Assembly: GCA_010909725.1 (NCBI GenBank)
Contig: JAACMV010000004.1
Location: 744,001 to 808,000, forward strand
Direction: 5' to 3'
Length of the DNA stretch: 64,000 bases
Origin: Picochlorum sp. 'celeri'
Lineage: Eukaryota > Chlorophyta > Trebouxiophyceae
Positions 1-64,000 of this stretch are shown piece by piece. Under the pieces are notes generated by a model, which saw only the letters and a program-made list of their open reading frames with translations, did not search any database and was not told where the DNA came from. Both the position numbers and the translations under genes were made by a program. The first letter of the stretch is position 1; each line of letters opens with the position of its first letter.

Positions 1-977
1 ATCGCTTGCAAATGGGACAGTACCACAAAATTTCCATGAACCAGTATCAACAGAGCACGCTTCAATAGATTGTACCAGCCCATAATCTATCAAAACAACT
101 TCTTCTTCTCGTCCCTGTCTCCTTCGGATCATAAAGTTCTGCAACAGGTATGGCTTTTGGTTCGAGTTTTAGAGACATCCACGCATGACAGACAGTCGCA
201 CCTCTGGCTTCACATCTCTGTGGAGATGCCCCAGTTCATGCAAGGATTCCAAAGCATCAATCATCTGGACATACATGTTTCCACGATCCAGATTTGTTGA
301 ATCAGGAGGTACGTCGACCAAAGAAGCATCCAATAATTCCATAGACATCCTGTACGTATGTGGGTGGGCGTGAGTGAGTGACTGAGGTATTCATATGGAG
401 CCCTCATGCATGAGCAACGTTGGGATGCAAGACAAAACATACCATGGAACCCTCTGCGAATCTACAATAAACATGCCAGATCCATAGAACTCTGGCATCC
501 ATTTCCGACGAGAATTTACCTGCTGAATACTTTTTAAAAACTGCCCCTCTCTCTCGAAGGCAGCCCTGCACTCGGACAACAACAGTATGCTCACACCATG
601 CAAACACCCATGCAACAATAATGGCATGCAGACACGCACAATGAGAAGTGCTCGTGAAAACGGTCGGGGGAAAGCATTTTCACCGCTACTGTGACATTAT
701 TATCCACAAGTGTCGATTCAAAAACGACACCATAACCTCCCTCTCCACAAATCCTCAGAGTCCCAGTGCAGAAAGGGAGTCTGCTCGCACCCTCCAACTC
801 TGTGGGCTCTATCACCAAGTGCCCCTCGTCGTATCTCCTCAATAGTTTATTTACTTTTATCACCAATCTGCCATCATCGTCGCCAACGGCGGGCGTACCA
901 CCCCCGTCTTTCGCACCTGGCTCCTCTTGTCGTGGCCAACCACCTAAAGCGCCCATCTTACTCCCCCCTATTCCCAT
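1..977 (-). CDS. CK1-like protein kinase, C-terminus beyond the left edge
   Basis: Partial gene with exons 977-640, 565-443, 349-202 and 138 to the left edge; all junctions keep frame. The protein starts MGIGGSKMGALGG with an acidic, low-complexity leader. The kinase fold follows: glycine loop GEGGYGVVFE, VAIK-type lysine in VAVKML, an alpha-C region with FEREGQFL, the hinge around MELLDASL, catalytic loop HLHRDVKPEN, and DYG in place of DFG in LIDYGLV. The CK1-like activation segment GTVPFAS is the last visible part. The layout and GT(V/A)xFAS-type segment suggest the casein kinase 1 superfamily. A specific subfamily cannot be set without the C-terminal lobe. The DFG-to-DYG change is conservative and need not abolish activity. 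Family assignment is inference; the motifs are read directly. Confidence 0.8.
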
Positions 978-1211
978 CGATATATACCTTTTTTTGTATT
1001 ATTTATATATTAATACCCATATAATATAGATACCGGCACCTCTTATCAACCTCAATGGTATCGAAGAATGGAATAGCGCTCCATGCTTGCATGAAGCCAA
1101 CTGCCCTTGCGACATCGGACCTTGACCCACACAAATACATACATACTCTCTATGACATGACATACGCAATTATTACATTAATTTCAACAACATCTTGTAC
1201 ACACACTGCAT

Positions 1212-1806
1212 TTATCCCTGGAAGGAACAGTTCGGATACGCTTGCATCGCATCCGTTACCGAAGGTCTCTCATCTCTTTGCCAATAGTTAATCACCTCTG
1301 TACATGTATTTAATAACACAATCTTCTCCTGGTTACTGATCCAGTCCCGTTGCTCCAGAGCTTGCCGAAGCTCTTCCCAGGCATCTTCGCCAGGCCAAAA
1401 GAAATACTCTGTCACAGGGCTTCTGTGCCTTCCTTTCCCAAAGACTTGATCGACAGATACTGCCAAATTCTTATCCAACCATAAGAAATTCAGAGAATAT
1501 TCTGCAGTTTCTGGACTTGACGACTCTTGCTTAGTCTCGGGAATTCCTGCCGACTCCGCATGATCTTCGGCTGATTTGATTCTCGTACTCTGGTAGCGTT
1601 CTTTTGAATTAAAGAAGTCAACTCCTCTTACAGATGTTGCAATGCAACAATGCGTGAATCTGCTACGAACAACTGGTCCATGCTGCTGCACATGAAACAC
1701 AGTACTCAGACGCAGGCATGATATGACTGCTGCTATATATGAGAAAATTACATACCAGTGTACGAGATGCTTGTTGTGTGCTCCTACAAGAGCGAATTCC
1801 GAGCAT
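1212..1806 (-). CDS. PSRP3: Plastid-specific 30S ribosomal protein 3 (PSRP-3/Ycf65 family)
   Basis: Two exons, 1806-1756 and 1685-1212, joined in phase 0 across a 70-bp intron with a GTATGT donor and GTGCAG acceptor; about 174 residues. The C-terminal half matches the Ycf65/PSRP-3 signature: FLWLDKNLAVSVDQV, then TEYFFWPGEDAWEEL, and the terminal LLNTCTEVINYWQ. This family is a small subunit protein of the chloroplast ribosome (cS23), encoded in cyanobacteria and some red algal plastids and moved to the nucleus in green plants. The first ~70 residues are basic and serine-rich, as expected for a plastid transit peptide, and the intron falls inside it. Start chosen as the only in-frame ATG upstream of the first exon. 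Function is well supported by family; plastid targeting is inferred. Confidence 0.9.
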
Positions 1807-2190
1807 TTGAGTTTTGAATAGGGTCTTTCGAGTCGATGGAATGCACCTGAACTTGCTCTATAGTATTATTCTTATTGTTCTATTCTCCAATGTGTTATTC
1901 TTAGATGAGTCAAAATTTCTGACCGGATGGATGTATCAGCGTGATGTATGAAGCAGATTCCTCCAACCAGCTGGTGCCTGCAGGCAAGATGATGCAGACA
2001 TTGATCCTCATCCCACAGATCTGTTTCATGCCAATCTGATCAGGCTGATGCAGTCATTATATATTGAATTTGATCATTATACTGTGGCCATCTGGTGTAT
2101 TGTGCAGTGTTGTATGACTGTGCCTGCGCTTCGCTGAGGGCCTTACAACTCGACTACACGTTCGGATTTGCACGTTGGAAAAATAATACT
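1807..2190. other. Divergent intergenic region between PSRP3 and the GDT1-like gene
   Basis: About 380 bp separating two divergently transcribed plastid-protein genes, so it should hold both promoters. It is AT-rich near 1858-1910. The motif GATGATGCAG or close variants occurs twice (about 1988 and 2046), but no snoRNA or tRNA structure could be supported. Confidence 0.4.
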
Positions 2191-3228
2191 ATGGCGACAT
2201 TGGAATTCTTTAATAGAAAAATTATTCAATGCCATCGGTCGAACAAGGTTTCGTTGGGACGGCAACGGGGAGGGAAGGGAGTTGTGCTACAGACTACTAG
2301 GCTGCGTGCAGTGGGCCACAGGAACGTGGATGATGAGGTCGTGAGCGTCATTCAGCCTGTGTGTAAGGACAGTTGTGAGGTGAGTGGGATGGTGGGTGGC
2401 GATGATGGTGTTACTGATCTGATCATGAGATGAGAATTCTAATACATGCAGGTGCAGGGGGAGGGGGAAAAGCATGGCCTTGCCATGTATGCTCTGGCAC
2501 CGCTGTTGGTAGCTGTATCATGTCCATTGGCAGCACATTCTGCTGATTTGTCTCTCGGAGCTACTATGATCCCCGGCATTGTGGGCGACTCTCCCTTTCG
2601 AGAGGGTCTGGTTTCAGCATTCCTTTTGATCTTTTTTTCTGAAATAGGAGATAAAACATTCTTTATAGCGCTTTTATTAGCATTACAAAGGCCTAAAGGA
2701 GTTGTATTCACCGGAACATTTGGTGCATTAGCAATAATGACAGTCATATCAGTTGGACTTGGTAGGGTTCTTCATGGGATTGATGATTTGTTCCCAGACG
2801 TAGGTTTTCCCATAGATGATGCGCTTGCAGTTGCTTTGCTTGTATTCTTTGGAGTTCAAACCCTAGCAAATGCAGCAGAGGCGGATGAGACTGCAGAGGA
2901 GGAGAAGGAGGAGGCCAAAGAAGTTGTAGATGGGATGAGCCAGGAGTATCAAGTGATTAGTCTAGTGATTTCAACATTCGCATTGGTGTTTGCTGCTGAG
3001 TGGGGAGATAAATCGTTTTTGGCAACGATTGCACTCGCCGCAGCCTCAGATCCGTTGGGTGTCATTGCTGGAGCAGTCACAGGTCATGGAGTTGCCACAG
3101 TGATTGCCGTTCTTGGTGGATCATTTTTGGGCAAATATCTTTCTGAAAAGACTGTACAATATGTTGGTGGAAGTCTATTTTTGGTGTTTGCCGCTGCCAC
3201 ATTGCTCGATATTGTACGTGGTGTATGA
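2191..3228 (+). CDS. GDT1/UPF0016 cation transporter, plastid type (PAM71-like)
   Basis: Two exons, 2191-2379 and 2452-3228, joined in phase 0 over a 72-bp GTGAGT..GCAG intron; about 321 residues. Two copies of the family signature E-x-G-D-(K/R)-(T/S) are present: EIGDKT in the first repeat and EWGDKS in the second, separated by an acidic linker (EADETAEEEKEEAKE). Six to seven hydrophobic segments surround them. The family (yeast Gdt1, human TMEM165, plant PAM71/CMT1) moves Mn2+/Ca2+ across membranes. The long basic N-terminus without strong hydrophobicity suggests a plastid transit peptide, so a thylakoid or envelope Mn2+ transporter is likely. It ends 21 bp before the convergent HPT gene, leaving almost no room for separate 3' UTRs. 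Confidence 0.85.
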
Positions 3229-3249
3229 TTTCAAAAAAAAAATACAAAC

Positions 3250-4446
3250 CTATCTGAATAAAGGTACAAACAAATATTCGGCGTAAAACGCCTTCCACAC
3301 ATCCATGTAACAACTATAAATGCTTTTTGGATCCCTCAAATCAGTCTGATGTGCCCGTGACCATAGAAACAAGGACATGAGTCCGTGCAGAGCAATACTT
3401 ACCAACCTCGTGCCCCCCTCCATGTATGCTATCGAATAACCTATGGATGACATGTACGCTAGTTCTAACAAAGTAATACAGGTCCAAAACACTCTTTTCG
3501 GACCGAGGCGAACGGTAAATGTTTTGACACCAGCCTGTCCATCACCATCCATGTCAGGAATATCTTTGAACATGGCAATGACAATCGAGAATACAAACAT
3601 GAACATGGTCGCAAATAACAGAGACCTTTCAGCTAAAATATCGTGCAGCCCTATGTTATTCTGTATGATTCCTGTAGATTGACACAGCTTCATATGGAAA
3701 AAGAAACCAAATTGGACAAGGACAGCCCTGACAGAAAGAATGCATGCAGCTGCAACTGCAGGGTATTTTTTCCATCTCATGAGTGGTAAATCCATAGAAT
3801 AAAGTATTCCAAGTAGTAAACTGCCCGATAGGGTGAGTATGAGAGGTTGTGACTGTGCCAAGGCTCCGAGGGCTAGAGAAACAAATCCTGAACTCCCTAC
3901 AATCCACCAAGCTGTATCTACTCGCAATTCTCCCGAGGCAAGTGGCAAATATGGCTTATTTATCTTATCTATCTCTATATCATAAATTTGATTCAATCCA
4001 ACTATGCAAATATTCATTAGAAGAGCAGGCACAAGTGCTTTCGCAACATGTTTGACTGCATCAAACAGAGGCACACCAGTGTTGCACCCGAGAAGTGATA
4101 TCGAAATCACCGAAACTAGCGTCCCCAACATTGTATGGGGTCTAGAAAACTTGTATATAGAGGACAGTAAACCTATCAGGGAGCGATCATCACCTGGAGT
4201 CGCAAACTCCGAGGAGTATCTAGTTGTTGACTTGCAGGGCCAGTATGCTGTAGATGGTCCTTTCTCATGGCCCGATCGTTCTCCCCTCTCAAACTTTTCC
4301 CATTGCATTGCAGGGTATTTCATCTTCCCAAAACTCCAAGCGAATGACGATGATTGCATTTTTGCCCCCGCATAGGACGCTCTCTGCCTTAAACTCCTGC
4401 TGGGCATATCCAGGCCAGCTGGAATCAGTGATAGCGTTGAAGCCAT
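3250..4446 (-). CDS. VTE2: Homogentisate phytyltransferase (tocopherol biosynthesis)
   Basis: Single uninterrupted 398-residue reading frame, unusual here because most neighbours have introns. It is a UbiA-family prenyltransferase with both aspartate-rich motifs: NQIYDIEIDKINKPYLPLAS (first, binding prenyl diphosphate through Mg2+) and KDIPDMDGDG (second). The DIEIDK-INKPYLPLASGE form is closer to homogentisate phytyltransferase than to the solanesyltransferase, which usually reads DIGIDK..PIAAGD. The enzyme condenses homogentisate with phytyl diphosphate, the committed step to tocopherol, in the plastid inner envelope. About 90 N-terminal residues rich in Ser, Arg and Lys look like a transit peptide; eight or nine membrane segments follow. 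HPT rather than HST is inferred from those motif residues. Confidence 0.87.
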   Translation of the reverse strand: MASTLSLIPAGLDMPSRSLRQRASYAGAKMQSSSFAWSFGKMKYPAMQWEKFERGERSGHEKGPSTAYWPCKSTTRYSSEFATPGDDRSLIGLLSSIYKFSRPHTMLGTLVSVISISLLGCNTGVPLFDAVKHVAKALVPALLMNICIVGLNQIYDIEIDKINKPYLPLASGELRVDTAWWIVGSSGFVSLALGALAQSQPLILTLSGSLLLGILYSMDLPLMRWKKYPAVAAACILSVRAVLVQFGFFFHMKLCQSTGIIQNNIGLHDILAERSLLFATMFMFVFSIVIAMFKDIPDMDGDGQAGVKTFTVRLGPKRVFWTCITLLELAYMSSIGYSIAYMEGGTRLVSIALHGLMSLFLWSRAHQTDLRDPKSIYSCYMDVWKAFYAEYLFVPLFR

Positions 4447-5176
4447 GATCCAGCGTTCAAGTCGAATCGAATTTTATGATGCTGGCAGTACTATTCAATT
4501 ACCATGGATGTCTTCACCGGAAGAACAACAATCCTAAAGGAAATGATCGGCCTTCTTGCACGAGAACCGATCAGCCCCCCTATCCCTCCTCCCGATACTG
4601 GCGTGTCACCACAATACCAAATAAGTTAAGTTGTTTTGGATGATGCACGAGGAGGGCCGAATATCTCACCCGTGATTTGCATTGATCCGAGCCCGAACAC
4701 TGCCCAGTCAGATCAATGCCATGACCGGCTGGTCTGCACGTGCCACGATGGTGCATCATGATCATGACGGATCACTATTCTGAGACCATTCAGACAGGCG
4801 AGTTACACTACAGGAATCGCTCAGACCTGTAGAAAGTCGTCTAGGTCTACGAACTTCTGATATGTGCATATTTGCCTACGATGCATCCACACATGCCGTC
4901 ACATGCTAACGTCGTGAGATCTTTGGCCAAGCAATCTCCATCTCCCTCAGATCCATACGGTCCAGAGTGTTCCTCGATGGGCCAATGCATATCGCTTCCA
5001 ATGTGTACTGACGAGGCAAGTGCGCCCGTTTGAGATTTGCGATGGATAGGGTCGACAGCAATACTCCGACATCTTCATGTACTTCCCTGCACGCTTTCAC
5101 AGCATCCACTAGCGATTATAATCTCAATAGCATCTGATTTACGGTTCATCAGCTCCACGCATTTTGGATTTGAAGC
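4447..5176. other. Long divergent intergenic region between HPT and aquaporin
   Basis: About 730 bp without a supportable gene. Open frames here are short and lack conserved motifs. It should contain the promoters of the two flanking divergent genes. Local dyads such as TGCATCATGATCATGA near 4751 are visible, but no tRNA or known ncRNA was recognised. Confidence 0.4.
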
Positions 5177-6208
5177 ATGGCGGCGACAAACGAACACGAG
5201 GGGTCTAATATGGTTTCCGGTTTCGTGAACCGGCTTCCGTTCAGTGTTAAAGCTTCTGTGGCAGAGTTAATTGCCACTGCAATTTTTGTGTATATTGGAA
5301 CAGGTACGCCGTCCTCGGTTTGAAGTTTGGGAGACGCGATACATGACGACGTACGATAACGCACTGCAGGTACTGCAACAACGTTTGGGTCCAGAATCGA
5401 TCCTGAAACAGGTTATACCGATGAATCTTTGAATACTACTGACCTTGTTGAGTCCGCCCAAGGTCAGTCAAATGTCGAGGCTGAGGTTTTGGCTCTCGGA
5501 GAGCAATTGACACAGCTTGGTCAGACAATGAAGGTCACGGCATCCTGGGGGGTCACGACAGCACTTGCATTCGGTTTTTCGATTACAGTCCTCGCATATG
5601 CGACTTCTCATATTTCAGGTGGACAGCTTAACCCAGCAGTCACTTTTTCATTGGCCTTGGTGAGATCAATTCCTATTTCACAAGCAATTGCAAACACTGT
5701 TGCTCAGATTGTGGGAGCTATTTTGGGATCAGGTTTCCTTTACGGCACAATTCCCGAGGGGAACGAGAATACTCTAGGAAGCAACATAATCTCTCCTGGT
5801 GTAGGATTTGGTAATGCACTCTTGGGTGAAATTGTAATGACTACAGTACTATGCATGGTTGTACTCGAGACGGGAAGAAACAAGCATAGCGCAATATCCA
5901 AGAGTTTTGCTCCTCTTGCTATCGGTTTTGCAGTTTTCTGCGCCCATGCAGTACTGCTTCCAATTGATGGATGCTCAATCAACCCAGCTCGCTCTCTTGG
6001 CCCAGCCATTGTAACCAGTACCTGGCCTTCCAATTTTTGGGTATTCATTGTTGGACCATACATCGGGGCATTTTGTGCCATCTTCCCATACTTGTTCTTT
6101 GGATGGGACTTTGAGATTGAGAAGTATCAGGACCCTATCAATATCAGGACTTTGATTGGGAAGACAAAGAAGACGTTGACATCTTTCACTGGCAGTGAAG
6201 ATGTGTAA
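5177..6208 (+). CDS. Aquaporin / major intrinsic protein with an extended first loop
   Basis: Two exons, 5177-5303 and 5370-6208, with the intron splitting a Gly codon; about 321 residues. Both half-helix signatures are present: GGQLNPAVTF near residue 129 and GCSINPARSLGPA near 246, each with an intact NPA. The Arg after the second NPA fits the ar/R selectivity filter. Six hydrophobic helices can be traced. Between helix 1 (AELIATAIFVYIGTG) and helix 2 (GVTTALAFGFSITVLAY) lies a hydrophilic insert of about 50 residues, far longer than the usual loop A. Water-permeable aquaporins usually carry His in helix 5 of the filter, but I did not resolve the other filter positions, so substrate is uncertain. 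Membrane location cannot be set from sequence. Confidence 0.88.
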
Positions 6209-6418
6209 GTACAGATGTGCCACCCTGGTGTGTTTCAGCACAGGGTTTTACACAGGGCCGGTATGAATGGTGTGTGCAAATTTTTTTGGAGAGATTTACG
6301 TTTCCATGCCCTGTTTATATGAACAGTGGAATCAGAGAGAGATGCAGAAAATTCTTATGGAAGATTGTGTTTGAGAGAGAAGTTTACATGGCTTTTTTGT
6401 TACTTCGAGTAAGACTGT

Positions 6419-7718
6419 TCATCTTTTTCTTCTTCTTTTTTTATTCTTTCTAATGGAATCCTCCACGCCCCTCCGATCGGTATGGGACGGCAAGGAAACC
6501 CAATCTTCCCAAGATTTCAAGGGTAGATCTTTGTCCTTACCGGTGCCATTACTAACACACTTCTTGCTCTTCTTCCTGTGACTTTTGGTATCACCTATCC
6601 GAATAAATTCTGTCTTTCTTTGACCTAGAGATGGTACTGCCTCGCGAACTTGAATCTTCTCCAACTTCTCTGAATTTTGGACGGCATGTTTAGCCTCATT
6701 CTTCTCCACGCTGTCTGCTACTCTGGACGGACCATTCTCTTCCGATACCATGCCCAACATAGGCACACTAGATGTTTCGAAAGCGGGAGCGATATCTTCA
6801 GCCTGGGTGTCAGCAACACCTTTGTCTGTGTCACAGATGATCTGCATCAGATCTTCCCTCCGAACTGGCAACCCATGGTCTTCTGTGACGACACAACCGG
6901 GATCCATGCCTGGGGATGAATGTCCGTCTGGCCCTGAGATATATAAACCAAGTAAGTTTCTATCCTTCATGCCCTCTAATCTCGAATTCATCCGTAGCCC
7001 TGGTACTTGCCCCTTTTGAACACTGCACAACACATGATCTGGCAGTTGCTTCACATCAATTCCACATCCATTACTTGGACTCTCTCTACTCGGTAAATAT
7101 CGTATCACATGTACAAAGGAATTGTACTCGTTGCATTTCTGTCGCAAAAGAGAAACAGATAGCAACTGTATCCTAGCGCAGACTGCCAAACATGCAACAG
7201 AAAGAGGCATAAAAAATGATTGTGCCAGCTGAACACAACACTGTTTCGCTGCCTTAAAACACGCTTGTATCACTGAAACAAGCAACTGGCATTGGCCTAG
7301 AATACATTCCAATCTCTTGATACCAGATTCAACACAAGGAACCTGCCTCTCACAAACAGACATGACAGGCATTGATGCCTTCTTCAGGGCAACATACACA
7401 GACACGCTCTCCTCAACAATGCTACATACTCGTACTATCAAGCGGAAAACATGCTCCATCTTTTTATAAAATAATGACGCGACATGCTGATCCCTATTCC
7501 TTCTCAACACCCTTCTCAGCAAGTCAACCTCTTGTCGCAGCAATGGTCCCTCCTCTTCCACCTGCATCAAACGTTTATATATACATCATTCAAACATATA
7601 GACGGACTTTGTTCGCCATTCAAAGGATCCGCACCCCCCGAATGCTCTGCATTTGAATGTGCATGAGATTCGTCCATTCCTGAGTGACCATACAATGAAT
7701 CAAAGGTTCCTTTGCCAT
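6419..7718 (-). CDS. Basic nuclear protein, possibly NEPRO-like (nucleolar)
   Basis: Proposed exons 7718-7635 and 7561-6419, joined in phase 0 across a 73-bp intron starting GTGCGG; about 408 residues. The first exon is less certain than the second. The N-terminal third is helical with RRNRDQHVASLFYKKMEHVF and several Cys-rich helices. This pattern (a run of Arg/Asn/Gln/His then a basic helix) resembles the NEPRO N-terminal domain of nucleolus and neural progenitor proteins, which act with RNase MRP in rRNA processing. The rest is low complexity and ends in a strongly basic tail, NKKRRRKR, typical of nucleolar proteins. Identification rests on weak similarity remembered from the family; an unrelated nuclear protein is possible. 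Confidence 0.45.
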
Positions 7719-7922
7719 TGTAGGTACCTTAGATTACCATTATGTTCACAGCTTTGTATCATATTATTTGAATCCAGGCAGGAAGAGGGCGTGTGTTTTT
7801 TAATCCTTAAACACCAATTTGAGGAGACATTCCCAAATTTGTGATGATAATCATGAATCGTTGACAAATACAACCATGCAGCATGGCACCAACATAAGTA
7901 TTCTTACATATTTATAATCACA

Positions 7923-9387
7923 ATGGGACAGGGACAGAGTACTCCCGGTGGAAATAAGGGCTCAAAGGTAATTTGTTTGCTGATGATCAACAAGTCTCGT
8001 ACCGATGTGTCCACTCACATGAGTTATTCTGCTGTGTAGGATCATAAGAAAAAATATGAGCCTCCACCACCTCCACCTCGAGTGGGTAAGAAGCAGAGAA
8101 GACGACCTGGAGCCTCTGCTCTGGGAACGAAATTACCAACTGTTGTTCCGACCGCAAAATGCAAACTTCGTCAGTTGAAGCTTGAGCGAATCAAGGATTG
8201 GCTTTTAATGGAAGAAGAATATGTGACGAACCAGGAAAGATTGAAACCCCAGGAGGAGCGGAACGAGGAGGACAGATCAAAGGTGGATGACCTGCGAGGG
8301 TCTCCGTTGAGCGTGGGGTCATTGGAGGAGCTGATTGATGAAAAGTATGTTTTTGACATGTAGTGTATAAGGGAAGATGTCCGTGTGGACTGAACTGACG
8401 GTTGTGTGTTGTGTGTGTAGTCACGCTATTGTGTCCTCTCCTGTGGGCCCAGAGTATTACGTGGGAATCATGTCCTTTGTCGACCGCTCTCAATTGGAAC
8501 CTGGCTGTTCAGTGCTTTTACACAATAAAGGAAATCAGATTGTAGGTATTCTAAGTGATGAAGCAGATCCGGCAATCAGTGTCATGAAGGTTGAGCATTC
8601 CCCATCTGAGACATATGCTGATGTTGGTGGTTTGGAGCAGCAAGTGCAAGAAATAAAGGAAGCTGTTGAGCTTCCTCTGACTCATCCTGAATTATATGAT
8701 GATATAGGAATCAAGCCTCCAAAGGGGGTGATTTTATATGGAGAGCCAGGAACAGGAAAAACGTTGCTGGCAAAGGCTGTTGCCAACTCGACGTCTGCCA
8801 CCTTTTTGAGAGTTGTAGGATCTGAGTTAATCCAGAAATACTTGGGAGATGGGCCCAAACTTGTTCGTGAACTGTTCAAAGTAGCAGACGAGCTGGCTCC
8901 TTCTATTGTCTTCATAGATGAAATTGATGCGGTAGGCACCAAGAGATATGATGCGAATAGCGGAGGAGAGCGTGAGATTCAAAGAACAATGTTGGAGTTG
9001 CTCAATCAGCTTGATGGCTTTGATTCTCTCCACGATGTCAAAGTCATCATGGCAACCAATAGAATTGACTCACTGGATCCCGCCCTCATCAGACCAGGTC
9101 GCATTGATAGAAAGATTGAATTCCCCCTTCCGGATCAAAAGACAAAGCGGAGAATCTTTCAGATTCACACATCAAAAATGTCTCTATCGGACGATGTGAA
9201 TGTCGAGGAATTCGTCATGGCCAAGGATGAACTCTCAGGTGCAGACATCAAGGCCATGTGTACAGAGTCGGGACTGCTAGCGCTTCGAGAACGTCGTATG
9301 AAAGTAACCATGGCAGACTTTAGAAAGGCAAAAGAAAAGGTTCTGTATCGCAAGAAGGATAATCTGCCTGAAGGATTGTACATGTAA
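7923..9387 (+). CDS. RPT2: 26S proteasome regulatory ATPase RPT2
   Basis: Three exons, 7923-7967, 8040-8344 and 8421-9387, all in frame; about 438 residues, the usual RPT2 length. The N-terminus MGQGQS is the conserved N-myristoylation site of RPT2. A proline run (PPPPPPR) and a coiled coil follow. The OB segment carries [15 protein letters not shown]. The AAA+ module has Walker A GEPGTGKT (proteasomal ATPases mostly have GPPGTGKT or GAPGTGKT), Walker B IVFIDEID, and an arginine finger region [15 protein letters not shown]. The C-terminus EGLYM is an HbYX-type tail that docks into the 20S alpha ring. RPT2 is an essential ring subunit that opens the 20S gate. Assignment is firm. Confidence 0.95.
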
Positions 9388-9496
9388 CAAGGGCTGTTTC
9401 ATCTTCATCTCTTGCATGCCTCGTAGTAGGCAATACCCGGGCAGATCTAATCTAATATGAATTCAAAATATCTATTTTTATGCAAACAATGATATA

Positions 9497-11418
9497 ATGA
9501 AAGAACATCCGCTCGTTGAACACCTTCTGTCCGGTCTAGGTGCGCATTCTGAGATTTGAAATTTGGTTGGGCTTGTTCTCTGATTCTTGTGACAATCAAT
9601 GATACCCAATGTATATATTTTTCAGGATTTGAGGAAACAGTGGGTGTAGATGCGTTATATGATGCTTTCTCAGAGTTTCTGCTGACCGAAAAGCTCTCCG
9701 AATCCCAGGTGAGAAATTGCAGCCAGGATGTTTCAAGATTTCTCGCGTGGTTCTTCAGAAATGAGGAAGAAGAATATGAAGATGAGGATGACAAGAGTGG
9801 AGAGTATCAATTCTCAGAGGATCGGAGAGCAACTGAGAAGAGCACCCCCAACCTGGCATGTAGTGGTGAATTAGAGAATGGCCATGTGATTCTTCCGAGT
9901 GAGATTTCTCGCGGTGATGGGGGCGAAGTAAACGATTGTGCATTTGTCAGTAGCCAAGGGCAAAGAGATGGCATGCATTCAAATCCAACAGGTGAGTTAC
10001 AGGTGGACGGCAATGCTGACATTTTGGATTTCACCAATGCATACGTGTTTGGAAACTCGGCATTCCGGCCGAAACAGAGAGAGATTTCGCAGAGTGCTTT
10101 ATTAGGAAAGGATATATTCGTTTTGATGCCCACAGGAGGAGGCAAGAGTTTATGTTATCAGTTACCAGCAGTCATTTCACAGGGCGTTACAATTGTCGTG
10201 ACTCCATTATTATCCCTCATGCAAGATCAAGTGCAGTCTTTGTGTACACTTGATTGCGGCGGGGTACCAACAAGTTTCTTGTCTTCTCAACAAAGTCTGA
10301 AAGAAAGCAGGGCTGTCCATGCTGAGTTGCAGAAGGACAACCCTTGTTTGAAGCTTTTGTTTGTGACTCCAGAGCAGCTTGTTTCCAGTGAGAAACTAAA
10401 AGCTAGCCTTCGAACGTTATTTTCAAAAGGTAAATTGGCTAGGCTTGTCGTGGACGAATGTCATTGCGTCTCTCAATGGGGACATGATTTTCGACCAGAG
10501 TACAAGCAAATAGGGCATGTCAAGCAGATGTATTTTCCAGGTTTGCCAGTGACAGCTTTGACTGCAACTGCGACGGCATCAGTCCGTTCTGATGTGATAC
10601 AATCTTTGAAGATGAAAAACTTTGAATCTTTTGTAGTGTCCTTCTTTCGGGAAAATCTCACCATGAGAGTCATTCCAAAGGATTACAAGAAGGATCCTGA
10701 ATCCGAAATCCCAGCATGGGAAGCTAGAATATTAGAATACGTTCAGAGGAGAGGGAATCAGTCTGGTATAGTGTATTGCTTGTCCAGAGACGACTGTGAA
10801 GCCATGGCATGCATGTTGAATAATGTAGCTGGTGTCCCTTCAGCGCATTACCATGCAGGAATGACTGCTGGTCAGAGAACTGCTGTACAAAATAAATGGA
10901 GAAAAGGAGATATCAAAGTTGTTGCTGCTACAATAGCTTTCGGTATGGGTATAGACCATCCAAACGTTCGTTATGTCATTCATGCGACCATGTCAAAATC
11001 GCTTGAGGGGTACTATCAGGAAGCTGGAAGATGTGCTAGAGATGGGCTTCCGGGAGAATGTCTATTGTTTTATGGCAAAAGGGATGGGCCTAGAATATTG
11101 AATTTATTGAGGAAAGGGAAGAAGAAAGGCTCGTATTTTCAAAAGCAACTTGCCATTTTTCATGCAGTTACAGAATATTGTTGCACAAGCACAGTATGTA
11201 GGCATGCCCAGATACTGAAATATCTAGGAGAAGACTGGGATAGGAAAGAATGCGGCTCAAGCTGCGACGTATGTCTCAAAGAAATTGTTCATTTACTGGA
11301 GCATGAGAAGCCCAAGGGCAAGAGTCGACAGAAAAAGGTGCATGTCCAGACAAACCCTCAACCAAAAAAAAAAGTGTTTGCAGGTTTTACAACCGCTCTA
11401 TCTCTCACCAAAAAATGA
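9497..11418 (+). CDS. RecQ-family DNA helicase
   Basis: Two exons, 9497-9539 and 9626-11418, with the intron splitting a Gly codon; 611 residues. The helicase core begins near residue 180 with FRPKQREISQSAL, then motif I MPTGGGKSLCYQLPA, motif Ia VVTPLLSLMQDQ, motif II VVDECHCVSQWGHDFRPEY including the RecQ aromatic-rich loop, motif III TALTATATASV, motif V IAFGMGIDHPNVRYVIH and motif VI QEAGRCARDG. A zinc-binding RecQ-Ct segment follows (YCCTSTVCRH...CDVC). No HRDC domain is seen, and the protein ends in a basic tail, which suits short RecQ forms such as RECQL/RecQ5-like or plant RecQl2/3 types. The 160-residue N-terminus is acidic and unrecognised. Role: 3'-5' unwinding in recombination and repair. 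Confidence 0.92.
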
Positions 11419-11506
11419 GGTTCTAATTATTTTATTTATTTTTCATTCAAATGTCAATCAAAGCAAGTCAGGGAAAAAATGCTGCAATAAAAATGTCGTT
11501 GCCAGT

Positions 11507-12907
11507 CTACATATCTTCGTCATCTGGCTCAAAGTCATCATCCTCCATTTTGAAGCCACTTGTTGTTGGCCGGGCACCTGCAGAATTAGATGGTTTCTTC
11601 ACGACCAAGTCGTACAATTTCCTTTTGGTGGGTGCTGAGACTTTTTCCAAATCCAGGGAAGGCTCTCCATCATCATCTGTTCCCATCTCGTTTGCCACTG
11701 TGAGAATCTCAACAACGGCTTCCATGTTTGCTTCGAGGATTTCTGGGGTGTTCAATGCAGTGACCAGATCATTTTCCATATCCGGCGTCATGTATACTCT
11801 TGGAGCCTGTGGTTTTGTGCTGACAGGCCTTCCCATGCTGGCAGACTTTGCTGGTCTGGAGGCAGGCTGCATAGCAGCAGGGTTCTTTTTAGGGAAAGGC
11901 CTTGCTTTGCGTTCTGGATCTGAATAACTGGCAAATGGGGTCCTTGCCCATGCTTTCAAGAAGCCCTGTTCTATTTTCAACCCCAACAATCCAACATCCC
12001 ATCCAACTGGATGCACGACAATGTTGTATTCATAGCAGTTGTCACAAATCTTCAATACATCGTCATAGAACTCCCTGGGAGATGAATATTCATTATTATC
12101 AATCTTTCCCATGATCATATTGAAAGACATTGGACCATGAGGTACAACATCGTAGTAGTCTTGCACTGCAAGATGCGAGGCATCGACTGGATCCATAAAT
12201 AATTGACTCTCTGCCTTCTTGAGTACCTTGGTTGTCAGGAAGTTGACAAGCTTGCGAGCAACAGTAGCCAAATCCAGGTTCTTGCGTGATGTAACATCAC
12301 TTGGAGACGTCATAGGAGCTGCAGTGTGGCCAACAGGTAATATACATTAGTAACTAGTGCTAAACCATTGACAAGAGGGCAAATGGCAGGTATTCTGCTG
12401 AACAGAATACCAATCAGCTACTAGCGGTACATATATAAACAACGTACTTGAACCGTGATTCACGATTCCGGTAGGTTTTGCCTTCTTATTAGTGGTCATA
12501 TGAGAGTTGATTTGGCCGACATCGAGAACAGTGTCAATGCTCCTCTTTGAGCCGACAGAGACACTCTTGAGAGGCCCCTCATCGGGCAGTTTTGCGTGAA
12601 CCTCACACAGGTAACTTTGAAGACGCAAAAGGTGCTCTTCAGTCAAATTCCCATTTTTCCATGCTGTCATTGGATCCATGAGTTCCACAGATGTCGAGTC
12701 GCCTTTGAAACGCGCAATGGTCCCGTTGTCGAGACGGAACAGAATCTTTGCCGGCTTGAGCTCTTTCGCACTTTCTTTGACATCATTTTCTGTTTTGGGG
12801 GCCTCGATATTCTGTTCTTCTTCTACTTTTGGAGGAACCTGATTGTCTATGGGTGCAGCCTCGGCAACCGTTGGTTGCTGTGCTACAATCTCAGCAGCGG
12901 CAGACAT
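11507..12907 (-). CDS. Single-bromodomain nuclear protein
   Basis: Exons 12907-12448 and 12318-11507, joined across a 129-bp intron that splits a Thr codon; 423 residues. The first ~110 residues are acidic and Ala/Glu-rich. A bromodomain occupies about residues 165-260, with DASHLAVQDYYDVV (ZA loop with the PVD-type motif just before), then the acetyl-lysine Asn in CDNCYEYN. The C-terminal part has a helical segment TPDMENDLVTALNTPEI, a short basic block KRKLYDLVVKK and an acidic end DDDFEPDDEDM. The layout recalls plant GTE/BET-type factors, but the canonical ET domain is not clear. Predicted role: binding acetylated histones. Which complex it belongs to cannot be said. Confidence 0.8.
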
Positions 12908-13157
12908 TCTATCTTACAAAAACGACCAATATAGCCCAAATGAATTAAAACAATAATTATACACTATGACACTTCCAAGGAGAGACACAGAAGTAACGTG
13001 TTTGTACCACTGTGTCAAATGTGGACAGTACGCCACGGACGGCGAAGGCCGATTATTTATAGATTTAGCCCGGTCCACACCCAGATTTGAGGGCGCCGGA
13101 TCCTTATGGGCCAAAATATGCCCTGAACATTCAAAAACCAAAATACATGGTATACAT

Positions 13158-14438
13158 TCAGGCACCCAAACCAAGACCTTTGGGTCTACCAATAGCACGA
13201 ATAGGTTCTGCGATGCCGTCGTTTCTCTTGCCAAGCCCTGCACCCTTGCCTTCAAAACCCCATTTGGCCAACAGCTTGCTGCCGACACCCAGAGTATGCT
13301 TTTCGAATGACGCATACGGAGCATGATGCTGCTCATTCTCGGTAGAACCACTGGAAAGGTCGCGTACTCCATTCTTGGATAGCCTGCGCTCATCCTTTCT
13401 CCTCTTCTTCTCTTGCAGCTTGAACTGCTTTTTGGTCATCATCGCCATTGGTTTAGACTGCTTTTCTTTCATGACAACTCCCGTATTGTCGATAGCCTGG
13501 TCTCCTTGAGTTTCTTCAGACTGCTTTGCAATAATGGTATCATCATCGGGCTGGATACACCCATGAGAAACAAAGTCAATAGGACCTGTTCTAGATTTGG
13601 AAGTCCTTTTGGCAGGAATTGCTTGCTTTTCTTCCACAGCAGCGTGTTCCAATGCAAACAGCCGTTGCCGTTCTAATTCTAAATCTCCAGTGGGATACTG
13701 AGTCGCACTCGTGGCATGCAGCAACACAATATTCTTCTTCTTCCCTCCTTGTAAAGTACAACGACAGCTGTACAGTCCTGCAAGTTTTTTCACCAAACCC
13801 ACCTCAAACTTGCTCATTGGCGGAAAAGCATATATGTCGCCTCCCTTGTCAACAAAATCAATGAGAACGCCATCAATGTATTCGAGAGAAAACCCTTTTG
13901 ATGCTGCCCTCTGCAGTCTCTTCCTCTGCACCTTTTTCTTCTTCTCCCTCTTATGCCTACCGTGCTGAGCATTATTCCGCCATAGTCTGATAGAAGAGAA
14001 ACATTCTGCTCCTTCATGGCCTGTAGTCTGCGCTCGCTCCACGTCTTCATCCTCCGAAGAAGAAATGAGAGTGTCTTCTACCCTCACCTGTCGGTCAGTG
14101 ATATCGAACCCACCGAAATACTTTTCAAATTCTCCAATGTTCTCCGCAACATCAATATAGTCGTCCAGAGCAGATTCTGATTCGTAGTCTTCCTCGTCAA
14201 CGCTCGCGGCCCCTCCATTGTCCAGGTCGTTGTTGCCAACTCCGACCCTTTCGAAAGCTTCTACACTAGAAACACCCCCACTGCCATCCACGAATATCTT
14301 GGATCCTCCTATGACCAAATATCCATCCTGCAACATGATAGAATTCAGCAAATTAAGATTTAGCGGCATGGCTTGAGGAAATGTCTTACAACGCACCTCC
14401 TCCTGCTCCGTCTGAGACTTTTTCTTCCTTCTACCCAT
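13158..14438 (-). CDS. R3H and G-patch protein (SQS1-like splicing/ribosome factor)
   Basis: Single exon, 426 residues. It begins with a basic MGRRKKKSQ segment, then an acidic middle (ESESALDDYIDVAE, SSSEDEDVE) and a basic helix RHKREKKKKVQRKRL. An R3H-like segment lies at about residues 215-245 (FEVGLVKKLAGLYSCRCTLQG). The C-terminal G-patch runs from GVGSKLLAKWGFEGKGAGLG to the end, with its regularly spaced glycines. R3H plus G-patch is the architecture of yeast Sqs1/Pfa1 and its plant relatives, which activate the DEAH helicase Prp43 in splicing and ribosome assembly. Stop lies about 250 bp from the next gene on the same strand. Confidence 0.82.
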   Translation of the reverse strand: MGRRKKKSQTEQEEVRCKTFPQAMPLNLNLLNSIMLQDGYLVIGGSKIFVDGSGGVSSVEAFERVGVGNNDLDNGGAASVDEEDYESESALDDYIDVAENIGEFEKYFGGFDITDRQVRVEDTLISSSEDEDVERAQTTGHEGAECFSSIRLWRNNAQHGRHKREKKKKVQRKRLQRAASKGFSLEYIDGVLIDFVDKGGDIYAFPPMSKFEVGLVKKLAGLYSCRCTLQGGKKKNIVLLHATSATQYPTGDLELERQRLFALEHAAVEEKQAIPAKRTSKSRTGPIDFVSHGCIQPDDDTIIAKQSEETQGDQAIDNTGVVMKEKQSKPMAMMTKKQFKLQEKKRRKDERRLSKNGVRDLSSGSTENEQHHAPYASFEKHTLGVGSKLLAKWGFEGKGAGLGKRNDGIAEPIRAIGRPKGLGLGA

Positions 14439-14456
14439 GTACTATTATTACACAGT

Positions 14457-16163
14457 TTAATCATCATCTGAAGATAATAATTCAATAACCTCGACAGGAG
14501 ACTGTCGTTTCTTACCCACTGTCGTAGGTTGCTGAGATTGATCAACATTGTCCTCTCCTCGAACGCTAATCAGGGCACTTACAGCTTCCAGGGCCTCCTC
14601 CTTTTCATCAACGTCCAATGCTCCATCGTATACTTCTGTATCATCATTGTTGTGCTCCTCATTCTTCACACTCCCGAAACGCTCTTGCAATTTGGTGAGA
14701 TCATCCTGTCCAAGTTCTTGACAGATATCAAACCATGTGTCTTCCAGTCCTTCTGGTCTCCAATCACCGTTGGCATTCACCTCGATACTGCTAATATCTG
14801 GCATGGAGGCAAGGGAATGTAAAAGTACCTTGACATATGTATCCTCCTGGAGCTGCTTCACAGTAGAATTCTTCAACGTGGTGGGATCTTGCCATTTTCT
14901 ATTCAAATCAGCAATCGACAAGAACGAGTCCAAATCAAATGCTTGAGGCCCTGAAGCATTGCTGAATCGGGCAGGAACACTTATTCTAGTACATGTCATG
15001 GGATCTTTCAATGACAATGTCATTTGCTCCAATCCAATTGCACCTTCTGAATCTCCTGCGAGCAACTTTTTCATCCTCACCTTTGCTTCTTCTTTCGTTT
15101 CTGGAGCCATCATCAGACGTTTCACATCCTCATGGGACTGTTTCTCGGCAATATAGACCATCACGACCCACGTGAAATTTTCAACTGCACTAATTTTCAA
15201 CATATTTCTACCACTCACTACATTCATAGTTGCATTTACTGCAGCATCTCTTTGATTGATTCCTATGTTGGACGACAAACTGCGAGTATATGGCCGCATT
15301 GTAAGATTATTGATGCGCATGGAAATATTCTTCGGCCAATGGATCCGACATGGCGTGTCATCTTCCATCTGTATACAGGAAATGAGGACTCGCCTCTTTG
15401 ACTGATCAGACACACATGGACGCAGCTGTTGCTGCGTCAAAAAAAACGTCTGCTCCAAAGATATCCTAGCGTGTATATTTCCTTTCAAATCTCTAATGGG
15501 GGGCATGCCTGGAATCTGCCTCATTGTCCCTGCTGGAAGAATAAACTCCACAGGCTTCCAAAAGGGATCTGCCAACAATAACCTACATTCTTCACACATG
15601 AATCCTTTCCGCATGCCTCCATTTGGCCTAACACAATCCCAATGCTGCCACACACCACAACCATCGTTCTCACATTGCACCATATTTGGCAAGATGCCAT
15701 TATTCAGACAGATACACCTCACAGTCTTCTTCACCTGACCTGGCGTATCCTGCACCCCTTGATTGGAATGTGAAGGTACTACCTCCTTTGTCGGTAAATA
15801 CGCGTCGTACGAAGACACTTTCGCCCCAGGCGACACTGATCCACCTGCTGCTGGATCCAGTCTAGGGTAGTTAGAATCATACACCCGATGAATAGCTCCT
15901 TCCAACGTCTCCACTTTCCACCCAGGAACAGTGCAGCACTGCAGATACTCTTTCAATCGATGCTGTATCTCAGCCTTCCGACCTGCACACCCACCCAATC
16001 ATGGTAAGCATGTATACAGATTAGGATACGTGAGAGCAAGGCACCTTTGAGACGCACCCCCCGTTGAAATCCCAGCAGCAGCAGCACACTCCTTCAAATG
16101 CACCACCTTCATACTATACATCTTTCTAAGCAAAATGCTATCCTCAGAATATCGTTGACTCAT
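14457..16163 (-). CDS. SIZ1: SIZ1/PIAS-type SUMO ligase with a zinc-less SP-RING
   Basis: Exons 16163-16058 and 15982-14457; the donor at GGGG|GTGCGTC restores the SAP motif across the junction. About 543 residues. Order of domains: SAP (VVHLKECAAAAGISTG-GRKAEIQHRLKEYL, residues ~20-50); PHD finger with intact Cys/His set (VRCICLNNG...GVWQHWDC...CEEC, ~123-170), the plant SIZ1 arrangement; PINIT region (~180-300); SP-RING scaffold (~356-425); and a C-terminal SUMO-interacting motif VIELLSSDDD. In the SP-RING, every expected zinc ligand is replaced: Asp362 for the first Cys, Ala378, Gly380 and Ala383 for C-x-H..C, and Asp401 and Thr404 for the last C-x-x-C. FDLDSFL and RKWQ are kept. Ligase activity is therefore uncertain. 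Confidence 0.88.
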
Positions 16164-16467
16164 TGCAAAGAAAGCTTTCCCAAGTCTCAACAAAGAAGAT
16201 GACACATGTCAAATCACGTTCCCACCGCTCATCCAAACCCAAGCTCGTCCCATATGTATTAAAATAATAATATTGAGACAGATTCCAGAGCCAGAATATA
16301 TCACTCCTCCTTCATGCTGAATTCAAAGGGCAATCATCGCCGAATACCATCCATCGCCATATATGGCGCCCTGAACAACAATGGTTCTCATCTGGAATAC
16401 ATTCACCCCAACAAATGCCATATTCCATAGTATTATTATTACTAGTATCATGCAAGGTATTGATACG
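16164..16467. other. Divergent intergenic region between SIZ1 and NNF1
   Basis: Roughly 300 bp between two outward-reading genes, likely a shared promoter region. It is AT-rich (for example AATAATAATATTG at 16263). No RNA gene was recognised. Confidence 0.4.
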
Positions 16468-17149
16468 ATGGCTCAGGGAGCAGGGCGAGGGGAGAAGAGA
16501 ACGGTTGGGCAACGGTCAAGAAAGCTGGAGCAAGCCTTTCATTCGACTGTGAAATATGCTCTTCGAGGATCTCCAATGGATGAATTTGAGACATATTTCC
16601 CCGAGGGAAGTGTATCTTCGGAGACATTGAAGGCTGTATACGATGCGTATGTTCAGGTATGGGTTCTGTTGGTCTTTACACGGACGTATAGGCTGGTTAC
16701 CATGCTTTTGGGATATGATTGCAGTGTTTACATCAGGCGAGGGTGTTTATCGACGGGGAGTTTGAAGAAATTTGCCAAGATGCGAACGTTGCTGACATGC
16801 TGCAGACCATCGATGTGCTCTGTGCAGAGCAAGGGTTTGATGGTACACGGGATGCGAGGTTGGTTCTACATGATATAGCGTGATGTGGTATCCTGAATGA
16901 TGACCTTGTGGTCTTTTCTGCAGTGCGTGTGCTCTTCAGGGGCCTCTAGTTGCTCGAGCTGCAACACTCAAGGCAAAAAAGCAGGCATTGGAGCGCTTGC
17001 GTGCTCTGAAACATGAGACTGAGGGCAGAAATGCACAGTTAGAAGATCAGTTGAGAAAGAAGAAGGAAGAGGCTGCAACATTGCGGGCTCGCGTGTCGAC
17101 AGTTGGTCAAAAGTTGGAGGAGGTGACACATGCGTGGCAAAAGAAATGA
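16468..17149 (+). CDS. NNF1: Kinetochore protein NNF1/PMF1-like
   Basis: Three exons, 16468-16656, 16737-16858 and 16924-17149; all junctions keep frame and give 178 residues. The N-terminal half matches the Nnf1 pattern: a helix LEQAFHSTVKYAL, an FETYFPEG turn (the conserved F-x-x-x-F-P), LKAVYDAYV, and then FEEICQDANVADMLQTIDVL, corresponding to the E-E-I..E..L..LN.LD block. The C-terminal half is a coiled coil (ARAATLKAKKQALERLRALK, then QLRKKKEEAATLRARV). NNF1 is a subunit of the MIS12 complex, which links centromeric chromatin to the NDC80 complex. The family is weakly conserved, so this is a moderately confident call. It ends 23 bp before the convergent RPA1 stop. Confidence 0.65.
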
Positions 17150-17172
17150 TGAGTATTACACATGATATGCGA

Positions 17173-20100
17173 TTATGTTTCTTGTAGTATATCTAGAGAG
17201 CCTGTACCTGCGGAAATGGGTCTGCCTACCACGATTCTGGATGATGCTGATGTGAGGGGATCTGTCTCTCTGTGGAGAGTTGCAGAGATTAAAAAGTTGG
17301 CTGCTGTCTCAAAGCTCATTTTCAGGAAAGGAGATGTTGAGCTCTCAATACCAAGACGATTGCAAGCCCTGTACCCTCCAGTGTGGGTCATGTAGTCTGC
17401 AATAAGAGTAAGGTGGCGAGGATCCACTGCAATTCCATATGCACCAAAGACAGATGAGACTTCTGCCATGATTGTTGCTCTTGCAGCCTCGACTCCAAGC
17501 GATTTGAGCATGGCAGCTGGTGAATTTGTGGATATTCTAGAGACGTCGATGAGATCCGCATGAGACCACACGCCTTCAATGTTGATTCCATCCGTCTGGA
17601 GAACATGCTCTCCCCGAGAGGCAGCATCCAGGACGTAACACTTGGTGATTCCTGGAATTCCACGCATGACGGTCGAACATGCGATTTTTTCAACAAGCTC
17701 GCGCATCATGATTTTAGGTGCATCGACAGGGACAGTGAGTGATAACTCACAGGTGAGGGCACTCTTGTTGATGATTTCATCAGGAGCGCCGTCATCACCC
17801 AAATCCTCCATGATATCCTCGACTTGTAAATTTTCATCATCGTGTATATCATCTAGATTGGTGTCTCCTGCGAGTTCAGCAGCTGCTTCTCTCGCATTCT
17901 TTTCAATTTGCATATCCTCATCATCCCCTTCCCCATATGTTGCAATTTCACCTCTTCCGCCAGCAAACCGAAGTTTTCCCTCTTCATTGTCTTCGTCAAC
18001 TTCTTTATTCTCGTCATCATCGTCTTTTCGACCAGGTTGCTTTACAGCCTTTGGCACCCGCGGAGCAGAGTCCACGAACTTTTCATCCAGGTTGATGCCA
18101 CGGGCTGAGGCAAGCTTTTTCATCTCAGCTTTGACTGCCTGCTTGATCTTGGGTGCAAATTCATCAGAGAAACACCTAGAAAGTTCCTCAAACGTTATGT
18201 TTAGTTCCTGAGGATAGTCTTTCAGGGGATGAAATTGAATCCTTACTGAGTAACTCCTACACAAGTCTCCTGTTTTACTCGCAGTGACAATATTTTCAAT
18301 CACTTGAATACCTTTCAGAGCCTCTCCAAACAAAATCTGCTTCATTCGAATACTCATTGCAGCTGTACCTTTCGCTCCTGCCTCAGGAAGCAATGGAAGA
18401 GTCATGACTGGTGTTTTAATTGTCTCAGCGGCAGTCATCAGAATTTCTCTCAGCCTTGGGATTCCAAGGGTGACATTTGCTTCTCCTCGTCCCGCCATAT
18501 GAAATGTATTCAAGGTCATTTGCGTGGATGGTTCCCCAATGGATTGAGCAGCGACAACCCCAACAGCTTCTCCTGGCTCAGCTCGTGAGCAGTAATATTT
18601 TATCTGCATCAGTTCATGAAAAGCTGCAACATCCATCGGCCTGTACTCGGAGGAGTTGGACTTTTTCATCTTTTCGATTTCTTTGAAAGTCGCCTTGACC
18701 GAATCAGGATCTCGTGGCAGAAGGTAACCCCCAAAGAGGGCATTTGTAAGGGCATCCTGGAATGACTCCGAGGTGACGCCTGCAATATTTTGTGAATACA
18801 ACCCATTCAAAGGCAACTCCTTGTACTCCTTTCCTTTCAAAACACATGACGATCTCTTTTTTATTGCTTTGTATATGCTGCTCTGCTCGTCTAGATTGAA
18901 TAGGCCTTTCTCCTTTGCAGCGTGTGCTTCCAATTGAACAGAGAATTGAGGCATATTGAAGTACAGAAGTGGTAAAGACCTCAGACAGCCAATGGATATC
19001 GGATTCTGCCCATCCTCTCCATATAAAAACTGTACGATAGAACCATCACAGTCATCTCGTACGGTACCATCATAACCAACCCTCAGAGGTTCCAAATTTT
19101 TAACCAAGCATCTCTGCAAATACCCTGATCTGCTTGTTTTGACAGTGGTGTCCACAAGTCCCTCTCTTCCGGCCATACAATGAAAATAATATTCCTGAGG
19201 TTTTAATCCAGTCAAGAACCTATCTGCCACGAAACCGCCTGATCTTGCTCCGCTGTCATACGCTGCAAAACAAGGAAGAGTTTTGCCTGATGCCATCCTT
19301 GGAACTCGCCTTCCTTCTAATTCTTGCTGACCGAGGAGGCAAGAGATCTGTGAGAAATTTACAACAGAACCTTTTGCTCCAGTCATTGTCATCAATGCCA
19401 TCATATTATGACGGAAAGATTTGGACTGACCTTCTGGTAGGCATGCTTTCACCACCTCTGACGAAAGCGGGTGCATGGCACCAGACATTTTCATATCCAA
19501 TGCTGCACCCACATCCACAGAATTCGACAAAAACCTCTTCTCTAGTTCAAATTCAATTTTCTTTGCCACGTTAAGAATATTGCCGGATGATTCCTCAACA
19601 TTAACGAAGTCTGCAGCAGCTGCCAACGCCCTGCTATCTGCAGAGTCGAGTAAAGCAGATCTTGCTTGCTCAGCCTTGTCGACCAGTAAGACATCTGCTA
19701 TACCACATGTGAACCCATGTTTCTGTAAAAAGCCGGTAAAGAGTCTAGAGAGGGCCGCCGTTAGAATAGAGGTCCTATCAGAACCATAAAGCTCCTGCAA
19801 AAGGACAAGCAAACAAGAGTCAGACAAGCAAATTCACAATGCGACAAGTGATCGAACAGACGTACGTGGAAAACGTGCATGAGACCATTTTTCCCAAACA
19901 TGGATTTGTCAACAATTCCGGTCAGTAGATGGTTTCGCCAAATGTGCATTTTTTCCTCACCAGAATGCTTTCCCCAAGCATCATTTGGCGTTTTGCACTT
20001 TGCTGCCATGTTCAGAGGCAGTTGATCCCTCGTATAATGCATCAACACGGCTGTAAAGACCTGTTTTCCTGTCCAGAGCTTTTTTGGTTTGACTATGCTG

Positions 20101-22467
20101 GGCTTATCCATCCAAATATCCCAACCTCCATTACAGTCCTGTGCAATGGCCTCATAAATGAGCTGGCAATATTCTGCTTGTGTCAGAAATCTGTCTTTCA
20201 TTGTCATCAAAGTTCCCGCAACAATATGGTCTTGAATAAGTCCACGAAGAGGTTTCCCGTCGGTTGGGACGAAAAACTGCTGATCTGCGTGAACAATATC
20301 CAGACCCTCAGCTCTGCCAAGATGATCCTGTGGAAGGTGCAGGTTGATCTCGTCTCCGTCAAAATCGGCATTAAAAGTCGAGCAATTCGCATAATGGAAT
20401 CTAATTGTTCTTTCTGCTCGCATTATTCTAGCTCTGTGACCCATCATACCAGGCTTATGGAGGGTTGGCTGCCTATTTGTTAACATGAAATCCCCATCTG
20501 TCATGGTCCTGTACACCACCTTTCCTCCTCCATATTGGGCAGCAGCAGGGTTTGAAACAGGACCAGCACCCCCATGAGAAGAAGCCGAAAGAGTTTTTGC
20601 GATGGATTCTCGCGACTTCTTATCTTTCCTGAGCATAACAACCCTCCCTCGCTCATCTTCTACAGCCAGAGCTCCTGGAATTTTACCTGGACCAGCTATA
20701 ACGGCTTCCCGTAACCTCTCCAGATTCCACGGAGTAACCCTCTCAGGAAACGATAATCTCGATGCAAAATACGGTGGCACTCCTATTTCACCACCATTCA
20801 GGAACACATCAGGTGAAATCACCGACCTGGCAGCAAAATTCACGCGCTTTCCCATCATGTTCTTTCTGAAAAGCCCTTCTTTCTTTTCCAACTGCTGACG
20901 AATACCATTGACGCCATAGGTATCATCAGCTGTCGATGAGTCAATGAGAGCGTTCAAAGAATTCTGTAAATTCAGCCACAGTCGCAGAGTTTGTGTTAAT
21001 CTAGAAGTTTTGTTGGACATCTCTGTATCCTCCTGCTCCTTGCTCAATCCAATCAGATCAAGATTTGCATTAATGATCTTTACTAGAATAGTATTCTGTG
21101 GATGTTCATACACCATATCACCCACGTGATTCACTGGCCTGAATCTGTTTGGTGCCACAGGTATCGTTTGAATGAAAAACTCCTTGTATCCATCTAGAGA
21201 TAATGGATCACCCGCAGAAATCCGACTACTATCTGATCCTTTCCTAATTTCTCTCCTTGTGATATCCGTGGGGTAAATGTATTTGAGGATATCTATATTT
21301 TCCCTCCAGACTCGGCGCATGATTTCCTTTGCCTCTGTTGGTGTCAGGTATTTTGGCATATCCACTCCAGGCGTTCCAGCCTGTTTTTCTCTTCCATCTG
21401 CAAGAGAAGTCTCTTTTATCGGACTATCATCCATTGACGTTTCCATCTTGAATTTTGTGTCATCCTTGACATCTTCTTCCTCTGGTGCGGGAGGTGAGTC
21501 AACCATTTGAAGGACTGCAGTCTGTGGATGATTACGTGGATTCATATCACTAAGAAGGTCAACAATAGCAGTCCCTTGTGCCTCGTTCACTTGTCGCTTT
21601 TTCGCACTAAGAGGCATTAGAAACAGCTTTGTATGCCCCTCCCGCTTCAAGGTTGGGGAATGTGCTCCACAATTCTGGCATTTTCCAGAAGGCTGTCCTT
21701 TGAAAAAATCCCGGACTGTTGTGATCATGGTCTCCATCATTTGTGACGTCACCACTCCATCAGATTTTCCCAAGCTCTTGAATGATTTTGTCTCTGTTTG
21801 TTGAATATCCGAGTCCTCCGAATCACTTCCCATCAAATCCTTCCCACTCTTTTTGGATGCTGAAGATGATCCAATCACCAGACTAAGAGCCTCAACCAAG
21901 TTTCCTGATTTTAATAGATCAAATCTAGAGCAGAACCTTTCCATCTCAATGTCTGACATTCTGAATTTGTAGCAATGCAGACATGCTGATCGCATGATTT
22001 TGTATAGTGTCCTGCACAGGAAAAACAACACTTGTTTTGCTGATGCCACGATTCAGGATACATATAGCCTGACGCACATGAAAACCAACGGATTGTACAG
22101 CGGCACTGAGACTTCAATGTGTCCAAAATGGCCAGGACACTCAAAGTGATTCAGCCCACAAGTCGAACACTTTTCTTTAGCATCCATCGGCCCAAAGGCG
22201 GGATCATATAAACCCCCTTTGACCGCATTCTTCAAGTTATCAAAAATTATCGGTGATTCCACCTTTTTGACGCTAATTTTCCGAATCTGCGGTCAGGTTG
22301 TACACAATAGAAATGTCAGCATGCAAACAGCTTGGTGAACATAGCACCACAATTCATCCATCAAATATTTCCCAACTCACTTGATCTTCTGAGAAAAATC
22401 CAAAGGTAACACCATTGACTTGTGCTGTGGTGATTTCCTTTGTATGCAATGCATTAGAAAGAGCCAT
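17173..22467 (-). CDS. RPA1: DNA-directed RNA polymerase I largest subunit
   Basis: Four exons, 22467-22381, 22286-22078, 22011-19866 and 19794-17173, giving 1687 residues, the usual A190 size. The clamp zinc site is near the start ([19 protein letters not shown]). A second Cys pair follows in [12 protein letters not shown]. The catalytic loop reads [10 protein letters not shown], holding the three Mg2+-binding Asp residues. The bridge helix and trigger loop region includes [20 protein letters not shown] and [21 protein letters not shown] long acidic insertion in the jaw ([18 protein letters not shown] and further acidic runs at about 17760-18040) is the Pol I-specific expander/DNA-mimicking type of loop and separates it from RPB1 and RPC1. 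No C-terminal heptad repeat is present. It transcribes the rRNA precursor in the nucleolus and is divergent from the poly(A) polymerase gene. Confidence 0.96.
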
Positions 22468-22692
22468 TGTACCAGAGGCACAACAATGAGTATGGTTTAT
22501 GCTACTAGTAATTACAACTTCATTTTCCTTTATGGTGGCGCACAATGCTGCAAGTATTCCATCATGCTACGCGACGATGGCATCTTGCTTGCTGAGCGCT
22601 TTCTTAAATAGAACCCTTTAGATTCGAATTCGTTAGGTGCTTTCTTGATGCCTTTCCGCCAATCGTGGCTGTTGTATTTATCATTTGCCATC

Positions 22693-24291
22693 ATGAAGGA
22701 CTTTGTTGCTCCTGTCAGCCTAGCTGAACCGACGGAGAAGGACAACGTAGACAGCGCTGCACTTGAACGCGTGCGTACTATCTTACCATAAGGAGATGAA
22801 TGAGGTTTATTTGGATTCTGATGAAATAGGTTTTTTTTGTTGCAGTATCTTCGCGAGGAGGGCTTGTACGAGTCTCGGGAGGAGGCAGAACTACGAGAAG
22901 AAGTTTTGGGCAAGTTGGACGATATTGTTGCTGAGTGGATCAAAGGCGTTGCTGAGAAGCATGGGCAATCTAAAGACGATGCAAATGCTAAAATATTCAC
23001 TTTTGGGTCGTATCGCCTCGGTGTGCATGGCCCTGGAGCTGATATTGACACGCTCTGCGTTGGTCCTTCCTATGCGTCCAGAGAGGAGGACTTTTTTGGG
23101 AGTGAGAAACACACGCTGCAGTCGATTTTAGGAAGAGAGAACGGGGTGCAAAGTATACGTGCTGTGAAAAATGCTTTTGTGCCCGTTATTGAGTGTGTTT
23201 TTCGCGGCATCAGCATTGATTTATTGTATGCCCAACTGGCAGTACCTTTTGTTAGAACTGATCTGGATATAGGAGCATCTGCAACCCTCCGACACTGTGA
23301 TGAGAGGAGTGTTAGATCTTTAAATGGATGTAGAGTGACTGATACCATCCTTCAAGAAGTTAATAATGTTGATGCATTCAGAGTGACATTAAGGGCTTTG
23401 AAACTGTGGGCACAGAGGAGAGGCGTGTATTCTAATGTAACAGGGTACTTGGGGGGAGTGAATTGGGCTATTTTGGTGGCATATATTTGTAAACTATATC
23501 CCAACGCTGCCCCATCTGTCTTGTTATCAAGGTTCTTCTGGTTGTTTAGGCAGTGGTCTTGGCCAACTCCCATCATGTTGAGGCCGATAGAGAAGGACAG
23601 CACCCTTAATATGCCAGTATGGGATCCACGAGAAAATCCTAGAGATCGATCTCATCTGATGCCAATTATAACTCCAGCCTATCCTTGCATGAATTCTTCT
23701 TATAATGTTTCAGAGAGCACACTCCAAGTGATGACTGATGAGTTCAAGAGAGGCCATGAGATGTGTGAAGACATATTGAAAAGCTCAAATTTGGAATGGT
23801 CCAAATTATTCGAACCTGCTGTACTCTTCAGTGAGTATAAGCACTTTTTACAAGTAGAAGTATCGGCAACAAGCATGGAAGATTTTGAGCTTTGGGAAGG
23901 TTGGGTGCACTCTAGAATGCGTTTACTGGTGAAGAGTGCTGGCCAGGTGATTGATTTGAGGCCCTGGCCTAAAGCATTCAAGAATGAGAATGATGAAAAC
24001 GACCCTAATAAGTATCGATGTTTCTACTTTTTAGGACTATCCAAGAAGAGATCCGTCACAAGACATTCATATGACAATGCAATGGTTTTGCCTCAGACTA
24101 ATGTTGACCTGACACCAGCAGTAAATGAATTCGCACACAAAGTAAAAGATTGGCCAGATCGTTCAAAGGGGATGGACATAAGTGTCCAACATATTACATA
24201 TAAGAAACTCCCAAAGTGGCTGGGCTTGCCTGAGAAGCGTCAGAAGAAGACAGCGGCAACAACAGGAAAGCGAAAGAAACACACTGATTAA
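22693..24291 (+). CDS. PAP: Canonical nuclear poly(A) polymerase
   Basis: Exons 22693-22770 and 22846-24291, phase 0; 507 residues. The nucleotidyltransferase core shows FTFGSYRLGVHGPGADIDTL with the G-S/G-Y and D-x-D catalytic residues, and a third Asp in ISIDLLYAQL. The central domain (NNVDAFRVTLRALKLWAQRR, then GYLGGVNWAILVAYICKLYP) and the RNA-binding C-terminal domain (EDFELWEGWVHSRMRLLV) follow in the standard order. The protein ends in a short basic tail KRQKKTAATTGKRKKHTD that can serve as a nuclear signal, and it lacks the long Ser/Thr-rich regulatory tail of vertebrate PAP. It adds poly(A) to cleaved pre-mRNA. Confidence 0.95.
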
Positions 24292-24314
24292 TTGACGAAT
24301 TTTTTTTAAAGGTT

Positions 24315-25481
24315 CTACTCGCTTTTGTAGACGTGCCATTCATCATCATTATTATTATCCACTAATAATATAATATGCTCTTGTTGTCTGCTACAACACG
24401 TGGCAAATTGTAACGCTGACATTCTTCTCCCCCTCATTCCGGCCAAAATAGTAGCTGCCATCATTTCACATTTTCGAGAAGTCTCCCCATCATCCTTTCT
24501 TTTCCTTTGGACTGCGCCATGATCACTCTCTTGTACCGGACTTGGAGTCTCTACCTGCCTGTCCCTTCTATTTGAACTTGGTCCTGTGGTACCGAGTTGG
24601 GATAGCCATGCATGTCCTGATGGGCTTGTACCAGATGCGTTCTGAGCTTTGCACAGGGTCTTCAAGTCTCTCGTAAGACTATCATGTGTGACATCCACTG
24701 CCATAGTGATGTTGATATCGCTCACAAGTCCCAGAGCATGGGCTTTGTATAGGATGGAAGAGCACAAGCGGACAAGGCAGCACAGTTCGTCCTGCTGGTG
24801 TCCAGTACCGATCTGGCGGGACGCATCCAAAGCATCAGGATGTTTTGGTTGTCCATTGAATCCTGGAAGAAAATCTTCGGTAGGAATTTCTCGACATGGC
24901 AAGATGGAGTCAGGGGACCCATCAAAGACACCCCCATCAAGGGCATTCTGCTCTGATGTGTCGCCACTACCATCTCCTGCTGGTACCATTTTTTGTCGCA
25001 CCGGAGAACGCGGAGAAATATCATCATCCAGAAGGCCATCAAATTTTAATGGCGAACCTTGGAGTAGATCCCCTTCGCAAGACTGCGGCAAAGACCCATT
25101 GAAGCCTTATGCTAATGTGTCACCATCTGCCCCACTTCTTGGCTGCACAGCGCGCGCAGCAACACGCCCTGCGTTATCATTATCTGGTGATCTTTGGCGC
25201 TTACCATTGCCACTCGATGGCGATGGGTACTCTCGAGGATTGATAGCCCTTTCCTGGCGCTCAGATGAAGTAGATGTCAGAATAGATGCTTTCATCAGCG
25301 AGATCTGCGATTCCCTAAGTTTTACGGCATCCTCCCCCTTGATTTTCCTGGAGAGACTTCTGTTCGTCGAGCTTAACAGCGCCTTCCAGTTCTGATTCCG
25401 TGCGAGATCACTATGGCTACCATTGCACCGGATATATGTACAAAGAAGGACACGGATGCATACTGCTGCAGTTCGTGTCAA
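24315..25481 (-). CDS. Unrecognised Ser/Pro-rich protein, gene model uncertain
   Basis: Two in-frame open stretches (25481 to about 25110 and 25091-24315) are separated by one TAA. A 66-bp intron with a GTGCAG donor and CCGCAG acceptor, ending just before 25077, removes the stop and keeps frame, matching local intron lengths. The donor is weak. No in-frame ATG starts the upstream part, so a further 5' exon is probable. The protein carries several Ser/Thr-Pro sites (SPLKFDG, ISPRSPVRQK, VETPSPVQE), a basic patch KRKDDGETSRK, and a hydrophobic helix LCCLVRLCSSILYKAHALGL. No family recognised. The phosphosite-like composition suggests a nuclear regulatory protein, which is only a guess. It starts 23 bp beyond the convergent poly(A) polymerase stop. 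Confidence 0.4.
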
Positions 25482-25499
25482 ATCTCCGAATCTATTCAG

Positions 25500-25901
25500 C
25501 TACATTGACGCCTCAAAAACCATGGAGAGCTCCGTTTTGGCTTCTGTAACTATGGAGGAGGATTTCTCCAATGAAGGTTTGAAATCATCAGTCAACACTA
25601 TACAAAACCTATGTGATGTGCTGCTTCCTTTACTGTCTTCTGGATAGACGATAAGATTTGCATCACCCATGAGACATTTCACTATTCTTTTGAATTGTCT
25701 ATATACACTTTCTGCTGAAAATTCTTCGGGAAAAATGATTTCACAGTGGACAAATGGCAGTTGTCCACCTTCCAGAAGACTGAACCTGTTGCAGGTGTGA
25801 TGAAGTCCACATCGAACCTCGATCGTTCTATTCGTCTCATAATAAATCTCATGGAGTTTGGTTCTGAGACCTTCCTGGAATTCATCGCTAAAGTAGGCCA
25901 T
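25500..25901 (-). CDS. Small unrecognised protein
   Basis: A 133-residue uninterrupted frame from the ATG at 25901 (MAYFSDEFQEGLRTKLHEIY). Its composition looks like a folded mixed alpha/beta protein: VRCGLHHTCNRFSLLEGG, then PFVHCEIIFPEEFSAESVY, FKRIVKCLMGDANLIVYP and HRFCIVLTDDF. No known domain recognised. It lies on the same strand just upstream of the previous gene, only 18 bp from its open frame, so the two could be exons of one gene. A GTTTTTGAGG donor at the end of this frame is possible but does not give a convincing continuation. Confidence 0.45.
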   Translation of the reverse strand: MAYFSDEFQEGLRTKLHEIYYETNRTIEVRCGLHHTCNRFSLLEGGQLPFVHCEIIFPEEFSAESVYRQFKRIVKCLMGDANLIVYPEDSKGSSTSHRFCIVLTDDFKPSLEKSSSIVTEAKTELSMVFEASM

Positions 25902-26650
25902 TGTTCGTTCGTTTGGCAAAGAAAGAGAAAAAGAAAGCAAGAAAACCCCGAAAAGCACTCTATGCTATATCACCGTTGCCTCTGCATATCGGAAATAGTA
26001 ACATGTCTATAAATCGTTGTGAATTGGATAGAAGAAGCCGCGACAAAGTGTTTGTGACAGAATTGTTGATTCGAGATGATCGAGTAGTAGATGTCGCTCG
26101 CAGCGGTTGAAACCGTTTCGAGCGGTGATCAGCTTGCAAACATGGGTTCAACACACATATAAACACCAACATGTCGTATATATGTGATACTAATCACATA
26201 TGACAGCACGTACAAGAGTTTCGGTTTGAAGTTGACTTTGCGTTCGACTACTCTCAGCACTTGAGAAGAAAGACAGTCGGTACCTAAACAGAGAATAATT
26301 ACTACTCCTGTTGGATATATAATATGAATTGGAGGGCTATTACATGTTGCAGTGCCTCATGATGGCGGAGTTTTGCGGATTGATTCTCGAATCGTGTCCT
26401 TCAAAGCGCGGGTAAATTCGAATTCGCGAATTCGATTGACAGCCCCTGTCAAAGGCTCTTTCCCAAGGGATCGTAGGAAACCCTTCCCCGAGATGGTAAT
26501 TGTATCCCATCAAAAGGAACGTTTGACCGGCGATAAGAAGATATGTTAGGAGATGTGAGACTCTCTTGGTCAAAATCGACTTGTGGTGTGATTACAGATG
26601 AATATAAACGTATAGAAGAAGACAATGATGCAAAAAGATAAAAGAACCGG
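25902..26650. other. Gene-poor region upstream of the permuted tRNA, with perfect palindromes
   Basis: About 750 bp with no supportable coding sequence. It contains an 18-bp perfect palindrome TCGAATTCGCGAATTCGA (26418-26435), directly followed by a small hairpin with stem GACAG/CTGTC (26438-26450). Open frames on either strand here (26352-26549 +, 26340-26573 -) lack conserved motifs. No U-snRNA, SRP or RNase P consensus was recognised. Confidence 0.4.
26632..26643 (-). terminator. Candidate Pol III terminator for the permuted tRNA-Ala
   Basis: Reading the minus strand downstream of the tRNA 5' half, TTTT (26643-26640) and TTTTT (26636-26632) occur 7 and 14 bases after the last tRNA base. 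Runs of four or more T are the standard Pol III stop signal. Confidence 0.6.
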
Positions 26651-26753
26651 TTGCAAAGCAGACGCATTCCCACTATGCCACAGCCCCGGTGTTTTGGATG
26701 TTCTTGACACCTTCGATGTGGAGCTGGGAGGAATCGAACCCCCGATCTTCTGC
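26651..26753 (-). tRNA. trnA-UGC: Circularly permuted tRNA-Ala(UGC)
   Basis: On the minus strand the order is: 3' half 26753-26719 (bases 39-73), spacer 26718-26688 (31 nt), 5' half 26687-26651 (bases 1-38). Joined, they form a full cloverleaf. The acceptor GGGGCTG pairs with CAGCTCC with one wobble, G3:U70, the alanine identity pair. The D stem is GCAT/ATGC with loop AGTGGGA. The anticodon stem TCTGC/GCAGA is perfect with loop TTTGCAA, anticodon TGC at 26655-26653. The variable loop is AGATC. The T arm is GGGGG-TTCGATT-CCTCC. The A box TGGCATAGTGG and B box GGTTCGATTCC match consensus in full but in reversed order. No CCA is encoded. Permuted tRNAs are known from Cyanidioschyzon and from some prasinophytes, where they mature through a circular RNA. 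A conventional tRNA on this strand is excluded, because neither half has its partner on the normal side. Confidence 0.93.
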
Positions 26754-26838
26754 ATTTTCGTAGACTCTATATAAAATTTTCTCCAGTATCTGAACTGTGT
26801 TTTACCAACACGCGGTCTTTGATTTTTTTATTTTTTTT

Positions 26839-27024
26839 TCAGCCGTGTTTTCTGCACGCCAAGGCTCTGGACAGCGGATCCGACCGCCCCTTGGTGTGCT
26901 GAAGAAGCAAGAGAGCCGACACGCCAAGGCGCTGAACAGGAGGCATGTTGCCCTGCTTGTCTGCCCAGACTTCTGCACCATAGCCGCGGGAGGATAGGGT
27001 ATCGTTGATCACCATCTTCTTCAT
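26839..27024 (-). CDS. Possible small protein of 61 residues, unconfirmed
   Basis: An ATG-started frame (MKKMVINDTLSSRGYG...) whose GC content is higher than its flanks. It contains RGYGAEVWADKQGNMPPVQR and ends SRALACRKHG. No family recognised. The frame overlaps the CACGCCAAGG repeat structure, which could equally be the reason for the base composition. Kept as a low-confidence candidate. Confidence 0.2.
   Translation of the reverse strand: MKKMVINDTLSSRGYGAEVWADKQGNMPPVQRLGVSALLLLQHTKGRSDPLSRALACRKHG
26855..26939. repeat. Two near-identical 20-mers flanking a complementary segment
   Basis: CACGCCAAGGCTCTGGACAG (26855-26874) and CACGCCAAGGCGCTGAACAG (26920-26939) match at 18 of 20 positions. 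Between them, CCTTGGTGTG (26889-26898) can pair with the first ten bases of either copy, with one G-T pair, so two mutually exclusive hairpins are possible. Confidence 0.6.
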
Positions 27025-27306
27025 CGCCACTTACTTCCTTTATAGTGGCTGTGGAGACCACCAGGGTATATACATTCAATATATTGATGGTGGTGAGTCC
27101 CAGGTATGTATACTGATCCACAACTGGAACAACAGCAGATCATCATCTCCTGAGAAAAGAAGCTTGCGATTCCAGCAAGAGTAATCCTCCACGTTAAGAT
27201 GGCCAAAAATTGGAAAGATACTTTGTTGATACATCACATTCCCAAAAAATAAGAATGTGATTCTTGTGTTTTTGTGACACAGATTTTTCTTACAAGAAAT
27301 ACATCA

Positions 27307-27723
27307 TCAAAAATGAGTATGTTTCCACTGCATGAGGGCTTCCTTCTCTGCATCCGACAACTTTGTTCCCACAATCTCGTCCAACGCAGACTTTTCCGCA
27401 GCAAGAACTCCTTTGGCAGAATGGACATCGTGCTTCTCTGCTTGAGCACGAACCTTGGTCAGCAGCTCTTTCAAGAGTTTTTCGTCCTCCTTTCTGAAAA
27501 AGATGGCCTCCTCAGCATTCTCCTTGTCATCATATCCTATACACAAATAAAATGTCAACAATTGGATGCAAGAATACTAATGATGCAACAGAGACAAACC
27601 TTTAAGTCCCGCAAGAGACCCTGCGAATCGTTCCTCGCACAACCGACCGCAACCCAAAACATTCCTGCTCCGCCCAAATAGATTCATTGCTTTCTTTCCT
27701 GATGTAAGAACGCGAAGAAGCAT
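27307..27723 (-). CDS. Mitochondrial ATP synthase inhibitor IF1-like
   Basis: Exons 27723-27600 and 27536-27307, with the intron splitting a Gly codon; 117 residues. The first ~40 residues (MLLRVLTSGKKAMNLFGRSR...) are basic and free of acidic residues until late, like a mitochondrial presequence. The mature part opens with DDKENAEEAIFFRKEDEKLL, which parallels the IF1 inhibitory segment (KREKAEEDRYFREKxxEQL in animals), then continues as a long amphipathic helix, KELLTKVRAQAEKHD. IF1 blocks reverse ATP hydrolysis by the F1 motor when the membrane is de-energised. The C-terminal half differs from animal IF1, so the call is moderate. It is divergent from Miro, another mitochondrial gene. Confidence 0.6.
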
Positions 27724-27983
27724 TGTGATCAAAATTGACGTTCTCAAGAATGGTGACGTTGGGTAGTAAATACAAGACTGCTGCTCGGCGTCTATTTGTG
27801 TTCGATTTGTCACTGATTTTCTTTCTTATATTGTTTCTCTCACCCCTGCAATGCTACTGGACCTGGTGAATTGCGCACGGCATTCGTCGACAATCTCCCT
27901 TTTTATTATTTTAATTAAGGCATTCATGCCCAACTTGGGCTGTTGCAACCAGATGTGCATCATAATGATACAAAAGAAAAAAA

Positions 27984-29903
27984 ATGAATGGCAAGGGTAA
28001 TCAAGAAGAAGACTCTGTGGTGTATATAACCGTGATTGGTGACCAGGGCGTCGGGAAGACGTCTTTGATCGCTGCTGCTGCGACGGAAACATTTCCCGAC
28101 AACCCTCCACCGGTTCTTCCACCTGCCAAATTACCGGCAGATACCACACCGGAAGGAGTTCCAGTCGTAATTACAGACACGAGCACGAGATCAGAAGACA
28201 AAGAAGCGCTGGAAGCAGCATGTCGGCAAGCCAGTGTTATTGTGCTCTGTTTTCGCATGGAGAAGTTGGAGAGTTTAAGAAGAATTTCTTCATATTGGAT
28301 GCCAGAGTTGAAACGACTACATGTTCAGGTTCCTGTCTTGTTGGTCGGTTGTAAGAGTGATATTCGACCAGCTGATCAGTCTCTGCACAAAGCTGTGCTT
28401 CCGATCGTTAAATCGTATCCTCAGATTGAGACATGTATGGAATGTTCGTCCAAAAAGCTGCAGTTTGTTGGAGAAGTATTCTATTACGCGTTGAAGGCGG
28501 TTGTGTACCCAATGACACCGCTATATGACCCAGAGAGCCAGTTGCTCCAACCACTGTGTGTTCGGGCATTGAAAAGGATATTCGCACTGTGTGACCAAGA
28601 TAAAGATGGGGTTTTAAATGATATAGAGCTCAATGAGTTCCAGATGAGATGCTTTAATGCACCGTTGCAGCCAGAGGAGCTTGCTGGTGTGAAAGAGGTG
28701 GTCAAGTCTCGAATGGAAAATGGCCTCTCGCCAAAGGGTTTCCTCACATTTCAAGGGTTTTTATTCCTCCATGCTTTATTTATAGAACGGGGCCGATTGG
28801 AGACGACGTGGGCTGTCCTATCGAAATTTGGCTATGGGAAGGACCTGAAGCTCAGGGGTGAACTTTTGATGCTGAAGACTGCACAAGACACGCCAATGCA
28901 ACTAACAGAATTCGGAGAGACCTACTTCTATGACATATTCAATAAATTTGACGCTGATAATGACGCTGCCTTATCGACAAGAGAGCAAGAAGACTTGTTT
29001 TCATCATTTCCTGAAGCTCCGTCATTATTGCAGAGAAGTAGTACAAGTTCTGGCATTATTTTTGAGCGAACAAAGAAAGGCCTTTTGACTCGCAATGGTT
29101 TTATGGCAATGTGGAATTATTTAGCTACCAAGTCACCCAAAGAGTTGATAGCAAGTGCCATTTACTTGGGACTTGATTGTGAGAAAGATGGAGCAATTCT
29201 CGCCCAATTATTAGAACCAAGAAAAATGCAGGAGCCCAAAGTAGTACAGTGTAGTTTGTTTTCTCATGATGAAATGGATGTTTCAGAGGCAATCGCAGGA
29301 CTGGTGCAGCCAAACAATCAGTCATCATCCGGTGTGATCTTGGGCTCTGCCGGACTTGTTGAAAAAAACAACAAAACTAGTACTCTGGTTCTGCGATCGG
29401 TGCCTCTATCACTGGCGCCTACAATTATTGAAGCCAGTGATAGATCATCTCGCTTATCTACGTTGGATGCTGCCGCCTTTGCATTTGACTGGTCCAAGCC
29501 CAAACAGATTTCAACTCTTGTAGAAGGCATGCTTTCACTAGCATCTGCCGCAGGGGATACTCTGCCGTGTATTTTAATAGGTTTCAATAGAGATCAAGCT
29601 TCAGAGTCTTTCGTTGCGGAAGTTCAAATGATCTGCGACAGCCTAGGAATATCAGAGCCATTGAATTTTGACCCCAGGGACAGTGGCAGTGTGTACAGTA
29701 ATCTCGTTGATGCCGCATCAACGCCTGAGGGACATATTCCAGAGACTCCGTCTCTCGTAGCAACCAAACGGCACAGGCGCCTGGTGGCTCGTATCACCAT
29801 GTATGCTGGAATTGGTACCCTGGTTGGCATTGCGGGATACTTATCATACAGAGCATACCGTGATTATCGATCCTCGTCCGACCGGGCAGCTACTGCTACA
29901 TAG
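27984..29903 (+). CDS. MIRO: Mitochondrial Rho GTPase (Miro)
   Basis: Single exon of 639 residues. The N-terminal GTPase has P-loop GDQGVGKTS and the plant-style base motif GCKSD. Two EF-hand units follow: DQDKDGVLNDIEL, linked to a Miro-specific helical partner (QGFLFLHALFIERGRLETTW), and a second loop DADNDAALSTRE. The C-terminus carries a single tail-anchor helix (YAGIGTLVGIAGYLSY) with flanking Arg and Lys, placing it in the mitochondrial outer membrane facing the cytosol. The region where Miro normally has its second GTPase (about residues 425-595) keeps a similar length but shows no GxxxxGK(S/T) motif. Miro links mitochondria to motors and ER contacts. Confidence 0.9.
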   Translation: MNGKGNQEEDSVVYITVIGDQGVGKTSLIAAAATETFPDNPPPVLPPAKLPADTTPEGVPVVITDTSTRSEDKEALEAACRQASVIVLCFRMEKLESLRRISSYWMPELKRLHVQVPVLLVGCKSDIRPADQSLHKAVLPIVKSYPQIETCMECSSKKLQFVGEVFYYALKAVVYPMTPLYDPESQLLQPLCVRALKRIFALCDQDKDGVLNDIELNEFQMRCFNAPLQPEELAGVKEVVKSRMENGLSPKGFLTFQGFLFLHALFIERGRLETTWAVLSKFGYGKDLKLRGELLMLKTAQDTPMQLTEFGETYFYDIFNKFDADNDAALSTREQEDLFSSFPEAPSLLQRSSTSSGIIFERTKKGLLTRNGFMAMWNYLATKSPKELIASAIYLGLDCEKDGAILAQLLEPRKMQEPKVVQCSLFSHDEMDVSEAIAGLVQPNNQSSSGVILGSAGLVEKNNKTSTLVLRSVPLSLAPTIIEASDRSSRLSTLDAAAFAFDWSKPKQISTLVEGMLSLASAAGDTLPCILIGFNRDQASESFVAEVQMICDSLGISEPLNFDPRDSGSVYSNLVDAASTPEGHIPETPSLVATKRHRRLVARITMYAGIGTLVGIAGYLSYRAYRDYRSSSDRAATAT

Positions 29904-30006
29904 TAGTTCCAAAATTGTTATTTTTTATGAAATATCATTCATGAACTGACTGTAACGGGTATAACGACGTGCTGCAGCGGGCGCTGAGTTCTTCAAATTT
30001 TCAATC

Positions 30007-33000
30007 ATGCCTGCGTGTCACCCGAATGCCCTCTTGCTGTTGGGTGAAATATCTACAGTTATATCTTCTGGTAGACAAGAAGATTCTTGGGATATTGGAT
30101 CGACAGAGGTATGTCCGTGGGGTATTCAATGGAATATAGCAAGGTGATCACAGTGAGATTCTATTGTGGATTATACAGGCATTGATTCGCACAGAAGATA
30201 ACATTGAGGACGCATTTCATAGTCTACGGGATGAAATATTCAATTGGCGAGGTTCGTTCCCGAGAAATATCCCAGTCTGCCTCTGTTTCCTAGTTTCTCA
30301 CGCTTATTTCTTCTTCTTTTCTGTAGATTGGAGCCGAGTCTGGCCTTTAGATTACCTAAATCCGTTCTTAGAACTTATCAAATCCCCAGAAACGAGCGGA
30401 AAAGTCACATCTGCTGCTTTGCAAGGGATTCAGAGAGTTTTGGAGCAAGATCTTCTGGGTATGTTGCGCGACCGAGTTCTTTGGTGAGATCATGTGCTAC
30501 ATATTTTCGCTTTTTTACTTGTAGGAGATTCAGAAACCGGTGTATCTGAAGCAGTGCAAAACATTGCTGAGGCTGTAACTCAGTGCAAGTTTGAGTCCAG
30601 CACTCTGGCATACGATGAATGTGTGCTGCATGATATACTAGGTGTATTCACGGCGTTAGTTGAATGTGATCAGGTGGAGAAACTCAGTCATGAAAACCTT
30701 ACGAGTATTTTGCAAGCGTGTTATAGGATTGGGCACATGAAGACAGAAAAGAGCAGGCACACGTCTGAATTGCTGACACATTCAGCACAGCGAGCTATGA
30801 ATATTCTGGTAAAAAGCCTTTTCTGCAGATTAAAGGACTCTGAATTGGGAGAGGAAGATGGAGCTTCTCCCATGGCCGTTACTCCATCCTCCATGATTGT
30901 GATGTCAGATGCTGATGGCTCTTCGTCATCGGTGGAAGATGGGGAAGAGGAGACCAAGAATGCCGAGGATCAGTCTACAATGACAGAAGATGCTTTGAAA
31001 TTTGATAATACCAAGTCAGATATGGATAAGTCACATCACGAGATAGTGTCATTGCTACCAGAGATAAAAGTGGATTCATCTGAGGAAGCAGACTGTGCCG
31101 TGTGTTATGGCATCCCTGCTCTGGCAGATGTCACGGGTTTTATAATCAGCATGATCGGTTCAAAACCGTCAAAGCATTACCCAGACCTTGCCCTTTCAGG
31201 TATCGAGTTGATGACGACAGCCATCCAATCAGCTGGGCCAACAATCTCGTCGCACCCTCTGCTGATGAACTTGTTAAAGCAGGATCTCGTCAAAGCATTA
31301 TTTGCAGCGTCGGAACATGGTTCTTTCAGAACATTTGCTGGGATCTGTCAAATTTCTCTTACATTGTATTCGCTGTTCAGAGAACATGTCCTTCCTCAGA
31401 TTGAAGCAATTTTGGGTCTCTTGATTGTTCCCATTGCAGAGGGAAGCAATTCTGCTTCATTTGCTCTTAGGCAGACTGCAATGGAGGGAATCCTTGACTT
31501 TTGCAAACAGCCAGAATTTCCGAGTATGGCTTATATTAATTTTGACTGTCGCCTGGAACACGATAATCTGTTCGAGAAGATCTGTGGTGTTTTGTCAAAA
31601 TGTGGATTTCCAACATCAGATGGTGGCATATCTTCATTTCACTCGGTGTCAATGGCAGGAATGTCCATCATCCTCAATTCCATTAGAAGCAACGAACTTT
31701 ATGAAAACTACAGCAGTCATGATTCTCAAGACCCCTTATCAGGAAGAAATGAATACCGTGATATTTGGACACCATTGTGTGAAGGCAGATTTTTCACCCT
31801 TCCTGGCTCCCCAACAAAGGACCCAAGTTCTCCATGGGCTCTGAGAGCAGAGAAACAATTAAAGAATGATCTGACTTCCGTTGTAGACCATTTCAATAGA
31901 GATCAAAGAAAAGGATTTGAATACTGTCAATCATTGAATTTGCTTCCATCTCCATTGACTGCTATATCTGTTGCCAGGTTCCTTAGAAGCTGTCCAGGAT
32001 TGTCAAAAGCTGCTATTGGAGAAGTTCTGGGGGAACGAGATGACTTCTACGAAGATATCAGAACAGAGTTCTGCAACACTTTTGATTTCACTGGGCTGCG
32101 ATTTGATATTGCTTTGCGGCTTTTCATGGATGCCTTCAGACCCCCAGGGGAAGGACAAAAAATTGATAGAATTGTTCAGTCTTTTGGGAAAAGGTACTAT
32201 CAGCAAGTTCCAACATCTGGCCTGAAAAGCGCTGATGCTGCGTATGTGCTTGCTTTTTCTGTCATCATGTTGAACACAGACCTGCACAATACTCAGAATA
32301 AGAGGAAGATGACACTGGAGGACTTTGCCAGAATAAATCGCAATACCAATGAAGGTGAGCCCATGCCACATGAATTATTGTCAGATATATATACAGCTAT
32401 TTCGAATGACGAATTCAAAATATCTTCGGAGTGCTCAGCTGCTGACCTTAGCCATCAGTTGGTTTTCTGGGTTGCTTTGACAACCAGATCTCGTCAACCT
32501 CGGGGAATGCCAATTAGTGTCGAGGCCATGAGAACTGCCTTTATGGTTTTAAGAAAGGACATGTTCAAGCTAGCATGGGGTCCGACGCTCGCTGCAATAT
32601 CCGTCATCCTCGATGGATCATCGAATCCAAGAATAGTGAAAGAGGCTACACAGACGCTGTTGACTGCAGCAGAGCTCAGCTATCGTTACCAAATCGATGG
32701 AGTTGTTGACCAGATATTGGCATCGTTAGCGAAGTATACAAGTGTATTAGATTCAGAGAATACAAAGCCGATGATAGCGTATGGTGGATCCATAAAGGCT
32801 AGGTCTTCAGTAGAGACCATGTTCAAGATTGTGGACTTGTATGGTGACTCTATCCGTAGTGGCTGGAAGTACATAATTGCAACAATTATGAAGATTTTCC
32901 TCGCAGACTTGCTCACTCCAGCAATAATTGCTGTCGATGGAGGTTTGTGTATAGCTTTAAGATGTTTGATGACATTGTTCTGATTCATAATGACCTTGAC

Positions 33001-34643
33001 AATTGTGACCTGCAGAATCTTTGGAGCAAGCATCAGAAAGAATTCCAAAGGTATCTCCGAGAAATAAGGGTTCTTCGAGTTCCATCTTTGCGAGGGCGAT
33101 AAATTCTTTGATATCTATCGAAGCTGACGGAGACATAGAGTATGCAGATGCTGGAGGTGAGATGCTGAAAGACCTTGCTCAGAAAAGCATCAATTCCTGC
33201 TCGATTGAAAGTCTAGTGAATGATTCGAAATTTTTAGTGGCAGAATCGTTATCAGATCTTCTGCATGCAATTATTTGGTCAGGAAATGCTTCTCTAGATT
33301 TATCAAAGCAAGGAGAGCCCACAGATACCACTGAATTGGCACTTGAATTGCTCTTCTCATTATCCCTGAGGAACAGAGACAGAATCTCTCTAATCTGGCC
33401 GCATATTCATGAATTTCTTGAAATCTGTACATCTCAAGAATCTGCCGAGGATCTGGGATCTTTGAATGAAAGATCAATTAAAGGATTGATGAGGATCTCA
33501 CAAAGACTTCTCCCATACAAGGAGGAAATTGCAGACATGCTGTTGGATAGCCTGAGTTTGATTGGCCAAATGCACCCAGCTGTTGTTTGGCAGTTGTCAC
33601 CGTGCATAACAACAGACCTGATCACATTAATATCTCAGAGCGCTTTGCATATTCGAACAGAAAATGGATGGCGTACCATCACAATTCTGATTCGTATTTC
33701 GGCATCCAGGGAAGAGGTACTGCCTTACTCTTTGCAGGCATTGCAGTTGGCTTGCAGGAATCCAAACGCGGTATCAGTTGAATCTTACATTCCGCTCTTG
33801 GAAACATGTCTGCAATTAATTGATTCGTTCAAGTCAACCAAGCCAGATGTGGCAGCAGATTTTCTTGACTGTGCAGATTCTTTATTTTCCTGGCTATCAT
33901 CTCAGGGTGGAGATGGGGGAAAGATTCCCCGTGAAGCCTTGCTAGACCTCTGGCTAACATCTATTGGTATATTGACAAAGGGACTTTGTAGAGAGCCTTC
34001 GCAGAGGTTAAGAGATACCTCCATTGCTGCCTTGCACAGGACATTGATGGCTTCGAGCTCTTTGGACTTGCCCACCGATATGTGGATACAAACAATTCAA
34101 GAGCTTCTGCTCCCACTTGTTCACGACTTGGGAGCATCAGCACCAAATAAAAGCAAACCCTCAAGCCAAATAAATAAATCTTTTCGTTTAGTGATCAGCA
34201 TGCTCTCAAAGGTTTTGTTGCAGTATGTACCGTCAATAGCAAGTGACAATGATTTCGGTGTCCTATGGGAGAATACGTTCATGGCCCTAAAGGACTGCAT
34301 GGATAAGAAGAATGAGGAACAGAAAGCGATTGTCCACGAAGTAACAAAAAACCTAATTTTAGTATTGGCGCATGAAGGTATTTTGACACCAGATTGGAAG
34401 GATGGGAGTGGCAAGTCCCTGTGGGACGTTACATGGATGTGTGCAAAAGAAATATCCCAGGATTTAGACCCTCGTATTGTATCGCCAGAGCAGAAAAAAG
34501 AAATGCTCAATCAGGAAGGTGGGAACACGTCGAAAGAAGACGATATGGATAACAGCAATAATAATACTGCAGAGCCTCCTGCTGCTGCTGCTGCTCAAGA
34601 AGAGGAAGAAGAGTTGGAGCCTCCTGCATGCAAGCAAAGCTGA
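30007..34643 (+). CDS. Large ARF-GEF of the GNOM/GBF1 type
   Basis: Five exons, 30007-30108, 30179-30251, 30327-30458, 30525-32942 and 33016-34643, giving 1450 residues; Arabidopsis GNOM is about the same length. The N-terminal DCB/HUS-type helical region contains WPLDYLNPFLELIKS and AVQNIAEAVTQCKFE. The SEC7 domain lies at about residues 550-735, with RKGFEYCQ, RFLRSCPGLSK and the glutamic finger in FRPPGEGQKID near residue 642, then FSVIMLNTDLHNTQNK. Long HEAT-like HDS repeats fill the C-terminal half, ending in an acidic and Ala-rich tail. GBF-type GEFs load GTP on ARF1 at the ER-Golgi border and in endosomal recycling. Placement with GBF rather than BIG rests on length and the N-terminal motif. 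Confidence 0.92.
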
Positions 34644-34748
34644 TGTTTGGTAAAAGACACTGTATATAACGATATTGTAGATCTGGTAACAATCAAAGAA
34701 GCATGCCGATTTTCCATGGTTAACCATGCAATCAAGACATGTCTGAAA

Positions 34749-34764
34749 GGGTCATGCATGACCC
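34749..34764. promoter_or_regulatory. 16-bp perfect palindrome with a CATGCATG core
   Basis: GGGTCATGCATGACCC is its own reverse complement. The central CATGCATG is an RY/Sph-type element bound by B3-family factors in plants, and a CACGTG-containing segment follows about 20 bp later (34784-34792). It lies 120 bp upstream of the next gene's start, so a promoter role is plausible but unproven. Confidence 0.4.
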
Positions 34765-34883
34765 ACATGGATTGCAGTTCTGGCCCACGTGTTGGCCGTG
34801 TACACGGTTTGACGTGTTGGCAAATCCGAGAGTTCCCTCCCAGTATCAAATCCTTCCCAATTCTCCCTCGCGCCTTTATTACA

Positions 34884-35411
34884 ATGTATCAAATAATGTC
34901 GTTTCTACGACAAATTGGGATAGTTCCGTTGGTGCTGGGAATAGCGCTTTGTCAAACGTCTTCGGTTCTAGCTCAATACTGCAAAAACGCAACGCAGGCG
35001 CCAGAGGAATTTTCTACATGCGGTGAAGGGGTAGGGAGCCATTTATATTTGCTTATGAATTGATTATAGCGCTCAAATACAGTGTGTAAGTTGCAGGCCC
35101 TCGCAGAATATGTAGCAGCTCAAGTCCCCAACAGACTCTTGGTCGACTGGGCAGAAGAAGGGCTGGCAAATCTAATACCATACCTAGACTGGATCGATTG
35201 TCCTGTGAATACTGATCCCACTGTATCTGTCACGAGGATCCTAACAACCTGCCAGTCAACATTAGATTCGCGAGACTTGTTTGCCTTGGTGACCAGCAAA
35301 GTGTCCTGTGATAAAGACAATGGACCACAGCCGATGGAAAGTAAATGGACATTGCGCATCAATTTGATCACAAATGAGATGGATTTTGAGAACATCTGTT
35401 CTATCAAATGA
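34884..35411 (+). CDS. Small secreted cysteine-containing protein of unknown function
   Basis: Two exons, 34884-35030 and 35097-35411, in phase 0; 153 residues. An N-terminal signal peptide is clear: the hydrophobic run IGIVPLVLGIALCQTSSVLA ends before QYC, a likely cleavage site. The mature part has six or more Cys (NATQ-site near the start, TCGEG, DWIDCPVN, LTTCQSTL, KVSCDKDNG, ENICSIK), consistent with disulfides, and a possible N-glycosylation site (Asn-Ala-Thr). No domain recognised. A start at the downstream ATG (residue 5) is equally good for the signal peptide. It follows the ARF-GEF gene on the same strand. Confidence 0.6.
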
Positions 35412-35568
35412 TGGTAGCATAATGTAACTCATTGTAGCACTGCATCACCATGGTGATGGTGCATTTGTGTGACTGGACAATGTGGACATTGATCATCGTC
35501 TTCCCGCCGTGTTGTTTTCTTTTAAAAGCGTACCAGGCCGGATTGATGCAATATATTATTTATTTAAA

Positions 35569-36914
35569 ATGCCAGTATTGTCCCAGAGAGCCCTCGAAGG
35601 GCTTCGAAACTATAAATATAAACCAGCTGGATATACCATACTAGACGATTTGCATCAGCCGATTTGGAACTGTACGTGGCACCGTTAGTCTTTTCATGAC
35701 TACATGTGCTAATTTTGTGGATGTCTGTACAGATATAACGAGCAATTGGCTACCAAACTGGCTGGCTCCTAATTTGATTACCTTGACTGGACTGATCACT
35801 CTGATCTTTTCATATATCATCACGGCGTATTATAATATTGATTTTACATATGAGACACCAAGATGGAATTATCTTTTGGCGGCAGCTGCTGTTTTCATAT
35901 ACTTGCACATGGACTGTCTCGACGGGAAGCAAGCAAGGAAGACTGGCACCTCATCGCCTCTTGGGCAGCTTTTTGATCATGGTATGTACATGAAAGCGAA
36001 AGGAGATAGCTTATGATGATGCAAATTTACAAGATGTGTGTGGTTCTGTAGGATGTGATGCATTTGCTGTGCACTTGATTTTGATAAATCTCATTACGTC
36101 TCTCCAGCTTGTACATGATTGGAAATCGATCATGTCTGCGCTCTATGTGTTCATTCCCTGGTGGCTAGCTCATTGGGAGGAATATCATACAGGAGTGATG
36201 CTGTATGGCAGTGGATTATGGGGCGTGACAGAAGCGAATTATGCCGTGTGCCTGGTACATTTGTTCACCTACATTGTGGGGCCAGCAGGATGGACGTGGA
36301 CCCCATTCTCTTTCTTGGGTACTCGCTGCGACAACTCAATCAATTTTATAGAAAGATTATGCTCTTTTATATCGGGTTTACAGGTGAATGATGCCTTGTT
36401 GCTGACCTTTGGATTCATGGGTGCGTCACTGTTTCTTCAGCAGGTAGTCAGAGTTTTCAAACTCTCAGGGTCAGATACTCTTCTGAAAACTACATTGCCC
36501 ACAGAAGAAAGAGGTCACAAAGATTTGGGCTTTATGGCTTCTGGCTCACACCTGTTACAAATTCTTTGGACTTGCATTGGTTGTGGTACAATTTTGATGC
36601 TTCCAATTGTACCACCCTCTCACAGTAGAATTGTTTTTGAAATATTTGGGATCAACTATGCTTGGCAGGCCACTAGGATGATTATGGCACACATGTCGAA
36701 AGAGCCATTTCAAATTGCAATATTGCCAAACATTCTAATCATGTTGCAGATACTCAACTTCTTTGTGGAAGCTTTCGAGCCTACCAGCGTAGCATATGCT
36801 GTGCTCGCAGGCACAGCTGTTGGATACCTCCAATATATCTTATCCGTTATATCAGAGATTTGTGCGTTCCTAGGCATATCTGCTTTGACCATCAAAGCTC
36901 GAAAGATGGATTGA
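35569..36914 (+). CDS. Aminoalcohol phosphotransferase (ethanolamine/choline)
   Basis: Exons 35569-35671, 35733-35981 and 36052-36914, all in frame; 404 residues. The CDP-alcohol phosphotransferase motif DG-x2-AR-x8-G-x3-D-x3-D is complete only after splicing: [21 protein letters not shown] from exon 2, then CDAF from exon 3. This confirms that junction. About eight hydrophobic helices are seen, with [12 protein letters not shown] at the first. The family transfers phosphocholine or phosphoethanolamine from the CDP form to diacylglycerol in the ER, the last step of PC and PE synthesis. Which headgroup it prefers cannot be read from the motif; plant and algal members often use both. Confidence 0.93.
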
Positions 36915-37073
36915 GGATCAAACTTGGGTTACAGTATTTCATTCGCTCGTATGGGGCACAGATCGCATTCCGCCATGGCATTGGGAAGGAGCATGAAATC
37001 GTCATATTTATTTATCAAATTTTGGTTTAATAAAACAACTTTTGAGTTGAGTGGATATCATCGAATGTAAGGT

Positions 37074-38533
37074 ATGCCGCCGAAAAAGAACAAGCAGGCA
37101 GACAAGTCCAAACAAGCTGCCAAGCAGAAGGTGAGTAAATGAATCTGCATTGTATTCATACGTGTATAATAGCCTTTGGAGATGCATTTACCTGGTGGAT
37201 TTGACGTTGCAGATTGTCGAGGACAAGACATTTGGACTAAAGGTACGAACGGACCTGTGTTGCCTCGCGTAGTTAATAGAGACACGGCGCTTTAACGATT
37301 TGCTTACACGAACTCATTTGATGCAGAACAAAAAGAAGAGTAGCAAAGTACAAAGGTGCGATAGATGCTAGCATGGGTGTGGATTTTTCTGCTGCAGCAT
37401 ACTGCTCTAGTTCTCCTGTCACCTACACCCTCTTGACATCGCTGTCAAATGCCCTGCAGATACGTTCAAAATGTTCAGCAGTCAGTGCAGCAGAGTCAGC
37501 AGAAGAAGAATCAAGGAGAAGTCAATAGAAAGGTGCGACGTGAATTGCAGTGCTTGGACTCCAGTCGACAATGCATGTGCATTTGGATTCAAACAATGAT
37601 TTCTTGTGCTTTCAGGAGAAGAAGAAGGCTGAACAAGAGCGCCAGAAGGAGATTGATGAGCTATTCGCCATGACTATCAAACAACCCAAGCTTCCCCCTG
37701 GAGTTGATCCAAAGAGTGTTGTGTGTGAATTTTTCCGGCATGGAAAATGTACAAAGGGTTTCAAGTGCAAGTTCAGTCATGACCTGGCTGTAGAGCGGAA
37801 AGGTCCCAAGTTGGATCTTTACAGCGATAAAAGAGATGCAGAAAAGGAGGAAGATGAAGGTATGGATGATTGGGATCAAGAAACGCTCGAAAAGGCTATT
37901 GCACAAAAGCACGGTTCAGAGAATCAGAATAGACCAACAAGTATTGTCTGCAAATATTTCTTGGACGCTGTAGAAAAAAGGCAATATGGGTGGTTTTGGC
38001 AGTGTCCTAATGGCAAGGATTGCAAATATCGCCATGCTCTCCCTCCAGGATTTGTCCTGAAGAGCCAAATGAAGCAACTGCTGGAAGAGGAGCAGGCAAA
38101 TAAAGTTAGCGTGGAGGAAGAAATCGAAGAAGAGAGGTCAAAGGTAGATGCAAAAACTCCCATCACACCAGAAGTATTTAATAAATGGAAAGCAGAGTTG
38201 GACCTGGCAAGGCAAAAGGAGATGGATGCAAAAGAAGCAGAAAGGAAAAAGCGCGGGCAAATGACAGGCAGAGAAATATTCGAACAAGAGGGCTTCATTG
38301 CCGCCGATGATGCGAGTGCTTCGGAATCCTATGTCAGAGAGATAGATGATGAAAGTGAGATTCAAAAGATGCATGATAAAGCCAGAGAAGACATGGAGAT
38401 GTTGAGGAATGCATCTGTGAGCAAAGAGGCAGTCACCGAGGCTGAAGAATCTGGCATCTTCGACTCGGACGAGGACGATGATGACGTGCTAGATGCTTTA
38501 ACTGCAGGAATCGAACAGACCAGAGTCTCCTAA
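37074..38533 (+). CDS. CCCH zinc-finger protein of the DFRP1/ZC3H15 family
   Basis: Five exons, 37074-37130, 37213-37242, 37327-37355, 37460-37532 and 37616-38533, giving 368 residues; the second and third are only 30 and 29 bp. The N-terminus MPPKKNKQADKSKQA and the small exons build the conserved start (IVEDKTFGLK, NKKKSSKVQRYVQ) seen in DFRP1/Tma46. Two CCCH fingers follow: CEFFRHGKCTKGFKCKFSH and CKYFLDAV...WFWQCPNGKDCKYRH. The acidic, helical C-terminus includes the DFRP domain (EVFNKWKAELDLARQKE) and TGREIFE. DFRP1 stabilises the translational GTPase DRG1 and binds ribosomes. Strong match across the whole length. Confidence 0.9.
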
Positions 38534-38596
38534 ACCTGAATTGCATGTATAAATTACAATGACTTTGCCATGGTAAAGCAAGTAAGACTGAACCTA

Positions 38597-38901
38597 TTAT
38601 GCTTTTGCTTTAGCGATCATATCTTTCACTGGTGGTGGATTTTTTGGCACTGGGACATTTCCAAATCCCAAAAACTCTCTTACCGGTGGAACGACAACAG
38701 GAAGGGCAAGACCTGGAGACAGCAAGTACGCGTAATTTCTGTCAGAACTTTCAACAGACGTTTGATTCATTCCACAGAGAGTCATTTCTTTTCTTTGAAA
38801 GAATAAACGTCATCTCACGCACCAACACCACCGATCAGCAAGCTCCAAGTTATGATGGGCTCCCTATGCATAGCGTGTCTCAACGCTGCCGATAGAGACA
38901 T
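38597..38901 (-). CDS. Complex I accessory subunit NDUFA3/B9-like
   Basis: Exons 38901-38823 and 38712-38597 across a 110-bp intron that splits a Gly codon; 64 residues. The N-terminus MSLSAALRHAMHREPIITW leads into a single hydrophobic helix (SLLIGGVGLALPVVVPP), then a proline-rich segment (GNVPVPKNPPPVKDMIAKA). This parallels the B9 subunit (REPVLV.SFV.GGLA..LPP...Y then PVP), a small single-helix protein of the mitochondrial complex I membrane arm. The animal protein is about 84 residues. Short length limits certainty, but motif order and spacing are consistent. Confidence 0.6.
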
Positions 38902-39140
38902 GATTATCTAGGTAAAGGGAAGCTCAATCACTTTGAATTATTATACACTGATCAGCATGAGGATCGCAATGATCTGTTTTATGTCGTTGTGGAGGATTGC
39001 TTCGTTACTTGTGCATTCTCATTGCCATCATCACCATCCATGACATGCAACCCAGTTGGGTCCATTCCTACATTGCTGGAAATCTGGATGAGACACCGTG
39101 GTATGGAGGTAATATTTATATTTACAGGGAGATAGAAAGA

Positions 39141-41370
39141 CTATTTTGTAGCCTCCCATATTGCAAAGTTAGATCCACTATGGAGCATTTGCCAATCTCG
39201 TGCTGAAGAATCATCATTTGGAGACCAATTGCCTGGTCCTATCTGCAAAGATGGATGACACACGGATATATAATCAACCGTATACAACAACAGTAACCAA
39301 TGTGATTCTATTGAAACATACCTTGACTGCGATTTTTTTGTTTATTATAGCTGCGTACACATCGTTATATGCTTTCTGGACAGAGACTTCAGACTTGTTT
39401 GAAAGGCCAAATCTTTTTCTGATGTCGATCAATTTGAGAATGTCTTCTCTTATTTTATCATCATAGAAGAAATGGTCGAAAAACACACAAGGCGTCCCTG
39501 GATGCGTCAACAGGTAGGCGTATCCTTCAGAGACATGGTCCCAAGGGAATGGCCAATGCTGCAATGTGCTACCTGTATCATGGTTCTCTAAGAATGTTAT
39601 CGATCGTGATGACCAGAGACCGAGGACACCGGATGGTCTTCCTTGCGAATCTACGAGTCTCCAGTATTCTTTTCTAGATACTGCCTCCTGCAGAATGCCT
39701 TTCAGTGTGAAATCAAAGGCAGCACAGGTTCCTCCTGTGGCATCACACCAGTCAATTGTTCTTTGACGATGTGAATCTTGATTGAAACTTAGGACGCCAT
39801 CTTGATATGAACACGTATCCCAATATTCTCCAAATGCCATCTCTGGCACCGTGGCATTGACATATTCTGCAACATATTTGCCATCATAGCCCTGCATGGA
39901 ACATATAATGCATCATGTCAATCAGGTTTCAAACAACTTGACACATACCACAATACTTTACCTTGACAAAATCAAATCTCCATCCATCAAAGCCAATAGA
40001 TTTTCGGAGCCACAACAACCATTCAATGATGTCCTTTCTAACTCTTTCCTGTGAATGATCAAGGTTTGGTGCAGCAACATAATCCTCTTGCTGTTTGTAA
40101 TTTCCTTTCCCTCCAAATTCTGGATTGTTACTACAAATGACAGAATTATCCCACGCCAGTCGTCCACCAAACTTATTCCACTTTCCATCATCTCCTTGAT
40201 AATGAGCACATCTGTGGTTAATAACAATATCTGCAATTGCCTTGAGTCCATTTTCGTGCAGAACGCCTATCATTTCTCTCAGCTCCGCTTCTGTACCATA
40301 CTGTGAGTTCAAATCATAGTAGTCTCGTGGCAGATAGCCTTGCTTACTAACAGAGTCTGAGACCGGAGGCAACCAGACAGCTGTGAAACCTGCCGCAGCA
40401 AACTCAGGGGCCATGTCCGAGATCTTTTGGTACCAATCCTCATTGCAGCTCTCCCAGTTGAAACCTTGAAGAATAATTTCGTACCCATTTCCAGCAGCAG
40501 GGCCAGTTGTCGAGATTGGTGGTGGCATCAGATATTCGGGTATAGTCTCTTTTGCAACCTCCTTTTCTGCCTTCTCCATCAGCGTTCTCCTGGTTGCCAA
40601 GATTGCTTCCAAAGCAGATATTTTTCTCTCCAACATAGAATTAGCCTCCGCGCGTTCCAATTGCTTTTCTTCTATAACTTCAGATGGTCCTTCGGCCATG
40701 GCCCCAATAATTTCCCTCTCGATGGAAACCAGTTCAGCGGCAGCATTTGCCATTTCCGCTGCTGCTGCCTCCAATGCAACAATATCGCTCTCTTTAATGA
40801 TTGTCGACCTATCTTCCATTTGGAGCGCACCATGGATCGCGGGTTTCAAACTTTTACTGCTTTTATTGAGTAGTTTCAATAGGTCTGGCTCCAGATCCTT
40901 CCACCTCTCCTCACTCACCTGCGTGATTGAAATGATACAGCATTATCATACAAATGGACAGAAAACGCAACTATTTGCCTCTGACGTACCTTTGCCCCAT
41001 CAATTTCTGTAATACGAAATACATTACAGACAGCACCATGCTCAAATGCATTCAGATTTGCCGAGGCAACAACTATTCCCTTGGTCTCCAGTAATGCCGT
41101 GAGTTGCATGAGAAGTACCGTGTCATTACGCCCACACACATTCATTACCGTGCACGAATCATCAGCACTGTTGGAGAAAGACAAAACTTCTTCTTCGTCA
41201 GAACCGTCAAGTACATCTGATGCAGCTTGTTGTGCTGCAACTATTCTAGTATCTCTACCTGGCCTCCATCTGCCTCGTAGTATTCCTGGGCATAATTCAT
41301 GGGAAGTTTTGGCAGAAGCACCCAAGCTTTTGCCGTATCTACCCCTGAAAGCTGTCAACGGTCTTATCAT
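39141..41370 (-). CDS. ACT-domain alpha-amylase (plastid AMY3-like catalytic part)
   Basis: Four exons, 41370-40990, 40918-39962, 39891-39322 and 39242-39141, all phase 0; 669 residues. Residues 1-60 are basic and look like a transit peptide. Residues ~74-150 match the ACT fold (TVMNVCGRNDTVLLMQLTALL, then ASANLNAFEHGAVCNVFRIT, then ERWKDLEPDLLKLL), with one exon junction inside. A coiled-coil linker of about 110 residues follows. GH13 begins near residue 272 (IILQGFNWESCNEDWY). Catalytic residues are the nucleophile Asp in GWRFDFVK, the acid Glu in FGEYWD, and Asp in ENHDTGSTLQHWPFP. The C-terminal beta domain ends GSNFAIWEATK. Plant AMY3 has tandem CBM45 modules in place of the ACT domain. 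Role: plastid starch breakdown, probably with allosteric control. Confidence 0.9.
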
Positions 41371-41751
41371 TCTTAATCTCGATGAGCAATGTACCCGGCT
41401 GCAGCAAAGAATCCCTAGAAGTCAGCAACACCGCAAGGTCGAGGGTGTCGGCCTCTTCGAATATCATTGATACTGCGTACCTCGTCATCACAGTAATATA
41501 GTAATACAATCGTTCTAATTACAATGTGTGTCGGGCTCTATTTCAACTCATTCTATCGATCCACTATCTCAACGAGTCTGCGTGCAGGCAGCGTCAATCA
41601 AACTGATGACGTACAGTGCACAGCAACTATGTGAATTAAATAATAAGTATTGCAATTTAAGATATGAATGAATGCGCTACTACGCGCATCGCTTCGATAT
41701 GGGACCATGACCTATCCTGTGCGCAGGGTATCATGCATGGAACGCTAGGGA
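41371..41751. other. Intergenic region upstream of the alpha-amylase
   Basis: About 380 bp that should include the amylase promoter (reading leftward) and the 3' end of HCF106. No open frame or RNA structure worth reporting was seen. Confidence 0.4.
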
Positions 41752-42451
41752 TTAATTTAATCCTCCATTTTCGGTGGTTTTCCGTCGCTTAAGCTCCGCT
41801 TCCAACTCTTCTAAAGACAATGATTCAACAGCCCTTTGCTCTTCTCTTTCAGCAGCACCGCTATCATTTCCCCAAGCCAACTTTGCTGATTCAAGCCTCT
41901 TTGCCTCAATCTCAGGATCTTCCTCCATTTCGCCTGATGGATCTATTGATCGAACCTTTTGTCTTGGGGTTGGTGAGAGGGTATTAGATAGTTCATCACG
42001 TATTTCACTCAGGCCAATCTCGTCCTCAATGGTGCTTTTCAAGTCAGTTGAAATGTCAGTCAACTCTCTGATTGTTGGGGCCAAGGCCTTCATTCCCTGG
42101 CCCAAACTTTTCGCAGCTTGTGCCAATCCTTTTGGACCAAAAAGAATCAGAGCTACAACGCCTACAAGGACTGCTTCGGGGGCTCCAACTCCCAAGAAGG
42201 CGGTCGTCACTAGTCCTCTTCGAAACTGGTTCAGTTTTGGCTCTGCAACAACCAACAGGTTCCTCAATAGTTGATCGCATTTGAGATATTGTGCTGCTGT
42301 GTAACGTACCAAATGGAGTGGTCAAGAGTTTTTGTTTCCTCAGGTCCCGTCGTAAAGAACGGGGCAGACCATGGTAGCGTCGTCCTGTGGACGCACGGTC
42401 ACTAGAATGACGCCAATTAGACTGTGTATTGAATGCCCTGACTGCTCTCAT
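41752..42451 (-). CDS. HCF106: Thylakoid Tat translocase subunit HCF106 (TatB type)
   Basis: Exons 42451-42310 and 42242-41752, with a 67-bp intron splitting a Glu codon; 210 residues. Exon 1 encodes a typical plastid transit peptide with many Arg, Ser and Thr and few acids. The mature N-terminus GVGAPEAVLVGVVALILFGP is the single membrane helix with the Glu and the FGP hinge conserved in TatA/B proteins. The amphipathic helix KGLAQAAKSLGQGMKALAPT and RELTDISTDLKSTIEDEIGL follow; the REL..S...K..IE.EIGL string is characteristic of HCF106/TatB rather than Tha4/TatA. An acidic C-terminus completes it. HCF106 with cpTatC recognises twin-arginine substrates for the delta-pH pathway. Confidence 0.92.
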
Positions 42452-42803
42452 GCTAACTAGAATTTACTAAAGGTTTTATAATATCTCACAGAGTGCATGT
42501 TTGAACTGAAAGTATGGCATTGGCTCCTCGCATGGAACCGATCCTTTGGCTACTGATAGACACATTTCTCCGATCATCAACCGGATCTAATGGGAAAGTC
42601 TGAATCAGAACATTGGCCCAGTTGGGCGTATCTAGATTTGATCATCGCATTTTTTTGCACTTTCAGCCATGACAGTGAGATACAAATTATTGCAAACTTG
42701 ATAAAATTGTTAAAATAGTCTCCGTTGGCCTGTTCCTTCTTTTAAATCCCGTGGAGTTGATAAGATTGCCTCAAGGCCAAGGTCGGATAGAACACACCTG
42801 ACC
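42452..42803. other. Divergent intergenic region between HCF106 and RIQ
   Basis: About 350 bp between two outward-reading thylakoid protein genes, so probably a shared promoter. AT-rich near 42680-42720. No RNA gene recognised. Confidence 0.4.
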
Positions 42804-43310
42804 ATGATGAACGTGCAAGCTGCTGGAACACAGACATTGCGATCTGGTACTCAGAAAATTGGTACACGAACTGGAGGAACTCGTAAAGTAACTTCCATCG
42901 AAGTTTTCACGCAAGAGAGAAAGTTCAGGTCCAAGCAGAATGTTGTCAAGCCTCAGCCCAAGATCCTTACCAAAGTGCAAGAGCTTCGTTTGCTATCCAA
43001 ACTTGAAGAGGCTGGACTGCTTTCGCTTCTAGAGAAGAATGGAGTAACATTGAGTGCTATTGAAAAGTCTGGCATCCTGTCAACAGCCGAGAGCCTTGGT
43101 CTTGTGTCAGCTGCTGCAGATAGAAACACACCAACTGCTTTGTTCACCCTTAGTGCACTCTTGCTTGTTGCAGGACCTGCCATTGTGTACTTTATTCCCG
43201 AGGACAACGCCGCCGAGATTGTCATTCAAGTGATTGCTGCTTTGACTTGCATTGTAGGGGGGTCTACTGCATATGGTGGTGCCAATCTCTTGTCCAACTT
43301 GCAAAAGTAA
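42804..43310 (+). CDS. RIQ: Thylakoid DUF1118 protein, RIQ1/RIQ2-like
   Basis: Single exon, 168 residues (start MMNVQAAG). After a basic transit-like N-terminus of ~50 residues comes the DUF1118 pattern: VQELRLLSKLEEAGLLSLLE, a repeat-like second unit (LSAIEKSGILSTAESLGLVS), then two membrane helices (LFTLSALLLVAGPAIVYFIP and VIAALTCIVGGSTAYGGANL) and the end LLSNLQK. The Arabidopsis members RIQ1 and RIQ2 are thylakoid grana proteins required for normal LHCII organisation and non-photochemical quenching. The family is confined to oxygenic photosynthetic eukaryotes and is typical of green plants. Match extends end to end. Confidence 0.88.
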   Translation: MMNVQAAGTQTLRSGTQKIGTRTGGTRKVTSIEVFTQERKFRSKQNVVKPQPKILTKVQELRLLSKLEEAGLLSLLEKNGVTLSAIEKSGILSTAESLGLVSAAADRNTPTALFTLSALLLVAGPAIVYFIPEDNAAEIVIQVIAALTCIVGGSTAYGGANLLSNLQK

Positions 43311-43586
43311 AATGCAACCGTATGTCGTGTTGATGGTTTGACGATGGCATGGTGATGTATAGATTAGTTTCGATCATTTTGTAATCTAAGTTACGCTCAA
43401 ATGTGGCATATAGCTCACTATTGACGCAAAGCATGCCCCTGGTCAGGCATGACAATGGTCTGCCCCTCCAAGTCAGGTGAAATTTGCAGCAGCAAACAAT
43501 GCATTCACGTAGGGAAAGCAGTATACATTGGTAGTATTTTTAATTACAAGAAAAAGAAACATTGTATTGATACCATACAGCATTCA

Positions 43587-44292
43587 ATGCCGTTGGGTAC
43601 GAATCCAAGTTCAACAAGCTTGCCAAATGGGTTCGTCCAACGTGCCACTTTGTGCAATAGTAACAGACAAGTATCTATATTCAGAGTATCTTCTTCGCCA
43701 TGGGATACATTGGGAGTGAACAGAGGCAGCACTCTCGAAGAAGTAAGGCTTGCCTATCGGTCAAGAGTCAAAGAAGTCCATCCTGACTTGCACCAAGGCG
43801 ATCCCCAAAAAGAGCAGGAAACTGTGCTACTAAATCAAGCATATATTGAGATAATCAAAGGTACAGCAAATAAATTGAATATCGTGTCACAAAGATGCTG
43901 AGCACTCACTTCCTGCGTGTTTTCTCTGGAACTTTGCAGAACTATCTTTTCAAGACAAAAGCTCTGGTTCGGATGTTTTTGATACTTGCAAAGGTGACCC
44001 AGATCAACTTTTTGTGAACCCTCTGGTTTGCAACGGGGTGTCTCCTGAGTATTGGTATGATTTGGTATCCCTTGCCCAGGATCTTGGAGAAGATGGGTTC
44101 ACTAAATACATGTACCAGGAACAAGGCATACGTGTTCCAGACGAGGCTTTCCTATACCTCACCAAAGACCAGTCTGAGGCCCTGCTTCAAGATATAGAGC
44201 GCTTTCAAACCGAGTTGGATATTGTCAGCATAGAAGCGTTTGAGTACTGGTTGGTCGACTGCTTGAGTAGAGCTCAGAGGGCTAATCGGTGA
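43587..44292 (+). CDS. J-domain protein, probably plastid-targeted
   Basis: Exons 43587-43860 and 43940-44292, splitting a Glu codon; 208 residues. Residues ~35-95 form a J domain: SSPWDTLGVNRGSTLEEVRL, YRSRVKEVHPDLHQGDP with the invariant HPD, then NQAYIEIIKG. The N-terminal ~33 residues are Ser/Asn-rich with few acids, so plastid targeting is plausible. The C-terminal ~110 residues (DPDQLFVNPLVCNGVSPEYW) resemble the tail region seen in plant chloroplast J-proteins that lack the zinc finger. No Cys-rich ferredoxin module is seen. Its HSP70 partner and clients are unknown. The start could lie at an upstream ATG at 43449, but that would add an unlikely cysteine-rich leader. Confidence 0.75.
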
Positions 44293-44411
44293 TCATTGCA
44301 GGTTTTGTTTCTTTTTTTCTAAGTTTGATTGAATGCATAATGGTTACATCAAAATGATTTGCATGCCAGATGAAACTCGTGTGACAGCATGACCAAACCT
44401 GGAACTATTAC

Positions 44412-45748
44412 TTAAACCGGGGTGACTTCCTTCTCAGTGATGCGTTCATACACCTCTCTCACCTTCAGGCCGACGATAGTTTGGAAAAGTCCAGTTCCGT
44501 TATTTGAACCTGGGAAGCTGTTATTCTTCATCATCTGCTGGGTAATCTCTCCATAGAACTTGGCACTTGTGCTGGAGAGATGGCTTTCCAAGTAGATGAG
44601 TTCCTCAAGCTTGTCAAACTGGCCATCCATCTCCAAAACGCTCACTTCCTCTCCGTAGTAAGTATCTGGTCCATAATACATCTTGATGCCTGGGAAGCTG
44701 CATGTGAGCTTTCGGCCACATGGGATCCAGCTCACTGTTGACCCTTCGTCAAACAAGTAACTTGGGCTGAACAACTCCTTTCCTTCTTTCTGGATCAAAC
44801 GGACGCGGAGAACCTTGCCTTCTTTCTCATCTGGAATGAGTTGTGTTGGGAGCACTTCGATGATCACATCAGCCTTCTTCTTTTGTGGGTCGATGTAAGC
44901 ATCAAAGTCTGGCTTTCTGGCATCAATGGATGCCTTGATTGACTCCAAAGAGTGACCACGCTCCGCCATATCACGCTGAATCTTCCAAGCAAACTTAATT
45001 TCATCAGAAATATCAAGGTAAATACGGAAGTCAATCAAATCGTTGACACGGTCATCATAGAATGGGTGCAGGCCTTCGATGATCAAAATCTTTGGTGCCT
45101 CAGTCTTCTCTGGTGGATCCAAGAGGCCTGTAACGTGGTTATAAATTGGCTTATCTACAGACTGTCCACTCTTCAAAGCTTTCACCTGCAATGCAATAAA
45201 GAGAAAGCAGTCAGCGTACAAAATTCTTCTGGGGATACTAGAGGTTTGCCAGCTACATATACGTGATTTGAGGACCGTACCTGCTCATACATGAGGTCAA
45301 AGTTCTGAGCTTCTGGAGCCAAAGCGGTCACCTTTGCTTCTTTTCTGCCGTTGCGATCGAGGCTGTGGTAGTCATCAAGGCAAATTACTGTTGTCATATC
45401 ACTGATCAACGTGTTGCTGTCTGGATTTCCTCCTGCAGGTGGCTTTGGTGTTCCTCCAAAGATACCGGTGACTCTTCGCATGAATGTAGATTTGCCGCAT
45501 CCGGAATCAGCTGCGAGACCGATGACGACGACCTTATCATCTGCGGCTTTCACGACGACAGTGCCCTTGTTAGCGATGCGAGTTGCCTTTGGTGCTTTAA
45601 CAGCCATTGATCCCATAAATGGAGATGCCACCTTCAAATGGCCGGCATTGACACTTTTCAGAGCACCACGCTGGGACTGCACTTTTGGGCGCAAAGAGGT
45701 GCTTGCCAGGGCAACCGGCTTGCATGACTGGGCGGACATAGCAATCAT
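44412..45748 (-). CDS. PRK: Phosphoribulokinase (Calvin cycle)
   Basis: Exons 45748-45281 and 45185-44412, phase 0; 413 residues with a transit peptide of about 68. The P-loop GLAADSGCGKST (residues ~77-88) holds the first regulatory Cys; TVICLDDYHSLDR holds the second, so the thioredoxin-sensitive pair of the eukaryotic enzyme is intact. The catalytic and substrate parts include KILIIEGLHPFYDDRV, KIQRDMAERGHSLESI and VIIEVLPTQL. The C-terminus ERITEKEVTPV aligns with the usual end. It phosphorylates ribulose-5-phosphate to RuBP in the stroma and forms the inactive PRK-CP12-GAPDH complex in the dark. A start at 45739 is also possible but would only trim three residues. Confidence 0.97.
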
Positions 45749-46106
45749 TTTGTTGGATATTAAACTCAATCTATCAATGACAATGAGTTAGAATCAAGTC
45801 TGGTTCCGTCTCCGGAGTCAGAAGCCCATTATCCCGAACTCCGCCTTATCCTCCGAGTGGATCAACATCAACCAAGGGCGCCCTGGAGACAGTGCTCTCG
45901 AATTATTTTGGACAAAGTTGGCAATACCCACAGAAAAGCAAAAAGATTCCATTCATGCCGTACCATACTGCACGTGGTATAAACTCGAGCATGAAGTACA
46001 AAAGTATCAAGTATTCGTGGTGACGTAGGCATAAGACTATTCACAATTTAGGGCTCGTTCAAAACTGAAACGTGGTGTTCCTGAAATAGGAAACACTTTT
46101 GTCAGC
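45749..46106. other. Divergent intergenic region between PRK and the glycine-rich membrane protein
   Basis: About 358 bp carrying the promoter of a strongly expressed photosynthetic gene (PRK) and that of the gene reading right. No RNA structure seen. Confidence 0.4.
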
Positions 46107-47044
46107 ATGGCTCTGCAACCTAAATATGGTATTAGCACCATTACTAAAAATGGTCCATTTTTGAAATTGCGCCACAATCGGATCAAATCGGACAGGCTGA
46201 GAGTTTTCAGCGGTGGTGAGCCAGGCAATGATCTGGGTAGTCCCTCGCCAAAGAATGGAAAAGTGTGGCCAATAAGGCTTCTCAGCGATAAATCTCTTAG
46301 GAATGAATGGCTAGGTCTACTGATAACCGTTGGACTGACAAGTACAGTAAAATTTGTTCGAGAGGTATGATGGCTCTGTTGAAATGATAAGTATTTTTTG
46401 GTTTTTTCTTGGTGTGACGTTCATGATACTTTGATTTGCAGGTGGCCATGGGTTACACAAATAGAGATACATCTGATTCAAAGGATACTTCCCTCTTGGA
46501 CGTTCACTCGGATAGTTTGGACAATACAGTATTTGATGAGGCCTCTAATGATTCAAACAATGATAGACAAGAAGAAATTCAAGCAACCAATGAGAACAGC
46601 TCGTCGATTGATAGTTCGTCATTGAAATTAAAAGATGATGTAGTTGAAAATTCTCGAGACATCAGTATTCAAAAGGCTATGATCAATAAAGGTCATATTA
46701 GTATGCTTTCAGCACCTCTGTCTTCAGAGGAAATGTCCCAAAGGATTGAAAGAAATAGAAGACTGCGGAGTGAAATGTCATCAAAAGCAACAAGCTATCG
46801 CCAAGCACTGTCTCTGGGCTCTGACTTCGGGTATGGAAATAGTGATGGGGGTGATCCCGGCGGTGGTAGTGGCGGCGGTGGTGGTGGTAATGGCAATGAT
46901 GGCAGCAACAGTGATGATGATGACAATGAGACGAACAGGAACTTCCTTTTCCAAATGCTGGGCATGTTCGCTATTATAAGCCTTGTTGGAGTGTTTGTAA
47001 CCACGAGGGATCGCGAAGAGGAGCCTGGAAATGAGGGTGGTTGA
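46107..47044 (+). CDS. Unrecognised plastid-type protein with one C-terminal membrane helix
   Basis: Exons 46107-46364 and 46442-47044, phase 0; 286 residues. The first ~50 residues (MALQPKYGISTITKNGPFLK...) are basic with no acids, a likely transit peptide. A short hydrophobic segment (WLGLLITVGLTSTVKFV) lies at about 68-84. The middle is acidic and Ser/Asn/Asp-rich. A basic helix (SQRIERNRRLRSEMSS) precedes a glycine-rich run (GGDPGGGSGGGGGGNGNDG). A strong membrane helix (FLFQMLGMFAIISLVGVFV) sits near the C-terminus with a short acidic tail. No domain recognised. The position within a run of plastid genes fits a thylakoid or envelope protein, but that is inference. Confidence 0.65.
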
Positions 47045-47214
47045 TCTGTACGGTCAGAACCGGTGCCATCATGGCACTAAGGGTGCCAGCGCTGAATCTG
47101 ACGTGGCCTCCGCATAACAGGGCACCGGTCCTCTTTCGTTCGCGGATCCACCATTGGGCTGAATAGCAGTTCTGAGTGTTTTTTCTTTTTGATTGGGAAG
47201 GAAATAATGAAAAG

Positions 47215-48052
47215 ATGAAGGAGGAAATGGACGGGGAAGGGCCGCGAAACGCAGTTGAGATTCCTGACGTGGCGCAGGCAAGTGATGAAATGAGAAAGCA
47301 TTGGGAGCAAATTCAGGAAAATATGTTAAAAAGTTTCCCTAATACACTTCCTTTTGGAAATGGGGCAATGGCAGCTCCATTTCCGATGCCACCGGTGAGT
47401 CAAAGATTTCACTTCTGACGTCGTGGGAGATTCAGAATTCACCCCTGCTGAACCTTGACTCGTGATCGATATTCTGTAAATGCAGGCATTAATGCCACTT
47501 GCGATGATGCAAATGTCCAATTTAGCTTCGCTGTATTCCTCGGGACTGGTTGGAGGGGAAGTTCCCAGTGTCGAGCAGAAGACACAAACAGAAAATGCCA
47601 CAAACAACAATGATAAGACTCTTAGTGGCCTTAATCTCTTGGCATCGACGGTTGGACAACCCACTACGAATAATAACTTTCCTGGAATAAATAACCCTCT
47701 GGTATCTGAAAAGTATTCAGGAGATGCGAAAACTGGCAAGTCAGATTCGCAGCAAGCAAAGAGGTCTAGATCATTAAGTCTCACACAAGATCAGGATGCA
47801 GAGATATATTTGGACGAAGCTACTATCGCTGGTATGGACGAGAAAGATATTAAAAAACTCAGGAGAAAACAGTCGAATAGAGAGAGTGCCCGACGATCTA
47901 GGTTGCGGAAACAAGCTGAATGCGAACATCTTCAGAATGAGAATTTCACTCTGAAAGCAGAGGTTGATAGACTACGAAAAGAGCAAATTGAGCTCAAAAC
48001 TACAATAACAGTACTGCAATCTCAGCTTTTGGAGCTGCGAAAGCTCACATGA
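47215..48052 (+). CDS. bZIP transcription factor, G-box binding type
   Basis: Exons 47215-47394 and 47486-48052, phase 0; 248 residues. The basic region near residues 176-200 is [20 protein letters not shown], with the N-x7-R/K signature, followed by a leucine-rich coil ([20 protein letters not shown], then [12 protein letters not shown]). The basic region is nearly identical to plant GBF/G-group factors that bind CACGTG. The N-terminal half has a proline-rich segment (FPMPP) and a methionine-rich patch ([13 protein letters not shown]), which may be an activation region but differs from the GBF multifunctional mosaic region. Targets unknown. It ends 72 bp before the convergent CAS-like gene. 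Confidence 0.88.
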
Positions 48053-48124
48053 ATTTACAAGGGTTGGAATGCCAATATGCAAATAGAATGGTCAGCTATT
48101 TGCACAGTAGTAAGTCAGACTATC

Positions 48125-49729
48125 TCAACTGCTTGCATTCTTGGAGGACTTTGCGACAGTTTGCATCAAACTCTTCGGATAATTATAGATTGTTCTCAAG
48201 CTGCTTGCAATATTTTGGATGTCTTCCGCAAAATCTTCAGAAGAATCATAGCTCAGAAGACGAAGGACTATTGTCATCTCAACACCCAGAACACCGACAA
48301 ATCGCAGTACCTCGTGGAAATGTAATATAGCAAAAATCGCCGTACCTAAGCCACCAATGCCAGCAAAAGCGTAAGCTGGATTCTTGGCGATGGATTTGGT
48401 TTCTTCCGTCAACGTCTCTGCCCTATCTGCAGCTATAGCAAGTGGTCCATCTTCGTAAAACTCCCTACCATCAATCTTGAAACCCTGGCGCCGATATTTC
48501 GCAAAGCCACCATCCATGATGTAAACTTTTCTAACACCTGCTTTGTAGCAGGCTCTAGAAACATCCTTTGAGATTTTTCCATTGCTATCCATCACAATAA
48601 CAATCGTATCTCTGGATATCTTTGAAATGGATTTGATCTGTTCGGCTAAAATATCGGTTAGTAACATCTGACTGTTCGAAACTTGCCGAAGGATGGATGA
48701 TGATAGAGTGGGATAAGGAATGGCAACACCTTTCCCTCGTGCACCAAGTTTTAGAAGGGGAACTCCATTCTCCATTCGATTTCTTTCATCTCTGATGTCG
48801 ACGAGAACTGCATCTTTGTTTTGCAGAATATCCATGGCCTGTTCGGGCTGGAAAACTCCACTGTACCCACCATAAATAAAGGAGTAGCTAATGATCAACG
48901 ACACGCCCAAAACGATTGAAATCACTAAAGCATATCCATCAGGGTTTTGGCTGTATGCATCCAGAGCTCTGTCTACTGCTGAGAAAGCACTGGTCAATGT
49001 ATCCCTTGCTTCTGGGGGCACTTGATCCAACAAGGAATCTTGAGCTTTTTTAAGAGTATTAGAGATCTCATCGATGTCTTTTCCGGCCTCCAACTCGATC
49101 TGCTGGGCAAGCTGTCCCAAGCTTGATTGAATTGTGTCTATAGCTGAAGTCAACTGAACAGAGGTTGACGAGCCGGCTGAAACTATCTCAGTCTCGATGT
49201 TTGATATCTCGCCAGATATTTTGTTCAGAATATCAGAGATTGCTTTGTTGGCCGTATCCAAGTCCAGAGAGTCTTTCAAATTGAGAAATGCATCTTGGTT
49301 TGCAGACACATCTGGTACTTTCTCTGCTGGCGACAGGAGTGTCTCCTTAAGTGCAGCCATCTTCTGTCTTGTATCTTCAATCGACTCTATCAACTCTCCA
49401 CCCTCCTCATGAGCCAAAATCTCTGTTCCAGGAACTACTGACATGTCCGGGTTTTGGCCAGCCAGCGTTCTCCTTGGTCGATAGTCACCAGGAGAGACCT
49501 TTCTGCCCAGTCTAGAGTCGTGGAAAACATTTGGTTTTCTAACCTGTAAAGCACGGTAACAGATCACATCCATGTATCCAACTCAACGACGAGGAAACCA
49601 ATCTACATGGACTAGCAGGGAGAGAAAGGGCAGGCACCCCGTATCATCCACATTGAACGTAGGAAGTCACGCAAATTCGAAAGAGAATTGATATCATACC
49701 TTTCCGAGAGTGAGGCTACGACTCATCAT
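48125..49729 (-). CDS. CAS: Thylakoid rhodanese-like protein, CAS family candidate
   Basis: Exons 49729-49700 and 49543-48125 over a 156-bp intron; 482 residues. A basic transit-like N-terminus of ~40 residues (RKVSPGDYRPRRTLAGQ) is followed by a long helical region of about 160 residues rich in Ser, Asp and Gln. One membrane helix (ALVISIVLGVSLIISYSFIY) sits before a rhodanese domain (DILQNKDAVLVDIRDERNRM, then DTIVIVMDSNGKISKDV). No catalytic Cys is present at the expected loop, as in the chloroplast calcium sensor CAS; the position reads MDSNGK. A second hydrophobic segment near the C-terminus (AYAFAGIGGLGTAIFAILHF) is more like TROL. CAS affects stomatal and photoacclimation calcium signals. 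CAS versus TROL is not settled. Confidence 0.72.
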
Positions 49730-50054
49730 GCGAAAAATAAATCAGATAAGTAGAGCTAAACAGGATAAAACGTCGAACCCAAATGTATTGATCCGCGAAT
49801 ACGTGAGACTCGCGGAATAATTGACTATTACTTTCTTTCAACACATCACAATACCATTGAGTCTCTTTCAGTCACAGTTGGTGGGATAGTTTTGAATGCC
49901 AATAAAAGATTGTGCTTGCGATTTCCCACAAGCCAACCGTGGTTGATGGGATAGATATCTAGGAGCCCTCTGGCCTCTGATTTGACCGATCGAACTGGCG
50001 AAATTTTGTGTCTTCCTGAGGCCTTCATTCCAGAATTCCGCATCAAGAAGGAAC
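49730..50054. other. Divergent intergenic region between the CAS-like gene and PUS3
   Basis: About 325 bp between outward-reading genes. AT-rich with no recognised RNA. The TCGAACCC near 49782 resembles part of a B box but has no matching tRNA structure around it. Confidence 0.4.
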
Positions 50055-51604
50055 ATGTTGAGTGTTCGTCCTTTGTCAGATTTAGATCAAATTGAATATT
50101 CTGAGATTTGGAAGCTTGATTTGCGTCACATTGTTGCCATGCCACAAGTCACTTGGGGAACCTGTCAGAAAGTTTATGAGGTATTGGTTCCGGGATCGAA
50201 ATATTCGAGTGATAAAGCAGCACAATTAGCATCTATCATGCGAAAGTTTTCTGATGAACTCCTCCAGCAATCTCCAGAAACGCGGAGGCGTGAACCAGGT
50301 GAGGGAAGGGAAACTGCTGCTTAGTAGTGGCCCAACAGACACCATTAATCATTGTAACTGCTGAGATTCCTGATCGATTCGCAATTCTTGCAGACGATAA
50401 GAAATCACAACGAGATATTGATTTTTCCAAGTACCAGAAGCGGCATATCGCACTGGATATTGCTTACCAAGGTTTTGAATACCATGGATTTGCAAGGCAG
50501 GATGGGATAAACAAGACTATTGAAGAGGAATTGTTCTCAGCTATGCGTAAAACAAGACTGATTCCCAGTGGGATGACATGGAAAGAATTATCCTATTCTA
50601 GAGGTGGAAGGACAGACAAAGGAGTTAGCGCAGCGGGGCAAGTCATCGCCTTGGAGGTCAGGTCAAGAGCACTGTTGGGTGAGGGCTCCATCTCAGAAGA
50701 AATGGAGTTCGATTATCCGGCAATTCTTAATAAGGTACTCAACCCGGAAATACGTGTTCTAGGGTGGAAAACTGTTGAGCCATCTTTTAGTGCTAGATTT
50801 AGTGCCAGGAGCAGGGAATATAAGTATTTCTTCATTGAGGAAAACCAAGAGTTGGATGTTCCTGCAATGCAGAAAGCAGCGAAATATTTAGTTGGCGAGC
50901 ATGACTTTCGCAACTTTTGCAAGGCTGATATTCCAACAGTTTCAAACTTTGTACGGAAGATATTGTCGGCCTCCCTTCACAGAACAAGCTCATTGAAACT
51001 GGGAAACTTTACAGGTGTTGAACTTCATATAGAAGGGACAGCATTTCTCTGGCACCAGGTCTGTGTGATACTTATGATGAAGTCGCATAATGATCACAAT
51101 ATTGCCAACTGTTTCTTCTTACTCTGTAGATAAGGTGCATTGCCGCAGTTCTTCATGCGGTTGGGAAAGGATTGGAGCCTCCAGAAGTTGTACGAGACCT
51201 CCTGGACACGCAAACAAACGATAGAAAGCCGCAATATTCGATGGCTTCAGAACAACCGTTGCTGCTCAATCAGTGTTCGTATGAAGGACTGTGCTTTAAT
51301 AGATCCGAGCAAGTAGCATCATTGGTGAATAAGGAGATGTCAATGGAAATTTCGAGGTGAGTCCTTTATAAAGCTTACTGAATACCATGGCCATTCGGCT
51401 GACTCTGGATGTTTGTTCGTATGTAGACTTCTTAGCAGAGCTCTTCTACTTGTTAGAATGCGTGAAAGAGTTATGAATGCTCCCATCACGAACCATTCAA
51501 AAACTATTGGTTCGAAAAAGCCGCATAATTACATCCCACTATTGAAAAGAATGAGGGAACCCAGCATCGAGGAGAGGCTTTTGCGCTATCAGCACTCGTC
51601 TTAA
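50055..51604 (+). CDS. PUS3: tRNA pseudouridine(38/39) synthase PUS3/DEG1
   Basis: Four exons, 50055-50298, 50394-51058, 51130-51356 and 51427-51604; junctions keep frame and give 437 residues. The TruA-family core has HIALDIAYQGFEYHGFARQ, the catalytic Asp in YSRGGRTDKGVSAAGQ, FSARFSARSREYKYFF, and the motif III region HDFRNFCKADI. The Deg1 branch is supported by this RNFCK string and by the long C-terminal tail with PLLKRMREPSIEER. It converts U38/U39 in the anticodon arm of many tRNAs. For intron 1, I chose the acceptor TTCTTGCAG at 50391-50393, which gives the smoother sequence EPDDKKSQRD; a nearer AACAG acceptor would add about 17 residues. Confidence 0.9.
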
Positions 51605-51665
51605 ACATGTAAAGCCATTTGCCTTCATCTTATTTATAATGATTGTTCGCTATTAAAATTCGTCT

Positions 51666-54600
51666 ATGGAGCGGCTCCTCGAAGCCGTACTAGGGTCCTT
51701 CCTTCGAGACTACGTGCATTCGTCAAAAGAAACTGAGAGTGGGGCCTTCAAAGCTTCGTGGACTGCTCGCGGCATCTCGCTGCACGACATTAATCTCAAT
51801 ATCAATAAAATCAATTTGCCAAGGGTGAATTTACGAAAAGCAACTGCAAAGTCTCTTGAAGTGAAAATTCCCTGGGCTTCCTTAGCAACACAGGCCATTG
51901 AGGTATGGGTTTGAGTTTTCCATAGATTCGTCGTCCAGTTTGTATCCGATGCGATGTTATAACCTAATGCACTGGATTGAATTATCAGGTACACATAGTG
52001 GGCGTTGAATTGACAGCAGATGGAGACGTGACAGTTTCAAAGTCTGTTGAAGCTCCATTAGCAAAGCCATGGGACAACTGGCCAGATCCATCAGATTGTA
52101 GGAATTCATCGAGTAGTGGTGACTCTGGCGGTGGTTGGGTTGGTGAAAGTATTCAATCTAGATTGCTGCGAACTGCACTTCAGATCTCTGTTTTTGTTGA
52201 TGGAGTATCAATTTTTGTCCATGATGGGCCTGACAGCTTCACCTGCCAAGTTGGCTCTTTTAGTTTGACCAACCTGGTGCTCGACGAATTACTAGATTTT
52301 GTGAAGAATCCTAGATGCTGGTTCAATAAGGGCTTGTGTCTTCGAAGTGCAGATATTGTGTGGAACAAGTCAGGCACAGTGGTTGCAAGATTGTCTGTGG
52401 ACTCTATCCAGATTTCAGCACTGCTGCCTTCACGTCTTTTCATCTCGACTGACAAGCATGAGGACCAGTTTCTAATCCCACTGGGTGTGGAAGTCTCAAC
52501 CATTGACTTGGATCTTTTTGATGGATTCTTTGAAGCTTTCAGAAAGAAGATCCAGGCTGCAGGCAAGGAGAATGGAAACATCGTGAATGATTCTGATCGT
52601 AATTACTTCCAATCCTTCTCGTCATTCATGAATTATAATGGAATAGCGTGGGCTTTAGACTGGGGTCTGACCATCTTGACAATCAAAGTAAATGTACACC
52701 TTGGTGATTTGCATCAAGATGGGTTTGCTTTGCCAGATAAGAATTTGCTGACAATACTGTTTCAGAACATCATTCACCGTTGCAGTCTAGAGGGAAGAAT
52801 TATCGAGATGTTATTTGCACTGGGTTCGACATCGATGAGATTTCAAGATAGGAAGAGAGACAAGGCCTACAGTATATTTTCAGCCATCCCATTCCATGAT
52901 CTTGAAACTGAGCATGCCATCACTGCAACTATTCGATCAGACCCATTCGAGGAAACCATTTTAAAACTCAACTGCACGAAAATTGATGTGAATATTCCAT
53001 GGGAATGTGAAGCATATGGCATCCATATCATGAATACTCTGAGGGATGAATTTCCAGCATCCTCGAGGGAATCTCAAGATGAAAGGCCCTCAGTTGCTCG
53101 TAAGCTCTTCTCTGAAGTCGCAGTTGAAATACATGATCTAGATATTGGTATTTCAAATCAAGATGATAGGTTGTCACTCGTTTTGAAAAATGTGCATTTG
53201 AGCAGAGACATGAGTGGAAGTGTGAATGCTGCTGCCTATTTAATTTTTGCCCATCTCTCTAGTTCGTCGGATAGGGGAACAGCCACAGAGAAGATATCTA
53301 ATTCAGTCCATTTTTGCTTTGAAGTGACTTCTGATGGTTGGAAATATTCATGGGATCCTTTAAGAGTTTGCGTGAAAACTGGTTCAGCCTTGGCACGGTT
53401 GACCTCCTGCTTGACAGGGAATCAAAATTGTCACAAGTTCCCATCGCTGCCTGTTTCGATCAAAATTGAGATCGGTTCTGATGGATTCACATCTAATGCT
53501 TGGGGAAACGATGATCAGATGAGTGTCTCTTCAACAATGGACTTAACTCTTGGCATTGATGATCAAGCATTGTCTTTTCATTCAAGTTTTGATATTGAAA
53601 AAGCAGACAACGTAATGTCGATATTTTTGGGCGCTTCTGAGATTGACTTGGTTAAGTGTTCCAGTGATCATCAGAGGAGCATATTGCGCATCTTTTTGAG
53701 TGACGTGATCTTGAGACACAGCAAGACGTCCAAATCATGCCTTTTAGGGTGCATTGCAATTGATGCTCTAGCCATATCTTCGGACTTCTCTTCGATGTTC
53801 CTCATATTCGAGTATTTTTCTCTACATTATAGCCAGAATTCACCATCTTCGGGAAAAGAGTCGACGGGCAATCACAACCAGCATGAAAATTTCAGGGTTG
53901 AAACGTTCTCGTTGACGCTGAGAAGCAGCAGCCAAAAGGATGCATTGTGCATTTGGCTGAGTGACGCGAGCTTCGTGAAAGAGCTCGATATAGAACATTT
54001 TCATATTCAAGATGGGGGAATACATCTCAAAAGGGGGCATGATGTGATCGAATGCCTTTCTTTTGCAAGGTTCGATTGATGCTTTTAAAGAATTGCACTT
54101 CATCTCAGGGTTTACACTATCCAGTTACAATGCAGGTCCAACCCATTATCTCCTATGACCAAAGCAACAATGAAGTCTAGCAATCCAGGGGAAATTGATC
54201 GAGACTTGGAGGTTCTTGATCTCGAAATCAAGGTTTACCCTTGCATGCCAATCTTCCTAGGTGAAGTGATAGCAATGAAGAACTGCTTGCAAAATACATG
54301 GAAGAATATAACATTATCTATGAATCCCTCCAAGATCCGAAAGTCCCATTGCTCTATCCAGTCATCTATGATGGTTCGGATTAGATCTCTTGATGTATCT
54401 CTGCAGGATGAATCAAGCAGTGCTGAGATCCAACTTGGGGTTCACTTAAGAGAAGTTTGTGTGCATTACATCCAGAAGAGTCTTATCAGCAAGCGATTCT
54501 GGCTTGACAGTATTTTAAATACTGAAAACGATGCGAAATTGCTTACTTGGATAGAATCAGGATCAGTTTCGACCTCAGGTAAGGTGACTAGGTTCCATTG

Positions 54601-57600
54601 TATTAGGATTGAACGCTCCTCACATGATGCTGATTTTCAGGGAATTCTGGCCATGCTACCCCTCTAGTTTTGCCATTCTCGCTCTTTCTGAGTGCATATA
54701 CGTGGCCGATTGGGAATAGAAAATTTATATCTGCTTCCACCTCTCATGTTGTGTTCCAAGTTGATGTCAACAGTTTGAAAGATATTTCATCCATGCTAAG
54801 ATCGTATTCATCCAGCAGCAAAATACATGACAATGAATATTGCCCAGATAATGAAGTTCTGAAAATGTTTCACAGCGATGACGATCTTCGTTCGAGACCG
54901 TCTCTACTTTCAAGGACCTGTGATCGCAAAATTTTTGATGCTGAAGTATCAGTAGAAATCGTTGTCCATGACATCAGTGCATACTCATTCTCTTGGACAT
55001 ATCGCCATCCCAGGAGTGTCAATCGGTTACACTTCAAGGTAACGGAATAACCACTGTCGACCGATTGAGAGGTACAAATTTGCCAACGAATGCTATGTTT
55101 GACTTGTAGGAATTAGCCATCATGCCTGCTTTCATTGGATCATGCTTCAAACTATCATGCATAGGCCCACTCCAGGACAAGGAAGTTGTCATAGCAGCTT
55201 TTACGGTGGATTCAACTGATTTTATGCTACGTTTGAAGACCGTGCAACCCAGTTGTGGATGGTGCCTATCCTGGGACAAGAAGATGGAAGAAGATGATTT
55301 GATTTTACTTTTGAAATCGATCTCGATTTTTTCCTCTGATGCCGATCTCAGACATTCTCCTCTCAACTGTTCGGTTTCATTCTCGTTTATAGCGCATAAA
55401 ATAACCGCAACGTTTCTTGCAATCAGCTGGCCATTTGGAGAATGTCTGGGTGGTCATGTAGGAGTGAATGTCCTATCAGAGTTCTCCTGGCTCGAGCCGA
55501 ATATTTCCATGACTTCATACCATCAGCTAATAGAGATTTCAGGCTCAGGAAAATTTTTCGTAGACTACACTGATCCGTTTGATTTCACCCCCTTGCGATT
55601 AATGGACTGTCCAGACTTGACTGCCAGCTATACATTCATGCTGCAAGACAGGGAGAGTTCATCACAGGACAATGGCGAATCGCTTACCTGTGGTGCAACG
55701 GAAACTGTGGAGACTCACACTCTATGCCTTGATACTAACTCAAGAATCAATCTGATCACAAGCAGATATGTGTTGTACGATCTCCGACATCTATGGAAAC
55801 TGGCCTCAGAGGAGTTCCCCTTCTATCCCTTGAAAATCAGGAATAATTCGTCATCCCAGGTATCGATAAAGCAATTAGGATGCTCTGAAGAGATCAGATT
55901 AGGGAGAAATGGTGATAAATGGTATCCACTGCGTCACAATAAACCGAAATTCCTCCAGTTTTCATGTCAATCCCAGTCAAAAACTACCTGGTCCAGAGGA
56001 GTCTATGTACGTGTACATGTTTTGCTCTTCAAGGTTTGAACCACGGAACTGAGTAATAGAGTATCGAATTTATGCAGATTTTGAAAGAAGAACAATGTTT
56101 GCGCATAAACATTCCCCCAACAGTGGTATTGAGTGTGAAGATTGTTCGAACTCATTCAGATGGGGTGATTGTGACTTTAAATGATGGGCTTCATCTCAAA
56201 AACTCGACAACCAAGCTCACATTCGTCTGCCTAAATGGTCAAGAACTGCGCTTAGATCCCGGCCAAAAGTGCTCTGTGCCGTCGACAGAATGCGAATTGA
56301 TGATCAAGCTTAGCAATGGATGGTCAAACAGATTTTGTTTGGACAGTGAATCCAAGGTACGTCTGCCTCCATGGAAATGATAATTTTATGAATGCACCTG
56401 GTTGCAAGCAGTACACGCACATAATATGTATATATATGGTGGATGACTGAATGCTATCTGCGCAGATCGTGGAGGCTGAGAATCCCACAGAGACACTTGA
56501 TATTGACACTTTCCCAACACCACCTGTGCTCATCAACAGTGGACGCTGTGCTTCGGACTGCGTCTATCATATTTGCTACCCAGTGACGTTAAAGAACTCG
56601 CTAGATCAAAACTTGGCCATCTCTGGAAGGGCAGATACGGCAGAAACTCGAATACTGCTCAAAGAATCATCCATGGACTTGATTCTCAGAGAATCTGGTG
56701 GAAAGGTGTGCACTTTGTCTCGAGAAGATCGACAAGCTAGAGAGGACTTCATCGGACTCTTCTGTCCGGGTTACGCTACACAGGAAGGAGGCGACAGTAG
56801 AAATCAAATATCGCACCTCACACAATCAGAAATTTTGGCTCCTGCTCCAGGTCAGTGGACACGTCTATCACTTCCCCCAGAATATGTCGAGAGGGATGGA
56901 AAGACCCCCACTAACGTGATTTTGCAATCATGCATCACACCGTACAACACATTAGAGCTGAAATTTTCGAACGAATTGTACCTTTGCAATACCACATGCA
57001 GAACTGTGAAGTTTTTGGTACGTAGTAATTCTACCTTTGTGTTCAAAGTAGTGGTATATTTAAAAGCTTACTCGATCCTGTCCCATATTCTTGCAGATGG
57101 ATAGTGGTGAGGTTTTGGTACTCCCTTCCCAGACTTCAGGTATCAATGCACCAATGGCGAACTATCTCAGGGTGGCGATTAGTCCATCGCAGGACTCTGG
57201 CGATGTTTGGTACACAACTTCGACCATCGATGTTACTATGTCATCTCAGATGATTATCGATGCGACGGATCAGGATATCCAGCAGTCAGTGAAGCTATTT
57301 ATTGATATTGATATAGCCAGCCAATGTCCTTCAAAGATCGTGCTGAAACCTTTTTACTATATCACGAACTTGACCTCTTTCGTCCTCTCGCACGGCGTTG
57401 AGAAGGTTTCTGAAACCGAGACGAAACCACTGCTCTACCCACTGGACCTCAGGGCTCAAACGATCAAAATCAAACAGATGAAGCACAAAAAAGATGGTAA
57501 AATGATCCTCGTTGGCTACCTGATGTTGCCACTACTAGAGAAGGATCGGCTTGATGGAAACACAGAAGGCCTCACTTGCAAGACGGTCCGAAAACCCGAC

Positions 57601-59492
57601 ATGGTTCATTTCATTGTGATGTCAGACAGCACTGAATTGATGGTCAGGAACAAGCTGGACGTGCAACTTTGCATTGATGTACTCTCTAGAGACATGGAGA
57701 TGTTGCGATCATATCATTTAGAGCAAGACTCGCAGAAGACTCTGCACTTGGGGCACTCTGATGCATCAATACAAGTCAGAGTGAACGAAAGCAGTTTTAC
57801 TGTAGACGCAGTTACAAAAATAGCAGTGGGCGAAGTAGTTCGATATCCGCACTTCCTGATTCGTCGTACAAATCTTCATTCCATTGAGATTCGCCACGTG
57901 GGGCGATCATACAAGCAAAAAATATCGCGGTATTCTTTCAGATGTTCGCGATTTTCTATCCTATACCACAGTAGGCCCCAGAACAGTGAGGAAGATCGCA
58001 TTCTTGAATTGGAGATGCACGGCGTCTCGGTGCGCTTACAGACCAATGCAGCCTTGGAGACGTACTCAACCGATTTCAGGATTGACAACTATTTTATGTA
58101 TTTAGAAGCGTTCTCGAGAAGAAGTAATATTATCAGTGGAGAGTCACCTGCAGCGACCTTGAACTGTCAGGTAAGTCAATTCGCAGCAAGTGGCGCGATC
58201 TTCATACGAGTAGACCTTCACATTATCTATGCAGGGCTTTTTGACGGACATTCACAAGCATCATAAGATCGATGCTATCGAGGGATCTCTTGGGACTCTC
58301 TTTGTTGCAATCGACGATGCAACCATTGAAGCTTTAGTTGATGTCTGGGGCGATTTCCGAGTCGATGAGGTCCATTCCAGTCTCACGGATGATACTTTTG
58401 TCGATCTGCAAGAGATGAGGAACACCCCGGTTTGCATCCAGAAATTCATGCTCAAGCCTATCAATATTTTCCTCGATAGTCGTCTGTCAAGATCCGCGTG
58501 GCTACCCTTTGCTATCAATACGTCAAGGTATGAGTTGGTTGATTGAGAATTTTATTTCTTTGTGAATTCCCGATAAAGCATCATGTTATTATTGCAGAGC
58601 TCCGATCTCCGTCGCAGCTATATCGTACGAGGGGGAGAGGAGCGCATATGAGGTTGTTAGGCTCCTGCGTGAGGATGTTGGTGATAGCCTGTTTCGAAGT
58701 GCTCCCTATCTATTAGGATCGCTGCAGCTTCTTTTTGATCCTGTTGGGATGTTCCGTTCACTGCGCAGGGGATTGTCAGGCATTGTCAATCTTCCTGTTG
58801 AGGGCATTCGGAAAAAATCGCTTACTTCTTTTCTCTCTGGAGTGGGCCATGGATCGGCGAACTTTTTCAAGGAGATATCTGGTACGTTTTGGTGCAGGGT
58901 ATCGCATTGTCAACATGCGTCTCATCGTCATTTGCATATGTCTTCAGGTTGGAGTTATAGCACGGCAATAGGATTCTCGAAATCCATTGCAGATATTTTG
59001 CGAAAGAATCCATCTATTACAGAGAGACAGAGTAGAAAAGGACAGGAGTTTATCGAAGAACCTGATGTGAGAATGTCCAGGCCCCTTGTCTATGGTGTTC
59101 AGAACCTGGTCAATCTTTCTTCCAAACTCGGGACAGTTTTATGGTATCGGGACATTTTACAAGCCAAGGTTTCGCTGAAGACAGATCCAAAGTTTTCCAT
59201 CAAGATTGTCTCTCCTGTGCTGCTCATTCATGACCAAGGTTTGGTTGTATTTGCACACTGGGGTACGACTGCAAGTTTCCAGATTCTGTCCACGTGCGAC
59301 TCTCAGATTTGTGCGGTGAAGGGTACCCAAGAGATTATCATTGAGAGTGGGCATTGTACAACCTTTGGTGGCCATGAGAGCCAACAACAGTCTCGAGAAT
59401 CTATAATCAGGCTGTGCATTGCCCCTGATGATTTTGAAACAGTGTTGCTGATTTTCAAGGAGGTTTGGGAGGGACATACTTCGTCTACATAA
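51666..59492 (+). CDS. VPS13: VPS13-like bridge lipid-transfer protein
   Basis: Eleven exons: 51666-51902, 51989-54069, 54136-54578, 54641-55038, 55110-56006, 56078-56356, 56466-57017, 57097-58170, 58235-58527, 58598-58881 and 58948-59492. All frames close, giving about 2360 residues. The chorein motif is at the N-terminus (MERLLEAVLGSFLRDYV, then SLEVKIPWASLATQAIEVHI). The C-terminal ATG-C/DH region is recognisable (SLFRSAPYLLGSLQLLFDPV and GIVNLPVEGI), and a short PH-like end follows. The long middle has the repeating beta-groove (RBG) character. VPS13 proteins form rods that move phospholipids between membranes. At ~2360 residues it is shorter than fungal and animal VPS13 (about 3100 or more). 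Exon edges are hand-called. Confidence 0.88.
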
Positions 59493-59543
59493 TTGATATA
59501 TACATATTAATGTAATGCAAGATGACATTCAAAATTTTGTTCA

Positions 59544-62115
59544 TTACTTGATTCTCGTAAAGCATGAATAGTGGTATAGCTGATTGTTGGAGCATACATG
59601 AGCTGAAGCTCCCAACTGCTTCTGACACATGGGGCACATCTTCTCTCCCGAAACAATATGTCTTCTGCATTGCTCTTGCATACGCGTGTTGCAAATGGTT
59701 TGCAGTTTTCCCTTTGCAAGATGTTTCATCATGTACAGTTTCTTCTGATGCTCCTTCAAAGTCCATATTGAGGCTGTGATGTATTCATTGCATTCGTGTA
59801 TTCCCATCTGAAGAAGGACACATTATCTAGGTAAGTACGCGTGTATAAAGATCACAACAAAAACAACAATGACGAACCCTATCAGGTATGCAGCCAAGAG
59901 TCTGTATGACGAGATCCGGCGATATATTTCTGCTCAAAATCTGTAAAACACTACTGTTTGCTTGCTGTGATTTCAGGGCCACTTTGAGTAAGTCCACAAA
60001 TACATTCTTGTCACCAACTCTTCTGCAGTATCTCTCAGCCTTGGCAGGATCTTCAAGGTCCACAATTAGAATCTCGAGAGCTTTCTTGTGCTGCTTCAGT
60101 TTTTCCAGAACAAGTACCATTGCATCATGAGAATATTGCCCTTCTGAGAGGAGACGCCGTAATTTATTCAAGTCCAAAGTGTGAGCATATCTGTCTAATA
60201 GATGTGTAAGCTTGTCCAAAAGATTGGCAGATGTCTTGTTGTTGGCAAGCATTTGGAGATACAACTCGGCCAATATCTGGCGATCATCCCACACGGAAGT
60301 AGAATTTTCCCCAAGATCCATTTCTTTGATTTGTAGAATTTCTTCCAAATACTGGGCAGAATACAGCAAAGAGCCATCCTGTGATAATATCGAGACTGCC
60401 ACTTTTGTGGGAATTGATGGGTACAGATGTTGAAACATGGTCACCGTTGCGTCCGGATCTAAACTCATCATCCACCTGCAATGATACTTCACGAGCGAGA
60501 TCTCTGGGTTGACTATTGATGACAAATATTTGACTGCTGCCCATGCCCCTGGCTGACCTTTTAATTCTGCAGATGTGCCTGCAGGCCTTGGGATTACCTT
60601 TTCTGGATCCAAACTAAGCTTTTTGATCAATTCCATCGCCGTGGAGTGGTGTCCTTGTATATTGTACAATTGCAAGAGCTCAGAATACAAACCTCGCTTC
60701 TGCAACGCAACTCTGCTACTTTCATAATCTACGTTGTTGTCCCTTCTCTGGAGAAACTGCAAAACACTTCCTGTAGTAGTGTTATCAGACATGATTAAGA
60801 GACAGTTCAATATTGCAGTGTCTATCATTGTTTTGACCGCCGCAGATGGGTCAGGAGAAGACAAAATCCTGCTCCGATGTGACCATAAATACGGCAACAG
60901 AGCATTCGACAATTGCTCTCGTTCACTGATGCAGTCTATTGCTACTGCTCTGACATTGTCGCTCGTAGTTTTCCATCTGAGCGACGCTGGCAGCAAAAAC
61001 TCGAAAACATGTAGCATTTTGACGGTGTCATCACCACAAGCGATTGACAAATTCAGCATGCCATTCTCATAATCTTTTTCGTCACAAATCTGAGAGTAGG
61101 CCAAGTTGAATACCACTTTGGTTTCCAACGAGTGTATGACAGGCTTTTGCCTTCTCACAAGATGTAATGCTGTATCAAACAACTTGGATTGTATTAGCCC
61201 ATCCACCACATCTGCAAATCTGTCCAGGTCCAAAATTTTGATGGTAATCTCTTTGGTTTCTTTTCTCACGATGTAGAGCCTTGGCGGGCTCTCTGTAATA
61301 CAACAATCCTCCTGATTGCTCTCAAATATAAAATTGTCACAGGTATTGTTGTCAGAAAGAGACACGTGAGGCATCATGCCCAACATTGTGCCATCACTGG
61401 AGAAGAAACAATCAAAGCCTGATTGCAATGCAACGACCTTGTCCACCAGAAAGGGAAGAGGACATGGTTTGGCAGATACACGAATTTTACCCTTTCTATA
61501 TTCACAATAATACACGCTGCCAGCTGCATCGACCAGCATGATGCCATGTGGGGGTACAGAAGATATAGAATGCCAAGGGCTGGTCATGGAATTGATCTTT
61601 TGCACACTCTTCTGTCCCACCAGACAACACGTACCATTCGAATATAGAACAAGCAGTTTCTTCGAATCACCGAGCACAACAAAGTCTTTGACATCGTCCC
61701 TTTCGAGATTCCACACAGTTTCAAATCCTGTGAGCTCTTTGTTCATCTTTGCAACACTCTTTGCTTGTTTTAGAAAAACCGCACCACATCCAACAACCAG
61801 CACCAGTGGTGACTTTTTGATCTTGATTTCCTTGACGCTATTGTTCCGAAACACGCATAGGATTTCCTCAGTTGACGAAGCACAACAAATCGCATCGCCT
61901 AGAACCTGAACGTCAACTCGCCCAGCAAAGCTTCTCCCTAGTACAATTCGTAATGAATCTAAATCAATCAGGTATATTTCCGAGGTGCCATCGGACGTCT
62001 TGAACGTATTCAGTAGCAACAACGAGGAGCTCTTTCTGAAGGCGTGCGCAGAGACAATGGTACATCCTTGTGTAATAATGTCTTTGAGAGAAATTCGCCG
62101 TTCAGTCTTATGCAT
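59544..62115 (-). CDS. VPS39: HOPS tethering subunit VPS39/VAM6-like
   Basis: Exons 62115-59878 and 59807-59544, phase 0; 833 residues. The N-terminal half is a CNH-type beta-propeller (EIYLIDLDSLRIVLGRSF and KEIKIKKSPLVLVVG). The C-terminal half is alpha-solenoid with clathrin-repeat sequence (RQILAELYLQMLANNKTSAN, then DLNKLRRLLSEGQYSHDAMV and PAKAERYCRRVGDKNVFVDL). A zinc-ribbon/RING-like end reads CPMCQKQLGASAHVCSNN and then HYSCF, as in VPS39. The Y-C-x-x-V-type segment and this end separate it from VPS11, VPS18 and VPS41. VPS39 binds Rab7 and directs vacuole fusion, and in yeast also the vCLAMP contact. It is tail-to-tail with VPS13, only 51 bp apart. Confidence 0.85.
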
Positions 62116-62258
62116 TTTTATTTAATAGTAATAGATCAGGCTTCAAATATTAAGGCTCCAAAAAGGAAGAAAAAAAAATTTTGATTCCGTAATTTGTATA
62201 TTTAAAACAATATCCGACTATATAATCCACAAAAATTCCGAAAGGTACATCGAAGCAC

Positions 62259-62368
62259 GCGCCCGTGGTGCATTGGTAGCATGCCTGCCTTCCAACTACA
62301 GTAACATGTAGCGTCTCATCGCCTGGTGATGAAAGCATGCGGACTGGGTTCGATTCCCAGCGGGCGCA
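62259..62368 (+). tRNA. trnG-UCC: tRNA-Gly(UCC) with a 39-nt intron
   Basis: Acceptor GCGCCCG/CGGGCGC pairs perfectly, with discriminator A at 62368. D stem GTGC/GCAT, anticodon loop CTTCCAA with TCC at 62291-62293, T arm CTGGG-TTCGATT-CCCAG. The intron 62295-62333 lies after base 37, the standard eukaryotic place. The anticodon stem CCTGC/GCATG has one C-T mismatch. The B box GGTTCGATTCC is exact. A TTTTT run at 62377-62381 can stop Pol III. Confidence 0.9.
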
Positions 62369-62844
62369 CTCTATCCTTTTTAAGGAACTTTACTATTTTT
62401 ATCTTTTTTAAAAAGATACGGGAACCAAGGAATCAAGTAAAAGCGGCCTTAAGAAATTTTCTAGAATGGGCGTCCATGTCCAAGTACACGAAATGTGTGT
62501 CCTAAGGACACTGGTGATTTGCAACAGACTGATTGCACAGGAACTCAATGATATAAGTCCTGAATACGTGTGTGCGTTCTCTCACTTTAGATGTTCGTAA
62601 GCTACGATAGTTACTTGTTTATATACCGTAGTGACGAAAAGTATAGTTTCGGTTTTAATGTCTCATCCCGGGGTGCCTCTGGACACATTATTAGGTGCTC
62701 AGACTGACTGGGAGGGCCCTAGATTCGGGGCTTAGAGCCATGTGTTGGTAATGTCAAGCCATTCTGTGGTATTTACAAAGGTGTTAAATGCATATGAAGC
62801 CCACTCCCTCAGTCAAGAGAGGCTAGAAGGTCCGATTTTGGCAT
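62369..62844. other. Sparse region after tRNA-Gly
   Basis: About 475 bp with no supportable gene. It begins with the Pol III T-run. Frames here are short and without motifs. Confidence 0.35.
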
Positions 62845-63628
62845 TCATGGGCTATTCTGACCTGTCTCCTCATTCAGGGCAAGTTCATCCAAGCCTTCCA
62901 CAAGATCCTCATCTTCATCAGTACTAAACCCATACTCCCACTCTTCCTCATCGTCATATGGGCAATACTTCGACCCATACTCTGATATTTCTCCGGAGCA
63001 TTCTGTTGTCTGTCCTTCTTCCATGTCGACATCTTCTTCCTCACTGTGTTGTTGCTTCTTCTTCCTCCTGGGCCTCAGGATGAACTGAAGACCCAGTTCA
63101 ATGTCAGAAATGCCTCGACTTATATGCTTAAAGAATAGTTTGCTTCCATCTTTTCGTGTTCTTTCTGCTACATTCTGCACCTGTTTGTCCCAATCTTGGC
63201 CATACCCTCTCAAGCATTGTGCATAATTTTGAGTTCTCCCCTTGTAAAACTCCTCAATAACCGCTTTCCATGCTATTCTTCATACTGTTTGTGATTATCT
63301 TCTTATTGATGCATTTATATGAACTAAGAATCTAACTAGCTAATAACTAATAAGCTTCATATAAGAAGTGATTTCACCTTGGATGCCCACTGGAGCTCCC
63401 TGTTGATTCTGAGTTGACTTCTTGTGCCTCCTGTATCACCCGTTGCATCCAGATGGATTTCTGTTCCGCCCTCGACTGCGATAGCTTCTTCCTCCACATC
63501 ATTGTATTCAACCAAATCTTACACATCTGGACCATCTTCCTATCCAGATGGAAGCGTTGGTGCTGTGCAGTTACAAAACTGGAATTTGAATATTTCAAGA
63601 GAGACCTTGGCTTCTGTTGTTGCCAAAA
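62845..63628 (-). CDS. Unrecognised acidic protein, partial model
   Basis: Proposed exons 63628-63378 and 63277-62845. The intron donor CCAAG|GTGAAATC and acceptor ATGAAG|AATAGC restore one frame of about 227 residues, but the first exon starts at a splice acceptor (CCTAG|TTTTGG), so a 5' exon is missing. The N-terminal part is basic and Gln/Arg-rich (WRKKLSQSRAEQKSIWMQRV). The next part has AWKAVIEEFYKGRTQNYAQC and YGQDWDKQVQNVAERTR, then a nuclear-type basic block (RPRRKKKQQ), and an acidic C-terminus (EEEDVDMEEG, DDEEEWEYGFSTDEDEDLVE). No domain recognised. A nuclear protein or a relic of a mobile element are both possible. Confidence 0.4.
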
Positions 63629-64000
63629 CTAGGTACCAGATATATGTACGTTTAGAATTGATGTGAATGAATATAATCATGTGCGACATCGTGTTATTGG
63701 CCACCGCATGGCCCAGTACCAAGCATCCATGGCATGGGTCAATGGGGGGAATGACCGTCCATGGCCATGGCCCCATCCACGAGGCCATTTGGGCGGGACG
63801 GGCCACGAAATGAAAGAGGAGATGATCATAGAGCGATTGGTGGTGCCCCCAAGATCAGATTCACCCTAGAGGACGAGTTATCGGCAAATGAAGTTTGCTC
63901 TGGGAAAGATTGTATCGATATATAGGTTTCACCCCGGGGTGGGTGAATCTTAATATTCGTCACTACGGTATATTTTCGTTGACTGCTATTATTGTCTCAA
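63629..64000. other. Right-edge region with no recognised gene
   Basis: About 370 bp. It may hold the 5' exon and promoter of the preceding minus-strand gene. It contains the GC-rich ATGGCCATGGCC-type run near 63760 and a CACCCCGGGGTGGGTG dyad near 63931. Confidence 0.35.

Follow-up and report, generated by a model that had tools for sequence, protein, structure and literature searches.

A nuclear circularly permuted tRNA-Ala(UGC) gene and ten further permuted tRNA gene types in the green alga Picochlorum sp. 'celeri'

The minus strand of the analyzed window (the whole stretch of 64,000 nt, C4:744001-808000, where C numbers denote contigs of the assembly) carries a nuclear circularly permuted tRNA-Ala(UGC) gene of type II, i.e., with the 37/38 junction. 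We consider it highly probable (roughly 0.93) that this gene is functional and that its tRNA matures via a circle. A search of the assembly for permuted tRNA genes, suggested by an earlier sequence-only reading of the window, yielded 10 further permuted types. Each of the 11 types is present on both haplotypes, giving 22 genes, all permuted at 37/38.

Organization of the tRNA-Ala(UGC) locus

On the minus strand, the locus reads leader, 3' half, 31-nt spacer, 5' half with the UGC anticodon, and T-rich trailer (Table 1), bearing out the permuted order and spacer proposed from the letters alone. The 3' half contains the 3' anticodon-stem strand, the variable loop, the T arm with the B box, the 3' acceptor strand, and A73, while CCA is not encoded. 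The 5' half contributes the 5' acceptor strand, the D arm with the A box, and the anticodon. The first T4 stretch begins at +9 after the 5' half.

Table 1. Features of the permuted tRNA-Ala(UGC) gene (window positions)
Feature	Position	Strand	Basis or remark
TATA-like TATATA upstream of 3' half	26768..26773	-	sequence; promoter role putative
Leader strand -6 to -3, bulge-helix-bulge central helix	26757..26760	-	pairs with anticodon-loop nt 32-35
3' half of tRNA-Ala(UGC), positions 38-73	26719..26754	-	joined fold, alignment
31-nt intervening sequence joining acceptor ends	26688..26718	-	T4-free inside
5' half of tRNA-Ala(UGC), positions 1-37	26652..26687	-	joined fold, alignment
Anticodon-loop nt 32-35, exon strand of bulge-helix-bulge central helix	26654..26657	-	
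T runs right after 5' half, probable Pol III terminator	26632..26643	-	TTTT 26643-26640, TTTTT 26636-26632

When joined between A37 and U38, the halves give a 72-nt cloverleaf of -27.5 kcal/mol. Pairing is complete in the acceptor stem (7/7, including the G3:U70 wobble), D stem (4/4), anticodon stem (5/5), and T stem (5/5, one G-U), and the consensus nucleotides U8, A14, G15:C48, G18G19, U33, U54U55C56, and A58 are present together with G3:U70. This joined fold confirms the complete cloverleaf, the G3:U70 pair, and the A and B boxes described earlier. The division into two halves and the spacer length also stand, but the outer ends given then, 26753 and 26651, are each one base off and are better placed at 26754 and 26652. 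Similarly, the junction had been drawn as base 37/38 joined to 39; this register is shifted, and the canonical 37/38 cut (A37^ / ^U38) fits better. A T (U38) precedes the 3' anticodon-stem strand in all six tRNA-Ala genes found, and the base after A37 varies among them (A, A, A, C, G, G). The cut is placed at A37^ / ^U38 because U38 is constant, the trailer base is variable, and the junction helix described below fits this register.

Neither ARAGORN nor Rfam (gathering threshold) called a tRNA at this locus. A conventional tRNA gene, with or without an intron, is ruled out by the reversed order of the halves. By its gene arrangement, the locus also falls outside the class of split, trans-spliced tRNA genes, which have their halves at separate loci; here, a T4-free stretch of 31 nt is all that separates them.

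The published Picochlorum celeri genome is a phased diploid of 27.43 Mb in two sets of 15 scaffolds with 46% G+C (PMC7225527). The assembly used here counts 27,412,692 bases in 30 contigs, in which tRNA and other matches are mostly paired, and the window has a G+C content of 42 to 46% in 4-kb steps. The genes flanking the locus are eukaryotic. A eukaryotic, diploid assembly supports the nuclear identity that had been assigned to the gene.

Permuted and conventional tRNA genes across the assembly

Permuted genes were located with a scan script applying stem, loop, and spacer criteria, with 37/38 as the sole junction looked for. The first scan covered 44 loci plus the window, 287,948 bases in total with overlaps between loci counted repeatedly, and returned, at a score of ≥34, exclusively permuted tRNA-Ala genes: UGC on C4 and C30 (the other-haplotype copy at C30:784066-784168), AGC on C30 and C4, and CGC on C16 and C10. 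T-loop words were then mapped across the whole assembly, giving 187 sites: 42 for GGTTCGANTCC (24 for the backward-word control), 46 for GGTTCGANCCC (59), 50 for GGTTCAANTCC (39), and 49 for GGTTCAANCCC (35). Since these totals are little above those of the controls, the majority of the sites are due to chance. Known tRNA genes account for 36 of the 187 sites; the sequences of 92 were examined, 9 of these being other-haplotype partners of matches, and 59 were judged by position. For 54 of the 59, an examined partner exists by position. The other five, all on C21, are partnered if C21 is C1 inverted, with the offset taken from the identical locus pairs L163/L195 and L160/L196.

Scanning the examined sites gave Gly(GCC), Cys(GCA), and Ser(GCU), as well as Leu(AAG), Leu(CAG), Leu(UAA), Arg(UCU), and Ser(AGA), which together with Ala(UGC), Ala(AGC), and Ala(CGC) form the 11 permuted types. 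Their spacers measure 11 to 58 nt. Among gene types with the surveyed T-loop words, 11/27 are permuted and 16 are normal (three named by hand), a share that refers to these words and the 37/38 junction. No T4 lies inside any of the 14 distinct permuted genes (last six nucleotides of the 5' half excluded), and a T4 follows within 30 nt downstream in 10 of them, leaving four without; in Leu(UAA), a TTTT extends into the anticodon loop. A TATA occurs within 30 nt upstream in 5/14. ARAGORN named none of the 11 permuted types correctly, and the tRNA sets of such genomes therefore look falsely incomplete.

A conventional tRNA-Ala was also looked for, as had been recommended, and none turned up in several partial searches. 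Rfam tRNA models gave 34 matches, none of them Ala, with 63 of 866 candidates scored. BLAST with the joined tRNA-Ala(UGC) sequence met the permuted loci alone and missed two of the six permuted Ala genes. The first ten Ala nucleotides, GGGGCTGTGG, occur at 72 sites: 6 are the permuted genes, 40 were examined and rejected as tRNA genes, both with ARAGORN and on visual inspection, and 26 are placed where other-haplotype copies are expected, 2 of these solely if C21 is C1 inverted. The 42 GGTTCGANTCC sites revealed no conventional tRNA-Ala, consisting of known tRNA genes, examined sites, and positional haplotype copies. The 3' word CCCAGCTCCA has 128 sites, 100 of which were in the list examined. 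Pairs of GGGGCTGTGG and CCCAGCTCCA within 300 bp on one strand number at least four, and all four are in permuted order. The sequence-only reading had named a normal gene elsewhere as sole source of the mature tRNA, alongside a silent locus, as what would speak against its proposal; regarding the normal gene, these non-exhaustive searches found no normal tRNA-Ala.

It is reasonably likely that all cytosolic Ala tRNAs (UGC, AGC, and CGC) come from permuted genes alone, one ancestral permuted gene having replaced the normal ones and radiated by duplication and anticodon change. The best-surviving alternative, although unlikely, is that the permuted genes are minor and that a conventional tRNA-Ala with a different acceptor start, a different T arm, or an unusual intron was missed. 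The partial nature of the genome searches leaves room for such a gene, as do the two permuted Ala genes overlooked by BLAST and the C4 allele of AGC, from which the T-loop word used in the search is absent. Against it, every one of the GGGGCTGTGG and GGTTCGANTCC sites is accounted for as described above, in part by position.

If the Ala set is wholly permuted, all cytosolic Ala decoding passes via circular RNA, and the circular pathway is essential and no curiosity beside normal genes. In that case, the enzymes of the pathway and any benefit that it brings would be genetically testable in a fast-growing alga.

Pairing, junction motif, and allele divergence

As a random control for the scores, first-order Markov sequence (198.6 Mb) was generated from the dinucleotide frequencies of the window and scanned on both strands. 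This control produced two matches at a score of ≥36 and none at ≥38. The tRNA-Ala(UGC) gene scores 40, in agreement with the earlier judgment that a chance match is very unlikely. All 11 types score 38 to 40 on at least one haplotype, and the lowest-scoring alleles, Ala(AGC) on C4 and Ala(CGC) on C16, reach 37. The later scans, of T-loop sites and haplotype partners, were run with more permissive stem criteria than the control; with 7 acceptor and 5 anticodon pairs each, however, all 22 genes also satisfy the control's limits.

A model (R1), for which four Ala genes and swapped normal tRNAs served as input, recovers all 22 permuted genes, with E values from 3e-20 to 2e-5. In a search of 227,255 bases from 35 sources, its best match other than the six Ala genes has 23.9 bits and is located beside a normal tRNA; the weakest permuted gene, Ser(AGA), is little higher, at 26.6 bits. 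In the R1 alignment, which is fitted to the structure model and hence biased toward it, the 22 genes form 17 distinct rows with 95.2% of 355 cells paired (acceptor 100%, anticodon stem 92.8%) and changes on both sides in 19 of 21 pairs. None of 500 shuffles matches this alignment on any of five measures, and sliding the structure lowers pairing to 36 to 51%. In this alignment, the stems formed between the two halves co-vary. Free folding with RNAfold reproduces the cloverleaf exactly for 4 of the 14 distinct mature sequences, namely, both UGC alleles, CGC on C10, and Cys; misfolding of bare tRNA sequences is common in predictions of this sort.

In the bulge-helix-bulge motif, the cut sits inside the two bulges. 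The strict geometry, with two 3-nt bulges around a 4-bp helix as given in PMC3978253, was superimposed on the 37/38 cut, so that loop nucleotides 32-35 are expected to pair with leader nucleotides -3 to -6. At tRNA-Ala(UGC), all four pairs of this central helix form (one G-U). The leader strands of the two UGC alleles read CGAA and CAAA, and each pairs with UUUG. Overall, the 14 distinct permuted genes show 44/56 pairs, compared to 33.7 ± 2.6 when leaders are shuffled among genes (3 of 20,000 deals reach 44) and 18 to 27 in seven other registers. When each type is represented by a single gene, 34/44 pairs form, a number reached in 7 of 20,000 shuffles. Two of the 14 genes, Cys and Ser(GCU), have just 2 and 1 of the four central pairs, respectively. 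The outer helix h' of the strict motif has no pairs at tRNA-Ala(UGC) and at least two in 3/14 distinct genes; the predicted motif is therefore mostly of the relaxed form. Junction pairing at 37/38 across 11 types offers a testable rule for locating permuted genes.

For all eight non-Ala permuted types, the mature parts are letter-identical between haplotypes, and the spacers differ in three. The three Ala types have alleles identical in 64/75, 58/74, and 66/73 alignment columns. The differences sit mainly in the D arm and, for AGC, also in the anticodon stem, where the alleles read CUUCC/GGAAG and UCUCU/AGAGA, each with 5/5 pairs. The Ala alleles have thus diverged far past the published average of the genome, an SNP heterozygosity of 0.8% (PMC7225527), with pairing kept. 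Their surroundings are divergent as well, C4 and C30 being 89 to 97% identical, with duplications. Among normal tRNAs seen on both haplotypes, the mature sequence is mostly identical. Exceptions are Trp (L057 and L058, L numbers denoting examined loci), with one T-stem pair exchanged, and tRNA-Lys(UUU) (L030 9611-9718 and L031 8057-8163), where several T-stem bases differ and pairing is kept; the Lys alleles adjoin the same repeat family as the permuted Ala genes.

The locus could in principle be a dead leftover of two tandem normal tRNA-Ala genes that lost their outer halves, the inner ones persisting by chance. Tandem duplication with loss of the outer halves is indeed a plausible origin of such genes, but as a description of their present state we regard it as most improbable. 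The 22 genes keep the between-half stem pairs with changes on both sides, the non-Ala mature parts stay identical across haplotypes though 3/8 spacers differ, only one register shows the junction pairing, and the partial searches described above revealed no normal tRNA-Ala that could take over the function.

Proposed maturation and relation to known permuted genes

Because Ala and several further tRNA genes have swapped halves, the cell probably makes these tRNAs via a circular intermediate. For tRNA-Ala(UGC), we infer transcription, cutting, circle formation, end trimming, and aminoacylation. Pol III would transcribe leader, 3' half, spacer, 5' half, and trailer as a single RNA ending in the T run. 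The halves would fold into a tRNA from whose anticodon loop the loose leader and trailer hang, and these, together with loop nucleotides 32-35, would build the relaxed bulge-helix-bulge site. The splicing endonuclease (Sen2/Sen34) would cut after A37 and before U38, and ligation of A37 to U38 would create the circle. RNase P and tRNase Z would then excise the 31-nt spacer, followed by CCA addition. The published algal model fits the testable features at this gene. That the gene is expressed with its halves joined in trans from two transcripts, in the style of split tRNAs and with no circle, is highly implausible: the same junction motif would suit a trans reaction, but the halves lie on one strand with a T4-free spacer and T runs after the 5' half, and circles have been detected by RT-PCR for permuted tRNAs of red and green algae (PMC3978253).

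Candidate genes exist for the two catalytic subunits of the splicing endonuclease: the Sen34-like one lies on C7/C24, and the Sen2-like one occurs on C10/C16 as well as at other places. A profile search for tRNA ligase (PF09511) gave no match here and none in any control genome either. The Sen2-like gene has seven equal-score matches (C9, C12, and C26:1564-1779; C21:81237; C25:30222; C10:613187; C16:614070). Three copies, on C9, C12, and C26, begin at base 1564 of their contigs, and those at L065 (C10) and L066 (C12) are 100% identical across 3,216 bases. These copies may reflect a recent amplification close to contig ends or, alternatively, an effect of the assembly.

Permuted tRNA genes are already known, including from the trebouxiophyte Auxenochlorella (2025). 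A review (PMC3978253) tallies 34 of them, with spacers of 1 to 74 nt and with all green algal ones but one at 37/38. The 11 permuted genes that its Table 1 lists for Cyanidioschyzon merolae resemble those described here: the 3' half comes first, a terminator-free spacer joins the acceptor ends, a T stretch follows the 5' half, CCA is unencoded, and a bulge-helix-bulge is present. However, in C. merolae, the Ala(UGC) gene has a 59/60 junction and an 8-bp spacer, compared to 37/38 and 31 nt in Picochlorum, and junctions occur at four places, whereas all 11 types here lie at 37/38, the sole junction scanned. In the same table, Ostreococcus and Micromonas account for 19 genes, at 37/38 in all but one. 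Leu(UAA), Cys(GCA), Ser(GCU), Ser(AGA), and Arg(UCU) are common to these prasinophytes and Picochlorum, which raises the question of whether those permutations date to the origin of green algae. Ala, Gly, Leu(AAG), and Leu(CAG), all found here, are absent from the green algal entries of that table. The archaeon Thermofilum pendens likewise has the permuted order and a splicing motif at the junction, but differs in its 59/60 junctions, extra 37/38 introns, and encoded CCA (PMC3978253). Auxenochlorella UTEX 250-A is, like the present alga, a diploid, streamlined trebouxiophyte with permuted genes; its tRNAscan-SE set was incomplete, and the permuted genes were then found, as reported in 2025 (PMC12636532, PMC12633428).

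For Picochlorum, no permuted tRNA genes were mentioned in the titles and abstract openings searched, a scope that mostly excludes subscription papers, and the genome paper on Picochlorum SENEW3 does not contain the word 'permuted' in its main text. Permutation of the whole Ala set found and the strongly divergent Ala alleles look new.

Repeats accompany several of the tRNA genes. A repeat of 93 bp with an A run at its end (window 26823-26915, minus strand) has, besides its allele, 13 other matches among the examined loci (85 to 100% identity over 60 to 100 bp). Copies lie approximately 56 to 118 bp upstream of tRNA genes for Asp, Asn, Phe, Lys, and Ala in the same orientation, and some have no tRNA found alongside. 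This repeat resembles the 3' terminus of a poly(A) retroelement often located near tRNA genes. A multi-copy gene or repeat family (window ~24376-26570, minus strand) occurs downstream of permuted Ala genes and tRNA-Lys(UUU), as well as in L032 and at one place of L030 without a tRNA; it has no Pfam match above the cut-off, and the copy at L028:6077 begins within 2 bases of the end of the tRNA 5' half. A tRNA-like repeat at loci L083 and L090 (C8:59353 and C8:537665) has a perfect T arm and an inverted repeat of 7 bp, but a fitting acceptor partner was not found for it. Finally, the window holds a normal, intron-bearing tRNA-Gly(UCC) gene at 62259-62369 on the plus strand, which is also present on the other haplotype.
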